A stretch of 64,000 nucleotides of DNA, taken from the NCBI RefSeq assembly GCF_001424755.1, contig NZ_LMRF01000001.1, positions 708,169 through 772,168 on the forward strand, given 5' to 3'. Each line of letters starts with the position of its first letter. Position 1 is the first letter of the stretch. A program made the translations under genes and the position numbers. Positions 1 to 64,000 of the stretch are shown here, piece by piece. Origin of the DNA: Marmoricola sp. Leaf446 (lineage in GTDB: Bacteria > Actinomycetota > Actinomycetes > Propionibacteriales > Nocardioidaceae). Below the pieces are notes generated by a model. The model saw only the letters and a program-made list of their open reading frames with translations. It was not told the DNA's origin and did no database searches.

Positions 1-2
1 AG

Positions 3-761
3 CTGCGCAGCCCCGCCGAGATCGACCAGATGCGGCCCGCCGGGCGCTTCGTGGCCGAGGTGCTGACCTCGCTGGTGGAGGAGGCCGACGTGGGCGTCAA
101 CCTGCTCGAGCTCGACGCCCTGGCGCACCGGATGATCCGCGAGCGTGGGGCGGAGTCGTGCTACATCGACTACCACCCCTCCTTCGGGGCGATGCCGTTC
201 GGCAAGGTGCTGTGCACGAGCGTCAACGACGCCGTGCTGCACGGCCTCCCGCACGACTACGTCCTGGCCGACGGGGACCTGCTGAGCGTCGACTTCGCCG
301 CGAGCGTCGACGGGTGGGTGGCCGACTCCGCGGTCAGCGTCGTGGTCGGTACGCCGGACCCGGCCGACCTCGCCCTCATCGACACCACCCAGCGCGCGCT
401 CGCCGCCGCCATCGAGGTGGCCCGGCCGGGCAACCGGCTCGGCGACATCGGCGCGGCCATCGGCGACGTGGCCCGCGGCGAGGGCCTCAGGATCAACCTG
501 CAGTTCGGCGGACACGGGGTCGGCCGGACGATGCACGGCGACCCGCACGTCGCCAACGACGGCCGGCCCGGACGCGGCTTCAAGCTGCGGCCCGGCCTGG
601 TCATCGCGATCGAGCCGTGGTTCCTGCAGACCACCGACGAGCTGCGCACCGACCCGGACGGCTGGACGCTGCGCAGCGCCGACGGCTCCCGGGGAGCCCA
701 CTCCGAGCACACCATCGCGATCACCCTGGACGAGCCGGTCGTGCTGACCGCCCGCGGCTGA
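3..761 (+). CDS. map: Methionine aminopeptidase type I, 5'-truncated by window edge
   Basis: Removes the initiator methionine from new proteins in the cytoplasm. The frame is open to the left edge, and the residues before the first internal ATG (LRSPAEIDQMRPAGR) match the usual MetAP N-terminal helix, so the true start lies outside the window. Counted from the ATG at 30, the pita-bread metal and substrate residues are all present: His71 (VLHGLP), Asp88, Asp99, His162 (GGHGVGR), Glu195 (AIEPW) and Glu226 (SEHT). Only the extreme N-terminus is missing. It converges on glgX, with a short hairpin at 777-791 between them. Family assignment is secure; which map paralogue this is cannot be told. Confidence 0.93.
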   Translation: MRSPAEIDQMRPAGRFVAEVLTSLVEEADVGVNLLELDALAHRMIRERGAESCYIDYHPSFGAMPFGKVLCTSVNDAVLHGLPHDYVLADGDLLSVDFAASVDGWVADSAVSVVVGTPDPADLALIDTTQRALAAAIEVARPGNRLGDIGAAIGDVARGEGLRINLQFGGHGVGRTMHGDPHVANDGRPGRGFKLRPGLVIAIEPWFLQTTDELRTDPDGWTLRSADGSRGAHSEHTIAITLDEPVVLTARG

Positions 762-776
762 CGCGGCGCCGCCCGA

Positions 777-791
777 GGTCGCCGGGCGACC
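777..791. terminator. Short hairpin between convergent map and glgX
   Basis: The 15 bases GGTCGCCGGGCGACC form a compact palindrome in the 39-nt gap between two convergent genes. There is no T-run. It may act as a weak bidirectional terminator; the evidence is position and symmetry only. Confidence 0.35.
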
Positions 792-800
792 GGGCCCCGG

Positions 801-2984
<2,184 letters not shown>

Positions 2985-2991
2985 AGGGGCG

Positions 2992-2997
2992 ATTATG
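2992..2997 (-). promoter_or_regulatory. -10 element CATAAT of leaderless glgX
   Basis: Read on the minus strand, CATAAT is followed by 7 nt and then the GTG at 2984. That is the spacing expected when transcription begins at the start codon. It supports the GTG start over the upstream ATG. Confidence 0.6.
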
Positions 2998-3094
2998 AGG
3001 CAGGTGTCGTGTTCGGCGCCGCCGGACGCCGAAACCGCCGCTCCTCTAGGGTCGGGGCGGGCCGGAGGGCGGTCCACGACGAGGAGGTACTGGC

Positions 3095-3874
3095 ATGGGT
3101 GAGTTCGTGCGGCTCGAGGTGGCCGACGGCGTGGGCACGCTGCGGCTGGACCGGCCGAAGATGAACGCGCTGAGCGTCCAGGTCCAGGAGGAGATCCGGG
3201 CCGCGGCGACCGAGGCGACCGAGCGCGACGACGTCAAGGCGGTCGTGGTCTACGGCGGCGAGCGGCTCTTCGCGGCCGGCGCCGACGTCAAGGAGATGGC
3301 CGACATGTCGCACACCGACATGGTCAAGCGCTCGGGCGCGCTGATCTCCTCGCTGTCGACGGTCGCCCGCATCCCCAAGCCCGTCGTGGCCGCCATCACC
3401 GGCTACGCCCTCGGTGGCGGCTGCGAGCTCGCCCTGTGCGCCGACGTGCGCTTCGCCGCCGACGACGCCGTGCTCGGCCAGCCCGAGGTGCTGCTCGGCA
3501 TCATCCCCGGCGCCGGCGGCACCCAGCGGCTGAGCCGTCTGGTCGGCCCCAGCAAGGCCAAGGACCTGATCTTCACCGGCCGGTTCGTGAAGGCCGACGA
3601 GGCGCTGGCGATCGGCCTGGTCGACCGGCTGTTCCCCAAGGACGAGGTCTACCAGGAGGCGCACGCCTGGGCCGCGCAGTTCGCGAACGCCGCGTCGTAC
3701 GCCCTGCGCGCGGCGAAGGAGGCGATCGACCGGGGCCTCGAGGTCGACCTCGAGACGGGGCTGGAGATCGAGCGCCAGCAGTTCGCCGCTCTCTTCGCCA
3801 CCGAGGACCGTGCCCTCGGCATGGGGTCGTTCGTTGAGAACGGGCCGGGCAAGGCCCGGTTCGTGGGACGCTGA
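3095..3874 (+). CDS. Enoyl-CoA hydratase/isomerase family protein
   Basis: Crotonase-fold enzyme of 259 residues, probably hydrating trans-2-enoyl-CoA in fatty acid beta-oxidation. The CoA/oxyanion-hole segments are visible: FAAGADVKEM near residue 67 and GYALGGGCELAL near 104. The catalytic-region segment GQPEVLLGIIPGAGGTQRL carries the conserved Glu near residues 128-132. The ATG at 3095 is preceded by AGGAGG at 3082-3087, and a TAGGGT hexamer at 3043-3048 may be its -10, so this gene has a normal leader. EtfBA lies just downstream; ETF accepts electrons from acyl-CoA dehydrogenases, so the context fits fatty-acid oxidation. Confidence 0.9.
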   Translation: MGEFVRLEVADGVGTLRLDRPKMNALSVQVQEEIRAAATEATERDDVKAVVVYGGERLFAAGADVKEMADMSHTDMVKRSGALISSLSTVARIPKPVVAAITGYALGGGCELALCADVRFAADDAVLGQPEVLLGIIPGAGGTQRLSRLVGPSKAKDLIFTGRFVKADEALAIGLVDRLFPKDEVYQEAHAWAAQFANAASYALRAAKEAIDRGLEVDLETGLEIERQQFAALFATEDRALGMGSFVENGPGKARFVGR

Positions 3875-3940
3875 CCCGTCCGGCCCCCGGGGCCGGTACG
3901 ACGCCGTTCCCGCCATCGCCCACCACCGCAGGAGCCCCCC

Positions 3941-4312
3941 GTGTCACCGAAGGCCAGGACCGACGAGTCCACCCCCCGCCGTACCTCCGCGCTCAGCCAG
4001 CACGCCGTGCGCACCCAGGTCGCCCGCGTCGTGCGGATCGTGTTCATCGTGCTCGCCGTCGTGCTGGCGCTCGGCGCCCTGCTCGTGGTGCTGCGCGACA
4101 GCGTCAACGAGCAGAACACCATCGTGAAGCTGGTGACCGACGTGGCCGAGGCGGTGTCGGGGCCGTTCAGCAAGGAGGACGGCATTTTCGACTTCGCCGG
4201 CAAGAACGCGGCCGCCAAGAACGCCCTGGTCAACTGGGGCATCGCGGCCGTCGTCTACCTGGTCCTGGGGCGGGTCCTGGCGGGTGTGATCGAGCCCAAG
4301 GGCAAGGCCTGA
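3941..4312 (+). CDS. Hypothetical membrane protein, 123 aa
   Basis: I do not recognise a named family. The protein has a basic cytoplasmic N-terminus, one strong hydrophobic helix (about residues 32-53, IVFIVLAVVLALGALLVVL), a polar middle (DSVNEQNTIVKLVTDVAEAV) and a second, weaker hydrophobic segment near 100-116, then ends in EPKGKA. GTG start with AGGAG about 8 nt upstream. It sits between an enoyl-CoA hydratase gene and etfB in the same direction but is probably not co-transcribed with etfB, which has its own upstream region. Confidence 0.8.
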   Translation: MSPKARTDESTPRRTSALSQHAVRTQVARVVRIVFIVLAVVLALGALLVVLRDSVNEQNTIVKLVTDVAEAVSGPFSKEDGIFDFAGKNAAAKNALVNWGIAAVVYLVLGRVLAGVIEPKGKA

Positions 4313-4366
4313 GGGTTGTGACTGACCCCACCCGAACGACCCCTCACCGCTCTCGCGACCGGTGGG

Positions 4367-4372
4367 TAACAT
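4367..4372 (+). promoter_or_regulatory. Putative -10 element TAACAT upstream of etfBA
   Basis: TAACAT lies 48 nt before the etfB ATG, giving a leader of about 40 nt that contains a GAGGAGGGG stretch and a small GGGCCC-type hairpin. No good -35 is visible. Assignment is by hexamer match and position only. Confidence 0.4.
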
Positions 4373-4420
4373 CGAGTCACACGTCCACCTGAGGAGGGGC
4401 CCCCACGGGCCGTTGCCACC

Positions 4421-5221
4421 ATGAACATCATCGTCTGTGTGAAGTACGTCCCCGACGCGACCGCCGACCGCCACTTCGAGTCCGACCACACGGTCGACCG
4501 CGCGGGTGTGCCGGGCCTGCTCTCCGAGCTCGACGAGTACGCCGTCGAGCAGGCGCTGCAGCTCAAGGAGAAGGCCGACGGCGAGGAGGTCACCGTGACC
4601 GCCCTGACCGTCGGCCCCGACGAGGCCGCCGACGCGATCAAGAAGGCGCTGCAGATGGGTGCCGACAAGGGCGTCCACGTCGTCGACGACGCGATCGCCG
4701 GCTCCGACTACGTCTCGACCTCGCTGGTCCTGGCCAAGGCCGTGGAGAAGCTGGGCGCCGAGACGCCGGTCGACCTGGTGATGTGCGGCATGGCCTCGAC
4801 CGACGCCTCCGGCTCGGTCGTCCCGGCGATGCTCGCCGAGCACCTCGACCTGCCCCAGGTCACCCTCGGCTCGGTCATCGAGCGCCAAGGCGACCAGGTC
4901 CGCATCAAGCGCGACGGCGACACCTCCACCGAGGTCATCGGCGCCACCACCCCGCTCGTGCTGTCGGTCACCGACCAGTCCGGCGAGGCGCGCTACCCCT
5001 CCTTCAAGGGGATCATGGCCGCGAAGAAGAAGCCGCTGGAGAGCTGGTCGCTCGCCGACATCGGCGTCGATGCCAGCGAGGTCGGGATCGAGGCGTCCTG
5101 GACGCTCGTGGAGAGCACCGAGGAGCGCCCGCCGCGCACGGCCGGCGAGATCGTGGCCGACGAGGACGGGTCGGGCGCCAAGGCGCTCGTCGACTTCCTC
5201 GCGTCCAAGAAGTTCATCTGA
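4421..5221 (+). CDS. etfB: Electron transfer flavoprotein beta subunit
   Basis: Forms the FAD/AMP-containing ETF heterodimer with EtfA and carries electrons from acyl-CoA dehydrogenases toward the quinone pool. The 266-residue protein opens with the typical MNIIVCVKYVPD and has the ETF-domain segments VTALTVGPDEAADAIKKALQMGAD and SVVPAMLAEHLDLPQVTL. The conserved RYPSFKGIMAAKKKPLE stretch near residue 190 is the usual EtfB recognition region. etfA follows 15 nt later, so the two form an operon. Confidence 0.96.
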   Translation: MNIIVCVKYVPDATADRHFESDHTVDRAGVPGLLSELDEYAVEQALQLKEKADGEEVTVTALTVGPDEAADAIKKALQMGADKGVHVVDDAIAGSDYVSTSLVLAKAVEKLGAETPVDLVMCGMASTDASGSVVPAMLAEHLDLPQVTLGSVIERQGDQVRIKRDGDTSTEVIGATTPLVLSVTDQSGEARYPSFKGIMAAKKKPLESWSLADIGVDASEVGIEASWTLVESTEERPPRTAGEIVADEDGSGAKALVDFLASKKFI

Positions 5222-5236
5222 GCAGGAGATAGGGAC

Positions 5237-6190
5237 ATGTCTGAAGTTCTGGTGCTCGTCGACCACGTCGACGGCAAGGTCCGCAAGCCCACGCTCGAGC
5301 TGCTCACCATCGCGCGCCGCCTCGGTGAGCCCTCCGCGGTCTTCATCGGCGACGCCGGTGCGGCCGACGGGGTCGCCGAGACCGTGAAGAAGTACGGCGC
5401 CGAGAAGGTCTACGTCGTCGACGACGCCGAGATCAAGGGCTATCTCGTGGCCCCCAAGGCCGAGGTGCTGCAGCAGCTGGTCGAGAAGACCTCCGCCGCG
5501 GCGGTGCTGATCCCCTCCTCCGCCGAGGGCAAGGAGGTCGGGGCCCGCCTGGCCGTCAAGACCAAGTCGGGCCTGATCACCGACGCCGTCGACGTGCAGG
5601 AGGGTCCGGTCACCACGCAGTCGGTCTTCGCCGGCAACTACACCGTGCAGGCCAAGATCACCCAGGGCACGCCGATCATCACGGTCAAGCCCAACTCGGC
5701 CGCCCCCGAGGAGGCCGCCGGTGCCGGCACGGTCGAGCAGTTCGCCCCGTCGATCTCCGACTCGGCCAAGAAGGCCAAGATCGTGGCCTCCCAGGCCCGC
5801 AAGGCCTCGGGTCGTCCCGAGCTGACCGAGGCCGCGATCGTGGTCTCCGGCGGTCGTGGCACCGGTGGCAACTTCGAGGAGGTCGAGGGCTTCGCCGACT
5901 CGCTGGGTGCCGCCGTCGGCGCCTCGCGCGCCGCCGTCGACTCCGGCTGGAAGCCTCACGCCTTCCAGGTCGGCCAGACCGGCAAGGTCGTCAGCCCGCA
6001 GCTCTACGTCGCCAACGGCATCTCCGGTGCGATCCAGCACCGCGCCGGCATGCAGACCTCCAAGACGATCATCGCGGTCAACAAGGACGACGAGGCGCCG
6101 ATCTTCGAGCTCGTCGACTTCGGCGTGGTGGGCGACCTCCACACCGTCCTCCCCGCCGCGACCGAGGAGATCACCAAGCGCAAGGGCTGA
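5237..6190 (+). CDS. etfA: Electron transfer flavoprotein alpha subunit
   Basis: Partner of EtfB; its C-terminal domain binds FAD. The 317-residue protein has an N-terminal ETF fold ([15 protein letters not shown]) and the EtfA C-terminal FAD signature, visible as [10 protein letters not shown] near residue 206, [20 protein letters not shown] near 246 and [20 protein letters not shown] just after it. A GGAG sequence precedes the ATG. It converges on the response regulator at 6293, with a long imperfect inverted repeat between them (6204-6268). Confidence 0.96.
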
Positions 6191-6203
6191 GCCCTTCCGC
6201 TCG

Positions 6204-6268
6204 ACGTCACGGGACGTCGTACGACCTGGTCGCCTCGGTGACCGGTCCGTACGGCGTCCCGTCGACGT
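6204..6268. terminator. Long imperfect inverted repeat between etfA and the response regulator
   Basis: The arm at 6204-6222 pairs with 6249-6268 with one G-U type mismatch and one bulged base, enclosing a 26-nt loop that holds a smaller GGTC/GACC hairpin. Lying between convergent genes, it is probably a bidirectional terminator. No T-run is present. Confidence 0.5.
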
Positions 6269-6292
6269 TCGCGCGGCAGGTGATCAGGACGG

Positions 6293-6952
6293 TCAGGACC
6301 AGGACGCCCGCGCGGCCAGGGCCACCGCCTCGCGCTGCGAGGACACGTCGAGCTTGCGCAGGATCGCCCGCACCTGGGAGCGCACCGTCGCCTCCGAGAC
6401 GTGGCCGGCGACCGCGATCTCCCGGACCGAGCTGCCGGCGAGCAGCGACCGCAGCACGTGGGCCTCACGCGTGGACAGGTCCTCGAGCGGGGCGAGTGTC
6501 GCCCGGCGCCGGCGCTCGGCCGAGCGGGCCTGCGCGATCAGCCGGTCGCGGTCCTGGAGCGTCATCAGCGACCCGCCCCGCGCGACGGCGAGCACGCCCT
6601 CGACCAGCTCGTCCAGCGGACGCTCCTTGGCGATGAACCCGGAGGCCCCGCGTGCCAGTGCCGTGCCGATCTTCTCCTCCTCGCGCGTCGCCGAGACGAC
6701 CACGACGGTGGCGCCGAGGGCCACCAGGGGCGGCACCAGGTCGGCCCCGTCGCCCAGGGCGCCGAGGTCGAGGTCGAGCAGCACCACGTCGGGCCCGAGC
6801 GCCCGGACGTCGTCCAGCAGGCGTGCCGGGTCGCGCAGCGTGGGCACCGTGCAGGCCACCCCACGCGAGCGGAGCGCGAAGGCGAGGGCGTGGGTGAGCA
6901 GGGGGTGGTCGTCGATCATGACGACCTGGGTGGGCGCCCACCCTTCGCTCAT
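6293..6952 (-). CDS. NarL/FixJ-family response regulator
   Basis: Two-component DNA-binding regulator of 219 residues. The receiver domain has acidic residues Asp14-Asp15 (VVMIDDHP), phospho-acceptor Asp60 ([10 protein letters not shown]) and Lys109 (GFIAKERP). The C-terminus is a LuxR-type helix-turn-helix ([15 protein letters not shown]...[19 protein letters not shown]) from about residue 155. The ATG at 6952 overlaps the stop of the upstream kinase-like gene as ATGA, so the pair is translationally coupled. A longer reading from 7069 would run through that kinase gene and is rejected. Target genes are unknown. Confidence 0.93.
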
Positions 6953-8505
6953 CGGCCCGCCCGGCTGACCGCGACGTGGTGCTGGCCCGAGGGCGCCGTG
7001 CGCTGGTGCGGGACGCGGTGGGTGACCGTGGTCGCACCGGGTGCGCGCAGGGCGGGCGGCGGCGGGCACATCGGGATGAGGAGGTGCACGACGCCGGCAC
7101 CCTCGTCGTGCTCCAGCGAGCCGCTCTGGCGTTGCATGAGGACGGCTGCCCGCAGGTGGGGTGCGACGGTGACGGCGCCCGTCGACCGCTCGTGGCGCGC
7201 GCGTGCGGACCCGCGCACGGTGACCGAGATGCGGGCCACCGCACGGTCGTGGGTCGCCGTCACCTCGACGCGCCCGCCGGCGGCCCCGCGGTGGCTGGCC
7301 TGGAGCACGTCGTGCAGCGCCGACTCGAGATCGACGAGCTGGCCCAGGACGACGAGCGGAGGGACGTCCACCACCACGTCTGCGCCGCGCGAGCGGGCGG
7401 CACGGGCGGCGCGGCCGACGACGAGGTCGAGGGCGACCGGGCCGCCCCCCAGCGCGACGCGGTGCCGACGCAACGTGTCGTCCAGCGAGGAGATCTCGGC
7501 CAGTGCTGCCCGCCGGAGGTCGGCCGTGGGATCACGGTCCTCGGACGCGTCCGGGGTGGGCCCGCTGGCCCAGATCTGGACCGCCGCCCGCAACCCCGCG
7601 AGCGTCCCGCGGGCGTGGTGGGACAGGCTGCGCTCCTGCTGCTGCAGCAGGGCGAGGTCGTCCCGTGTCCGCAGCAGGTCGGTCTCGAGCTGGGCTGCCC
7701 GGTGCACCTCGGCCCGGACCGACGAACGCAGGTCGCCGTGCGCCATCAGCGCCGCGGTCGCGGCGAGGGCCGCGATCACCAGCAGGGCGGCGGTGGCCCC
7801 AGGACCGGGCACCCGCGGGTCCGCGACGACCAGCACCTCGGTCACCCCCATGAGGAGCAGCGAGGGCGTCAGCGCCCCGGCCCAGGGGTGACTGCGGGCG
7901 CGGCGGGCGGCGTACCACGCGGAGGCGGCCCAGACCGCGGCCATCAGGACGCCGACGCCGCGCAGCAGGGCCGGCATGGCCCCCGGCCACCAGGCGGCGG
8001 TGGAGGCGAGCACGACGGGGACCGCCAGCAGGACGGACGCGGCGCCGACCGTCGCCAGCGTGCCGCCCGGACGCGCGAGCGCGCGCACGAGCAGGACGAC
8101 GACGGCCAGCGCGACGCAGGCACGGCCGAGACCGACGGCGGTCAGCGCCGCCGGTGAGGAGCTCGCGGTGTCCAGCGAGGTGTGGCTCCAGAGGTGGAGC
8201 GGCATCAGCACCAGGCCGAACAGGGCGGTGACGCGGGCCCGGGCCCGGACCTCCGGCAGTCGGGTGAGCAGGTGCTGGGCGTGACGCAGGCACGCGGCCA
8301 CCAGGAGCAGGCCGGCGGCCACGACGATGGCCACCGTGTTGTGGGAGCGGACCACCTCCGCCGGCACGAGAGCGTGGATGGCGAGGGCCAGTCCCACGGC
8401 GAGGGCCGTGGCCGGGAGCACGAGCAGGTCGCGGCGCCAGGAGTGCTCGCGGGCAGCAGCAGGTCCGGGCTCCCGAGTCGTGTCCACCGGGGGAATATGA
8501 GTCAT
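6949..8505 (-). CDS. Multi-TM histidine-kinase-like sensor with degenerate ATPase domain
   Basis: Likely sensor partner of the response regulator it overlaps (ATGA). The 518-residue protein has about eight membrane helices in its first 270 residues, then a helical linker and an H-box-like LSHHARGTLAGLRAAV near residue 305. The region where HATPase_c should lie (about 370-470) lacks a recognisable N-box Asn (ALHDVLQASHRGAAGGRVEV instead of an N-x3-N pattern) and shows no clear DxGxG or GxGxG loop. It may therefore be an atypical kinase, a phosphatase-only partner or a fast-diverging family. ATG at 8505; translation could also start upstream in the same open frame. Confidence 0.75.
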   Translation of the reverse strand: MTHIPPVDTTREPGPAAAREHSWRRDLLVLPATALAVGLALAIHALVPAEVVRSHNTVAIVVAAGLLLVAACLRHAQHLLTRLPEVRARARVTALFGLVLMPLHLWSHTSLDTASSSPAALTAVGLGRACVALAVVVLLVRALARPGGTLATVGAASVLLAVPVVLASTAAWWPGAMPALLRGVGVLMAAVWAASAWYAARRARSHPWAGALTPSLLLMGVTEVLVVADPRVPGPGATAALLVIAALAATAALMAHGDLRSSVRAEVHRAAQLETDLLRTRDDLALLQQQERSLSHHARGTLAGLRAAVQIWASGPTPDASEDRDPTADLRRAALAEISSLDDTLRRHRVALGGGPVALDLVVGRAARAARSRGADVVVDVPPLVVLGQLVDLESALHDVLQASHRGAAGGRVEVTATHDRAVARISVTVRGSARARHERSTGAVTVAPHLRAAVLMQRQSGSLEHDEGAGVVHLLIPMCPPPPALRAPGATTVTHRVPHQRTAPSGQHHVAVSRAGR

Positions 8506-8729
8506 CCCGGAGCATCGCGCAACGAGGTCCGTCGAACGTGTCGCACCGTGGCGGAGGGTGTCTCGACAGGCGGTCAGCAGGGTCGCGAGGAAGTCTGGGA
8601 TGTCGCAAAGGTCCGCACGAAATGCAGAGACTGGGGAGATTTGTACGGGCCTGTCGCCGGCGGGACCGGCTCGTCGAACAGGATGTCGGGCCGACCAGCT
8701 GTCTAGTCCGGTCGCACCACCGACGCGGG

Positions 8730-9095
8730 TCAGCCGCGGAGGGTGCGGCGCACCAGCTCCAGCACCTCGTCGTCGGCCAGGCCCAGTCCACGGGCCTGGC
8801 CGACGTACGTCGTGGCGGCCTCGCGTGCTGCCCGCTCCACCCCGCCGCCGGTGACGACGCTGCCGGCCCGGCCTCGGGTCTCGATCAGGCCGAGCGCCTC
8901 GAGCTCCTTGTAGGCGCGCGCCACCGTGCCCGGCGCCAGCCCCAGCGTCTCCGCCAGCCGCCGCACGGGCGGCAGCCGGGTGCCCGGTCGCAGGGTGCCG
9001 TCGTCGACCTGCGCACGGACCGCTTCGCGCACCTGCTCGTACGGCGGCTCGGGGGCGCCCGGGTCGAGCCGGACGACGACGTCGGGACTGCTCAC
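8730..9095 (-). CDS. GntR-family (YtrA-like) transcriptional regulator
   Basis: Short 121-residue GntR repressor. The winged helix-turn-helix covers about residues 18-78 (YEQVREAVRAQVDDGTLRPG, then LPPVRRLAETLGLAPGTVAR and AYKELEALGLIETRG). Only a short helical tail follows, which is typical of the YtrA subfamily and too small for a FadR/HutC effector domain. GTG start preceded by GGAGG. It is divergent from the cysteine desulfurase gene, and 224 nt separate it from the kinase-like gene downstream. YtrA-type regulators often control a neighbouring membrane system; the kinase-like protein would be the local candidate, but that is a guess. Confidence 0.88.
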   Translation of the reverse strand: MSSPDVVVRLDPGAPEPPYEQVREAVRAQVDDGTLRPGTRLPPVRRLAETLGLAPGTVARAYKELEALGLIETRGRAGSVVTGGGVERAAREAATTYVGQARGLGLADDEVLELVRRTLRG

Positions 9096-9148
9096 GGGGC
9101 TGCCTCCAGGGTCGGCGGACGCCGCACCGGGCGCCCTGGACCGGCGCG

Positions 9149-9154
9149 TAGGCT
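9149..9154 (+). promoter_or_regulatory. -10 element TAGGCT upstream of cysteine desulfurase
   Basis: TAGGCT is followed by 9 nt and the ATG at 9164, which predicts a leaderless or nearly leaderless transcript for the three-gene operon. Confidence 0.5.
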
Positions 9155-9163
9155 TGGCCGGCG

Positions 9164-10357
9164 ATGACCGTATACCTCGACCACGCGGCGACCACGCCGA
9201 TCCTCCCCGAAGCCGCCGCCGCGATGGTCGCGGAGCTGACGCGGGTCGGCAACGCCTCCTCGCTGCACGCCTCGGGGCGCGCCGCCCGCCGGGTCGTCGA
9301 GGAGTCGCGGGAGCGGGTCGCCCGCGCGCTGGGGTGCCGTCCCGGCGAGGTGGTCTTCACCTCCGGCGGCACCGAGTCGGACAACCTCGCCGTCAAGGGC
9401 CTCTACTGGGCCCGCCGCGCCGAGGACCCCCGCCGGGTCCGGATCCTCTCGACCCCCGTGGAGCACCACGCCGTGCTCGACCCGCTGCACTGGCTGGCCG
9501 GCGAGGGCGCGGCGGTCGAGCACGTCGCGGTGGACCGCCTCGGTCGGCTCGACCTCGACGCGTTCCGGGCGGCCGTGGAGTCCGATCCGGCCAGCGTGGC
9601 GCTGGTCAGCGTGATGTGGGCCAACAACGAGGTCGGCACGGTGCAGCCGGTCGCCGAGGTCGCCGAGATCGCCCACGCCCACGGCATCCCCGTCCACACC
9701 GACGCGGTGCAGGCCCTGGGGCAGCTCCCGGTCGACTTCGCCGCCAGCGGGGTCGACGCGCTGACGGTCACCGGGCACAAGGCCGGCGGTCCCTACGGCG
9801 TCGGCGCCCTCGTCGTACGCCGTGAGCTGGAGCCGACCGCGCTGCTCCACGGCGGCGGCCAGGAGCGCGACATCCGCTCCGGCACCATCGACCCGCCGGC
9901 CGTGGCCGGCTTCGCGGTCGCCTGCGAGCTCGCCGTGCAGCGTCAGCCCGCCCTGGCCGCCCGGCTGACCACGCTGCGCGACCGGCTGGTGGCCGGCGTG
10001 CTGAGCGAGGTGCCCGACGCCGTGCTCAACGGCGACCCCGCCGGCCGGTTGCCCGGCAACGTCCACCTCGCCTTCCCCGGCTGCGAGGGCGACTCGCTGC
10101 TGATGCTGCTCGACGCCCACGGCATCGAGTGCTCGACCGGGTCGGCCTGCGACGCCGGCGTGCCGCAGGCCTCCCACGTGCTGATCGCGATGGGCCACGA
10201 CGCGCAGTTCGCGCGCTCCTCGCTCCGTTTCTCCCTCGGCCACACCAGCACCGACGGCGACGTCGAGGCGGTGGTGGCCGCGGTGGCCGCCGCCGTCGAG
10301 CGGGCGCGCGGCGCCGCGCTCGTCTCCCGCGCCCCGGCCCGGTCCGGCCGGCGATGA
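9164..10357 (+). CDS. Cysteine desulfurase (NifS/IscS-like, class V aminotransferase)
   Basis: PLP enzyme that moves sulfur from cysteine to acceptor proteins as a persulfide. The 397-residue sequence has YLDHAATTP at the N-terminus, [14 protein letters not shown] near residue 67, the PLP-lysine region [16 protein letters not shown] near 200, and the active-site Cys loop [18 protein letters not shown] near 325. The next gene, mnmA, overlaps by ATGA, so the sulfur is probably meant for 2-thiouridine formation in tRNA. It heads a tight operon of three genes. Confidence 0.95.
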
Positions 10358-11460
10358 AGGTCCTGGCCGCGATGTCGGGCGGGGTCGACTCCGCCGTCGC
10401 CGCCGCCCGGGCCCACGAGCAGGGCCACGACGTCACCGGCGTCCACCTCGCGCTGTCGCGCAACCCGCAGAGCTACCGCTCCGGTGCCCGTGGCTGCTGC
10501 ACCATCGAGGACGCCACCGACGCCCGACGCGCCGCCGACGTGATCGGCATCCCGTTCTACGTCTGGGACCTCAGCGACCGCTTCCACGAGGACGTCGTGG
10601 AGGACTTCGTCGAGGAGTACGCCGAGGGCCGCACCCCCAACCCGTGCCTGCGCTGCAACGAGCGGATCAAGTTCGCCGCCGTGCTCGACCGCGGCCTGGC
10701 GCTCGGCTTCGACGCGGTGGCCACCGGCCACTACGCCCGCCTGCTCCCGGGGTCCGACGGCGAGGTCGAGCTGCACCGGGCCGCCGACGGGGCCAAGGAC
10801 CAGAGCTACGTCCTCGGCGTGCTCACCCAGGACCAGCTCGCCCACGCCCTGTTCCCGCTCGGCGACACCCCCAAGGAGCAGGTGCGCGAGGAGGCCGCCC
10901 GCCGCGGGCTGCTCGTCGCGGACAAGCCCGACAGCCACGACGTGTGCTTCATCAGCGACGGCGACACCGGCGGCTGGCTGGCCGAGAAGCTCGCCGACCG
11001 CGGGGTCAACGCGGGCGGCGACATCGTCGGTCGCGACGGCGAGCTGCTGGGCCGCCACGAGGGGTCCTGGCGCTACACCGTGGGTCAGCGCAAGGGGCTG
11101 CGGCTCGGCACGCCCGCCCCCGACGGCCGCCCGCGCTACGTGCTCGACATCGAGCCGGTCTCCGGCACCGTCACCGTCGGTCCCCGCGAGTCGCTCGCCG
11201 TGGACGGCCTCGAGGGCGCCCGGCCCCGCTGGTGCGGCGCGGCGCCCACCGGACCGCTGGAGTGCACCGTGCAGCTGCGGGCCCACGGCGCGCCCCACCG
11301 CGCGGTGGTGCTGTCCGACGGCGACCGCGTCGAGGTCCGGCTCTCCGACCCGGCCGACGGCATCGCGCCCGGCCAGGCGGTCGTGGTCTACGACGGCACC
11401 CGTGTGGTCGGTTCGGCCACGATCGAGACCACCCGCAGCGTCGCCGGCCGGTCCGCGTGA
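10354..11460 (+). CDS. mnmA: tRNA-specific 2-thiouridylase MnmA
   Basis: Thiolates U34 of the Glu, Gln and Lys tRNAs using ATP and persulfide sulfur. The 368-residue protein shows the PP-loop [13 protein letters not shown] at residues 7-19, the first catalytic Cys in [12 protein letters not shown] near 93 and the second in [14 protein letters not shown] near 197. GQRKGLRLG near 250 is also a family hallmark. The ATG at 10354 overlaps the desulfurase stop (ATGA) and the gene ends in GTGA shared with the next gene, so translation is coupled through the operon. Confidence 0.97.
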
Positions 11461-12428
11461 CCCGCGCCAGCGGCATCGGGTCGCTGCCGGGGGAGGACGC
11501 CCACGAGGCGGCGCGCGTCGTGCTCGGCGAGCTGCCCGACCTGCCGCACCTGCCCGAGCTGCCCGCGCGCGGCGCGCTCGCCGACCTCACCGGTCGCGCG
11601 GTCGCCGTGGTCGCCGACCTCGGGTTCGACCTGCAGCCCGCGGGGTGGCGGCTGACCGACGCGGCCGGCGTCGACCACCGCCGGGCGCGGTCGCTGCTGG
11701 CGCAGGACCTCGACGCCTTCGAGGAGGCGTCGCAGGGCCTGACCGGCACCCTCAAGGTGCAGGTCGCCGGCCCCTGGACGCTCGCCGCCACGGTCGAGAA
11801 GCCACGCGGCGACAAGGTGCTGAGCGACCACGGCGCCCGCCGTGACCTCGCCCAGGCGCTCGCCGAGGGCGTGCGCACCCACCTCGCCGACGTCGCCCGG
11901 CGGGTGCCGGGCGTCGAGCTGGTGCTGCAGGTCGACGAGCCGGCGCTGCCCGCCGTGCTCGCGGCGCGGGTGCCCACCGCGTCGGGCTTCGGCCGCCACC
12001 GCTCCGTGACGCCCCCGGTCGCCTCCGAGGCGCTGGAGTGGGTGCTCGACGCCGCCGGCGACCGGCTCACCGTCGTCCACTGCTGCGACGCCGAGGTGCC
12101 GGTCGGGCTGCTCCGCTCGGCCGGTGCGGGGGCGGTCTCGGTCGACGTGGCCACGCTGGCCGTCACGGCGTACGACGAGCTGGCGACCGTGCTCGACGAG
12201 GGCGGCACCGCGCTGCTCGGCGTGCTGCCCGCCACGGGCTCGGCCGCCCCCTCGGTCAAGGCCGCCGTCGAGCGCACGATGCGGCTGCTCGACATGCTCG
12301 GCCTGGATCCCGCCGAGGTGTCCGACCGGCTGGTGCTCACCCCGGCCTGCGGGCTGGCGGGCGCCACCCCGGCGTACGCCCGGGCCGTGCTGGCGGCGCT
12401 GCGCGGCGCCGCCGAGGCGCTGACCTGA
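11457..12428 (+). CDS. MetE/UROD-like protein (cobalamin-independent methionine synthase C-terminal family)
   Basis: A 323-residue barrel protein resembling only the C-terminal half of MetE. The predicted zinc ligands are kept: His and Cys in [11 protein letters not shown] near residue 202 and the distal Cys in [12 protein letters not shown] near 297. [12 protein letters not shown] near 160 is also family-typical. It lacks the N-terminal MetE domain, so it may be a methyltransferase with a different methyl donor. The GTG start overlaps the mnmA stop as GTGA. This gene order with mnmA recurs in actinobacteria, but the role of the third gene there is not established as far as I know. Confidence 0.85.
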
Positions 12429-12498
12429 CGGGTCCGCCTCACCGGTGATCGTGGGCGTCGCGTGGGTACACCGACAGGACCGACGAGAGGAGCACGAC

Positions 12499-13038
12499 GT
12501 GCCGGACCTGAACGGCAAGAAGGTCGCCATCATCGCCACCTCGCACTTCGAGGAGGCCGAGCTGGTCACCCCCCGTGACGAGCTCGCCAAGATGGGGGCC
12601 GAGGTCAAGGTGTACAGCACCTCGACCGACCCCATCCAGGCGGTGGAGGGCGACACCGAGCCCACCCAGAAGGTGCCGGTCGACGGCGTCTTCACCGACC
12701 TCGACGTCGACTCGGTCGACGCGGTCGTGGTGCCGGGTGGCACCGTCAACGCCGACACCATCCGCACCGACGAGGACGCCCAGGAGATCGTGCGCCAGGC
12801 CCTCGAGCTCGACAAGGTGCTCGCGATCATCTGCCACGGGCCGTGGCTGCTCGCCTCCGCCGACGTGGCGCGGGGCAAGCGGCTGACGAGCTTCCCGAGC
12901 CTGTCCGTGGACCTGCGCAACGCCGGGGCCGAGTGGGTCGACGAGGAGGTCGTCGTCGACGGCAGCCTCATCACCAGCCGCAACCCCGACGACCTGCCGG
13001 CCTTCGTCGAGGCGATCGCCGAGGCGCTCGAGGCCTGA
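12499..13038 (+). CDS. DJ-1/PfpI family protein (type 1 glutamine amidotransferase-like)
   Basis: A 179-residue class I glutamine-amidotransferase-fold protein of the PfpI/YhbO type. The nucleophile elbow Cys-His is in AIICHGPWLL near residue 113, and the acidic partner Glu is in SHFEEAEL near 18. This family has been linked to stress protection and glyoxalase/deglycase activity; substrate unknown here. The GTG at 12499 follows GAGAGGAGCACGAC and is preferred over an in-frame ATG at 12445. Downstream lies a strong terminator (13056-13089). Confidence 0.92.
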   Translation: MPDLNGKKVAIIATSHFEEAELVTPRDELAKMGAEVKVYSTSTDPIQAVEGDTEPTQKVPVDGVFTDLDVDSVDAVVVPGGTVNADTIRTDEDAQEIVRQALELDKVLAIICHGPWLLASADVARGKRLTSFPSLSVDLRNAGAEWVDEEVVVDGSLITSRNPDDLPAFVEAIAEALEA

Positions 13039-13055
13039 GCAGCACCACAGCACGA

Positions 13056-13089
13056 CGACGGGGCCGGGGGAGATCCCCCGGCCCCGTCG
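13056..13089. terminator. Strong hairpin terminator after the PfpI gene
   Basis: A perfect 15-bp stem (13056-13070 with 13075-13089, nearly all G/C) closes on the tetraloop AGAT, 17 nt after the PfpI stop codon. No T-run follows, which is common for actinobacterial terminators. Confidence 0.8.
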
Positions 13090-13126
13090 CTGCTGTCCGG
13101 TCGGGGGTCCGGGTGTCCGGTGCTCG

Positions 13127-13154
13127 CGGTTTCACAGGTTCCCCTGTGAAACCG
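13127..13154. repeat. Perfect 12-bp inverted repeat between convergent transcription units
   Basis: CGGTTTCACAGG at 13127-13138 is exactly complementary to CCTGTGAAACCG at 13143-13154, with a TTCC loop. It lies between the terminators for the PfpI and MFS genes, so termination alone does not need it. Its ends (CGGTTTC/GAAACCG) match those of the larger palindrome at 41102-41191. Confidence 0.7.
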
Positions 13155-13229
13155 ACGCTTCCCGAACGGCAGGCACGCGACACGCCGTACGACGGGGTCC
13201 GGGTGCTCGGCAACGGGGCCGGACGCGCC

Positions 13230-13259
13230 GACGGGGCCGGGGACGACCCCGACCCCGTC
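13230..13259. terminator. Hairpin terminator downstream of the MFS gene (minus strand)
   Basis: GACGGGGCCGGGG (13230-13242) pairs with CCCCGACCCCGTC (13247-13259) with one mismatch, about 20 nt beyond the MFS stop codon on the minus strand. Confidence 0.65.
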
Positions 13260-13278
13260 GTCCAGCGACGGACCGTGC

Positions 13279-14928
13279 TCAGCCCGCGTGCACGCCCTCG
13301 GGTGCGTCGTCGGTGGCCAGCTCCTCGTGCTTGACGCTGAGGAAGATCCACACGATCAGGCTGGCGCCCCAGATCATGAAGGCGCCGGTGAGGAAGGCGT
13401 TGGTCGCACCCTGCGTGAACGCGCCCTGGTAGGCGATGTTCGCGAACGCCTGCTGCATCGCCTCGGTCGGATTGCTGCCCGCCGGGGTGGCCGTCTGGAG
13501 CGCGCCGGTGATCTGGGTGGCCCGCTCGGTGGAGAAGTGCACCGCCACGGTGGAGAGCGCCGCGAGGCCGAGGGCGCCGCCGACCTGCTGCATCGTGTTG
13601 AGCACGCCCGAGCCGATGCCCGAGTCGCGGTGGGAGACGCCGTGGACGGCGGCCAGCGTCATCGGCACGAAGGTCGCGCCCATGCCCAGCGACATCAGCG
13701 AGATGAAGGGGAAGATGTCGGTCCAGTAGCTGATGCCGGTGCCGAGGTGCACCTCGCCGCTGGTGACGGTCGAGATGATGTTGCCCGCGCTGTCGTCGAC
13801 CGAGAGCCGCGAGAACCCGAGCAGCGCGAAACCGGCCATGGCCGTGCCGATGCCGGCGATCCAGCGGGGGTCGATCCGGTCCATCAGCTTGGACGACACG
13901 GTCGCGGCGATCACGATCCCGAGGCTGAAGGGCAGGAAGGCGACGCCGGTGTGCAGCGGGGAGTAGCCCATGACGTTCTGCACGAACTGCGAGAGGAAGT
14001 AGAACATCGCGAACATCGCCGCCGGCACGATCATCATCGTGACGAACGCCGTGGCGCGGGTCCGGCTCAGCAGGATGCGGAACGGCAGCAGCGGGTGCGC
14101 CACGCGACGCTCGATGGCCACGAACGCGGCCAGCAGCACCACGCCGAGCACGAGGGCGACCAGGGTCTGCGCGTCGTCCCAGCCGTGGCTGGGCTCGCCG
14201 GCGCGGGAGAGGCCGAAGACGATGGCGACGAGGCCGGCGGTGCCGGACAGGGCGCCGGGCACGTCCAGCTCGCCGGTGTGCGACTCGCTCTCGGCCAGCA
14301 CGCGGGGCGCGGCGAAGGCCGCGGCCAGGCCGATCGGCACGTTGATCAGGAAGGTCAGGCGCCAGCCGTCGACGGTGGTGCCGAACAGGTCGGGCGTGAG
14401 CCCGGTCAGCCAGCCGCCGAGCAGCAGGCCGACCGCGGCGCCGGCGCCGGACATCGCGGCGTAGATCGAGAACGCCCGGTTGCGCTGCGGTCCGGCCGGG
14501 AAGTTGGTGGTGATCAGGGCCAGCGCGGCCGGGGAGGCCAGGGCCGCACCGAGGCCCTGCAGCCCACGGGAGGCCAGCAGCATGCCCTCGTTGGCGGCGA
14601 GGCCGCCGATGCCGGAGGCGACCGCGAAGATCGCGACGCCGATCATGAACACGCGACGGCGGCCGTAGAGGTCGCCGAGGCGGCCGCCCAGCAGCAGCAG
14701 GCCACCGAAGGCCAGCGCGTAGCCGGTGACGACCCACTGCAGGTTGGCCTGCGAGATGTCGAGGTCGCTCTGGATGAAGGGGAGCGCGATGTTGGCGATG
14801 GTCGCGTCGAGCACGACCATCAGCTGGGCGACGGAGATCAGCAGCAGGGCCCAGCCCAGGCGGGTGGTGCCGCCTGCGGTCTCGGCCGGCTCGGCGGGCA
14901 GGGCCGCGGGCTCACGGGTGTCGGTCAT
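13279..14928 (-). CDS. MFS drug/efflux transporter, EmrB/QacA type (14 TM)
   Basis: A 549-residue drug:H+ antiporter-2 family exporter. Motifs visible: LDATIANIALPFIQSDL in TM1 (motif D1 region), LGGRLGDLYGRRRVF between TM2 and TM3 (motif A) and GLGAALASPAALAL plus SGAGAAVGLLLGGWL (motif C region) in TM4-TM5. A large extracellular loop (around residues 365-395) and a polar C-terminus follow. The ATG overlaps the stop of the upstream TetR gene as ATGA, so the regulator almost certainly controls this pump. Substrate unknown. Confidence 0.94.
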   Translation of the reverse strand: MTDTREPAALPAEPAETAGGTTRLGWALLLISVAQLMVVLDATIANIALPFIQSDLDISQANLQWVVTGYALAFGGLLLLGGRLGDLYGRRRVFMIGVAIFAVASGIGGLAANEGMLLASRGLQGLGAALASPAALALITTNFPAGPQRNRAFSIYAAMSGAGAAVGLLLGGWLTGLTPDLFGTTVDGWRLTFLINVPIGLAAAFAAPRVLAESESHTGELDVPGALSGTAGLVAIVFGLSRAGEPSHGWDDAQTLVALVLGVVLLAAFVAIERRVAHPLLPFRILLSRTRATAFVTMMIVPAAMFAMFYFLSQFVQNVMGYSPLHTGVAFLPFSLGIVIAATVSSKLMDRIDPRWIAGIGTAMAGFALLGFSRLSVDDSAGNIISTVTSGEVHLGTGISYWTDIFPFISLMSLGMGATFVPMTLAAVHGVSHRDSGIGSGVLNTMQQVGGALGLAALSTVAVHFSTERATQITGALQTATPAGSNPTEAMQQAFANIAYQGAFTQGATNAFLTGAFMIWGASLIVWIFLSVKHEELATDDAPEGVHAG

Positions 14929-15650
14929 GACGATGCTTCCTGGGAGTGGGTGGTGGTGCGGGCGGTGACGGCGGTGTCATCGGTCTCGGGGGTGCCGGGG
15001 GTGCCGGGGGAGTCGGGGGTCGCGGGCCCGCCGGGCGCGGCGGCGTCGGGGGCGGCATGGGGCGCCCGGAGGCCGACGGCGGGGAGGATGACGCGGTCGA
15101 TGACGCGGCGTACGACGTCGTCGTCCACGGGCAGGCCGAGGACGAACGCGCGGTGCAGCACGATCCCGGCCAGCGACGGGGCGATGACGTCGAGGTCGAG
15201 GTCGGCGTCGATCTCGCCGCGCTCGATCGCACGGCGGTAGATCCGCAACGAGGCCTCGACCTTGGGCGCGATGAAGGCCGAGCGGAACCGCTCGGCGAAG
15301 TCGGGGTCGTTGCTGACGGCCGTCATCACGGCGCCGAGCAGGCCCGAGGCGTCGCCTTTGCCCAGGCCGTGACGGCCGCAGAAGGTGGCGAGCAGGTCGC
15401 CGCGCAGGGTCCCGGTGTCGTGCACCTCGACCTGGGGCGCCTTCTTGGCCCGCACCATGGCGTCGACGACCAGGCTGGCCTTGCCGTCCCAGCGGCGGTA
15501 GAGCGTGGCCTTGCTGGCGCGGGCCTCCCTGGCCACGGCGTCGAGCGTCAGCCGGTCGTAGCCGGCGCTGAGCAGCAGCCGGACGGTGGCGTCGAGGATC
15601 TCCTCCTCGCGCGCCCCCTCGACCCGGGGGCGGAGCTGGGGTGGGGTCAC
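14925..15650 (-). CDS. TetR-family transcriptional regulator of the MFS pump
   Basis: 241-residue repressor. The N-terminal helix-turn-helix (EEILDATVRLLLSAG, then LTLDAVAREARASKATLYRR) spans residues 16-60, followed by an alpha-helical ligand domain of the AcrR type. The last 40 residues are a Pro/Thr/Ala-rich tail with no predicted fold (APDAAAPGGPATPDSPGTPG), unusual for the family. GTG start with GAGGAGG just upstream. A perfect palindromic operator lies 28 nt upstream (15678-15700), which suggests autoregulation of the TetR-MFS operon. Confidence 0.93.
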   Translation of the reverse strand: MTPPQLRPRVEGAREEEILDATVRLLLSAGYDRLTLDAVAREARASKATLYRRWDGKASLVVDAMVRAKKAPQVEVHDTGTLRGDLLATFCGRHGLGKGDASGLLGAVMTAVSNDPDFAERFRSAFIAPKVEASLRIYRRAIERGEIDADLDLDVIAPSLAGIVLHRAFVLGLPVDDDVVRRVIDRVILPAVGLRAPHAAPDAAAPGGPATPDSPGTPGTPETDDTAVTARTTTHSQEASS

Positions 15651-15677
15651 CTGCCCGTCACCTCCTCGTCACGTGCA

Positions 15678-15700
15678 TGGAACGAAACCGTTTCGTTCCA
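15678..15700. promoter_or_regulatory. Palindromic operator upstream of TetR-MFS operon
   Basis: TGGAACGAAAC and GTTTCGTTCCA are perfect 11-bp inverted arms around one central base. Position and symmetry match a TetR-family operator; AACGAAACNGTTTCGTT is a common type of core for AcrR-like repressors. It lies 28 nt from the tetR start codon. Confidence 0.8.
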
Positions 15701-15825
15701 TCGAGGAGTCTGAAGGCACGCGGCCCGGGAGGTGTTCCCGCGCCCCCGAGTGGTCTAGCCGGGAGTGGCCCAGTCGGTGGGCCGAACCAGCCGGGCCCGG
15801 TCGGCGGTGGGGACGGCCGGGTGGG

Positions 15826-16605
15826 TCAGGGGGCGGTGGAGGGCTGCGCTCCGGGGGCCGACGGGCTGGTGCCCGAGGTGGGCGTCGGGTCCGCCGACGG
15901 CGTGGGCTCGGCCGTTTCCGTGGGGTCGGCCGTCGGCGTGGGCTCGGCCGTGGGGGTGGGCTCCGTGGTCGGCGTGGGCTCCGAGGTGCTCTCGTCGGTC
16001 GTCGTGTCGTCCTGGGTGGGCGCCTCGGACGGTGTCGGCTGCTCGGTCTCCCGGCCCGAGGAGCTGCGGTCGACGACTGAGGTGACGGTCGTGCGGCCAG
16101 CGTCGTCGTCGCCCGCCAGCGAGGCGAGCGAGCGGCCGGTGAGTCCTTCGAAGGAGGTGATGACGACCAGCGCGACCAGCATCACGGCCGCGCTGGCCAG
16201 GGCGACCTTGCCCCAGGGCAGGTCGACGCGGCGGGGGTCGAGGCGGGCGAGCAGCCCGCCCTGCGCCGCCTCGGCCTCGGCGGTGGCCTGCTCGACGTGG
16301 GCCTCCACCGCGGCCAGCTGCTGGGTGCGCGAGGTCCCGCTGGTGCGGGCCACGGCCGCGGAGATCAGCGAGGCCTCACGGACCTGGGCCGCGCGGCGGC
16401 GCACGGCCTCGGCGGAGCGCTTGAGCGAGTAGGAGTACGTCGCGGCGCCGACCGTGGCGACCACGCTGCCGACGCCGGCGCCGATCAGCGTGCCGGCGGT
16501 GCCGAGCCAGGAGGCGAAGAAGGCAGCGGAGACCGCGGCCAGCGCGCTCGCCATGACCTGGATGGGGGAGAGGTCGAGCTTGCGGGGGGTGTCGTCGTCA
16601 GTCAT
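15826..16605 (-). CDS. Membrane protein with Pro-Thr repeat tail
   Basis: Not a family I recognise. Of 259 residues, the first 60 form a hydrophobic hairpin (MASALAAVSAAFFASWLGTA and LIGAGVGSVVATVGAATYSY). A charged, probably coiled-coil cytoplasmic segment (RSAEAVRRRAAQVREASLI to about residue 125) follows, then a third membrane helix near 133-152 (VALASAAVMLVALVVITSF). The last 80 residues are a Ser/Thr/Pro/Glu-rich low-complexity tail with repeats of the PTPTAEPTPTADPTETAEP type, probably outside the cell. The tandem DNA repeat (about 15900-15990) makes length variation between strains likely. ATG at 16605. Confidence 0.8.
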   Translation of the reverse strand: MTDDDTPRKLDLSPIQVMASALAAVSAAFFASWLGTAGTLIGAGVGSVVATVGAATYSYSLKRSAEAVRRRAAQVREASLISAAVARTSGTSRTQQLAAVEAHVEQATAEAEAAQGGLLARLDPRRVDLPWGKVALASAAVMLVALVVITSFEGLTGRSLASLAGDDDAGRTTVTSVVDRSSSGRETEQPTPSEAPTQDDTTTDESTSEPTPTTEPTPTAEPTPTADPTETAEPTPSADPTPTSGTSPSAPGAQPSTAP

Positions 16606-16728
16606 CGTCCTCAGACGTCGTGGATCGGGGGTGCGTGCGGGCGTTACCCAGGTAGGACGTCCGGGACCCCGTCGAGGTTTCCCGATCGTGCCGTGACATC
16701 GCCCACGTCGGCCCGGCCAGGGCCCGGT

Positions 16729-21970
<5,242 letters not shown>

Positions 21971-21975
21971 GCACC

Positions 21976-21981
21976 TAGGAT
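21976..21981 (+). promoter_or_regulatory. -10 element TAGGAT of gatCAB
   Basis: TAGGAT is followed by GACGGGC and the ATG at 21989. The spacing predicts a leaderless gatC and argues against the in-frame ATG at 21980, which lies in the hexamer. Confidence 0.6.
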
Positions 21982-21988
21982 GACGGGC

Positions 21989-22288
21989 ATGCCTGACATC
22001 AGCCGGGAGCAGGTGCGCCATCTGGCCGACCTCGCCCGCATCGAGCTCGACGACGCCGAGCTGGACCACCTCGCGCCGCAGCTCTCCGTGATCCTCGAGT
22101 CGGTCGCCTCCATCAGCGAGGTGGCCACCGACGACGTGCCGCCGACCAGCCACCCGCTGCCGGTGACCAACGTGTTCCGCGAGGACGTCGTGCGGCCCTC
22201 GCTCACGCCGGAGCAGGCGCTCTCGGGCGCCCCGGCGGTGGAGGAGCAGCGCTTCGCGGTGCCGCGGATCCTGGGGGACGAGCAGTGA
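21989..22288 (+). CDS. gatC: Asp/Glu-tRNA amidotransferase subunit C
   Basis: Small subunit (99 residues, normal length) of the GatCAB complex that converts Glu-tRNA(Gln) and Asp-tRNA(Asn) to the amide forms. Recognisable as [20 protein letters not shown] near the N-terminus and the C-terminal [17 protein letters not shown]. It overlaps gatA by GTGA; the three genes form a coupled operon. The short gap to the divergent SGNH gene (18 nt) carries overlapping promoters. Confidence 0.95.
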
Positions 22289-23817
22289 GCGCGCCCCTGA
22301 TCGAGCGCTCCGCCGCGGCCCTGGCCGACGCCCTCGCCTCGGGCGAGACGACCAGCGTCGAGCTGACCCAGGCATTCCTGAGGCGGATCGCGGCCGTCGA
22401 CGGCGCCGTCCACGCCTTCCTCCACGTCGACGCCGAGGGCGCGCTGGCCGCGGCCCGCGCCTCCGACGAGCGCCGCGCGGCCGGCACCCCTGCCTCCGCG
22501 CTCGACGGCGTGCCCGTCGCGGTCAAGGACGTGCTCGCCACCGAGGGGCTGCCGACCACGTGCGGCTCGCGGATCCTCGAGGGCTGGCGTCCGCCGTACG
22601 ACGCCACGGTGGTCGCGCGCCTCAAGGCCGCCGGCCTGCCGATCCTGGGCAAGACCAACATGGACGAGTTCGCGATGGGCTCCTCGACCGAGCACTCGGC
22701 GTACGGCCCCACGCACAACCCGTGGGACCTCGACCGGATCCCCGGCGGCTCCGGAGGCGGCTCGGCCGCCGCGGTCGCCGCCTTCGAGGCGCCGCTCGCG
22801 ATCGGCACCGACACCGGCGGCTCGATCCGCCAGCCCGGTGCGGTCACCGGCACCGTGGGCGTGAAGCCGACCTACGGCGGGGTCTCGCGCTACGGCCTGG
22901 TCGCCATGGCCAACAGCCTCGACCAGGCCGGTCCGGTCACCCGCACGGTGCTCGACGCGGCGCTGCTGCACGAGGTGATCGGCGGGCACGACCCGCTGGA
23001 CTCCACCAGCATCGACCAGCCGCTGCCCGCGGTCGTCGACGCGGCCCGGGCGGGCGCCGAGGTCGACCTGGCCGGCCTGCGGGTCGGCATCGTCGCCGAG
23101 CTCGGCGGCGAGGGCTACCAGCCCGGCGTCCAGCAGCGCTTCGACGAGGCCGTCGAGCTGCTGGTCGAGGCCGGCGCCGAGGTCGTGCAGGTCAGCTGCC
23201 CGAGCTTCGTGCACGCGCTGGCGGCCTACTACCTGGTGATGCCGAGCGAGGCGTCGTCCAACCTGGCCCGCTTCGACGCGATGCGCTACGGCCTGCGGGT
23301 GCTGCCCGAGGGCGTGGACTCCCCGAGCGCCGAGGACGTCATGCGCGCCACCCGCGACGCCGGGTTCGGCGACGAGGTCAAGCGCCGCATCATCCTGGGC
23401 ACCTACGCGCTCTCCAGCGGCTACTACGACGCCTACTACGGCTCCGCCCAGCAGGTCCGCACCCTGATCAGCCGCGACTTCGCGGCCGCGTTCGAGCGCG
23501 CCGACGTGCTGGTCTCCCCGACCTCGCCGACCACGGCGTTCAAGCTGGGGGAGAAGCTCGACGACCCGCTGGCGATGTACCTCAACGACGTCGCCACCAT
23601 CCCGGCCAACCTCGCCGGGGTGCCCGGCATCTCGGTCCCCGCCGGGCTGGCCGCGGAGGACGACCTGCCGGTCGGCTTCCAGGTCCTGGCCCCGGCGACG
23701 GCCGACGACCGCCTCTACCGCGTCGGCGCGGCCCTCGAGGCCCTGCTCGAGCAGCAGTGGGGCGGCCCGCTGCTGAGCGCGGACCAGCTCGCACTCGAGA
23801 CCGAGGAGCACGCATGA
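22285..23817 (+). CDS. gatA: Asp/Glu-tRNA amidotransferase subunit A
   Basis: Amidase-signature subunit (510 residues) that releases ammonia from glutamine for transamidation. The catalytic Ser-cisSer-Lys triad is visible: Lys in VAVKDVLA near residue 80, cis-Ser in [13 protein letters not shown] near 155 and nucleophile Ser in [15 protein letters not shown] near 178. The GTG start overlaps gatC (GTGA) and the stop overlaps gatB (ATGA). Confidence 0.97.
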
Positions 23818-25325
23818 GCACCCCGACCGAGCTGGTCGACTACGACGAGGCGCTGGCGTCGTACGACCCGGCGATGGGCCTGGAGGTCCACGTCGAGCTC
23901 AACACCGCCACCAAGATGTTCTGCGGCTGCCCGGCCGTCTTCGGGGCTGCGCCCAACACCCAGACCTGCCCGACCTGCCTGGGGCTGCCCGGCTCGATGC
24001 CGGCCGTCAACGCCCGCGCGGTCGAGTCCGCGATCCGGATCGGTCTGGCGCTGAACTGCGAGATCGCCGAGTGGTGCCGGTTCGCCCGGAAGAACTACTT
24101 CTACCCGGACATGCCGAAGAACTTCCAGACCAGCCAGTACGACGAGCCCATCGCCTTCGACGGCTGGACCGACGTCGAGGTGGTGACCGCCGACGGCACC
24201 GAGACCTTCCGCGTCGAGATCGAGCGCGCCCACATGGAGGAGGACACCGGCAAGTCGCTCCACGTGGGCGGCACGACCGGTCGCATCCACGGCGCGGACT
24301 ACTCCCTGGTCGACTACAACCGCGCCGGCATCCCCCTGATCGAGATCGTGACCCGCCCGATCGTCGGGGCCGGGGACAAGGCGCCGGCCGTGGCCCGGGC
24401 CTACGTCGCGCACCTGCGCGACCTGATCGTCGGGCTGGGCGTCTCCGAGGCCCGGATGGACCAGGGCAACCTGCGTGCTGACGTCAACCTGTCGCTCTCG
24501 CCCGCCGGGTCCGGCACGCTCGGCACCCGCACCGAGACCAAGAACGTCAACTCCTTCCGCTCGGTCGAGCGGGCCGCGCGCTACGAGGTCTCGCGCCAGG
24601 CCGCGATCCTGCGGGCCGGGGGCTCCATCACCCAGGAGACCCGTCACTGGCACGAGGACACCGGCGTGACCACCTCGGGCCGCGAGAAGTCCGACGCCGA
24701 GGACTACCGCTACTTCCCCGAGCCCGACCTGGTGCCCGTCGCGCCGTCACGGGAGTGGGTCGAGGAGCTGCGGGCGACCCTGCCCGAGCCCCCGCGCGCC
24801 CGCCGCTCGCGGCTGCAGCAGGAGTGGGGCTTCTCCGACCTGGAGATGCGCGACACCGTCGGCGCCGGCGCGCTCGGCCTCGTCGAGGAGACCGTCGCCT
24901 GCGGCGCCAGCCCCCAGTCGGCGCGCAAGTGGTGGCTCTCGGAGCTGGCCCGCCGCGCCAACGAGACCGGCACCGACCTCGCCGCGCTGCCGATCGGCCC
25001 GGTCGACGTCGCCCGCATCCAGGCGCTCGTCGACGAGGGCAAGATCAACGACAAGCTCGCCCGCCAGGTCTTCGACGGCGTCCTCGCCGGCGAGGGCACC
25101 CCCGACGAGGTGGTCGCCTCCCGCGGGCTCGCGGTCGTCTCCGACGACGGCGCGCTCGGCGAGGCCGTCGACCGCGCCATCGAGGCCAACCCCGACGTGG
25201 CCGCCAAGATCCGCGACGGCAAGGTGGCCGCCGCCGGTGCGCTGATCGGCGCGGTGATGAAGGAGATGCGCGGCCAGGCCGACGCCGGCCGGGTGCGCGA
25301 GCTGATCGTCGAGCGCCTGTCCTGA
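23814..25325 (+). CDS. gatB: Asp/Glu-tRNA amidotransferase subunit B
   Basis: Kinase and tRNA-binding subunit (503 residues) of GatCAB. It contains [10 protein letters not shown], the zinc-site cysteines in [10 protein letters not shown] and [12 protein letters not shown] (residues about 38-62), [20 protein letters not shown] and the catalytic-cradle stretch [11 protein letters not shown]. The helical and YqeY-like tail domains (from about residue 300) include WWLSELAR and [13 protein letters not shown]. The ATG is coupled to gatA by ATGA. Confidence 0.97.
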
Positions 25326-25362
25326 GGTGGTCGACGGCCAGCACACCGCCCGGGTGACTCGC

Positions 25363-25380
25363 CTCACCTCGTGGGGTGAG
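25363..25380. terminator. Weak hairpin after gatB
   Basis: CTCACC and GGTGAG flank TCGTGG about 40 nt beyond the gatB stop. It could terminate the gatCAB transcript before the cobalamin-regulated promoter. No T-run. Confidence 0.35.
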
Positions 25381-25391
25381 CCGCCCGGTGC

Positions 25392-25397
25392 TAGCGT
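25392..25397 (+). promoter_or_regulatory. -10 element TAGCGT of the riboswitch transcript
   Basis: TAGCGT lies just before the riboswitch, giving a predicted transcription start near 25404. No clear -35. Its position at the 5' edge of the conserved RNA structure is the main support. Confidence 0.45.
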
Positions 25398-25403
25398 GAC
25401 AAC

Positions 25404-25530
25404 GCCCCTGTGAGGGGTACCCACCACTGCTTGTCCCCGCGGGGGAAGCCGGTCCGAAGCCGGCGCTGACCCGCAACCGTGGGCCGCCCCGACCGGGCGG
25501 CGAGCCGGAACACCCGACGGGGACACGACC
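25404..25530 (+). promoter_or_regulatory. Cobalamin (B12) riboswitch
   Basis: The conserved core is visible: GGGGGAAGCCGGT at 25441-25453, then the B12-box region GCTGACCCGCAACCGT at 25465-25480, a G/C hairpin (GGGCCGCCCCGACCGGGCGG), and GAGCCGGAACACCCG near 25502-25516. The flanking strands TGTCCCCG (from about 25431) and CGGGGACA (about 25518) can close the outer stem. It precedes a transporter operon with a long leader, so it probably turns the operon off when cobalamin is plentiful. The exact ends are approximate. Confidence 0.88.
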
Positions 25531-25550
25531 CACCGATGCTGTCGCGGAAC

Positions 25551-25588
25551 GCAGCGGGTGCACCCCGGCCCGGGGTCCCTCCCGCTGC
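25551..25588 (+). promoter_or_regulatory. Nested hairpin, probable expression platform of the riboswitch
   Basis: GCAGCGGG (25551-25558) pairs with CCCGCTGC (25581-25588), and inside it ACCCCGG (25562-25568) pairs with CCGGGGT (25570-25576). The structure ends 16 nt before the ATG, next to the GGAAGG ribosome-binding site, so it could act in termination or in masking the RBS. Confidence 0.5.
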
Positions 25589-25604
25589 CCCGTGGGAAGG
25601 ACAC

Positions 25605-26354
25605 ATGACCACCGCCCCCCGTCCCGACGCGAGGACCAGCCGCGCGCGCGTCCTCGCCCCGTCCGTCCTGGCGGCGCTCGCCGGGCTGCTCGTCCTCGCC
25701 GGGCTCGCCGGCCCGGCCTCGGCCGCGACCGGCGTGCGGTCAGCCGACGCCGAGGGCTCGCTGTGCTCCGACGGCCAGGGCGTCAGCGTCGTGGTCGACC
25801 CCGGCTCCCTGGGCGGGGCCGTCCAGCAGGACTGCGTCGAGGACGGCGGCGGCCAGCTCGCCACCGACGTCTTCGCCTCGGCCGGCCACGAGCTGACCCC
25901 GGTCGGTGAGTTCCCCGGCGCGGCCTGCAAGGTCGACGGCGAGCCCGCCGACGCCGCGTGCCAGTCGATGCCCCCGGCCGACGCCTACTGGGGCCTCTAC
26001 CTCGCCACCGGCGACACCTGGGACTACGCACCCAAGGGCGCCGACGAGCTGACGCTCGAGGACGGCGCCTTCGTGGCCTTCGCCTGGCAGGACAGCTCGG
26101 AGTCGACCCCGCCGTCGGTCGAGCCGGTCGCGGCCTCCGGGTCCGCCTCCGGGTCCGCCTCGGCCTCGCCGTCGCCCTCGACCGGTGCCGACCTCGACAG
26201 CCCCGACTCCGGCGACAGCACCGCGGAGAACGCCGTCGAGAGCACGGACGACAACGACCTCAGCCAGTTCATCCCGATCGCCGTGATCGTGCTCCTCGTC
26301 CTCGTCGTGGGGTTCCTGCTGCTGCGCCGCCGACGCGACGCCGGCGAGGGGTGA
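25605..26354 (+). CDS. Surface-anchored protein of the B12-regulated ECF operon (DUF4430/transcobalamin-like)
   Basis: A 249-residue exported protein: signal peptide to about residue 41 (ending GPASAA), a globular part of about 120 residues with four or five Cys, a Ser-rich low-complexity linker (GSASGSASASPSPSTG), a membrane helix (IPIAVIVLLVLVVGFLLL) and an RRRR stop-transfer tail. The segment ADAYWGLYLATGDTWDYAPK near residue 125 resembles the DUF4430/transcobalamin beta-domain pattern, in which aromatic residues contact corrinoid. With a cobalamin riboswitch upstream and an ECF transporter downstream, a cobalamin-capture role is a reasonable inference, not shown. ATG preceded by GGAAGG. 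Confidence 0.8.
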   Translation: MTTAPRPDARTSRARVLAPSVLAALAGLLVLAGLAGPASAATGVRSADAEGSLCSDGQGVSVVVDPGSLGGAVQQDCVEDGGGQLATDVFASAGHELTPVGEFPGAACKVDGEPADAACQSMPPADAYWGLYLATGDTWDYAPKGADELTLEDGAFVAFAWQDSSESTPPSVEPVAASGSASGSASASPSPSTGADLDSPDSGDSTAENAVESTDDNDLSQFIPIAVIVLLVLVVGFLLLRRRRDAGEG

Positions 26355-26372
26355 CCCTGAGGTGACCCGGCG

Positions 26373-27528
26373 GTGGCAGCCACGGTGAGCGGGTCGCGCC
26401 CGGCGCGCGACCTGCACCCCGCGGCGTGGTGGCTGTGGGCCCTCGGGCTCGCGGCCGCCGCCACCGCCACCACCAACCCGGTGCTGCTGCTCGGGCTGGT
26501 GGGCGTGGCGTCGCTGACCGTCGCGCTGCGCCGCTCCGACCACCCCTGGTCGGCCTCCTTCACGCTCTACCTCTGGCTCGGCGCCGCCGTGGTCGTGGTG
26601 CGTGTCGTGCTCCGTCTGCTGCTGGGTGGCGGCGGGGGCGGCACGGCCTGGCTCGACCTGCCGGAGGTGCCGCTGCCCGACTGGGTCGCCGGCATCCGGC
26701 TGCTGGGGCCGGTCACGCAGGAGTCGTTCCTCGCCGGGCTCTACGACGGCCTCCGGCTGGCCACCCTGCTGATCTGCGTGGGCGCCGCCAACGCGCTGGC
26801 CAACCCCAAGCGACTGCTGCGCTCGCTGCCCCCGGCCCTCTACGAGGTCGGGACGGCCGTCGTCGTCGCCGTGGCGCTGCTGCCGCAGCTGGCCGACAGC
26901 CTGCGCCGCGTCCGCGCCGCCCGGCAGCTGCGCGGCGTGCCCGGCGGCCGGCTGCGGCGGCTGCGCGGCGTGGTCGTCCCGGTGCTGGAGGACGCCCTGG
27001 AGCGCTCGATGGCGCTGGCGGCGGGCATGGACGCCCGCGGCTACGGCCGGGTCGGCGCGCTCGGCCGCGGCCGGCGTACGACGACGGGGGGACTGCTGCT
27101 GCTCGGGCTGTGCGGCATCTGCATGGGCAGCTACGCCCTGCTCGACCAGACCGCCCCGCGCTGGCTCGTCGGCGGCGGGCTGGGCCTGGGGGTGCTGCTG
27201 GCGGCGGTGGGGCTCTGGTCGGCCGGCCGTCGCGTGCGCCGCACCCGCTACCGCCCCGACCGCTGGCGGGCCGAGGAGGTCGTGGTCGCGCTCACCGGGA
27301 TCGTCGTGGCCTGGGCGCTGCGCGACGCCGTGCCGCTGCGCGTCCTGACCCCCGCCCTCGACGCCGCGCCCCCGGTCACCGCGACCGCTCTTCTCGTCGT
27401 CGTCGCGGGGCTGCTGGCCGTCGTGGTCGCGCCGCCGCCGGCGCTGTCGGACCCCGACGACCGCGGCGCCGCGGCGGCCCGCCGCCACGCCCACCGGGCC
27501 CGGCCGGGCCGCGGTCAGGAGGTGACCC

Positions 27529-27545
<17 letters not shown>
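26373..27545 (+). CDS. ecfT: ECF transporter transmembrane component EcfT (CbiQ family)
   Basis: Membrane scaffold coupling the ATPases to the substrate-binding S protein. The 390-residue protein has several hydrophobic helices and the two Ala-Arg signatures used to contact the ATPases: RAARQLRGV near residue 184 and GMDARGYGR near 218. Extra hydrophobic helices after residue 235 make it longer than usual EcfT (about 260). GTG start at 26373. It overlaps the ATPase gene by 17 nt. Confidence 0.88.
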
Positions 27546-29120
<1,575 letters not shown>

Positions 29121-29124
<4 letters not shown>

Positions 29125-29993
29125 GCGCGCCGGTGCGCGACCCCGCGTCGCTCGGCCGTGCCGACCCGCCCGGGCTGCGGCTGCGGCCGCGCTCGGCGCT
29201 GGTGCTCGGGCTGGCCTCGCTGGCCGGGGTGGTGATGTTCTGCTGGCCGCTGCTGCTGCAGGTGCCGCCCGACTCCGACACCGTGCAGCCGCCGTTCGTC
29301 TTCATGCTGCTGCTGCCGGTGGTGATCGTGGTCTGCCTCGCGGAGTTCAGCGAGGGCGGCATGGACTCCAAGGTCCTGGCCGTGCTGGCGGTGCTGACGG
29401 CCGTCAACGCGGTGATGCGCGGGCTCTCGGCCGGGGTCGGCGGCATCGAGCTGGTGTTCTTCCTGCTGATCCTCGGCGGTCGCGTCTTCGGCGCCGGGTT
29501 CGGCTTCGTGCTCGGCTGCACCTCGCTGTTCGCCTCGGCGCTGCTGACCGGGGGAGTCGGGTCCTGGCTGCCGTTCCAGATGATGGCCTCGGCCTGGGTG
29601 GGCACCGGGGCCGGGCTGCTGCCACGCCGGGTCCGGGGTCGCGCGGAGGTGGCGATGCTGGTGCTCTACGGCGTCGCCGCGGCGTACGTCTTCGGGCTGG
29701 CCATGAACCTCACCAGCTGGCCCTTCGCGCTCGGGATCTCGGTGCCGGGCCACGAGGGCGGGCTGGCGTTCGTGCCCGGCGACCCGCTGCTGGAGAACCT
29801 CCGGCGCTTCGGCGTGTACACGCTGCTGACCTCGACGGGGAGCTGGGACACCGGTCGGGCGGTGACGACCGCGGTCGCGTTGGTGGTGCTGGGACCGGCG
29901 GTGCTGGCCACGCTGCGGCGCGCCGTACGCCGGGCCACGGTGGTCCGCGTCGGGCCCGTGGACACCGCCGCCCCGGCTGGGCCCGGCCGCTAG
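29121..29993 (+). CDS. ECF transporter S component, probably cobalamin-specific
   Basis: A 290-residue membrane protein with about six helices, longer than the usual 180-200-residue S component. The stretch around SEGGMDSKVLAVLAVLTAVN and LILGGRVFGAGFGFVLGCTS resembles a family of actinobacterial ECF S components found in B12-regulated loci. Specificity for cobalamin or a precursor is inferred from the riboswitch. The GTG start overlaps ecfA (GTGA). Its TAG stop forms part of the TAGCCT -10 hexamer of the next gene. Confidence 0.85.
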
Positions 29994-29996
29994 CCT
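29991..29996 (+). promoter_or_regulatory. -10 element TAGCCT upstream of sugar dehydrogenase
   Basis: TAGCCT is followed by 6 nt and the ATG at 30003. Its first three bases are the stop codon of the S component gene. It predicts an independent leaderless transcript for the dehydrogenase. Confidence 0.5.
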
Positions 29997-30002
29997 CGCC
30001 GC

Positions 30003-31139
30003 ATGAAGAGGCTGGTCGCCCTGCTCGTCGCCCCCGTCGTCGTGCTCGCCGGGTGTGGTGGTGGGGGCGAGGCGACCGAGCCCGAGGTGAGCGAGACGCC
30101 GTCGCCGGGCACCGCCGACACCGGCTCGGCCAGCGCCTCGCCGACGCCGTCGGAGACCGGCGAGGCCCGCTCGGCCCGTCCCGAGGTCGTCGGCACCGTC
30201 GCGCGCGGGCTGCAGGCCCCGTGGGGCATCGACTTCCTGCCCGACGGCTCCGCGCTGGTGACCGAGCGCGACACCGAGCGGGTGTTCCAGGTCGGCGACG
30301 GCGAGGTCACCCGGGTGGGCGAGCTCGGCCAGGCCGAGCCCGACGGCGAGGGCGGGCTGCTCGGCGTCGCGGTGTCGCCGTCGTACGCCGAGGACGCGAG
30401 CGTCTTCTTCTACCTCACCACCGGCGACGACAACCGCGTGGTGCGGGCGACCTTCCGCGACGGTCGGCTCGGCGAGGCGACGCCCGTGCTGACCGACATC
30501 CCGCGCAACAGCTACCACGACGGCGGCCGGCTGCTCTTCGGCCCCGACGACATGCTCTACGTCTCCACCGGCGACGCCGGGGACACCGACAACGCCCAGG
30601 ACCTCGAGTCGCTCGGCGGCAAGATCCTGCGGATCACCCCCGAGGGCGAGCCGGCGCCGGGCAACCCCGACCCGGAGTCGCCGGTCTGGTCCTACGGCCA
30701 CCGCAACGTCCAGGGCCTCGCCTTCGACGACCAGGACCGGCTCTGGGCCTCGGAGTTCGGCGACCAGACCTGGGACGAGCTCAACCTGATCGAGAAGGGC
30801 GGCAACTACGGCTGGCCCGAGGTCGAGGGCCGCGACGGCGAGCTCGACGGCGCGATCGGGCCGCAGGTGCAGTGGGCCACCGACGACAGCTCCCCGTCGG
30901 GCCTCGCCTTCGTCGACGGCCGGGTCTGGCTAGGGGCGCTGCAGGGCCAGCGGCTGTGGCGCGTCGACGTGGAGGGCGAGGGGGCGCAGGACCAGCGGGG
31001 CTTCTTCGTCGGTGACTACGGCCGGATCCGCACCGTCGCGACCGCACCCGACGGCCGGCTGTGGGTGACCACGTCCAACCGCGACGGCCGGGGCGAGCCG
31101 ACCCGCGAGGACGACCGGATCCTGCTGGTCGACCCCTAG
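30003..31139 (+). CDS. PQQ-dependent sugar dehydrogenase-like lipoprotein (GSDH family)
   Basis: Glucose/sorbosone dehydrogenase family beta-propeller of 378 residues, membrane-anchored as a lipoprotein (lipobox LAGC, Cys at 18) with a Ser/Thr/Pro linker to about residue 55. Family segments: LQAPWGIDFLPDGSALVTER, GLLGVAVSPSYAED, NSYHDGGRLLFGPDDMLYVS, GKILRITPEGE, YGHRNVQGLAFD and NYGWPEVEG. Whether it binds PQQ cannot be told; many actinobacterial members have no known substrate. It ends on a shared CTAG with the convergent hydrolase. Confidence 0.9.
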   Translation: MKRLVALLVAPVVVLAGCGGGGEATEPEVSETPSPGTADTGSASASPTPSETGEARSARPEVVGTVARGLQAPWGIDFLPDGSALVTERDTERVFQVGDGEVTRVGELGQAEPDGEGGLLGVAVSPSYAEDASVFFYLTTGDDNRVVRATFRDGRLGEATPVLTDIPRNSYHDGGRLLFGPDDMLYVSTGDAGDTDNAQDLESLGGKILRITPEGEPAPGNPDPESPVWSYGHRNVQGLAFDDQDRLWASEFGDQTWDELNLIEKGGNYGWPEVEGRDGELDGAIGPQVQWATDDSSPSGLAFVDGRVWLGALQGQRLWRVDVEGEGAQDQRGFFVGDYGRIRTVATAPDGRLWVTTSNRDGRGEPTREDDRILLVDP

Positions 31140-32092
31140 GACACCGTGCCGTCCTGGGTCCGGGGCGAGTCCGGGACCCGGGCGAGCAGCGCCAGCAGCT
31201 CGGCGTGCACCTCCGAGGGCCGCTCCATCGGCAGGAAGTGGGTGGCGCGCAGCAGGCGGAAGGTCGCGCCGGGGATCCGCTCGGCGGCGGTGCGCATGTC
31301 GTGGGCCGAGGCGAGCACGTCGGTGCGGCCGGCCAGGAAGCTGGTCGGCACCGAGATCCTCCGCAGCGAGACCCGGGCGTGCCGCGAGGAGTGGTAGGCC
31401 AGGTGCATGTACCACTCCACCGGGGTGGTCAGGAACTCGCGCACGGCCCGGCGCGAGAGCGCCTCGTCGGCGACCGGGGCCATGAAGCCGCTGTGGGTGA
31501 GCAGGTGCAGTGCCCGCGGGCCGATCGCGAGCTGCGAGGACCACGGGCTGACCGCCCGGCCGACGGTCATGGCGGCCCGCGTGAGGTTGACCGTCAGCGG
31601 CTTGCGCAGCGGCCGGGGGATGCGCAGCGGGGCGCCCATCGAGGCGAAGGTGTCGCCGGGCACCCCTCCCACCGCGTAGAGGCCCGTGACGCGGTCGGGG
31701 TGTCGCACGGCCACCTCGAACATCGTGTTGACGCCCATCGACCAGCCCATCAGCACGCAGGCGCCGATGCCGGCGTCGTCCATCACCGCGATCGCGTCCT
31801 CGGCGAAGGCGTCGATCCCGACGCGCTCGCGGTCGGCCGGGCGCTCCGAGCCGCCGGTGCCACGGTGGTTCCACGACACCACCCGGACCCCGCAGCCGGG
31901 GTCGAGCAGCGAGGGCCAGGCGTAGGGGTTGGTGCCGAGCCCGTTGCACAGCAGCACCGTCGGGCCCTCGACGTCGTTGGTCCACGCCTGCAACACGGTC
32001 CCGTCGGCGCTCTTGACGGGGTAGTAGCGCAGCGCCAGCCCCTCGTCGGCCGAGGGGGCGAGCGCGAGCGGGCGGGGACGGTGACGGGCCAT
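31136..32092 (-). CDS. Alpha/beta hydrolase
   Basis: 318-residue hydrolase of the epoxide hydrolase/haloperoxidase-like superfamily. Features: oxyanion segment LLCNGLGTNPYAW, VSWNHRGTGGSERP near residue 73, nucleophile elbow LMGWSMGVNTM near 115, probable Asp in FLAGRTDVLAS near 260 and His in LLRATHFLPMERP near 285. The ATG at 32092 has a CACACT hexamer 6 nt upstream that may serve as -10 for a leaderless transcript. The stop codon is shared in CTAG (31136-31139). Confidence 0.9.
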   Translation of the reverse strand: MARHRPRPLALAPSADEGLALRYYPVKSADGTVLQAWTNDVEGPTVLLCNGLGTNPYAWPSLLDPGCGVRVVSWNHRGTGGSERPADRERVGIDAFAEDAIAVMDDAGIGACVLMGWSMGVNTMFEVAVRHPDRVTGLYAVGGVPGDTFASMGAPLRIPRPLRKPLTVNLTRAAMTVGRAVSPWSSQLAIGPRALHLLTHSGFMAPVADEALSRRAVREFLTTPVEWYMHLAYHSSRHARVSLRRISVPTSFLAGRTDVLASAHDMRTAAERIPGATFRLLRATHFLPMERPSEVHAELLALLARVPDSPRTQDGTVS

Positions 32093-32177
32093 GGGCGCAG
32101 TGTGCCGGACCGCGGACCTGCGTGCGGGGGATCGACCCGCCCGTCCCGGGGGACGGGCCCCGGTCCAGGTGGTGTCC

Positions 32178-32396
32178 TCAGCCCAGGGCGGAGGTCCGGG
32201 ACGCGGGGGCCATGACGCCGGTGCGGTGGGCGACCACCGTCTCGACGTACGCCGCCACCTCGTCGCGCTCGCGACGCTGGGCGGCAAGGGCGGTGGACGC
32301 GGCCATCGCGTTGCGGCAGGCGGCCTGCTGGCTGCGCTCGGCCCAGCCGGCCAGGGGGCTGCGCGGGGCTCGGAGCGGTGCGACGAGGTGGAACAT
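32178..32396 (-). CDS. Small hypothetical protein, 72 aa
   Basis: The ATG is preceded by a GGGGAGA purine-rich site, and the ORF fills an otherwise empty gap of 460 nt (32093-32553). The product is Ala/Arg-rich with a helical centre (NAMAASTALAAQRRERDEVAAYVETVV), no Cys-rich motif and no membrane helix. No family recognised. It could be a real small cytoplasmic protein; composition in a GC-rich genome makes chance ORFs common, so confidence is moderate. Nothing else is evident in the gap. Confidence 0.5.
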   Translation of the reverse strand: MFHLVAPLRAPRSPLAGWAERSQQAACRNAMAASTALAAQRRERDEVAAYVETVVAHRTGVMAPASRTSALG

Positions 32397-32553
32397 CGTG
32401 GTCTCCCCTGGTGGTGCTCTCCCGGAAGGTCCAACCTAGGCAGCGGAGGGGTCCGCGGCGTCTCCGTCGTGTGACGAGTGCGTGAACGAACCCGACCGAT
32501 GAGTCCGGAGGTCGCCGCGGGTCGTTCCTGCGACGACACGAGAGGAGCAGGCG

Positions 32554-33648
32554 ATGGCGAGCACGACGGTGCTGCTGGTGGGCACGCGCAAGGGTTTGTG
32601 GGTGGGTCGCTCGGACGCGGAGCGGCACGACTGGAGCTGGACCGGACCGCACTTCGACATGGAGGAGGTCTACTCCTGCGCGGTCGACACCCGGGGTGAC
32701 GAGACGCGGCTGCTGGCCGGCGCCTCGTCGATGTGGCTGGGGCCGCGCGTACGCCGCTCGGCCGACCTGGGCGCGACCTGGGAGGAGGGCGACGACGGCG
32801 GGGTCCGCTTCCCCGACGACGTCGATCGCAGCGTCGAGCGGGTCTGGCAGCTGGTGCCCGGGTCGGGGGACGGCGTGGTGTGGGCCGGGACCGAGCCCGG
32901 CGCGGTCTGGCGCTCGGGCGACGGTGGTGCGACCTTCGACCTGGAGCGGGGGCTGTGGGACCACCCCCACCGCGAGCAGTGGGGCGCGGGCTTCGGCGGC
33001 CAGGCCTTCCACACGATCCTGCCGCACCCCACCGACCCCGAGTCGGTGACGGTGGCGATCTCGACCGGGGGCGTCTACCGCACCCAGGACGGCGGTCGCT
33101 CCTGGGAGCCGCGCAACGCCGGGATCCGGGCGGAGTTCCTGCCCGAGGGCGAGCAGTACCCCGAGTTCGGCCAGTGCGTGCACAAGGTCGCGCGGCACCC
33201 CTCGCGCCCCGAGCGGCTCTACCTCCAGAACCACGGCGGCGTCTACCGCTCCGACGACGAGGGCGGCTCCTGGACCTACATCGCCGACGGCCTGCCCGCC
33301 GACTTCGGGTTCCCCGTCGTGGTGCACCCCCACGAGCCGGACACGCTGTTCGTGTTCCCGATCGGTGGCGGCGACGGGCGCTACCCGCCGGGCGCGAAGG
33401 CCCGGGTCTGGCGCTCGCGCGACGCGGGCGAGACCTGGCAGGAGCTGGCGCAGGGGCTGCCGGACTCCTTCTACGTCGCGGTGATGCGCGACGCGATGTG
33501 CGCCGACGACCACGAGCAGCCGGGCCTCTACTTCGGCGCCCGCAACGGCGCGGTGTGGGGCAGCTCCGACGCGGGGGAGACCTGGGCGGAGCTGGTCCGC
33601 GACCTGCCCGACGTGATGGTGGTGCGGGCGGCGTCGGTCCCGGCCTAG
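32554..33648 (+). CDS. BNR/WD40-like repeat protein (sialidase-fold, no signal peptide)
   Basis: 364-residue beta-propeller with repeated Asp-box sequences: [64 protein letters not shown] and [13 protein letters not shown]. No signal peptide or membrane segment, so probably cytoplasmic. Related proteins are annotated as exo-alpha-sialidase-like or photosystem-II-stability-like, but catalytic sialidase residues are not evident and I would not assign an enzymatic role. GAGAGGAG precedes the ATG. It ends on CTAG shared with the convergent P-loop kinase gene. Confidence 0.88.
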
Positions 33649-34223
33649 GGGGCCGGCGGGACCAGCTCGTCGGCACCGACCACGCGGTCGGCGGCGGCGC
33701 GTCCGGCGGCGACCAGGGCCGCGTTGACGTCGTCGACCCGCGCCACCCAGGCCTCGGCCTCTTGCGGCGTCTTGCCGAACCGGACGTGGCGGGCGACCAG
33801 CCGGGCGCGGCGTACGACCTCGTCGACCTCGACCCACCAGCACTCGTCGACCTGCGCCCGCACCGCGCGCCACTCCGGGGCGTCCAGCAGCAGGTAGTTG
33901 CCCTCGGTCACCACGACCCCGGCGTCCGCGGGCACCCCGATGGCGCCGGCGAGTGGCTGCTCGAGGTCGCGCTCGAAGGCGGGCGCCCACACGGTGTGCC
34001 CGGTCTCGGTGCGCAGCCGGGCCAGCAGCGCGGCGTAGCCGAAGGCGTCGAAGGTCTCCGGCGCCCCCTTGCGGTCGCGCAGGCCGAGGGAGTCCAGCGC
34101 GACGTCGGCGAGGTGGAAGCCGTCCATGGGCACGTGGACCCCACCGAGCCGGGCGGCCAGCGCCACGGCGTAGGTCGTCTTGCCCGCCCCGGGGGCGCCC
34201 GCGATGCCGATGATGCGTCTCAC
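33645..34223 (-). CDS. P-loop nucleoside/nucleotide kinase family protein (uridine kinase/PanK-like)
   Basis: 192-residue P-loop NTPase with Walker [10 protein letters not shown] at the N-terminus, [14 protein letters not shown] near residue 36 (substrate Asp), [12 protein letters not shown] near 105 and a lid-like [19 protein letters not shown] near 140. This layout is that of the fructokinase-like/uridine-kinase-like small-molecule kinases often labelled nucleoside/nucleotide kinase family. Substrate unknown. The GTG at 34223 has AGGGTGG upstream; the GTG at 34232 is an alternative. Divergent from ilvD with a gap of about 33 nt. Confidence 0.85.
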
Positions 34224-34243
34224 GGACGCCACCCTGCCAGGAT

Positions 34244-34249
34244 TAGGCT
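34244..34249 (+). promoter_or_regulatory. -10 element TAGGCT of leaderless ilvD
   Basis: TAGGCT is followed by CAGCCCC and the ATG at 34257. No Shine-Dalgarno sequence is present. Confidence 0.55.
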
Positions 34250-34256
34250 CAGCCCC

Positions 34257-35939
34257 ATGACCGGCACCCCCGACATCAAGCCCCGTTCGCGCGCCGTCAC
34301 CGACGGCCTGGAGGCCACCGCCGCGCGCGGCATGCTCCGGGCCGTGGGCATGGGCGACGACGACTGGGTCAAGCCCCAGATCGGCGTCGCGTCGAGCTGG
34401 AACGAGATCACCCCGTGCAACCTCTCGCTGCAGCGGCTCGCCCAGGCGGTCAAGAGCGGCGTGCACGCGGCCGGCGGCTTCCCGCTGGAGTTCGGGACGA
34501 TCTCGGTCTCCGACGGCATCTCGATGGGACACGAGGGGATGCACTTCTCGCTGGTCTCCCGCGAGGTCATCGCCGACTCGGTCGAGACCGTGATGATGGC
34601 CGAGCGGCTCGACGGCTCGGTGCTGCTGGCCGGCTGCGACAAGTCGCTGCCCGGCATGCTGATGGCCGCGGCGCGGCTCGACCTGTCCTCGGTGTTCCTG
34701 TACGCCGGCACGATCCTCCCCGGCAAGGTCGACGGCGAGGATGTCACCATCATCGACGCCTTCGAGGCCGTCGGCGCCTGCCTGGCCGGCAAGATCAGCC
34801 GCGAGCAGGTCGACAAGGTCGAGCGCGCGATCTGTCCCGGCGAGGGCGCCTGTGGCGGCGCCTACACCGCCAACACGATGGCCGCCGTCGCCGAGGCGCT
34901 GGGCATGTCGCTGCCGGGCTCCTCGGCCCCGCCCGCGGTCGACCGCCGCCGCGACGGCTACGCCCACAAGTCCGGCGAGGCCGTGGTCGAGCTGCTGCGC
35001 CACGGCATCACCGCCCGCCAGATCCTGACCAAGGAGGCGTTCGAGAACGCCATCGCCGTCGCCATGGCCCTGGGCGGCTCCACCAACGCCGTGCTCCACC
35101 TGCTCGCGATCGCCCGCGAGGCCGAGGTCGACCTCACCCTGGCCGACTTCACCCGCATCGGCAGCCGGGTGCCGCACCTCGCCGACGTCAAGCCGTTCGG
35201 CAAGTACGTCTGGGTCGACCTCGACCGCGTCGGGGGCATCCCGATGGTGATGAAGGCGCTGCTCGAGGCCGGGCTGATGCACGGCGACTGCCTGACCGTG
35301 ACCGGCAAGACGCTGGCCGAGAACCTCGCCGACATCGACCCGCCCGCCGTCGACGGCGGCGTCATCCGCGAGCTGACCTCGCCGATCCACGCCACCGGCG
35401 GCCTGACGATCCTGCACGGCTCGCTCGCCCCCGAGGGCGCGGTCGTGAAGTCGGCCGGCTTCGACGGCACCGTCATCAAGGGCACCGCCCGGGTCTTCGA
35501 CGGCGAGCGGGCCGCGATGGACGCCCTCGCCGAGGGCGGCATCACCGCCGGCGACGCCGTGGTGATCCGCTACGAGGGCCCCAAGGGCGGGCCCGGCATG
35601 CGCGAGATGCTGGCCATCACCGGCGCGATCAAGGGCGCCGGGCTGGGCAAGGACGTGCTGCTGCTCACCGACGGCCGGTTCTCCGGCGGCACCACCGGCC
35701 TGTGCGTCGGCCACGTCGCCCCCGAGGCCTCCGACGGCGGCCCGATCGCGTTCCTGCGCGACGGCGACCAGATCACCCTCGACGTCACCCACATGACCCT
35801 CGACGTCGACGTGTCGCCCGAGGAGCTCGAGTCGCGCCGCGAGGGCTGGGTGCCGCGGGAGCCCAAGTTCACCCGCGGGGTGCTGGGCAAGTACGCCAAG
35901 GTCGTCCAGTCCGCCGCCCACGGCGCCGTCTGCGGCTGA
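34257..35939 (+). CDS. ilvD: Dihydroxy-acid dehydratase
   Basis: Fe-S dehydratase of branched-chain amino acid synthesis: converts dihydroxy-isovalerate and dihydroxy-methylvalerate to the 2-keto acids. 560 residues, normal length. Cluster ligands lie in TPCNLSL (Cys near 54), [11 protein letters not shown] (near 126) and [16 protein letters not shown] (near 200); the C-terminal [19 protein letters not shown] is characteristic. The start is set by the adjacent -10 at 34244. No other ilv gene is nearby. Confidence 0.97.
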
Positions 35940-35986
35940 CCCGTCGGGCTCGACGCCCGGGCCCCGCGGTGGCAGGGTCGGCAGGC

Positions 35987-36400
35987 ATGGACCAACGGAT
36001 CAGCTTCGTCACCCTGGCCGTCGAGGACGTCGAGCGCAGCCGGGCGTTCTACGTCGACGGCCTCGGCTGGGAGCCCGAGCTGCTGGTGCCGGGCGAGGTG
36101 CTGATGCTGCGGGCGGGGGAGCGGCTGGTGCTCTCGCTGTGGTCGCTGGCGGAGTTCGAGGCCGAGGTCGGTGCCGTACGCCGCGGCGAGGGCGTCTCGC
36201 CGATCACGCTGGCCCACAACGTGGCCACCGAGCCCGAGGTCGACGAGGTGCTGGCGCTCGCTCGCTCCCTCGGCGCCACCGTGGCCGGTCCGCAGCACCG
36301 GGCGTGGGGCGGCTACACCGGCTACTTCGCCGACCCCGACGGCTTCCGGTGGGAGATCGCCACCAACCCCGGCGAGATCGGGCAGCTGGTCCTGCCCTGA
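35987..36400 (+). CDS. VOC/glyoxalase-like domain protein
   Basis: Single vicinal-oxygen-chelate domain protein of 137 residues: SFVTLAVEDVERSRAFYVDG at the N-terminus and GGYTGYFADPDGFRWEIA near residue 108, with the two paired beta-alpha-beta-beta-beta units expected of the fold. The usual metal ligands (His/Glu) are only partly evident: Glu in RWEIA and perhaps His in LAHNVATEP. Function unknown. A CAGGGT hexamer (35973-35978) 8 nt upstream may be the -10. Nine nt separate it from the convergent MFS gene. Confidence 0.88.
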   Translation: MDQRISFVTLAVEDVERSRAFYVDGLGWEPELLVPGEVLMLRAGERLVLSLWSLAEFEAEVGAVRRGEGVSPITLAHNVATEPEVDEVLALARSLGATVAGPQHRAWGGYTGYFADPDGFRWEIATNPGEIGQLVLP

Positions 36401-36409
36401 GTCGGTCGC

Positions 36410-37864
36410 TCAGCTCGTCACCGGCGTGATCGGGCCGGTCGGCTCGCCCGGGTCGTCGCTGTCGTCGTCCCGGTGGTCGACCCGGTGGTCGACCCGGTCG
36501 TCGAGGTGGGCTGCCGGGTCCTCGGTCGCGGTCGCGGCCGGGGGCAGGCGGGGCGGGTCCTGGGGTCGACGTACGAGCACGAAGACGGTCCAGGCCACCA
36601 TCAGCCCGGCGAGCACGCCCAGCCCGAGGCGGGGGATGAGCGGCAGCCCGATGCCGATGAAGCCGCCGACCACCCAGGAGAGCTGCAGCATCGTCTCCGA
36701 GCGCGCGAAGGCCGAGGTGCGGTGCCGCTCGGGCACCGAGGTCTGGATCGTCGAGTCGAGCGAGACCTTGCCCATGGCCTGGGCCACTCCCGCGGTGAGG
36801 CCGAGCGCGACCGCCGCCAGCAGGCCGTAGAAGAGCGCGGCCACGACCGACATCGCGGCGTCGGCGAGCAGCGCCACCACCACCGTCAGGGCAGGGGTCA
36901 CCCGTCGGAGCATCGAGCCGAGCCCGATGCCGACGGTGTTGCCGAGCCCGGCGGCGCCGATCACGAGCCCGAGCAGCAGGGTCGCCTTGTCCTCCCAGCC
37001 GGGGAAGGGCTGGTCGCGCAGCAGGAAGGCCATGTACATCGTCAGGAAGCCCGAGAGCATCCGCAGGCCGGCGTTGCACCGCAGCGCGAAGCCGACGTCG
37101 GCGGGGACCTTGAACTTCCGGCTCTCCCCGCCCAGGCTGACGGGGAGCTCGTCGCCCTTCGCGTCGGCCCGGGCCGGGAGCAGGATCGAGAGGATCGTGG
37201 CGCCGGCGAAGACGACGAAGGCGTAGCGCAGCGACCACTGCGCCCCGAAGTACGACGCCCCGCCCGCGAGCGGCGCCGAGATGGCCGCGCCCACGACCCC
37301 GGCCAGGGAGATCCGGCTGTTGGCCTTGACGAGGGTCAGCGAGGCCGGCTGCAGCCGCGGCACCGTGGCGGCCCGGGCGACGCCGTACGCCTTGGAGGAG
37401 ACCAGGACACCGAGCGCCGTGGGATACATCAGCAGCGACTGCGAGGCGACCGCGTCGGCCATCAGCCAGCAGAAGAACGCCCGCAGCGCCATCGTGGCGC
37501 CGATCGCCCACCGGCGGCCGTGGCTGAACCGGTCGAGGAACGGCCCGAGCAGCGGGGCGACCACCGCGAAGGGGAGCATCGTGAGGCCGAGGAACAGCGC
37601 GATCGGGCCGCGGGCCTCGCCGGGCTGGGCGAAGAACAGCGTCCCGGCCAGCGAGATGGCGACCGCGGCGTCGCCCGCGGCGTTGAAGGCGTGCAGCTCG
37701 ATCAGCCGGTAGAGGCCCGAGTCGCCCGCGCCCTCCGCGTGCGAGGCGCGACGCGCCTGGCGCACGGTGTACGACGCGCCGCGGCCGGTCGCCGACCCGG
37801 CGCGCCTGAGGCCCCGCCCGGTCGCCCCGACGAGACGTCGGCTGCGTCCCTCCTCGCCGTCCAT
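36410..37864 (-). CDS. MFS transporter
   Basis: 484-residue major facilitator with about 12 helices (LYRLIELHAFNAAGDAAVAI in TM1; LGPFLDRFSHGRRWAIG as the motif A equivalent). A basic N-terminal tail of about 50 residues and an acidic C-terminal tail carry a short repeat (RVDHRVDHRDD) from a tandem DNA repeat near 36476-36500. No substrate is suggested. The neighbour DUF3027 gene is divergent across about 80 nt. A CAGGAT hexamer 6 nt before the ATG (37871-37876, minus strand) suggests a leaderless transcript. Confidence 0.9.
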   Translation of the reverse strand: MDGEEGRSRRLVGATGRGLRRAGSATGRGASYTVRQARRASHAEGAGDSGLYRLIELHAFNAAGDAAVAISLAGTLFFAQPGEARGPIALFLGLTMLPFAVVAPLLGPFLDRFSHGRRWAIGATMALRAFFCWLMADAVASQSLLMYPTALGVLVSSKAYGVARAATVPRLQPASLTLVKANSRISLAGVVGAAISAPLAGGASYFGAQWSLRYAFVVFAGATILSILLPARADAKGDELPVSLGGESRKFKVPADVGFALRCNAGLRMLSGFLTMYMAFLLRDQPFPGWEDKATLLLGLVIGAAGLGNTVGIGLGSMLRRVTPALTVVVALLADAAMSVVAALFYGLLAAVALGLTAGVAQAMGKVSLDSTIQTSVPERHRTSAFARSETMLQLSWVVGGFIGIGLPLIPRLGLGVLAGLMVAWTVFVLVRRPQDPPRLPPAATATEDPAAHLDDRVDHRVDHRDDDSDDPGEPTGPITPVTS

Positions 37865-37931
37865 GCGCCCATCCTGCCAACAACGGGCGGGGAGCCGGAG
37901 GGCCGGGGAGACACGACCCGGCCCGATGGGG

Positions 37932-37937
37932 GATGAT
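37932..37937 (+). promoter_or_regulatory. -10 element GATGAT upstream of DUF3027 gene
   Basis: GATGAT is followed by 7 nt and a GTG at 37945. It overlaps the in-frame ATG at 37933, so the GTG is the better start if transcription is leaderless. Confidence 0.4.
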
Positions 37938-37944
37938 CGCCGAC

Positions 37945-38718
37945 GTGATGTCCGCAGCCGACCAGGTCCCGTCCGAGGTGTCCTCCGGGAGCCCCTCCGA
38001 GGCCGTCGACACCGCCCGCGCCGCGCTGGTGGAGCAGGTCGGCGCTGACCTCGTCGGCGAGCACCTCGGCACCGAGCCCGAGGGCGACGGCGTCGTCACC
38101 CACCGCTTCGCCTGCCGCCAGCCCGGCTACCGCGGCTGGGTCTGGGCCGTGGTCACCGTGCTCCCCGGCGACGGCCTGCCCGTCACCGTCGACGAGGTCG
38201 TGATGCTGCCCGGCGACGACGCGATCGTGGCGCCGGAGTGGGTGCCCTACCGCGAGCGGATCAAGCCCGGCGACCTCTCGCCCGGCGACCTGCTGCCCGC
38301 CGACGAGGACGACCCCCGGCTGGTCCCGACCTGGCTCGAGGGCGACGCCCCCGACCCCGTCGCGCGCGCCGTCGTGGAGGAGGTCGGCCTCGGCCGGTCC
38401 CGCGTGCTGTCGCTGGAGGGGCGCGACGCCGCCGCCGAGCGGTGGTACGCCGGCGACCAGGGCCCCGAGTCCCCGCTGGCCCAGTCGGCTCCCGGTCGGT
38501 GCGGCGGCTGCGGCTTCCTGGTGCGCCTGACCGGCCCGCTCGCGACGATGTTCGGGGTGTGCGCCAACGAGTACGCCAACGACGACGCCCGCGTGGTTTC
38601 GCTCGACCACGGCTGCGGCGCCCACTCCGAGGCACAGCTGCGACGCAAGCAGCTGCCGCCCCCGCTGCCCGACCACGTGCTCGACACGATCGTCCGCGAC
38701 GACCTCGAGCAGTTCTGA
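37945..38718 (+). CDS. DUF3027 family protein
   Basis: Actinobacterial DUF3027 protein, about 257 residues, function unknown. Recognisable segments: RFACRQPGYRGWVWAVVTV, DEVVMLPGDDAIVAPEWVPY and ERIKPGDLSPGDLLPADEDD. Two cysteine pairs (GRCGGCGF near residue 190, and Cys in MFGVCANEYANDDARVV with HGCGAHSEAQ near 222) suggest a metal site. The start is uncertain: ATG 37933, GTG 37945 or ATG 37948. It converges on the DHFR-like pseudogene 16 nt away. Confidence 0.88.
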   Translation: MMSAADQVPSEVSSGSPSEAVDTARAALVEQVGADLVGEHLGTEPEGDGVVTHRFACRQPGYRGWVWAVVTVLPGDGLPVTVDEVVMLPGDDAIVAPEWVPYRERIKPGDLSPGDLLPADEDDPRLVPTWLEGDAPDPVARAVVEEVGLGRSRVLSLEGRDAAAERWYAGDQGPESPLAQSAPGRCGGCGFLVRLTGPLATMFGVCANEYANDDARVVSLDHGCGAHSEAQLRRKQLPPPLPDHVLDTIVRDDLEQF

Positions 38719-38734
38719 GGCACCGACCGCCGCG

Positions 38735-39274
38735 TCAGTCGGTCCGCGGACCCTTCACGGCGTAGCGCGCCACGAGGAAGTCACCGTTGCGCTCGTGCTC
38801 GAGCAGCTCGAGGTCGAGCCGGCGCGGGAGCAGCGGCCGACCGGCGCCCAGCACGACCGAGGCCACGGAGACCAGCACCTCGTCGAGGCGGCCGAGGTCG
38901 GCGAACTAGCCGGCCAGGTCACCGCCGCCGATGACCCAGACGTCCTTGTCGCCCGCAGACGCGAGGATCTCGTCGAGGTGGTCGGCGAGCGGGCCCGAGA
39001 CGAGGCGCACGCCGTCCCGGCGTACGGGCAGGTCGCGGTGGGTGAGGACCCACACCGGCTGACCGGGGCCCGGGTCCCAGTCGGGCTCGTGCTCCTGCAG
39101 CCACGTGTAGGTCGTCGCGCCCATCACCTGGGCGCCGACGCCCTCCATGAAGCGGTCGAAGTCGCCGAGGCCGCCGGGCTCGTGCCGCTGCTCGAAGAGC
39201 CAGGCGAGCGAGTCGTGCTCGTCGGCCAGGAAGCCGTCGAGGGTGGTGGCGGTGTAGTAGCGGCAGCGGGTCAC
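38735..39274 (-). pseudogene. Dihydrofolate reductase/RibD C-terminal-like gene with one in-frame TAG
   Basis: From the GTG at 39274 the frame reads CRYYTATTLDGFLADEHDSL, GAQVMGATTYTWL and KDVWVIGGGDLAG, then meets TAG at 38906-38908, and continues in the same frame FADLGRLDEVLVSVASVVLG, GRPLLPRRLDLELLEHERNG, ending at TGA 38735-38737. Relatives usually have Gln at this place (GGGDLAGQFADAGLLDE-like), so CAG to TAG by one transition explains it. The full frame would give about 179 residues, normal for the family. The start overlaps the DUF2530 stop (GTGA). Broken, recoded or a sequencing error: these cannot be told apart here. Confidence 0.85.
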
Positions 39275-39570
39275 GGCGCGGGGTCCTCGTCGGGGAGCCG
39301 GCCCTGCTTGCGCAGCCGGCGCCGCCGTCGGCAGTGGTCCCAGCCGACCAGGCCCAGGCCGAAGCCGGCGACGCAGGTCCACAGCCACCACAGGTGGCCG
39401 TCCTCCTGGAGCCGGTCGTGGAAGGGCAGCAGCACGAGCAGGCCGAGCAACCACAGCGCGGTGCCGACCTGCATGGTGCGCACGCCGTCGAGGTCGAGGG
39501 GCGCGACGTCGGCGACGATGTAGGTGCGGTTGCCGATCTCGTGGACCACCGGCTGCTCGTCGTCGGGCAC
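39271..39570 (-). CDS. DUF2530 membrane protein
   Basis: 99-residue actinobacterial protein of unknown function with two membrane helices (TALWLLGLLVLLPF near residue 38 and LWWLWTCVAGFGLGLVGW near 60), preceded by the typical PLDLDGVRTMQVG and followed by a basic RRRRRLRKQGR stretch. I chose the GTG at 39570 because TAGATT (39578-39583, minus strand) ends 7 nt before it. The stop overlaps the GTG of the DHFR-like pseudogene, so the two were one operon. Divergent from the purine permease gene. Confidence 0.85.
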   Translation of the reverse strand: MPDDEQPVVHEIGNRTYIVADVAPLDLDGVRTMQVGTALWLLGLLVLLPFHDRLQEDGHLWWLWTCVAGFGLGLVGWDHCRRRRRLRKQGRLPDEDPAP

Positions 39571-39644
39571 GGAGGTCAATCTAGCCGTCCCACGTGGGGG
39601 GCTGGGAGACACGGTGGTGGTCCGCGGGTGGTTCGATACCGCCC

Positions 39645-41075
39645 GTGGACACCTTCTTCAAGATCACCGAGCGCGGCTCGACCGTCGCGCGCGAGGTGCG
39701 CGGCGGCATCGTCACCTTCTTCACGATGGCCTACATCATCGTGCTCAACCCCCTGATCCTCGGCTTCGCGCCCGACGCCAGCGGCGGCTTCCTCGGCGGG
39801 GTGGAGCCCCCGGGCAACCTGCCCATGATCGCGGCCGGCACCGCGCTCGTGGCCGGCGTGATGACGATCGCGATGGGCGTGGTGGCCAACTTCCCGCTGG
39901 CGCTGGCCACCGGCCTGGGTCTCAACGCCTTCGTCGCCTTCGCGATCGCCTCCCAGATGACGTGGGCCGACGCGATGGGCCTGGTGGTCCTCGAGGGCCT
40001 CGTCATCCTGGTGCTGGTGCTGACCGGGTTCCGCGAGGCGGTCTTCCACGCGGTGCCCGCCCAGCTCAAGATCGCCATCTCGGTCGGCATCGGCCTGTTC
40101 ATCGCCCTGATCGGCTTCGTCGACGCGGGCTTCGTGCGCCGCATCCCCGACGCCGCCAACACCACCGTGCCCGTGCAGCTCGGCCCGGGTGGTCAGCTGC
40201 AGGGCTGGCCGGTCCTGGTGTTCTGCCTCGGCCTGGTGCTGGTCGTCGCCCTGTGGGTGCTGCGCGTCAAGGGCGCGATCCTGGTCTCGATCCTCGTCAC
40301 CACCGTCGTGGCCATCGTGGCCGAGGCGATCGGCGGCTTCGGCCAGGGCAGCGCCGACGAGCCGACCGGGTGGGCCCTCACGGTGCCGTCGTTCCCGAGC
40401 AACGTCTTCGACGCCCCCGACTTCGGCACGCTCGGCCAGTTCAACCTGCTCGGCTCCTTCGCCGAGGTCGGCGTCGTCGCCGCCATCCTGCTGGTCTTCA
40501 CCCTGATGCTCGCCGACTTCTTCGACACCATGGGCACGATGACCGCCATCGGCGCCGAGGCCGGGCTGCTCGACGCCGAGGGCGCCCCGCCCCGCACGCG
40601 CCGCATCCTCGTCGTCGACTCCGTGGCCGCGGCCGCGGGCGGCGCGGCCGGCGTCTCGTCCAACACCTCCTACATCGAGTCGGCCTCCGGCGTGGGGGAG
40701 GGGGCCCGCACCGGCCTCGCCTCGGTCGTGACCGGCATCTGCTTCCTGCTGGCGATCTTCCTGGCGCCGCTGGTCGCGGTGATCCCCAGCGAGGCGGCCG
40801 TCCCGGCGCTCGTGCTCGTCGGCTTCCTGATGATGCAGCAGGTCAAGGGCATCGACTGGGACGACGTCGAGATCGCCATCCCGGCGTTCCTCACGATCGT
40901 GCTGATGCCGTTCACCTACTCGATCACCGTCGGCATCGGCGCCGGTTTCCTGGCCTACGTGCTGATCAAGGTGGTCAAGGGCAAGATCGCCCAGGTGCAC
41001 CCGCTGCTGTGGGTCATCGCGGTCCTGTTCGTGGCGTACTTCGCGATCAACCCGCTCACCGCGCTGCTGACCTGA
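39645..41075 (+). CDS. NCS2-family nucleobase permease (AzgA/PbuG-like)
   Basis: Proton-linked uptake of hypoxanthine, guanine or adenine across the membrane is the likely role. 476 residues, 12-14 helices. Family segments: REVRGGIVTFFTMAYIIVLN, LATGLGLNAFVAFA, DFFDTMGTMTAIGAEAGLLD and SSNTSYIESASGVGEGARTG. GTG start at 39645. It is followed by an unusually large palindrome (41102-41191) before the MarR operon. Confidence 0.93.
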   Translation: MDTFFKITERGSTVAREVRGGIVTFFTMAYIIVLNPLILGFAPDASGGFLGGVEPPGNLPMIAAGTALVAGVMTIAMGVVANFPLALATGLGLNAFVAFAIASQMTWADAMGLVVLEGLVILVLVLTGFREAVFHAVPAQLKIAISVGIGLFIALIGFVDAGFVRRIPDAANTTVPVQLGPGGQLQGWPVLVFCLGLVLVVALWVLRVKGAILVSILVTTVVAIVAEAIGGFGQGSADEPTGWALTVPSFPSNVFDAPDFGTLGQFNLLGSFAEVGVVAAILLVFTLMLADFFDTMGTMTAIGAEAGLLDAEGAPPRTRRILVVDSVAAAAGGAAGVSSNTSYIESASGVGEGARTGLASVVTGICFLLAIFLAPLVAVIPSEAAVPALVLVGFLMMQQVKGIDWDDVEIAIPAFLTIVLMPFTYSITVGIGAGFLAYVLIKVVKGKIAQVHPLLWVIAVLFVAYFAINPLTALLT

Positions 41076-41101
41076 CGCCGTGGGGCGCCGGCCGCGGACA
41101 C

Positions 41102-41191
41102 CGGTTTCCCAGGTGATGAACCCGAACTGCCTCCTCACACACGGTGCGACGTGTGTGAGGAGGCAGTTTTCCTTCATCACCTGGGAAACCG
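41102..41191. repeat. 90-nt two-tier perfect inverted repeat
   Basis: Outer arms 41102-41120 and 41173-41191 are perfectly complementary over 19 bp (CGGTTTCCCAGGTGATGAA on the left). Inner arms 41125-41143 and 41150-41168 are also perfect over 19 bp (AACTGCCTCCTCACACACG on the left). A 4x4 internal loop (CCCG/TTCC) separates the tiers and the apical loop is 6 nt. It lies 27 nt after the permease stop and 68 nt before marR, and is less G/C-dominated than the window. It could be a terminator, but it is larger and more exact than that role needs. Confidence 0.85.
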
Positions 41192-41227
41192 CCGCCGCGG
41201 CGGCGGGATCGGTGCGCTCCAGAAATA

Positions 41228-41255
41228 CTTAGCACGGGTAATGAGTTACGCTAAG
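41228..41255. promoter_or_regulatory. Promoter and operator of the marR-MFS operon
   Basis: CTTAGC (41228-41233) and GCTAAG (41250-41255) form an inverted repeat in a locally AT-rich stretch. TACGCT at 41247-41252 overlaps it as a -10, 7 nt before the marR ATG. A MarR dimer bound here would block a leaderless transcript, suggesting autoregulation. Confidence 0.6.
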
Positions 41256-41259
41256 CAAC

Positions 41260-41709
41260 ATGACCCCGACCGTGCAGTCCGCCTCGCGCACCGACTCCGG
41301 GCTCGCCAGCGAGCTCCGGCTGTCGGTGATGCGCCTGTCCCGGCGGCTGCGTGGGGAGCGGGAGCCGGGCAACACGCTCAGCGTCGCGGCGCTGAGCGCG
41401 CTCGGCATCCTGTTCCGCGAGGGGGAGTGCACCGTCGGTGCGCTGGCCGCCCACGAGCGGGTGCAGCCACCGTCGATGACGCGCACCGTCAACCACCTGG
41501 TCGAGGACGGGTACGCCGCCCGGCGACCCTCGCAGACCGACGGCCGCGCCACCCTGGTCGACCTGACCGACCGCGGCCGCGAGGTGCTGCTGGCCGACCG
41601 CCGGCGACGTGACGCCTGGCTGGCCCAGCGGCTGCGCGACCTGACCCCCGACGAACGCGCCCTGCTCCGGCAGGTCGCCCCGCTGCTGCAGAGATTGGCC
41701 ACCAGTTGA
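41260..41709 (+). CDS. MarR-family transcriptional regulator
   Basis: 149-residue winged-helix regulator. The DNA-binding segment is GECTVGALAAHERVQPPSMT (residues about 52-72) with the wing RRPSQTDGRATLVDLTDRG near 84-103. It heads a two-gene operon with the MFS gene, which starts at an overlapping TTG. An inverted repeat spans its promoter. Likely represses its own operon and responds to a small molecule exported by the pump. Confidence 0.93.
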   Translation: MTPTVQSASRTDSGLASELRLSVMRLSRRLRGEREPGNTLSVAALSALGILFREGECTVGALAAHERVQPPSMTRTVNHLVEDGYAARRPSQTDGRATLVDLTDRGREVLLADRRRRDAWLAQRLRDLTPDERALLRQVAPLLQRLATS

Positions 41710-42977
41710 GCCCCACCTTCCGTGCCCTCCACAACCCCAACTATCGGCTCTACGCCGCTGGTGGGGTCGTCTCCAACACCGGGACGTGGATGCAGCGGGT
41801 GGCGCAGGACTGGCTGGTCGTGCTGCTCGCGACCAACGACGGGGTCGCGCTGGGCATCACCACGGGGCTGCAGTTCCTGCCCGCGCTGCTGCTCTCGCCG
41901 TACGCCGGCCTGATCGCCGACCGGATGCCCAAGCTGCGGCTGCTCAAGATCACCCAGACCGTGATGGCCCTGACCGCGCTGGTGCTGGGCGTCCTGGCCG
42001 TGACCGGCACCGTCGAGGTCTGGCACGTCTACGTTTTGGCGTTCGTCTTCGGCACCGGCTCGGCCTTCGACGCCCCCGCCCGGCAGAGCTTCGTCAGCGA
42101 GATGGTCGGGCCCGACGACCTCAGCAACGCGGTCGGCCTCAACTCCGCGTCGTTCAACGCCGCGCGGATGATGGGCCCGGCCCTGGCCGGCGTGCTGATC
42201 GCGGCCTTCGGCGGTGGCGTCACCGCCACCGGCTGGGTGATCGTCATCAACGGCCTCAGCTACGGCGCGGTGCTGCTGGCGCTGGGTCGGATGCGCTCCT
42301 CCCAGCTGCTCACCACGGTGCCCGAGGAGCGCCACAAGGGCATGATCCGCGACGCCGTGCGCTACCTGCGCGGCCGTCCCGACCTGCTGCTGGTGCTGAG
42401 CGTGGTCGGCTTCGCCGGCACCTTCGGGCTCAACTTCCAGATGACCTCGGCGCTGATGGCCACCCAGGTCTTCGACAAGGGCGCCACGGAGTACGGACTG
42501 CTCGGCTCCATCATGGCCATCGGCTCGCTCAGCGGTGCGCTGCTCGCGGCCCGCCGCGTCCGGGTGCGGCTGCGGCTGGTGGTGGGCGCGGCCGTGATGT
42601 TCGGGGTCGTCGAGATCGCGGCCGGGCTGATGCCGACCTACTGGGCGTACGCCGCGATCGTGCCGCTGCTGGGCCTCTCGGCGCTGACCATGATCACCGC
42701 CGCGAACACCACCATGCAGCTGGCCACCGCGCCGCACCTGCGCGGCCGGGTGATGGCGCTCTACCTGATGGTCTTCATGGGCGGCACCCCGATCGGCTCG
42801 CCCTTCATCGGCTGGCTCGGGGAGACCTTCGGGGCCCGCTGGACGCTCGTCGGCGGGGGCGGGCTGACCCTGCTCGGCGTGCTGGTCTCGGTGGCGCTGT
42901 TCGCCCGCAGCCGGCACCTGCTCGGGGAGCGGGTCGTCACCACCGACCCGGTCCGCGCGGTCGCCGTCGCCTCCTGA
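41706..42977 (+). CDS. MFS transporter with TTG start, MarR operon
   Basis: 423-residue facilitator of the EntS/DHA3 type: RALHNPNYRLYAAGGVVSNT and TWMQRVAQDWLVV in TM1, SAFDAPARQSFVSEMVG between TM4 and TM5 and NAVGLNSASFNAARMMGPAL after it. The only start matching the family N-terminus is TTG at 41706, inside the TTGA overlapping the marR stop. TTG starts are rarer here than GTG and may reduce expression. Probably an efflux pump controlled by the upstream MarR; substrate unknown. Confidence 0.92.
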   Translation: MSPTFRALHNPNYRLYAAGGVVSNTGTWMQRVAQDWLVVLLATNDGVALGITTGLQFLPALLLSPYAGLIADRMPKLRLLKITQTVMALTALVLGVLAVTGTVEVWHVYVLAFVFGTGSAFDAPARQSFVSEMVGPDDLSNAVGLNSASFNAARMMGPALAGVLIAAFGGGVTATGWVIVINGLSYGAVLLALGRMRSSQLLTTVPEERHKGMIRDAVRYLRGRPDLLLVLSVVGFAGTFGLNFQMTSALMATQVFDKGATEYGLLGSIMAIGSLSGALLAARRVRVRLRLVVGAAVMFGVVEIAAGLMPTYWAYAAIVPLLGLSALTMITAANTTMQLATAPHLRGRVMALYLMVFMGGTPIGSPFIGWLGETFGARWTLVGGGGLTLLGVLVSVALFARSRHLLGERVVTTDPVRAVAVAS

Positions 42978-43013
42978 GCAGACCGGCTCGGCCCGACTCG
43001 GCCCGGTCGCGGC

Positions 43014-43019
43014 TACCCT
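43014..43019 (+). promoter_or_regulatory. -10 element TACCCT of the App1-like gene
   Basis: TACCCT is followed by 6 nt and the GTG at 43026, predicting a leaderless transcript. Confidence 0.5.
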
Positions 43020-43025
43020 CGACCG

Positions 43026-44063
43026 GTGGGAGGAGCGCGCGGGATGCTGCGCCGCGTCGAGCGGCGGTGGGACGCCCTGCGGGGCGCCCGGCGGGTGCCG
43101 ACCGAGCTGCGCATCGTCACCTACGTCGCCCACGGCGCCGGTGGCCACGTCGTGGTCCGCGGCCGGGTGGTCGACGACCCGGAGCCCGCCGAGACGCTCG
43201 CCGGCGAGAGCCCGTGGGCGGCCGTGCGGCGCACGGCCCGCGGGTTCCTGACGACCGAGCTGCCCGGCGTACGGCTGCGGGTGGAGGTGGGTGGCGCGAC
43301 CGCCGAGGTGGTCACCGACGCCGACGGCTACCTGCGCGCCGAGCTCGACGGCGCCACGCTGACCTCGCCCTGGACCACCGGGCGGGTGGTGCTGGCGGCG
43401 GCCTACCGCGGGGTCGAGCACGCCGAGGCCGAGGTGCGCGTGCGGACGAGCGACGGGCGGGCCGCGCTCGGCGTGCTGTCCGACGTCGACGACACCGTGC
43501 TGCAGACCGGGGTGCAGCGCACCTGGACGATGCTGCGGCAAACCCTCACCGGCTCGGCGCTGACGCGCACGTCGTTCCCCGGGGCGGCCGAGCTCTACCG
43601 CGGCCTCGCCGGCCCGGACGAGGCCGCCCCGGTCTTCTACGTCAGCTCCAGCCCGTGGAACCTCCACGAGTTCCTGCTGGAGTTCCTGGCCCACCGCGGC
43701 TTCCCCGCCGGGCCGGTGCTGCTGCGCGACCTCGTCACCGGCGGCCACAAGCGCGAGCGCATCGACGAGCTGTTCGGCGTCCACGCCGACCTGCGGTGGG
43801 TCCTGCTGGGCGACTCCGGCGAGCACGACCCCGAGATCTACGCCGAGACGGTCCGTCGTCACCCCGGTCGGGTGCTGGCCGTCTGCATCCGCGAGGTGCG
43901 CCTGGACCCGCGCGACGGCGTCGTGGAGCGCGCGGTGGCCGGGTGGGACCCGAGCGTGCCGCTGGTGCTGGCACCCGACTCGCTCACCATGGCGCGGCGG
44001 CTGGCCGCGCTCGGGCTGGTCGACGAGGCGTGCGTGGCCGCCGTGGCGGCCGCCTCGGACTGA
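43026..44063 (+). CDS. App1-like phosphatidate phosphatase domain protein (DUF2183)
   Basis: 345-residue protein with a beta-rich N-terminal half (YVAHGAGGHVVVRGRVVDDP and VTDADGYLRAELDG) and a C-terminal HAD-like App1 domain carrying the DxDDT motif SDVDDTVLQTG near residue 153, YVSSSPWNLHEFL near 205, GHKRERIDELF near 240 and LLGDSGEHDPEIYAE near 262. Yeast App1 is a Mg-dependent phosphatidate phosphatase; in bacteria the substrate is untested. No signal peptide. GTG start. Confidence 0.9.
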   Translation: MGGARGMLRRVERRWDALRGARRVPTELRIVTYVAHGAGGHVVVRGRVVDDPEPAETLAGESPWAAVRRTARGFLTTELPGVRLRVEVGGATAEVVTDADGYLRAELDGATLTSPWTTGRVVLAAAYRGVEHAEAEVRVRTSDGRAALGVLSDVDDTVLQTGVQRTWTMLRQTLTGSALTRTSFPGAAELYRGLAGPDEAAPVFYVSSSPWNLHEFLLEFLAHRGFPAGPVLLRDLVTGGHKRERIDELFGVHADLRWVLLGDSGEHDPEIYAETVRRHPGRVLAVCIREVRLDPRDGVVERAVAGWDPSVPLVLAPDSLTMARRLAALGLVDEACVAAVAAASD

Positions 44064-44070
44064 GCGCCCC

Positions 44071-44565
44071 TCAGCGCAGGGCCATCGACCCCGACAGCGT
44101 CGGCTTCACCTCGAGCGCCGCGTGCTCGGCGACGCGGGCGTCGATCTGGGCGGCGACCTCCTCGGGCCACGGCGAGGTCAGGCGCGTGCTCATGTCCATG
44201 TGGAGGCAGATCTCCTCCACGACGCAGCTGATCTGCTCGTGGGTGTCGTCGAGCAGGTAGACCACGAGGTGCAGCGCCCGCTCGGAGCGGCCCACCAGCA
44301 GCACCCGCACCGAGACCGTGTCGCCGGTCAGCAGCTCGGCGACGTAGGTCAGGTGGTGCTCGGCGGAGAAGATCGCGAAGCCCTTGTCGGCCCAGTTGGT
44401 GGGGATGCCGACCTCGGTCAGCGCCTCGTCAAGGCCCTCGCTGGCGATCCCGAGGTAGTAGCGGACGTTCATGTGCCCGTTGATGTCCTCGAAGGCGACC
44501 GGCACGGGGCGCTCGCTGTAGGACGGGAGGGCGGCGATCTCGGCGTACGACGGCAGTGTGCTCAC
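44071..44565 (-). CDS. Hotdog-fold thioesterase (4HBT family)
   Basis: 164-residue acyl-CoA thioesterase-like protein. The hotdog core reads DINGHMNVRYYLGIASEGLD (Asn-x-His-Met-Asn pattern near residue 30), FAIFSAEHHLTYVAELLTGD and LHLVVYLLDDTHEQI, as in carnitine/4-hydroxybenzoyl-CoA thioesterases. I chose the GTG at 44565: TACGGT (44573-44578, minus strand) ends 7 nt upstream. Divergent from the micro-ORF at 44627, and convergent with the App1-like gene 7 nt away. Confidence 0.88.
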   Translation of the reverse strand: MSTLPSYAEIAALPSYSERPVPVAFEDINGHMNVRYYLGIASEGLDEALTEVGIPTNWADKGFAIFSAEHHLTYVAELLTGDTVSVRVLLVGRSERALHLVVYLLDDTHEQISCVVEEICLHMDMSTRLTSPWPEEVAAQIDARVAEHAALEVKPTLSGSMALR

Positions 44566-44572
44566 CCGCGCG

Positions 44573-44578
44573 ACCGTA
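44573..44578 (-). promoter_or_regulatory. -10 element TACGGT of leaderless thioesterase gene
   Basis: On the minus strand TACGGT is followed by 7 nt and the GTG at 44565. It decides this start over the ATG at 44628. Confidence 0.5.
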
Positions 44579-44612
44579 CCCCACCGCCGCCGGCCGTCCC
44601 CGTCGCGCGACC

Positions 44613-44618
44613 TAGACT
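44613..44618 (+). promoter_or_regulatory. -10 element TAGACT of the 28-residue micro-ORF
   Basis: TAGACT is followed by 8 nt and the ATG at 44627, the same layout as at about twenty other genes in the window. It is the main reason to believe the micro-ORF. Confidence 0.5.
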
Positions 44619-44626
44619 CCACGACC

Positions 44627-44713
44627 ATGAACCCGCGCTACCGCCGACTCGTCATCCCGGTCGCGCTGGGCGGGCTCATCCTCATCGTCGTCATCGCCGC
44701 GCTGACCCGCTAG
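44627..44713 (+). CDS. Single-helix membrane micro-protein, 28 aa
   Basis: ATG to TAG encodes a basic N-terminus (MNPRYRRL), one membrane helix (VIPVALGGLILIVVIAALT) and a final Arg. A TAGACT -10 lies 8 nt upstream and no Shine-Dalgarno sequence is present, so a leaderless transcript is predicted. The methyltransferase gene starts 13 nt after the stop, so both may share the transcript. Family unknown; tiny hydrophobic proteins of this type often bind membrane complexes, but no role can be given. Confidence 0.55.
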   Translation: MNPRYRRLVIPVALGGLILIVVIAALTR

Positions 44714-44725
44714 CCGCCCCCGACG

Positions 44726-45937
44726 ATGGCCGAGCTGCAGCCCACGCTGGCCCGCCTCCGGGCCGAGATCCTCGACGACGAGCACCTCGTGCGCGCCCTG
44801 GCGACCGGCCGCCGCCGCGGCCAGGAGCCGCCGCGGTCCACGCGCGTCGAGCTGCGCTACGTCGACCTCAAGGCCGGTCGCCACCTCCAGGTCGTGAGCT
44901 ACGACGAGACGCAGGCGCACACGAGCAACCACGCCGGGCCCGAGGCGATCGGCGCGGTCCTCGACGACCTGCTCGGCCAGGCCTGGGGCAACTGGCACGT
45001 CGACACCGACGAGCGCACCCACCAGCTGCGGGTCACCAAGAAGGGCGAGGCGCTGCTGCACACCACCGAGCGCGCCGAGACCGTCGCACCCGAGCGCGCC
45101 CACGACCACGCCAAGCAGCGCCTGCTGCCCGAGGACCACCCGGTGCTGCGGGCGCTCGGCATCTCCGACGCGCAGGGCCGGGTCAAGCCGTCGCGGCAGG
45201 CGAAGTACCGCCAGGTCGAGGAGCTCGTGCGCGCCCTCGACGCCGCCGTGGCCGAGGGGCACCGCGCCGGCACGCTGCGCACGCCGACGCCCGAGGACCC
45301 GCTGCGGGTGGTCGACCTCGGCTGCGGCAACGCCTACCTGACCTTCGCCGCGCACGCCTGGCTCGCGCGGACGATGCCGGTCCGGCTCACCGGGGTCGAC
45401 GTCAAGGAGCAGTCGCGGCGCCACAACAGCGAGGTGGCGTCCACGCTCGGCGTGTCCGACCAGGTCGACTTCGTGAAGGCCGGCATCGACGACGTCGACC
45501 TGCCGCAGCCGCCCGACGTCGTGCTCGCGCTGCACGCCTGCGACACCGCCACCGACGACGCCCTGGCCCGGGCGGTGCGCTGGGGGGCCGACCTCGTGCT
45601 CGCCGCCCCGTGCTGCCACCACGACGTCTCCGCCCAGCTGCGGCAGCAGCCCACCCCGCCCGGCTACGACATGCTGACCCGCGACGGCATCCTGCGCGAG
45701 CGGCTGGCCGACACCCTCACCGACGCCCTGCGCGCCTCGCTGCTGCGGCTGGAGGGCTACCGCGTCGAGGTCGCGGAGTTCGTGGACAGCGCCCACACCC
45801 CGCGCAACACGCTGCTGCGGGCGGTCCGGGTGCGCGGCGGCGCCCGGCCTGCGTCGACGGAGTACGACGACCTCGTCGCCACCTGGCACCTGCGCCCCGC
45901 GCTCGCCGAGCGGCTGGGTCGTGCGTCGGCGGGCTGA
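44726..45937 (+). CDS. SAM-dependent methyltransferase (Methyltransf_32/GSTCD-Trm13-like)
   Basis: 403-residue enzyme. An N-terminal domain of about 190 residues includes VELRYVDLKAGRHLQVVSYD and QLRVTKKGEALLHTT. Then comes a Rossmann methyltransferase: motif I VVDLGCGNAYLTFAAHAWLA near residue 195, LTGVDVKEQSRRHN, and the distinctive LALHACDTATDDALARAV followed by LAAPCCHHDVSAQL near 270-305. The CCHH segment is shared with Trm13/GSTCD-like RNA methyltransferases, so an RNA substrate is possible but unproven. It may be co-transcribed with the micro-ORF upstream. Confidence 0.87.
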   Translation: MAELQPTLARLRAEILDDEHLVRALATGRRRGQEPPRSTRVELRYVDLKAGRHLQVVSYDETQAHTSNHAGPEAIGAVLDDLLGQAWGNWHVDTDERTHQLRVTKKGEALLHTTERAETVAPERAHDHAKQRLLPEDHPVLRALGISDAQGRVKPSRQAKYRQVEELVRALDAAVAEGHRAGTLRTPTPEDPLRVVDLGCGNAYLTFAAHAWLARTMPVRLTGVDVKEQSRRHNSEVASTLGVSDQVDFVKAGIDDVDLPQPPDVVLALHACDTATDDALARAVRWGADLVLAAPCCHHDVSAQLRQQPTPPGYDMLTRDGILRERLADTLTDALRASLLRLEGYRVEVAEFVDSAHTPRNTLLRAVRVRGGARPASTEYDDLVATWHLRPALAERLGRASAG

Positions 45938-45948
45938 GGTGGTGGTGC

Positions 45949-48278
<2,330 letters not shown>

Positions 48279-48284
48279 TCAGCG

Positions 48285-49355
48285 ATGTGCCCCGTCCCTG
48301 CAGGCCCCGTCCCCGGCTTCGAGGTCGTCCGTCGCAGCTTCACCCACCCCGACTCGCAGCGGCTGGTCGAGGAGGTGCAGCAGGAGTACGTCGTCCGCTA
48401 CGGCGGGCCCGACCTGACGCCGCTGGACGCGTCGTACTTCGAGCCGCCGCTCGGCTCGTTCTTCGTCGGCTACCTCGACGGCGAGCCCGTCGCCACCGGG
48501 GCGTGGCGGCGCCGCACCGACGTGGCGTACGCCGGCACCACCGCCACGGCGGAGATCAAGCGGATGTACGTCGTGGCCGGTGCCCGCGGCCGCGGCCTGG
48601 CCCGCCGCATGCTCGCGCACCTCGAGCGCACCGCCCACGAGGCCGGCGCCGAGGCGATGGTGCTCGAGACCGGCGAGAAGCAGCCCGAGGCGATCGCGCT
48701 CTACGAGTCCAGCGGCTACCGCCAGGTCCCGGGGTTCGGCTTCTACGCCGACGCCCCGCTCTCGCGGTGCTACGCCCGGGCGCTGGGCTCCCGCGCGGCG
48801 TGGGACGCCGCGGCCGCGACCTTCGACGACGAGCCCGACCACGGGCTGCGCGACCCGGCCGTGCGAGAGGCCTGGCGGACGCTGCTGCGCAGCGCGCTCC
48901 CGCCCGCGCCCGCCCGCGTCGCCGACCTCGGCTGCGGCACCGGCACGCTGGCCGTGCTGCTGAGCGAGGAGGGGCACGCCGTCACCGGCGTCGACTTCTC
49001 CCCGGCGATGGTCGAGCGGGCCGTCGCCTCCGGCGTCGACGCGCGGCTGGGCGACGCCGCCGACCCGCCGCTCGACGCGGCGTCGTACGACGTGGTGCTG
49101 TGCCGCCACGTCCTGTGGGCCCTGCCCGACCCCGCCGCCGCGCTGCGTCGCTGGGCCGCGCTCCTGGCGCCGGGCGGCCGGCTCGTCCTGGTCGAGGGCC
49201 GCTGGCACACCGGCGCCGGGCTGACGATGGCCGAGTGCACCGAGCTGGTCCGCGCGGTCGCCCCCTCGCTCGGCGTACGACTGCTCGACGACCCGGCGCT
49301 GTGGGGTGGCCCCACGACCGACGAGAGGTACGTCGTGGTGGGGCGGGTGGGCTGA
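48285..49355 (+). CDS. Fusion of GNAT acetyltransferase and class I SAM methyltransferase
   Basis: 356-residue two-domain protein. Residues 1-165 are a GNAT acetyltransferase: FEPPLGSFFVGYLDGEPVAT, the acetyl-CoA loop MYVVAGARGRGLARRMLAHL and EAIALYESSGYRQVPGFGFY. Residues about 175-356 are a methyltransferase with motif I VADLGCGTGTLAVLLSEEG, VTGVDFSPAMVERAV, YDVVLCRHVLWALPDPAAAL and LLAPGGRLVLVEGRWH. No frameshift separates them. The fusion suggests two modifications on one substrate or a toxin/antibiotic-modifying role; none is shown. Its TGA stop lies inside a 30-nt palindrome. Confidence 0.88.
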   Translation: MCPVPAGPVPGFEVVRRSFTHPDSQRLVEEVQQEYVVRYGGPDLTPLDASYFEPPLGSFFVGYLDGEPVATGAWRRRTDVAYAGTTATAEIKRMYVVAGARGRGLARRMLAHLERTAHEAGAEAMVLETGEKQPEAIALYESSGYRQVPGFGFYADAPLSRCYARALGSRAAWDAAAATFDDEPDHGLRDPAVREAWRTLLRSALPPAPARVADLGCGTGTLAVLLSEEGHAVTGVDFSPAMVERAVASGVDARLGDAADPPLDAASYDVVLCRHVLWALPDPAAALRRWAALLAPGGRLVLVEGRWHTGAGLTMAECTELVRAVAPSLGVRLLDDPALWGGPTTDERYVVVGRVG

Positions 49356-49380
49356 TTACCCGGACGTCCGGGTAATCAGC
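49351..49380. terminator. 30-nt perfect palindrome spanning the GNAT-methyltransferase stop
   Basis: GCTGATTACCCGGAC is followed directly by its exact reverse complement, so all 30 bases are self-complementary. The TGA stop (49353-49355) is inside the left arm. First of a row of hairpins in this convergent gap. Confidence 0.7.
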
Positions 49381-49381
49381 A

Positions 49382-49442
49382 GCTCACTGTCAGATCAGGG
49401 TCGTCCGACCGGCTTGTTGACGACCCTGGTCTGACAGTGAGC
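49382..49442. terminator. 24-bp stem hairpin in the 49.4 kb convergent gap
   Basis: The arm 49382-49405 pairs with 49419-49442 over 24 bp with one G-U type mismatch; the loop is 13 nt. A long stem like this between convergent genes is consistent with bidirectional termination. Confidence 0.7.
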
Positions 49443-49460
49443 CGACCGGCGTACGACGAA

Positions 49461-49496
49461 CGCCCGCTCCGTCCCCCGGAGGGGACGAAACGGGCG
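49461..49496. repeat. 16-bp imperfect hairpin
   Basis: CGCCCGCTCCGTCCCC (49461-49476) pairs with GGGGACGAAACGGGCG (49481-49496) with two G-U type mismatches and a 4-nt loop. Confidence 0.6.
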
Positions 49497-49508
49497 CTTG
49501 GTCGGGGG

Positions 49509-49578
49509 AAACTGCCCGCCGAAACGGACGTACCGGGCATCGGCGGGCAGTTTTACCGGCTGGCCGGTGAAACTGCCC
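49509..49578. repeat. Overlapping, mutually exclusive hairpins downstream of the alcohol dehydrogenase
   Basis: AAACTGCCCGCCGA (49509-49522) pairs perfectly with TCGGCGGGCAGTTT (49540-49553). The same right arm, read from 49545 to 49559 (GGGCAGTTTTACCGG), also pairs with CCGGTGAAACTGCCC (49564-49578) with one mismatch. Only one of the two stems can form at a time. The element begins 6 nt beyond the ADH stop on the minus strand. Confidence 0.65.
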
Positions 49579-49583
49579 ACCGC

Positions 49584-50669
49584 TCAGGCCGCCCCGGCCC
49601 CGAACGTCGAGGTGTCGATGACGAACCGGTAGCGCACGTCGGAGTCGACGACGCGGTCCCAGGCCTTGTCGACGTCGTCGACGCCGATGACCTCGACCTC
49701 GGCGCCCAGGCCGTGCTTGGCGCAGAAGTCGAGCATCTCCTGGGTCTCGCGGATGCCGCCGATCTTGGAGCCGGCCATGCTGCGGCGCATGCCGGCGAGC
49801 GAGAACGCCTGGTAGGAGCTGTCGCCCTCGGGGATGCCGACGTGCACCAGGGTGCCGTTGAGGCCGAGCAGGCCGAGGTACTTGTCGATCGGGAGGTCGG
49901 CGGAGACCGTGTTGACGATCAGGTCGAAGTGGCCCGCGAGCTCCTCGAAGGTCGACTCCTCCTTGGTGGCGTAGTAGTGGTGCGCGCCGAACCGCTTGCC
50001 GTCCTCCTCCTTGGAGGTGGTCTGCGAGAGCACGGTGACGTCGGCGCCGAGCGCCGCGGCGATCTTGACGCCCATGTGGCCCAGGCCGCCCATGCCGATG
50101 ATGGCGACCTTCTTGCCGGGGCCGGCCTCCCAGTGGTGCAGGGGGGAGTAGAGCGTGATGCCGGCGCACAGCAGCGGGGCGGCGACGTCGAGCTCGACGC
50201 CCTCGGGGATGCCGAGCACGTAGTTCTCGTCGACGACGATCGAGGTGCTGTAGCCGCCGAAGGTGGGCTCGCCGTCGTACTCTTTGCCGTTGTACGTCGG
50301 GACCTCGCCCTTGAGGCAGTACTGCTCGTCGCCGGCCTTGCAGTTCTCGCACTCGCGGCAGGAGTCGACGAAGCAGCCGACGCCGACGCGGTCGCCGACG
50401 GAGTACTTGCTGACCTCGGAGCCGACCTCGGCGACGACGCCGGCGATCTCGTGGCCGGGGACCATCGGGAACAGGGACTGGCCCCACTCCTCGCGACCCT
50501 GGTGGATGTCGGAGTGGCAGATGCCGGCGAACTTGATGTCGATGACGACGTCGTGGGCACGGGGGGCGCGGCGCTCGACGGTGCTGCGCTCGAAGGGCTG
50601 GGAGGCGCCCTGGGTGACCAGGGCCTGGGCGGTGCGACCGCCGGTGGAGGTAGTAGACGTTTCACTCAT
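49584..50669 (-). CDS. Zinc-dependent NAD(P) alcohol/aldehyde dehydrogenase (YahK/CAD type)
   Basis: 361-residue medium-chain dehydrogenase reducing aldehydes or oxidising primary alcohols. Catalytic zinc residues: Cys in [10 protein letters not shown] near 51 and His-Glu in [10 protein letters not shown] near 73. Structural zinc cysteines lie in [15 protein letters not shown] near 104-118. The nucleotide fold is [17 protein letters not shown] near 190, with a Ser after the Rossmann strand ([13 protein letters not shown]), which favours NADPH as in YahK. Substrate not determinable. Convergent with the GNAT-methyltransferase gene across a hairpin-rich gap. Confidence 0.93.
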
Positions 50670-50763
50670 GCCGGGCCCGTGCCCCGTTCAGCGACGAGTA
50701 TGCGTGAACAACAGACAAACCGGACATGTGATTCGTACCGTGGTGGAACCCCTGGAGGTCACC

Positions 50764-51396
50764 ATGCGCCGTATCCTCGCTCCGCTCCTCGCCGCTCTCT
50801 CGGCCGCCCTGCTGCTCGTCCTGGCCGCGCCCGGCGCCCACGCCGACGACCCGGTGCCGACGCCTCCGCCGACCCCGCCGACCACGACGACCCCGGCGCC
50901 GGTCGAGCCCTACGCGCGCTACGAGCCGCAGACGACCTGCTCGCCGACGGCCAAGCCGGGCGCGGTCGCCGCGCAGCGGTGGGCGGTCGCGACCTACGGC
51001 GGCCGGGCCGGCGGCATCTCGCGGGCCTGCGGCGGGTCGCTCTCGGAGCACAAGGAGGGGCGGGCCTTCGACTGGACCCTCGACGCCCGCAAGGTGGCCG
51101 ACCGCGCGCGGGCGCAGCGCTACCTGACCGCGCTGTTCGCCACCGGCCCCACCGGTGAGCGAGCCGAGCTGGCCCGGCGGATGGGCGTCATGTACGTCAT
51201 CTGGAACGACCGGATGTACGCCGCCTACCGCCAGTTCGCGCCCACGGCGTACGTCAGCAGCTCGTGCCGGGGCAAGCCGCTCACGCGCTGCTCGGCGACG
51301 CTGCGCCACCGCGACCACGTGCACGTCTCGCTGTCCAAGGCGGGCGGTGCCGGTCGCACCAGCTGGTACGTCGGGCGCGTCGCCCGCGCCCGCTAG
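50764..51396 (+). CDS. Secreted M15/VanY-like peptidase-fold protein (ARB-07466-like)
   Basis: 210-residue exported protein: signal peptide to about residue 27 (ending GAHA), Pro/Thr linker (PTPPPTPPTTTTPAP) and a domain with Zn-peptidase-like residues, His and Asp in SLSEHKEGRAFDWTLDAR near 98-108 and HRDHVHVSL near 193. This pattern resembles D-Ala-D-Ala carboxypeptidase (VanY/M15) sites, so a cell-wall role is likely. Cys residues in TTCSP, RACGG, SSCRG and TRCSAT could form two disulfides. The ATG has GGAGG upstream. A terminator follows at 51405-51440. Confidence 0.88.
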   Translation: MRRILAPLLAALSAALLLVLAAPGAHADDPVPTPPPTPPTTTTPAPVEPYARYEPQTTCSPTAKPGAVAAQRWAVATYGGRAGGISRACGGSLSEHKEGRAFDWTLDARKVADRARAQRYLTALFATGPTGERAELARRMGVMYVIWNDRMYAAYRQFAPTAYVSSSCRGKPLTRCSATLRHRDHVHVSLSKAGGAGRTSWYVGRVARAR

Positions 51397-51404
51397 AGAC
51401 GGCC

Positions 51405-51440
51405 GCCGCCCGTCTCCCCGGTGGTGGGGGGACGGGCGGC
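51405..51440. terminator. Hairpin between the peptidase-like gene and citrate synthase
   Basis: GCCGCCCGTC (51405-51414) pairs with GACGGGCGGC (51431-51440), extended by CCCC/GGGG next to a bulged T. Sits 9 nt after the plus-strand stop, and about 40 nt from the minus-strand stop; probably bidirectional. Confidence 0.6.
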
Positions 51441-51478
51441 GAGCACAAACGCGGTCGGTCCGGACGGGGTGGGACGGG

Positions 51479-52618
51479 TCAGACGACGAGCTCCTCGTCG
51501 GCCGAGGTGTCGCCCCAGGCGTCGTTCCAGCCCTCGATCGAGCTGGCCGGACGCTCGCCCGGGCCGGCGTAGATCGCGGAGGGCCGGATCAGCCGACCGG
51601 TGGTCTTCTGCTCCAGGATGTGCGCCGACCAGCCACCGGTGCGCGCACAGGTGAACATCGAGGTGAACATCGGCGCCGGCACCTCGGCGAAGTCCAGGAC
51701 GATGGCCGCCCAGAACTCCACGTTGGTCTCCAGCACACGGTCCGGACGACGCTCGCGCAGCTCGGCCAGGGCGGCCTGCTCCAGCTGCTCGGCGACCTCG
51801 TAGCGCGGCGCGTCGAGCTCCTTGGCCGTGCGCCGCAGCACCCGGGCCCGAGGGTCCTCGGCGCGGTAGACGCGGTGCCCGAAGCCCATCAGCCGCTCGC
51901 CGTCGTCGAGCAGCTTCTTGACGTACGCCGTCGCGTCGCCGCTCTTCTCGACGTCCTCGATCATCGTCAGCACCCGGGCGGGGGCGCCGCCGTGGAGCGG
52001 ACCGCTCATCGCGCCGATGGCGCCGGAGAAGGCAGCCGCGACGTCGGCACCGGTGGAGGTGATGACGCGGGCGGTGAAGGTCGAGGCGTTCATGCCGTGC
52101 TCGGCCGCCGAGCTCCAGTAGGCGTCGATCGCCTTGACGTGCTTGGGGTCGGCCTCGCCCTTCCAGCGGATCAGGAACTTCTCCGCCAGCGTGGTGCCGC
52201 CGTCGACCTCGCTCTGCGGGACGATCGGCTGGCCGATGCCGCGCGCGGACTGCGCGGCGTAGGAGAGCACCATCACCGCGATCCGGGACAGGTCGGTGCG
52301 GGCCTGCTCGTCGCTGATGTCGTAGGTCTGCTTCATCCCCAGCATCGGCGCGAGCATCGCCACGCCGGCCTGCACGTCGGCGCGCACGTCGCCGGTGTGG
52401 ATGGGCAGGTTGTAGGGCTCGGCCGGCGGCAGCCCCGGGTCGTAGGCGCCGTCGATGAGCAGCCCCCAGACCTTCTCGAACGGGATCCTCCCGACGATCT
52501 CCTCGATGTCGACGCCGCGGTAGCGCAGCGCCGAGCCTTCCTTGTCGGGCTCAGCGATCTGGGTCTCGAAGGCGACGACGCCCTCGAGCCCGTGGTGCAC
52601 CTCAGTCATGCGACGCAT
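51479..52618 (-). CDS. Citrate synthase 2
   Basis: Condenses oxaloacetate and acetyl-CoA (or propionyl-CoA in 2-methylcitrate-type paralogues). 379 residues. Substrate His in GAMSGPLHGGAPARV near residue 208, MGFGHRVYRAEDPRARVL near 248 and FTCARTGGWSAHILEQ near 330. The motif that usually carries the catalytic Asp (NVDFY in many family members) reads NVEFWAAIVLDF here; mycobacterial-type citrate synthase 2 proteins have the same Glu. The start is ATG 52618 (AGGTG upstream) or ATG 52609. Divergent from pdxH, a pairing frequent in actinobacteria. Confidence 0.92.
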   Translation of the reverse strand: MRRMTEVHHGLEGVVAFETQIAEPDKEGSALRYRGVDIEEIVGRIPFEKVWGLLIDGAYDPGLPPAEPYNLPIHTGDVRADVQAGVAMLAPMLGMKQTYDISDEQARTDLSRIAVMVLSYAAQSARGIGQPIVPQSEVDGGTTLAEKFLIRWKGEADPKHVKAIDAYWSSAAEHGMNASTFTARVITSTGADVAAAFSGAIGAMSGPLHGGAPARVLTMIEDVEKSGDATAYVKKLLDDGERLMGFGHRVYRAEDPRARVLRRTAKELDAPRYEVAEQLEQAALAELRERRPDRVLETNVEFWAAIVLDFAEVPAPMFTSMFTCARTGGWSAHILEQKTTGRLIRPSAIYAGPGERPASSIEGWNDAWGDTSADEELVV

Positions 52619-52679
52619 TGTGCACCTACTGGCCAGTTCGGTCAGCAGGACCGTCCAGCGCGGGGCTCGGCGCCCGGCC

Positions 52680-52685
52680 TAGGGT
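52680..52685 (+). promoter_or_regulatory. -10 element TAGGGT of leaderless pdxH
   Basis: TAGGGT is followed by 6 nt and the ATG at 52692. No Shine-Dalgarno sequence is present. Confidence 0.55.
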
Positions 52686-52691
52686 CGGGTC

Positions 52692-53369
52692 ATGACGACC
52701 CCGCAGGACCCTGCAGCGGACCCCGCCGCCGACCGCCTGGCCGCGCTGCGCCAGGAGTACGGCGACACCGGCATCGAGCCCGGGGACCTGCCCGCCGACC
52801 CCGTCTCGGCCGTACGCCGCTGGCTCGACGAGGCGGTCGCGGCCGGGCTCCACGAGCCCAACGCGATGGTGGTCGCGACCGTCGCCGCCGACGGCACCCC
52901 GGCGGCACGCACGGTGCTGCTCAAGGGGCTCGACCAGGCCGGGTTCGTCTTCTACACCAACTACGACTCCCGCAAGGGGCGCGAGCTCGAGTCCTCGGGC
53001 CGGGCGGCGCTGCTGTTCCCCTGGCACGACCTCCAGCGCCAGGTCCGCGTCGAGGGCGCGGTGGCGCGCGTGTCGCCGGCCGAGAGCGCGGCGTACTTCG
53101 GCCAGCGCCCGCGCGGGTCCCAGCTCGGAGCCTGGGCCTCGCCCCAGAGCGAGGAGGTCGGGTCCCGGGCCGAGCTCGACGAGCGGTACGCCGCGGTCGA
53201 GGCGCGCTTCGAGGGCGTCGAAGTCCCGGTGCCGCCGCACTGGGGCGGCTACCGGGTGACGCCCGAGGTGGTCGAGCTGTGGCAGGGCCGCTCGGGCCGG
53301 ATGCACGACCGCCTGGTCTACCGCCTCGGCCCGGGGGAGGGATGGTCGCTCACCCGGCTCGCCCCGTGA
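52692..53369 (+). CDS. pdxH: Pyridoxamine 5'-phosphate oxidase
   Basis: FMN enzyme making pyridoxal 5'-phosphate from PNP or PMP. 225 residues, normal length. Family segments: EPNAMVVATVAADGTPAART, VLLKGLDQAGFVFYTNYDSR, RAALLFPWHDLQRQVRVEG and the C-terminal WGGYRVTPEVVELWQGRSGR with MHDRLVYR. It would supply PLP to the several PLP enzymes in the window (serC, cysteine desulfurase), though that is not a regulatory link. Confidence 0.96.
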   Translation: MTTPQDPAADPAADRLAALRQEYGDTGIEPGDLPADPVSAVRRWLDEAVAAGLHEPNAMVVATVAADGTPAARTVLLKGLDQAGFVFYTNYDSRKGRELESSGRAALLFPWHDLQRQVRVEGAVARVSPAESAAYFGQRPRGSQLGAWASPQSEEVGSRAELDERYAAVEARFEGVEVPVPPHWGGYRVTPEVVELWQGRSGRMHDRLVYRLGPGEGWSLTRLAP

Positions 53370-53384
53370 CGCCCTCACAGCACC

Positions 53385-53413
53385 TTGTGAGTGAGCACTC
53401 ACTCACCTAGTCT
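53385..53413 (+). promoter_or_regulatory. Promoter with embedded TetR operator for the ABC exporter operon
   Basis: TTGTGA (53385-53390) and TAGTCT (53408-53413) are separated by exactly 17 nt, and the GTG start is 6 nt on. The operator GTGAGTGA-GCAC-TCACTCAC (53387-53406) has perfect 8-bp arms and occupies the -35 and the whole spacer. A bound TetR dimer would exclude RNA polymerase. Confidence 0.8.
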
Positions 53414-53419
53414 CGACGG

Positions 53420-54043
53420 GTGACCCCCCGCGCGACGCCGATGGCTCCCGACGAGCGACGGGCGGCCATCGTGACCGCCGTGGCGCCCCTGGTGCTCGAG
53501 CACGGCCGGATGCCCAGCACCCGCGAGATCGCCCGGGCGGCCGGTGTCGCCGAGGGCACGATCTACCGCGTCTTCGAGGACAAGGACGCACTGCTGCACG
53601 CCGTGCTCGAGGAGGTGCTGCGTCCGCCCGACTCGGCCGAGCAGCTGGTCGACCAGATGGCGGCGCTGCCGGGCCTGGCGACGCGGTTGCTGGTGCTGGC
53701 CGAACGCTCGCAGGCGCGGATGCGCGAGGTGCACGCCACCTTGATGGTGATGCGGCCGCTCATGGAGCAGGCCTCCCACCGCGGCCCCGGCCTCAGCCCG
53801 CCGCGCTTCCTGGTCGAGGCCAACGAGGCGCTGATGGACCGGCTCACCCGCGTCTTCGAGCTCTCCGCCGAGGAGCTCACCGTCTCCCCGCTCGTGGCCG
53901 CCACGGCGTTCCGGGCCCTCATGCTCGGCGCCCACAGCCCGGGGATGCCGACCCCGTCCCCGCTGACCCCCGAGGTCGTCACGCAGCTGCTGCTCGACGG
54001 GCTGGCGCGGCGCGAGGCCCGGGTCGACGGGGGCGGGGCCTGA
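53420..54043 (+). CDS. TetR-family regulator of the ABC exporter operon
   Basis: 207-residue repressor with helix-turn-helix RMPSTREIARAAGVAEGTIY at about residues 34-53, followed by a helical ligand domain. GTG start, predicted leaderless. The gene ends in TGATG, sharing one base with the first ABC gene. The operator in its own promoter and the overlap with the exporter genes imply autoregulation and control of the pump by its substrate. Confidence 0.93.
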   Translation: MTPRATPMAPDERRAAIVTAVAPLVLEHGRMPSTREIARAAGVAEGTIYRVFEDKDALLHAVLEEVLRPPDSAEQLVDQMAALPGLATRLLVLAERSQARMREVHATLMVMRPLMEQASHRGPGLSPPRFLVEANEALMDRLTRVFELSAEELTVSPLVAATAFRALMLGAHSPGMPTPSPLTPEVVTQLLLDGLARREARVDGGGA

Positions 54044-55776
54044 TGCTGCTGCGGCTCGTGCGCACCCGGCTGCGCCCCTACTCCCGGTGGCTCGGCGCCG
54101 TCGTGCTGCTGCAGCTCGTGGGCACCATGGCGGCGCTCTACCTGCCCAGCCTCAACGCCGACATCATCGACCGGGGCGTGGCGGCCGGCGACACGGCGTA
54201 CGTCGTGCGCACCGGTGGCCTGATGCTCGGCGTCGCGCTGCTCCAGGTGGCCTGCTCGGTGGCCGCGGTGTGGTTCTCGGCGCGGACCGCGATGAGCTTC
54301 GGGCGCGACGTGCGCCGCGAGATCTTCCACCGGGTGGGGAGCTTCTCCCAGCGCGAGGTGACCCGCTTCGGGGCGCCGTCGCTGATCACCCGGGAGACCA
54401 ACGACGTCCAGCAGGTGCAGATGCTGGTCCTGATGAGCTGCACGCTCATGGTGACCGCGCCGATCATGATGGTCGGCGGCGTGGTGATGGCGATGCGCGA
54501 GGACCTCGGGCTCTCCTGGCTGCTCGCCGTCGCGGTGCCCGTGCTGGTGCTGGTGATCGGGGTGATCATCCGGCAGATGGTGCCGAGCTTCCGCGCGATG
54601 CAGGAGCGCATCGACGAGGTCAACCGGCTGCTGCGCGAGCAGATCACCGGCGTCCGGGTGGTGCGGGCGTTCGTGCGCGAGCCCTACGAGACGCAGCGCT
54701 TCGCCACCGCCAACGGTGACCTCACCGACGTCTCGATCCGGGCGGGGCGCTGGCTGGCCGCGATGTTCCCCGCGGTGATGCTCGTCGCCAACGTCTCCTC
54801 GGTGGCGGTGCTGTGGTTCGGCGGCCACCGCGTCGAGGACGGTCAGATGCAGGTGGGGGCGCTGACGGCCTACCTCGCCTACCTGATGCAGATCCTGATG
54901 TCGGTGATGATGGGCACCTTCATGCTGATGATGGTGCCGCGCTCGGCTGTGTGCGCCGACCGGATCATGGAGGTCCTCGACACCGAGTCGTCGGTGGTGC
55001 CCCCGGCCGACCCGGTGCGCGAGCTCACCGAGCCCGGCACGCTGCGCTTCGAGCACGTCGAGTTCAGCTATCCCGGGGCCGCGGCACCGGTGGTGCGCGA
55101 CGTCTCCTTCGAGGCCCACCCGGGCCAGGTGGTGGCGATGATCGGCTCCACCGGGGCCGGCAAGACCACGATGGTCGGGCTGGTGCCGCGGCTGGTCGAC
55201 GCCACCGGGGGCCGCGTGCTGGTCGGCGGGGTCGACGTACGCCGCCTCGACCCCGACCTGCTCCACGCCGAGATCGGGCTGGTGCCCCAGCAGGCGTGGC
55301 TGTTCTCCGGCACGGTGCGCTCCAACCTCGCCTACGGCCGTCCCGACGCCACGGAGGCCGAGCTGTGGGAGGCGCTGGACACCGCCCAGGCCCGCGACTT
55401 CGTCGAGGCGCTGCCCGAGGGCCTGGACGCTCCCGTCACCCAGGGCGGCACCAACCTCAGCGGCGGCCAGCGCCAGCGGCTCTCGATCGCCCGCGCCCTG
55501 GTGCGCCGACCGCGGATCTACCTCTTCGACGACTCCTTCAGCGCCCTCGACCTCGCCACCGACGCCCGGCTCCGGGCCGCGCTGCGACCGGTGACCCGCG
55601 AGGCGACGATGCTCGTGGTGGCCCAGCGGGTCTCCAGCATCCGCGACGCCGACGTGATCCTCGTGGTCGAGGACGGCGCCGTGGTCGGTCGCGGCACCCA
55701 CGAGGAGCTGCTCCAGGACTGCCCGACCTACCAGGAGATCGTCTCCTCCCAGCTCGGCGCGGAGGCGACGGCATGA
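54043..55776 (+). CDS. ABC exporter half-transporter, degenerate-site subunit
   Basis: 577-residue half transporter: six-helix membrane domain (about 1-310) and an ATPase domain (about 330-577) with Walker A GSTGAGKTT, Q-loop LVPQQAWLFSGTVRSNL, signature LSGGQRQRLSIARAL and Walker B IYLFDDSFSALD. The catalytic Glu after Walker B is Asp, a mark of the degenerate subunit in heterodimeric exporters such as TM287/288 or LmrCD. ATPase switch His is probably replaced too (VVAQRVSSIRDAD has Gln). ATGA overlap with the second subunit. Confidence 0.94.
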   Translation: MLLRLVRTRLRPYSRWLGAVVLLQLVGTMAALYLPSLNADIIDRGVAAGDTAYVVRTGGLMLGVALLQVACSVAAVWFSARTAMSFGRDVRREIFHRVGSFSQREVTRFGAPSLITRETNDVQQVQMLVLMSCTLMVTAPIMMVGGVVMAMREDLGLSWLLAVAVPVLVLVIGVIIRQMVPSFRAMQERIDEVNRLLREQITGVRVVRAFVREPYETQRFATANGDLTDVSIRAGRWLAAMFPAVMLVANVSSVAVLWFGGHRVEDGQMQVGALTAYLAYLMQILMSVMMGTFMLMMVPRSAVCADRIMEVLDTESSVVPPADPVRELTEPGTLRFEHVEFSYPGAAAPVVRDVSFEAHPGQVVAMIGSTGAGKTTMVGLVPRLVDATGGRVLVGGVDVRRLDPDLLHAEIGLVPQQAWLFSGTVRSNLAYGRPDATEAELWEALDTAQARDFVEALPEGLDAPVTQGGTNLSGGQRQRLSIARALVRRPRIYLFDDSFSALDLATDARLRAALRPVTREATMLVVAQRVSSIRDADVILVVEDGAVVGRGTHEELLQDCPTYQEIVSSQLGAEATA

Positions 55777-57812
55777 GCGGGCACGAGACGGCCCGGTCCG
55801 AGGGCCCCGACGGCCCCGACAACCCCGACACCCCCGGCGGCCGGCTGCAGGAGACCGAGCGCATCCCGCCCAGCGGCGGCGGTCCGGGCCGCGGACCGTT
55901 CGGCGGCGGCATGGTCGGGCAGAAGGCCTCGAGCTTCGGACCGTCCGCCCGCCGGCTGGTCGGCCGGATGGCGCCCGAGCGGACCAAGGCGGTCCTCGTC
56001 GTGGTGCTGGCGGTGCTCAGCGTCGGCCTGACCGCGCTCGGCCCCTGGCTGCTGGGCCGGGCGACCGACCTGATCTTCTCCGGCCTGCTCGGCGCACGGC
56101 TCCCGGAGGGCCTGACCCGGGCCGAGGCCGTGGCGGGGCTGCGGTCGCGCGGCGAGGACCAGCTGGCCTCGATGGTCGGCTCGATGGACCTCGTGCCCGG
56201 CCGCGGCGTCGACTTCGACGCCGTCGGGCGGGTGCTGCTGCTCGTGCTCGCGGTCTACGTCGTGGCCGCGCTGCTGGCCTTCGTCCAGGGCTACCTGCTC
56301 AACGACGTGGTGCAGAAGACCGTGCTGCGGCTGCGCGCCGAGGTGGAGGACAAGGTCAACGCGCTGCCGCTGGCCTTCGTGGACAAGCAGGCCCGCGGCG
56401 AGCTGCTCAGCCGGGTCACCAACGACATCGACAACGTCAGCCAGACCCTGCAGCAGACGATGAGCCAGCTGCTCACCTCGTTGCTGACGGTGCTGGCCGT
56501 GATCTCGCTGATGTTCTGGATCTCGCCGCTGCTGGCGATGGTCGCGCTGGTCTCGGTGCCGGTCTCGATGCTGGTCGCCAAGGTCGTGATGGGCCGCTCG
56601 CAGGGGCTCTTCGTGACCCAGTGGCGGCGTACGGGACGGCTGAACGCCCACATCGAGGAATCCTTCTCCGGGCACGCCCTGGTGACGGTCTTCGGGCGCC
56701 GCCGCGAGGCCGAGGCGGTCTTCGCCGAGGAGAACGACGAGCTCTACCGGGCCAGCTTCGGGGCGCAGTTCGTGAGCGGCCTGATCATGCCGATCATGAT
56801 GTTCGTCGGCAACCTCAACTACGTCGTCATCGCCGTGGTCGGCGGGCTGCGCGTGGCGAGCGGGTCGCTGTCGCTGGGCGACGTGCAGGCCTTCATCCAG
56901 TACTCCCGCCAGTTCACCCAGCCGCTCACCCAGGTCGCCTCGATGGCCAACCTGCTGCAGTCCGGCGTCGCCTCGGCCGAGCGCGTCTTCGAGCTGCTCG
57001 ACGCCGAGGAGCAGACCCCCGACCCCGCGCCGTCGGCGGTGGCCGGCACCGGCCCGGTCCCCTCCGGCGTACGCCGCGGCGAGGTGCGCTTCGAGCACGT
57101 CGACTTCTCCTACGACCCGGCGCGACCGCTGGTGCAGGACCTGTCGCTCGTCGCCCGGCCGGGGGAGACGGTCGCCATCGTCGGCCCGACGGGCGCGGGC
57201 AAGACGACGCTGGTCAACCTGGTGATGCGGTTCTACGAGGTCGATGCCGGACGGATCACCCTCGACGGCGTCGATGTGGCCGCCGTGCCCCGGGCGGTGC
57301 TGCGGCGGCAGACCGGGATGGTGCTGCAGGACACGTGGCTGTTCGCGGGCACGATCCGCGACAACATCGCCTACGGCAACCCCGACGCGACGTCAGAGGA
57401 GGTGCTCGAGGCGGCCCGGGCCACGTTCGTCGACCGGTTCGTGCACTCGCTGCCCGACGGCTACGACACCCTGGTCGACGAGGACGGGTCCAACCTGTCG
57501 GCGGGGGAGCGCCAGCTGGTGACGATCGCCCGTGCGTTCCTCTCCGACCCGGCGCTGCTGATCCTCGACGAGGCGACCTCGTCGGTGGACACCCGCACCG
57601 AGCTGCTGCTGCAGCAGGCCATGCGGGCGCTGCGCAGCGACCGCACGTCGTTCGTGATCGCCCACCGGCTCTCCACGATCCGCGACGCCGACCTCATCCT
57701 GGTGATGGAGGACGGCGCCATCGTGGAGCAGGGCACCCACGAGGAGCTGCTCGCCGCCGACGGGGCCTACGCCCGCCTGCACGCCGCGCAGTTCAGCGGG
57801 GCCGGGGTCTAG
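55773..57812 (+). CDS. ABC exporter half-transporter, canonical-site subunit
   Basis: 679-residue partner of the preceding gene. An extra N-terminal tail of about 60 Gly/Pro-rich residues precedes the membrane domain. An insertion near residues 105-150 (RLPEGLTRAEAVAGLRSRGE) lies in the first external loop. The ATPase has Walker A GPTGAGKTT, Walker B LLILDEATSSVD with the catalytic Glu, switch His in IAHRLSTIRDAD, and a non-standard signature LSAGERQLV. That signature pairs with the Asp-type Walker B of the partner, so the dimer should have one active and one degenerate site. Confidence 0.94.
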   Translation: MSGHETARSEGPDGPDNPDTPGGRLQETERIPPSGGGPGRGPFGGGMVGQKASSFGPSARRLVGRMAPERTKAVLVVVLAVLSVGLTALGPWLLGRATDLIFSGLLGARLPEGLTRAEAVAGLRSRGEDQLASMVGSMDLVPGRGVDFDAVGRVLLLVLAVYVVAALLAFVQGYLLNDVVQKTVLRLRAEVEDKVNALPLAFVDKQARGELLSRVTNDIDNVSQTLQQTMSQLLTSLLTVLAVISLMFWISPLLAMVALVSVPVSMLVAKVVMGRSQGLFVTQWRRTGRLNAHIEESFSGHALVTVFGRRREAEAVFAEENDELYRASFGAQFVSGLIMPIMMFVGNLNYVVIAVVGGLRVASGSLSLGDVQAFIQYSRQFTQPLTQVASMANLLQSGVASAERVFELLDAEEQTPDPAPSAVAGTGPVPSGVRRGEVRFEHVDFSYDPARPLVQDLSLVARPGETVAIVGPTGAGKTTLVNLVMRFYEVDAGRITLDGVDVAAVPRAVLRRQTGMVLQDTWLFAGTIRDNIAYGNPDATSEEVLEAARATFVDRFVHSLPDGYDTLVDEDGSNLSAGERQLVTIARAFLSDPALLILDEATSSVDTRTELLLQQAMRALRSDRTSFVIAHRLSTIRDADLILVMEDGAIVEQGTHEELLAADGAYARLHAAQFSGAGV

Positions 57813-57829
57813 CCGGGGTCCAGCCGGGT

Positions 57830-58273
57830 CTAGCCCGCGCCGCCGCCGCCGTTGTCGAGGGTGTCGGACCCGTCGTCCTCCTCGGAGCCGACGCGGCCGT
57901 CGCCGGTGCCGTCGCCGCCGGAGCTCGTGCCGCCGTCGGTCCCGCTGCTCGAGCCGCCGGCGCCGGAGCCGTAGTCGGCCTCGTCGGCGGTCAGGGGAGC
58001 GGTCTCCGGGTCCTCCTCGCGGTCGGCGCCGATCTGGTCGTCGTCGTTGCCGGTCTGGTCGGGGTGGGTGGCCAAGGGGTTGTCCTCTCCGGGCTGCAGG
58101 TCCTCGGGCAGCTGGGCGTCGGTCACCTCGCCGGGCTCGCCCGGCTCGACGTCCCGGCTCGCCGAGCCGCCCGACTCGCTGTTGCTCGAGTCGCTGCTGC
58201 TCGACTCGGTCGTGGTCGACGCGGTCTCGGTCGACTCGTCGGTCGTCTGGTCCTCGTCCGGCTGCTCAGTCAT
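57830..58273 (-). CDS. Acidic low-complexity protein, 147 aa
   Basis: No family recognised. The product is almost entirely Asp, Glu, Ser, Thr and Gly (for example TESSSSDSSNSESGGSASRD and a Gly-Ser stretch near residue 110), with no hydrophobic core or signal peptide, so probably intrinsically disordered. ATG at 58273; the ORF keeps GC-skewed codon use throughout. It lies back to back with the promoter at 58316 and converges with the ABC exporter 17 nt away. It could be a genuine disordered cytoplasmic protein. Confidence 0.65.
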   Translation of the reverse strand: MTEQPDEDQTTDESTETASTTTESSSSDSSNSESGGSASRDVEPGEPGEVTDAQLPEDLQPGEDNPLATHPDQTGNDDDQIGADREEDPETAPLTADEADYGSGAGGSSSGTDGGTSSGGDGTGDGRVGSEEDDGSDTLDNGGGGAG

Positions 58274-58315
58274 GCGAGCGACGTACCCCACCACCGGGGG
58301 CGCAGACAAAGTCCG

Positions 58316-58344
58316 TTGAACCGACGGACCTCCCGTCCTACGCT
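58316..58344 (+). promoter_or_regulatory. Strong sigma-70-type promoter of the small RNA/micro-ORF unit
   Basis: TTGAAC (58316-58321) and TACGCT (58339-58344) are spaced by 17 nt, the best -35/-10 pair by eye in the window apart from 53385. Predicted start near 58351. Confidence 0.65.
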
Positions 58345-58350
58345 GGTCGG

Positions 58351-58545
58351 ACACGGGAAAGGAGGTGGTCCGAGGAATGAGTTCTTCGAGGACGCGTGAG
58401 GTGGCTGCCCACTAGCAGCGCACCGCCCAGCCGCGTGAGCGCGCTGGTGAATTCCAAGCAGTCACCCGACCCGCAGACGATCCGGGAACACGTCCCCCGG
58501 AGCGGCCGAACCCTCGGCCACGTCTGCGGGTCGCCTGCTTTTGTA
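58351..58545 (+). ncRNA. Candidate small structured RNA with embedded micro-ORF
   Basis: The predicted transcript begins after the 58316 promoter and carries AAAGGAGGTGGTCC at 58358-58371, a 12-codon ORF (58377-58415) and a branched fold. The outer stem is CGACCCGCAGACG (58467-58479) with CGTCTGCGGGTCG (58521-58533), extended by AAGCAG (58456-58461) with CTGCTT (58535-58540). It encloses hairpins CCGGG...CCCGG (from about 58482) and GGCCGA-ACCC-TCGGCC (58504-58519). A TTTT run ends the stem (58539-58542), as in an intrinsic terminator. The next gene (58556) has its own -10 immediately after. No Rfam family recognised. Confidence 0.45.
58377..58415 (+). CDS. 12-codon micro-ORF with near-perfect Shine-Dalgarno
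   Basis: ATG to TAG encodes MSSSRTREVAAH. The purine tract AAAGGAGGTGGTCC just upstream matches the complement of the 16S rRNA 3' tail (AAAGGAGGTGATCC) at 13 of 14 positions, far better than any other gene start here. The stop codon lies in the loop of a small GCTGC/GCAGC hairpin (58404-58419). It may be a leader peptide, a translated sensor, or a micropeptide gene. The GTG at 58365, in frame, is an alternative start. Confidence 0.45.
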   Translation: MSSSRTREVAAH

Positions 58546-58549
58546 GGGT
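58544..58549 (+). promoter_or_regulatory. -10 element TAGGGT of the MarR gene at 58556
   Basis: TAGGGT is followed by 6 nt and the ATG at 58556, predicting a separate leaderless transcript that starts where the candidate small RNA ends. Confidence 0.5.
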
Positions 58550-58555
58550 GCGCCC

Positions 58556-58996
58556 ATGGCCGACGACGAGACCATCCTGGCGCTGGAGCACGAGATGAGC
58601 GTGCTGATCCGTCGGCTGCGCCGCAGGATCGCCGAGCGGGCCCGCCTGGTGCACCCCGAGCTCGCGCCCGTGGCGTACTCGATGCTGATGGCGCTCCACG
58701 ACGGCGGCGCCCAGCGGGCCAGCGCGCTGGTGGAGCTGTTCTCGATCGACAAGGGGGCCGTCAGCCGCCAGGTGCAGACGCTGCTGGAGCTCGGGCTGAT
58801 CGAGCGCACCCCCGACCCCGACGACCGCCGGGCCGCCATCTTGGAGATCACGCCCCTCGGGCGCGAGCGGCTCGACGCCGTCGCGGCCCAGCGGCGCCTC
58901 GAGGTGATCGAGAAGCTGCACGACTGGTCCGACGAGGACCTGCGGGACTTCGTCGACGTGATGTCGCGCTACAACACGGCGCTCGAGCGGGGCTGA
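58556..58996 (+). CDS. MarR-family transcriptional regulator
   Basis: 146-residue winged-helix protein. DNA-binding segment RASALVELFSIDKGAVSRQV (about residues 53-73) and wing RTPDPDDRRAAILEITPLG (about 82-100). The downstream gene is a DtxR-type regulator 68 nt away. No adjacent pump or enzyme suggests its target; the small RNA unit just upstream is the nearest candidate. Effector unknown. Confidence 0.92.
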   Translation: MADDETILALEHEMSVLIRRLRRRIAERARLVHPELAPVAYSMLMALHDGGAQRASALVELFSIDKGAVSRQVQTLLELGLIERTPDPDDRRAAILEITPLGRERLDAVAAQRRLEVIEKLHDWSDEDLRDFVDVMSRYNTALERG

Positions 58997-59052
58997 CGGG
59001 CGCCGGAGGGCCGCTGCCGGGCCGGGCGGCGACGCCCGCTGCGTCGATGGGA

Positions 59053-59058
59053 GAGGAT
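59053..59058 (+). promoter_or_regulatory. -10-like element GAGGAT of the DtxR gene
   Basis: GAGGAT is followed by 6 nt and the GTG at 59065. It matches TANNNT only at the second and last bases, so it is weaker than the others. Confidence 0.3.
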
Positions 59059-59064
59059 GGGCAC

Positions 59065-59769
59065 GTGAGCGACCTGATCGACACCACGGAGATGTACCTC
59101 CGCACCATCTACGAGCTCGACGAGGAGGGCATCGTCCCGCTGCGCGCCCGGATCGCCGAGCGGCTGCACCAGAGCGGTCCCACCGTCAGCCAGACCGTGG
59201 CGCGGATGGAGCGCGACGGGTTGCTGACCGTGGAGGGCGACCGCCACCTCCAGCTCACCGAGGAGGGCCGCAGCCTGGCCACGCGGGTCATGCGCAAGCA
59301 CCGCCTCGCCGAGCGGCTGCTGACCGACGTGATCGGGCTCGACTGGGAGCTGGTGCACGAGGAGGCGTGCCGTTGGGAGCACGTGATGAGCGAGACCGTC
59401 GAGCGCCGGCTCCTCGAGCTGCTCGACCACCCCACCGAGTCGCCCTACGGCAACCCGATCCCCGGACTGGCCGAGCTGGGGGAGACGCCGGCCGGCGAGC
59501 AGTTCCGCGACGGCGTCGAGTCGTTGACCGACGTCGCCGGTGCCGAGTCGCTGCGGGTGCGGGTGCGCCGGATCAGCGAGGAGATGCAGAAGGACGAGTC
59601 GCTGATGACCGCGCTGCGCCGCGTCGGCGCGCTGCCCGGGGCCGTCGTGGCCGCGGTCGCGACCGCCGAGGGCGTCCTGCTCGGCTCCTCGGGCGAGACC
59701 GCCGAGATCGTCCCGGAGGCGGCCGACCACATCTTCGTGACCGTCGCCGGCGAGGTCACGCGGGTCTGA
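59065..59769 (+). CDS. DtxR/IdeR-family metal-dependent regulator
   Basis: 234-residue iron-type regulator. N-terminal winged helix (RIAERLHQSGPTVSQTVARM near residues 27-46), dimerisation domain and C-terminal SH3-like domain. Metal ligands of DtxR are recognisable: Met in TTEMYLRTIYELDEEG (Met10 equivalent), His and Glu in KHRLAERLL, His in ELVHEEACRWEHVMS, with Cys, Glu and His in EACRWEHV (Cys102, Glu105 and His106 equivalents). Having Cys at that place favours Fe(II) over Mn(II). EfeO-efeB, an iron uptake system, lies 3 kb downstream and would be a plausible target. Overlaps the convergent Sir2 gene by 14 nt. Confidence 0.94.
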   Translation: MSDLIDTTEMYLRTIYELDEEGIVPLRARIAERLHQSGPTVSQTVARMERDGLLTVEGDRHLQLTEEGRSLATRVMRKHRLAERLLTDVIGLDWELVHEEACRWEHVMSETVERRLLELLDHPTESPYGNPIPGLAELGETPAGEQFRDGVESLTDVAGAESLRVRVRRISEEMQKDESLMTALRRVGALPGAVVAAVATAEGVLLGSSGETAEIVPEAADHIFVTVAGEVTRV

Positions 59770-60604
59770 GCGCCCCGCGCTCCTGCTCGGCCGCGTCGGC
59801 CAGGTCGCTGAGCCAGCCGCTGCAGCCGGTCTCGAGCTTGAGCGTGGCCAGGTCGTCGCCGCGCGTGGCACCCCGGTTGACCAGCACGACCGGTGTGCCC
59901 GCCTTGGCGGCGTGGCGCACGAAGCGCAGGCCCGACATCACCGTCAGCGAGGAGCCGACGACCAGCAGCGAGTCGGCGTCGTCGACGGCGGCGTAGCAGC
60001 GGGCGACCCGGTCCTTGGGCACGTTCTCGCCGAAGAAGACCACGTGGGGCTTGAGCCGGCCGCCGCACGCCTCGCAGCCGGGCACCACGAAGTCGTGGGT
60101 CTCCTCCAGGGCGACGTCGCCGTCGGGTCGCGCGGCCACGTCGGCGTGGGCCTCGGCCCAGCCGGGGTTCAGCTCGGTCAGCCGCCGTTGGAGGGGTGCG
60201 CGGTCCGACGTACGGCCGCAGTCGAGGCAGACCACCTTGCTGACGCGCCCGTGCAGCGCCACGAGCTGCTGCTGCCCGGCACGCTCGTGCAGGCCGTCGA
60301 CGTTCTGCGTGATCAGCAGCGGCACCCGCCCGGCGGCCTCGAGCCGCACCAGCGCGCGGTGCCCGGCGTTGGGCTCGGCCGAGCCCATCCGCGACCAGCC
60401 GACGTGGGCGCGTGCCCAGTAGCGCTGCTGGCTGGCCGGCGTGGCCACGAACTCCTGGTAGGTCATCGGGCGCCGCGCCGGGGCGCCCGGCCCGCGGTAG
60501 TCGGGGATGCCCGAGTCGGTGGAGAGCCCGGCGCCGGTGAGCACCACGGTGCGCGGCCCGAGGAGGTCGAGCAGCTCCGCCGGGGGAGGCGCGTGGTCAG
60601 CCAC
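59756..60604 (-). CDS. Sir2-family NAD-dependent protein deacetylase/deacylase
   Basis: 282-residue sirtuin. NAD-binding GAGLSTDSGIPDYRGPG near residue 24, TQNVDGLHERAG near 98, catalytic His in VALHGRVSKV near 118 and zinc cysteines in VCLDCGRT and PGCEACGGRL. GENVPKDRVARCY near 190 and VGSSLTVMSGLRF near 215 also fit. It lacks an obvious Tyr-x2-Arg desuccinylase pair: TYQEFVATPASQQRYW holds a Tyr, but the pair is not clear. GTG start 2 nt after the DUF2277 stop, so they form an operon. Confidence 0.93.
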   Translation of the reverse strand: MADHAPPPAELLDLLGPRTVVLTGAGLSTDSGIPDYRGPGAPARRPMTYQEFVATPASQQRYWARAHVGWSRMGSAEPNAGHRALVRLEAAGRVPLLITQNVDGLHERAGQQQLVALHGRVSKVVCLDCGRTSDRAPLQRRLTELNPGWAEAHADVAARPDGDVALEETHDFVVPGCEACGGRLKPHVVFFGENVPKDRVARCYAAVDDADSLLVVGSSLTVMSGLRFVRHAAKAGTPVVLVNRGATRGDDLATLKLETGCSGWLSDLADAAEQERGALRPA

Positions 60605-60869
60605 GGGCGTAGCGCACCTCGGCCCGGGCGCGCGCCTTGGCGGCCTCCTCCTCGCGGTTCTTCGGCGGCGCCGGCGTGCTCAGCCCGTCGAGGAGGCGTC
60701 GCGTCGCGGCCTCGACCTCGGCGATCGCGGCGTCGAACGCGGCCTGGTTGGCCTGCGAGGGACGGGTCGACCCGCTGATCTTGCGGACGTACTGCACGGC
60801 GGCGGCGTGCACCTCGTCGTGGGTGGCCGGGGGCTCGAAGTTGTGCAGGGTGCGGATGTTGCGGCACAT
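60597..60869 (-). CDS. DUF2277 family protein
   Basis: 90-residue protein of unknown function, typical for actinobacteria: MCRNIRTLHNFEPPATHDEV at the N-terminus and VQYVRKISGSTRPSQANQAA following. The Cys-Arg-Asn-Ile start is almost invariant in the family. I chose the ATG at 60869, not the upstream in-frame ATG at 60905, because TACCCT (60877-60882, minus strand) ends 7 nt before it. Co-transcribed with sir2. Confidence 0.92.
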   Translation of the reverse strand: MCRNIRTLHNFEPPATHDEVHAAAVQYVRKISGSTRPSQANQAAFDAAIAEVEAATRRLLDGLSTPAPPKNREEEAAKARARAEVRYARG

Positions 60870-60876
60870 GCCACCG

Positions 60877-60882
60877 AGGGTA
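60877..60882 (-). promoter_or_regulatory. -10 element TACCCT of the DUF2277-sir2 operon
   Basis: On the minus strand TACCCT is followed by 7 nt and the ATG at 60869, giving a leaderless transcript and deciding the start codon. Confidence 0.55.
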
Positions 60883-60955
60883 CGTCGCACCCGGCCGTCC
60901 GGCATGGGACAGGATGGGCGGCCCGACCCCCGACCACCTCTTCCCAGGAGCCCCG

Positions 60956-62146
60956 GTGCCCGAGCCCACCCCTGACCGAACCCCCGACCGGGCCCACGAC
61001 CTCGTCGTCCTCGGGGCGACCGGCTTCACCGGCGAGCTGACCGCGGCCTACCTCGCCGAGCACGCGCCGGCGGGCCTGCGCTGGGCCCTGGCGGGGCGCA
61101 ACCAGGGCAGGCTGGAGGCCGTGCGCGGCCGGCTCGCGCAGATCGACCCCGCCCTGGCCGAGCTGCCGCTGCTGCAGGCCGACAGCAGCGACGAGGTCTC
61201 GCTGCGCACCCTCGCGGAGTCCACCCGTGCGGTGATCACCACGGTGGGCCCCTACCTCGCCCACGGCATGCCGCTGGTCGCCGCGTGCGCCGCGGCCGGC
61301 ACCGACTACCTCGACCTCACCGGGGAGCCGGAGTTCGTCGACCGGGCCTACCTCGCGCACCACGAGACCGCCGTGGCCTCGGGCGCCCGGCTGGTCCACG
61401 CCTGCGGCTTCGACTCGATCCCGCACGACCTCGGCGCGTGGTTCACCGTGCAGCAGCTCGGTGACACCGACCCGATCACGGTCCGCGGCGTGGTCCGCGC
61501 GGCCGGCACCTTCTCCGGCGGCACCTTCCACTCCGCGCTCGGCGCGATGAGCAACGCCGGCGGGATGCGCAGCGCGATGAAGGAGCGCCGCGCCCGCGAG
61601 CCGCGCCCGCAGGGACGTCGCTCGCGCGCGGTGGCCGGCAAGCCCCACCGCGACCGGGTGCTGGGCCGCTGGCTGCTGCCGCTGCCGACGATCGACCCGT
61701 TCGTGGTGGCCCGGTCGGGCGCTGCGCTGTCGTCGTACGGCCCGGACTTCCGCTACAGCCACTACGCCGGTCTCAAGACGCTGCGCTACACCGCCGGTGC
61801 CGTCGTCGGCGTCGGCGCGCTGGCCGCCGCCGCCCAGGTCGGGCCGCTGCGCTCCCAGCTGCTCAAGCGGGTGCCGCAGGGCCAGGGTCCCTCGGAGCAG
61901 CGCCGCGAGAAGTCGTGGTTCACCGTCGACTTCGTCGGCGAGAGCGCCGGGCGCACCGTCCACACCCGCGTCTCCGGCGGCGACCCGGGCTACACCGAGA
62001 CCGCCAAGATGCTCGCCGAGTCGGCGCTGTGCCTGCTCCTCGACGACAACCCGACGACCGCCGGCCAGGTCACCACCGCCCAGGCCATGGCGGCCAACCT
62101 GGTGCCGCGGCTGCAGGCTGCCGGGATGCGGTTCGAGGTCGTCTGA
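60956..62146 (+). CDS. Saccharopine dehydrogenase NADP-binding domain protein (trans-acting enoyl reductase-like)
   Basis: 396-residue oxidoreductase of the family that includes the mycobacterial trans-acting enoyl reductase Rv2953. Rossmann start HDLVVLGATGFTGELTAAYL near residue 15, WALAGRNQGRLEAVRGRL near 40, VITTVGPYLAHGMPLVAACA near 90 and ACGFDSIPHDLGAW near 150. The substrate could be a lipid or polyketide intermediate, but no PKS genes are nearby. The GTG at 60956 has AGGAG 6 nt upstream; the ATG at 60914 is less likely. Ends before a strong hairpin at 62162-62224. Confidence 0.9.
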   Translation: MPEPTPDRTPDRAHDLVVLGATGFTGELTAAYLAEHAPAGLRWALAGRNQGRLEAVRGRLAQIDPALAELPLLQADSSDEVSLRTLAESTRAVITTVGPYLAHGMPLVAACAAAGTDYLDLTGEPEFVDRAYLAHHETAVASGARLVHACGFDSIPHDLGAWFTVQQLGDTDPITVRGVVRAAGTFSGGTFHSALGAMSNAGGMRSAMKERRAREPRPQGRRSRAVAGKPHRDRVLGRWLLPLPTIDPFVVARSGAALSSYGPDFRYSHYAGLKTLRYTAGAVVGVGALAAAAQVGPLRSQLLKRVPQGQGPSEQRREKSWFTVDFVGESAGRTVHTRVSGGDPGYTETAKMLAESALCLLLDDNPTTAGQVTTAQAMAANLVPRLQAAGMRFEVV

Positions 62147-62161
62147 GGATCGGCAGTGGTG

Positions 62162-62224
62162 GGTAGTCCGAGACGAAAAGCACCGCCGACAGCCTGATGA
62201 CGGTGCTTCTCGTCTCGGACTACC
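62162..62224. terminator. 24-bp stem hairpin between convergent genes
   Basis: The arm 62162-62185 pairs with 62201-62224 over 24 bp with one G-U type mismatch, around a 15-nt loop. It starts 16 nt after the oxidoreductase stop and ends 13 nt from the efeB stop; a bidirectional terminator is likely. Confidence 0.75.
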
Positions 62225-62236
62225 GGGGTTCCGGGC

Positions 62237-63526
62237 TCAGGTGAAGAGCGTGTCGCCGACGAAGCCGGTCGAGCGGCGTACGCCGGGAGGCACCGCCCAC
62301 AGGCCCGAGCCGGTGTGCTGGAGGTACTCCATCAGCCCGTCCTGGGCCGAGAGCCGGGTCTGCATCGGGATGTAGTGAACGTCGGGGTCGCGGACGAAGG
62401 CCACGAAGAACAGGCCGGCGTCGAGGCGCCCGAGCGCGTTGCTTCCGTCGGTGAAGTTGTAGCCGCGGCGCAGCATCTTCACGCCCTTGTTCTGGGTCGG
62501 GTGCGCCAGCCGGACGTGGGAGTCCAGGCCGATGAGCGGGCCCTCGCGGCCCTGGAGGTCGAAGTCGGGCTCGGTGAACTCGGTGCCGCCCGAGAGCGGC
62601 GCGCCCTGCTCGCGGTCGCGGCCCACCAGCGACTCCTGCTCGCGCAGGCTGCTGCGGTCCCAGGTCTCGATCTGCATGTTGATGCGGCGGGCCACCAGGT
62701 AGGTGCCGCCGGCCAGCCAGTCGGCGCGGGGGTCGTCGCCCTCGCCGACCCAGACGAACTCCTCGACGCCCTCGCGGTCCTGCGACTTCAGGTTGGCGGT
62801 GCCGTCCTTGAAGCCGAACAGGTTGCGCGGCGTGGCCTGCGCGGTCGAGGTCGAGGAGGTGCGGCCGAAGCCGAGCTGGGCCCACCGCATCGCGGCGGTG
62901 CCGAAGGCGATGCGGGAGAGGTTGCGGATGGCGTGGACCGCGACCTGGGGGTCGTGGGCGCAGGCCTGGACGCACAGGTCGCCGTTGCTGCGGGCGGGGT
63001 CGAGCTTGTCGGCCGGGAAGTGCGGCAGCTCGCGCAGCGCCGCCGGCTGCTTGCCGTCGAGCCCGAAACGCGGCTTGCCGTCCCGCTCGAACAGCGTCGG
63101 GCCGAAGCCGAAGGTGAGGGTCAGCCCGGAGGCGTCGAGGTCGAGCGCCTCGCCGGTGTCGTCCGGCGGCGCGTCGTACGACGTGGGAACGCCCTCGCCG
63201 ACCGGGCGGCCCGAGGTCATCGCCCGCGCGGCCGCCGTCCACGCCCGCAGCAGCAGGATCAGGTCGTCGCGCGACTCCGAGGTGACGTCGAAGGCGGCGA
63301 AGTGGAGCCGGTCCTGCGCGGGGGTGACGATGCCGGCCTGGTGACGGCCGCCGAAGGCGTAGCTGGACTGGCCGGGCTTGCCCGGGTCCTCGGCCGCGTG
63401 CCCCACGGCGTACCCGCCGACCCCGGCCGCGCCCACGGCGAGCGCGCCGGCACCGGCGGCGCCGAGGAGGCGTCGCCGGCTGACGCCGGAGGGCGAGGTG
63501 GGGGTCTCGGAGGCGGGCTCGGTCAC
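62237..63526 (-). CDS. efeB: Dye-decolorizing (DyP-type) heme peroxidase EfeB, Tat-exported
   Basis: 429-residue heme peroxidase of the EfeB type, paired with EfeO in low-pH/ferrous iron uptake or heme iron release. Twin-arginine signal SRRRLLGAAGAGALAVGAAG at the N-terminus, exporting the folded, heme-loaded protein. The DyP motif GFKDGTAN (GxxDG) is near residue 232, with the proximal His probably in DSHVRLAHPTQ near 335 and FVAFVRDPDVHYIPM following. GTG start overlapping the efeO stop as GTGA. Converges with the oxidoreductase gene. Confidence 0.94.
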   Translation of the reverse strand: MTEPASETPTSPSGVSRRRLLGAAGAGALAVGAAGVGGYAVGHAAEDPGKPGQSSYAFGGRHQAGIVTPAQDRLHFAAFDVTSESRDDLILLLRAWTAAARAMTSGRPVGEGVPTSYDAPPDDTGEALDLDASGLTLTFGFGPTLFERDGKPRFGLDGKQPAALRELPHFPADKLDPARSNGDLCVQACAHDPQVAVHAIRNLSRIAFGTAAMRWAQLGFGRTSSTSTAQATPRNLFGFKDGTANLKSQDREGVEEFVWVGEGDDPRADWLAGGTYLVARRINMQIETWDRSSLREQESLVGRDREQGAPLSGGTEFTEPDFDLQGREGPLIGLDSHVRLAHPTQNKGVKMLRRGYNFTDGSNALGRLDAGLFFVAFVRDPDVHYIPMQTRLSAQDGLMEYLQHTGSGLWAVPPGVRRSTGFVGDTLFT

Positions 63527-64000
63527 AGCGTGATGGCCCCGGTGAGCTTGGAGAGCGGCTCGGCCAGCGCGTTGACCCGGTCGGAGAGCTCCTTGCGCTG
63601 CGGCTCGGTGACGGTGTCGTAGGAGACGAAGTCGTCCTTGCCCCGGCGGTACTGGTCGAGCGAGGTCTGCAGGTCGCGGAACGCCGACTGGATCTTCTGC
63701 GACAGCGCCGGGTCCTTGACGTCGAGCAGGGGCTTGAGGCCCTCGTAGGCCACGCGGGCGCCGTCGACGTTGGCCTGGAAGTCGTAGAGGTCGGTGTGCG
63801 ACCAGATGTCCTCCTCGCCGGTGATCTTGCCGCTGGCGACCTCGTCGAGCAGGCCCTTGGAGCCGTTGCCGATCTGGTCGACGGTGTAGTCGAGGTCCTG
63901 GACGCGGCTGTCGAGGGTCTTGGTGTTCGCCAGCAGGTCCTGGCCGTACTTCTCGCGGTCGGCCTCGCCGAGCGCGGTGTAGCCCGACGCCGGCGGCCAG
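63523..64000 (-). CDS. efeO: Iron uptake protein EfeO (M75 domain), truncated by window edge
   Basis: C-terminal part (about 158 residues) of an EfeO periplasmic/exported iron-binding protein; the frame is open to the right edge. Recognisable segments: YTALGEADREKYGQDLLA, VASGKITGEEDIWSHTDLYD, FQANVDGARVAYEGLKPLLD and FVSYDTVTEPQRKELSDRVN. His and Asp in WSHTDLYDF may contribute to metal binding. Its N-terminal cupredoxin-like domain, if present, and any efeU permease lie beyond the window. Coupled to efeB by GTGA. Confidence 0.9.
   Translation of the reverse strand, partial: WPPASGYTALGEADREKYGQDLLANTKTLDSRVQDLDYTVDQIGNGSKGLLDEVASGKITGEEDIWSHTDLYDFQANVDGARVAYEGLKPLLDVKDPALSQKIQSAFRDLQTSLDQYRRGKDDFVSYDTVTEPQRKELSDRVNALAEPLSKLTGAITL

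Follow-up and report, generated by a model that had tools for sequence, protein, structure and literature searches.

Several RNAs whose short open reading frames (ORFs) are translated or carried within a fold offer points of comparison for the locus described here. Dual-function small RNAs such as SgrS/SgrT and RNAIII are stand-alone RNAs that contain an ORF and whose peptides are conserved, while tmRNA holds a short ORF within a knotted, stable RNA. In leader-peptide attenuators and upstream ORFs (uORFs), a short ORF is translated through a fold that acts on the downstream gene. One such uORF case, from S. aureus, is described in passages of PMC13009471.

Ms_IGR-5 (RF02471) is catalogued in Rfam as an actinobacterial sRNA. 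Its presumed source is an Hfq pull-down in M. smegmatis (PMC4109619, in part), and excerpts of later papers describe a M. smegmatis transcript, ncMSMEG15794c, that overlaps IGR-5 (PMC10454040), its validation by RNA-seq in S. lividans (PMC8079986) and a match of the family to an sRNA transcription unit in S. avermitilis (PMC8780764). Ribosome-protected reads were reported on its homologues in M. abscessus and M. smegmatis; according to passages of the same paper, other sRNAs and tRNAs are also among the protected RNAs and coding potential is hard to assess (PMC4974804), so that the footprints alone prove little. A conjectured link between Ms_IGR-5 and scr4389 was not confirmed. Among the open-licence PMC papers searched, no functional study of Ms_IGR-5 was found.

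An Ms_IGR-5 RNA in Marmoricola and its relatives

A covariance search of 64,000 nucleotides from Marmoricola sp. Leaf446 (the window, to which all positions refer) placed RF02471 at 58351-58539 on the forward strand, as are all features below, with 124.5 bits (E 5.1e-29). The match covers the full model (1-184 of 184), exceeds the gathering cut-off of 45 bits and is the only one in the whole genome. The original prediction had described a small RNA/micropeptide unit with a near-perfect anti-16S site, of no named family. The Rfam search that it recommended corrects the last point, while the description itself was right: the micro-ORF and the stem, whose loss in relatives would have spoken against it, are kept there. 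Upstream lies the promoter-like sequence that it had pointed out, TTGAAC (58317-58322) and TACGCT (58340-58345) with a 17-nt spacer (58317-58345). A strict sigma-70 scan called no promoter at this position; a comparable −35/−10 arrangement was seen by eye upstream of many class and 'Zixibacteria' copies. The T-run expected at the 3′ end is present (TTTT, 58539-58542) but short, and the sole call of the terminator scan was a small 5-pair stem directly 5′ of it.

The 3′ end of the host genome's own 16S rRNA reads GGATCACCTCCTTTCT. Its predicted complement, AAAGGAGGTGGTCC at 58358-58371, forms 13 Watson-Crick pairs and one G.U in 14; when G.U is allowed the pairing extends, by eye, to 17 contiguous pairs, three of them G.U, at 58356-58372. 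As had been claimed, no comparable ribosome-binding site exists in the window, where the other 12 sites found carry three mismatches each. Apart from this site, the 14-mer AAAGGAGGTGRTCC (R at position 11) occurs free of mismatches in the 3.8-Mb genome only on the strand antisense to the 16S gene; one further site has one mismatch. With G.U allowed, 16-19 contiguous pairs to the 16S tail of the window genome were found in 262 of 273 loci.

Of 394 genomes of the class, the Rfam model detected the RNA in 249, which represent 85 of 137 genera, and gave no match in the remaining 145; phylum-wide it matched 70 of 396 genomes, 35 above the cut-off. A model built from 54 aligned 5′ halves (R1) matched 152 of the 396, some of which had supplied sequences to it. 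Within a sister genus of the same family R1 matched 15 of 31 genomes, 12 strongly, and none of the other 16; the RNA is thus patchy in that genus and may have been lost there. Outside the phylum, R1 matched 21 of 60 genomes from the phylum to which the 'Zixibacteria' locus L125 belongs (no E-value above 2e-9) and 17 of 40 in that of the 'Sumerlaeota' locus L107 (three weaker than 1e-6), both counts including the centre genome, whose copy is in R1. The Zixibacteria copies that were read contain a Shine-Dalgarno sequence (SD), an ORF and a AAATCCCAACAG-like segment, and most of them also have a stem with a T-run. Among 148 genomes from the phylum of the 'Deltaproteobacteria' locus L147, R1 had 5 matches, four of them weak: the L147 copy is clear, L269 and L270 are homologues by eye, L271 is probably no homologue and L272 is unplaced. 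By eye, L269 and L270 carry AAGGAGGTGATCCAGTG, ORFs of 14 and 15 codons that run from GTG to TAG, and arms resembling helix P3 (see below), GGTGGTGAC/GTCACCACC and GGTGGTGTC/GACACCACC. An Rfam scan of ten loci from these three phyla returned RF02471 in all ten, five above and five below the cut-off. Taxon names are those of the records and bins of metagenome-assembled genomes can be wrong; contamination is an unlikely source of matches in a third of a phylum's sample. As judged from these sequences, the RNA is present in at least two bacterial phyla beyond Actinobacteria. An 'Acidobacteriota' locus (L131) resembles the actinobacterial type of other classes and perhaps comes from a misnamed bin, and its phylum was not counted. 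Phage carriers were also rejected: the pattern occurs in two viral contigs, in neither of which R1 has a match at E 0.001.

The counts below rest on several locus sets. The class set holds 88 loci, the window included, taken from the 249 matching genomes as top-scoring loci plus a hand-picked spread of families; the non-class set holds 40 of the 42 non-class matches in the phylum; and the named set was drawn as 80 loci from at least 120 stretches, of which 76 were kept, L163 being dropped and L107, L125 and L147 moved to other sets. For the Zixibacteria and Sumerlaeota phyla, 12 of 21 and 12 of 17 loci were read, and the set labelled 'sumer' also contains L269-L271 from the L147 phylum. A held-out set comprises 40 hand-picked R1 matches of the phylum from outside R1 training, none weaker than E 1.3e-8. 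Duplicates (L026, L030, L255-L257, L288, L292, L293) and L297-L302 were left out, L272 was not placed, and L289 and L291, missed by the search expression, were read by eye. Among the named and G loci, L099/L048, L118/L075 and L153/L039 appear to be the same genomes.

Reading frame and peptide of the micro-ORF

The predicted ORF of 12 codons is present, from ATG at 58377 to TAG at 58413-58415 (58377..58415), and would encode the peptide MSSSRTREVAAH. Among 273 loci, NTG triplets 7-13 nt after GGAGG shared the frame of a positionally fixed stop in 242 cases and were out of frame in 14, compared to 620 of 1911 (0.32) for an arbitrary triplet in the same interval. Subtracting the 76 pattern-selected named loci left 173 in frame vs 10 out (197 loci), and because some loci look duplicated the count was repeated on 255 distinct stretches, giving 227 vs 13; the loci are related, so none of these counts is made up of independent cases. 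A single rule applied to the 273 loci yielded 242 standard starts, 28 starts at CTG, ATT, ATC or ATA, which count for little as evidence of an ORF, and three loci without an ORF (L045, L213 and L271). With a wider start window, 205 of the first 207 loci had an ORF with the common end point, 179 of them starting at ATG, GTG or TTG and 26 at weaker codons. All 40 held-out loci contain the ORF (38 standard and two weak starts), with 38 NTG triplets in frame and two out. The distance from SD to stop takes all three residues modulo 3, which means that the start shifts to keep the frame. Comparison of these sequences thus shows that start and stop are kept in frame across relatives, as in a translated RNA, and that the stop has a fixed place in the RNA. 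An argument from ORF lengths changing in steps of three was discarded as true by construction; the lengths themselves are 10-15 codons with ATG, GTG or TTG starts and 17 once, with an ATC start.

The 242 in-frame ORFs start with TTG (148), ATG (70) or GTG (24), and such mostly non-AUG starts behind a very strong SD suggest that initiation is tuned rather than maximal. They end in TAG (211), TGA (20) or TAA (11). TGA is usually the dominant stop codon of high-GC genomes, from which many of these loci come although 211 of the 242 end in TAG.

In contrast to the frame, the peptide appears free to change. We compared codons across 152 loci (87 class, 65 named) representing 122 distinct 12-codon ORFs, and selection on the peptide was judged from codons 2-4, codons 5-12 being under RNA constraint. 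In codons 2-4, 103 of 568 single-base differences between pairs, which are not independent, were synonymous (0.181 vs 0.179 expected under uniform mutation), so the synonymous-site conservation that had been suggested as a check came out as expected without selection. In the 122 class-type ORFs, which were selected on nothing but their start and GAG, a stop occupies codon 13 in 120 (TAG 111, TAA 5, TGA 4).

A second anti-16S-like hexamer, GAGGTG, lies inside the ORF at 58398-58403. It is found 20-75 nt behind the SD in 207 of 207 loci, which had been placed using GAGGTG itself and 128 of which were found by the covariance model alone, and in 39 of the 40 held-out loci, which were placed by GAGGT. 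A fixed GAG GTG at codons 8-9 was therefore discarded as evidence, the loci having been placed by these letters. With the stop codon in the A site, the end of GAGG lies 8 nt ahead of the P-site codon. Some lineages are shifted: the distance from the first letter of GAGGTG to the stop is 14 nt rather than 15, GAGG ends 7 nt before the P-site codon, the ORF start has moved accordingly, and the same letters are read as GGA GGT. Nine loci with standard starts belong here, as do L238 and L305 (weak starts) and L289 and L291 (by eye). The letters GAGGTG thus look constrained as RNA. Taken across loci, these sequences show that the frame is kept while the peptide varies.

Helices formed by the coding strand

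The branched fold that had been predicted was recovered at -100.8 kcal/mol (z -5.2), an energy as low being reached in 0 of 200 shuffles. Four helices and a candidate pseudoknot can be described. In P1, CACG at 58352-58355 pairs with CGTG at 58395-58398, within codons 7-8. All four pairs form in 174 of 207 loci, compared to a mean of 87 and a maximum of 100 in 1000 shuffles, and the arms vary widely in sequence; many of the 33 loci that lack full P1 in this register appear off by one base. Among the 255 distinct stretches P1 is found in 206 at register 0 and in 220 with a one-base shift, and 39 of the 40 held-out loci have all four pairs. In P2, GTCC at the end of the 16S complement (58368-58371) is the local partner of GGAC at 58390-58393 (codons 5-6) in the predicted fold. 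In alignment A1, P1 and P2 taken together scored 0.347 for covariation vs 0.112 in shuffles, 0 of 500 being as high, and 0.009-0.102 when the pair of helices was slid along the alignment. Two other measures did not rise clearly above the shuffles: pairs changed on both sides numbered 3 vs 3.4 in shuffles, and further pair types 14 vs 12.2, with 46 of 500 shuffles as high. Every double change falls in P1, so that the search for compensatory changes, which the original prediction had called for, bore out P1 but not P2, which was rejected as a proven helix. Together these comparisons give strong support to P1 as a conserved helix.

In P3, GGTGGCTG at 58400-58407 pairs with CAGTCACC at 58459-58466. 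The 88 class loci contain 688 paired cells, compared to a mean of 672.5 and a maximum of 683 in 1000 shuffles, and variants such as GGTGTTCG/TGGACACC and GGTGGCTA/TAGCCACC occur, so that fold and comparison provide good support for this helix. The minimum-energy fold predicts a hairpin, P4, at 58410-58449 (approximate boundaries), whose 5′ strand contains the stop codon. A joining segment at 58450-58458 leads from P4 to P3; it reads AATTCCAAG here and is GAATCC-like, by eye, in many relatives. In many loci this segment, which seems to be unpaired, has GAATCC or AAATCCCA, perhaps as a contact site for a protein or a tertiary interaction. Behind P3, the perfect 13-bp stem of the original prediction (58467-58479 with 58521-58533) would enclose two inner hairpins (58467-58533).

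The loop of the first inner hairpin contains GTCC (58492-58495), the candidate pseudoknot partner of GGAC at 58390-58393. With the partner allowed anywhere in 90 nt, the loop changes along in some loci (GGAT-ATCC, CGAC-GTCG, TGAC-GTCA), and an AGAC variant finds its partner in 1 of 10. When the loop was chosen blindly, 148 of 197 loci paired vs at most 143 in 2000 shuffles. Of the 17 loci that lack GGAC, 11 find the partner in their own loop and nine would pair with GTCC regardless. The evidence for the pseudoknot is weak, and we regard it as a fair possibility.

These comparisons show that the ORF strand doubles as a strand of P1, with the 5′ end, and of P3, with the segment before the terminator; it perhaps also pairs with the terminator loop in the pseudoknot. 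The structure line of RF02471 in Rfam differs: it pairs the SD region with the ORF end, leaves P1 and the 3′ arm of P3 unpaired and lacks P1, P3 and the pseudoknot altogether. We rejected its pairing of the SD region, since P1 and P3 use those letters otherwise. A corrected structure and a wider taxonomic range are suggested for RF02471.

Gene context and possible roles

In the window, marR starts at 58556, 13 nt past the T-run, and a gene for an iron-dependent (DtxR-type) repressor starts at 59065. TAGGGT sits six bases before its ATG (within 58544-58556), and the marR mRNA may be transcribed leaderless. One of the original readings was a leader-peptide attenuator for marR/dtxR, and the co-directional ORF found at a similar distance in a locus of the same genus (L031) fits it, as does the position of marR. 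Around 207 loci (crude ORF calls and clustering; 128 scored, 79 unscored), however, the closest supported gene downstream is encoded on the opposite strand in 78 of the 128, 44 of these genes forming one protein cluster, and on the same strand in only 50, with 19 clusters overall. No conserved co-directional gene follows the RNA, and this reading was rejected as hardly credible. Because the downstream context varies among loci, the element is most likely a free-standing structured RNA gene of about 190 nt with its own presumed promoter and terminator.

We are fairly confident that this free-standing RNA is translated and is selected for translation rather than for its product. The strong ribosome-binding site would also suit a micropeptide gene, in which a product such as MSSSRTREVAAH is the functional molecule, and many loci, also in other phyla, encode EV with A or T next. 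EV may derive from the RNA letters GAGGTG, though, the peptide ends in GGxxx in the shifted-frame lineages, and codons 2-4 look neutral rather than under purifying selection; this second of the original readings is disfavoured and we judge it very unlikely. An ordinary base-pairing sRNA, its G-rich segment serving as seed and its ORF incidental or dual-function, would agree with that segment and with the sRNA type of the Rfam entry, but is hard to reconcile with a frame that is kept while the start moves, and seems quite improbable. A decoy that sequesters free 30S subunits or the 3′ end of 16S rRNA, for titration, hibernation or 16S maturation, the ORF merely releasing the subunit, draws on the long complement kept in 262 of 273 loci and on the near-uniqueness of the 14-mer outside the 16S antisense strand. 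A decoy alone, however, needs neither P1 and P3 nor a stop kept in frame, and we consider it unlikely, if less so than the base-pairing sRNA.

What the sequences suggest agrees best with the third of the original readings, in which the RNA senses or titrates ribosomes. We lean, with some reservation, towards an RNA acting in trans whose state would be set by ribosomes that bind the 16-19-nt 16S complement and translate the folded core. The 30S subunit would bind the long complement and then translate the micro-ORF, which would have to melt P1, P3 and P4. Since its spacing (8 or 7 nt) is SD-like, GAGG could pause a terminating ribosome: GAGGUG would lie at SD distance from a ribosome that has reached the stop codon and could keep it in place. 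With no ribosome present, GGAC and CAGUCACC, which resemble the 16S tail, could retake the two G-rich sites, and the RNA would thereby switch between a closed knot and an open, ribosome-held form, this state acting in trans. A still more general idea, which we put forward tentatively and hold to be rather doubtful, is a multi-phylum class of stand-alone, ribosome-run RNA switches in which the 16S tail and the translating ribosome compete with the internal mimics GGAC and CAGUCACC for the two SD-like sites. If so, the RNA would report free 30S subunits or initiation capacity and act in trans, and CC2171 of Caulobacter could be a further branch. It is a concrete candidate for a bacterial read-out of initiation capacity.

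CC2171 (RF01867), a Caulobacter sRNA, resembles RF02471 in that its consensus carries GAAAGGAGGUGAUCCAG, 17 nt that complement the 16S tail exactly, and differs in that its consensus line is without the GAGGUGGCUG block. Its model has no match in the window and scores 25.5 bits at L257, far under its cut-off of 75. Of 14 control genomes it matches two, those of Caulobacter vibrioides and Deinobacterium chartae, and one of these matches lies above the cut-off. That CC2171 is a second family of the same design, or a distant branch of the RF02471 family, is only a lead. The RNA is distinct from tmRNA, of which ARAGORN found no gene in the window. Leader-peptide attenuators and uORFs share with the RF02471 RNA the short ORF running through a fold, but the latter has no conserved downstream gene. 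An RNA catalogued as non-coding keeps a reading frame across phyla with a free peptide, so that translation and the making of a product come apart in a free-standing RNA, beyond cis-acting leaders. Whereas SgrS/SgrT and RNAIII keep their peptides, the RF02471 RNA keeps the frame and not the peptide.
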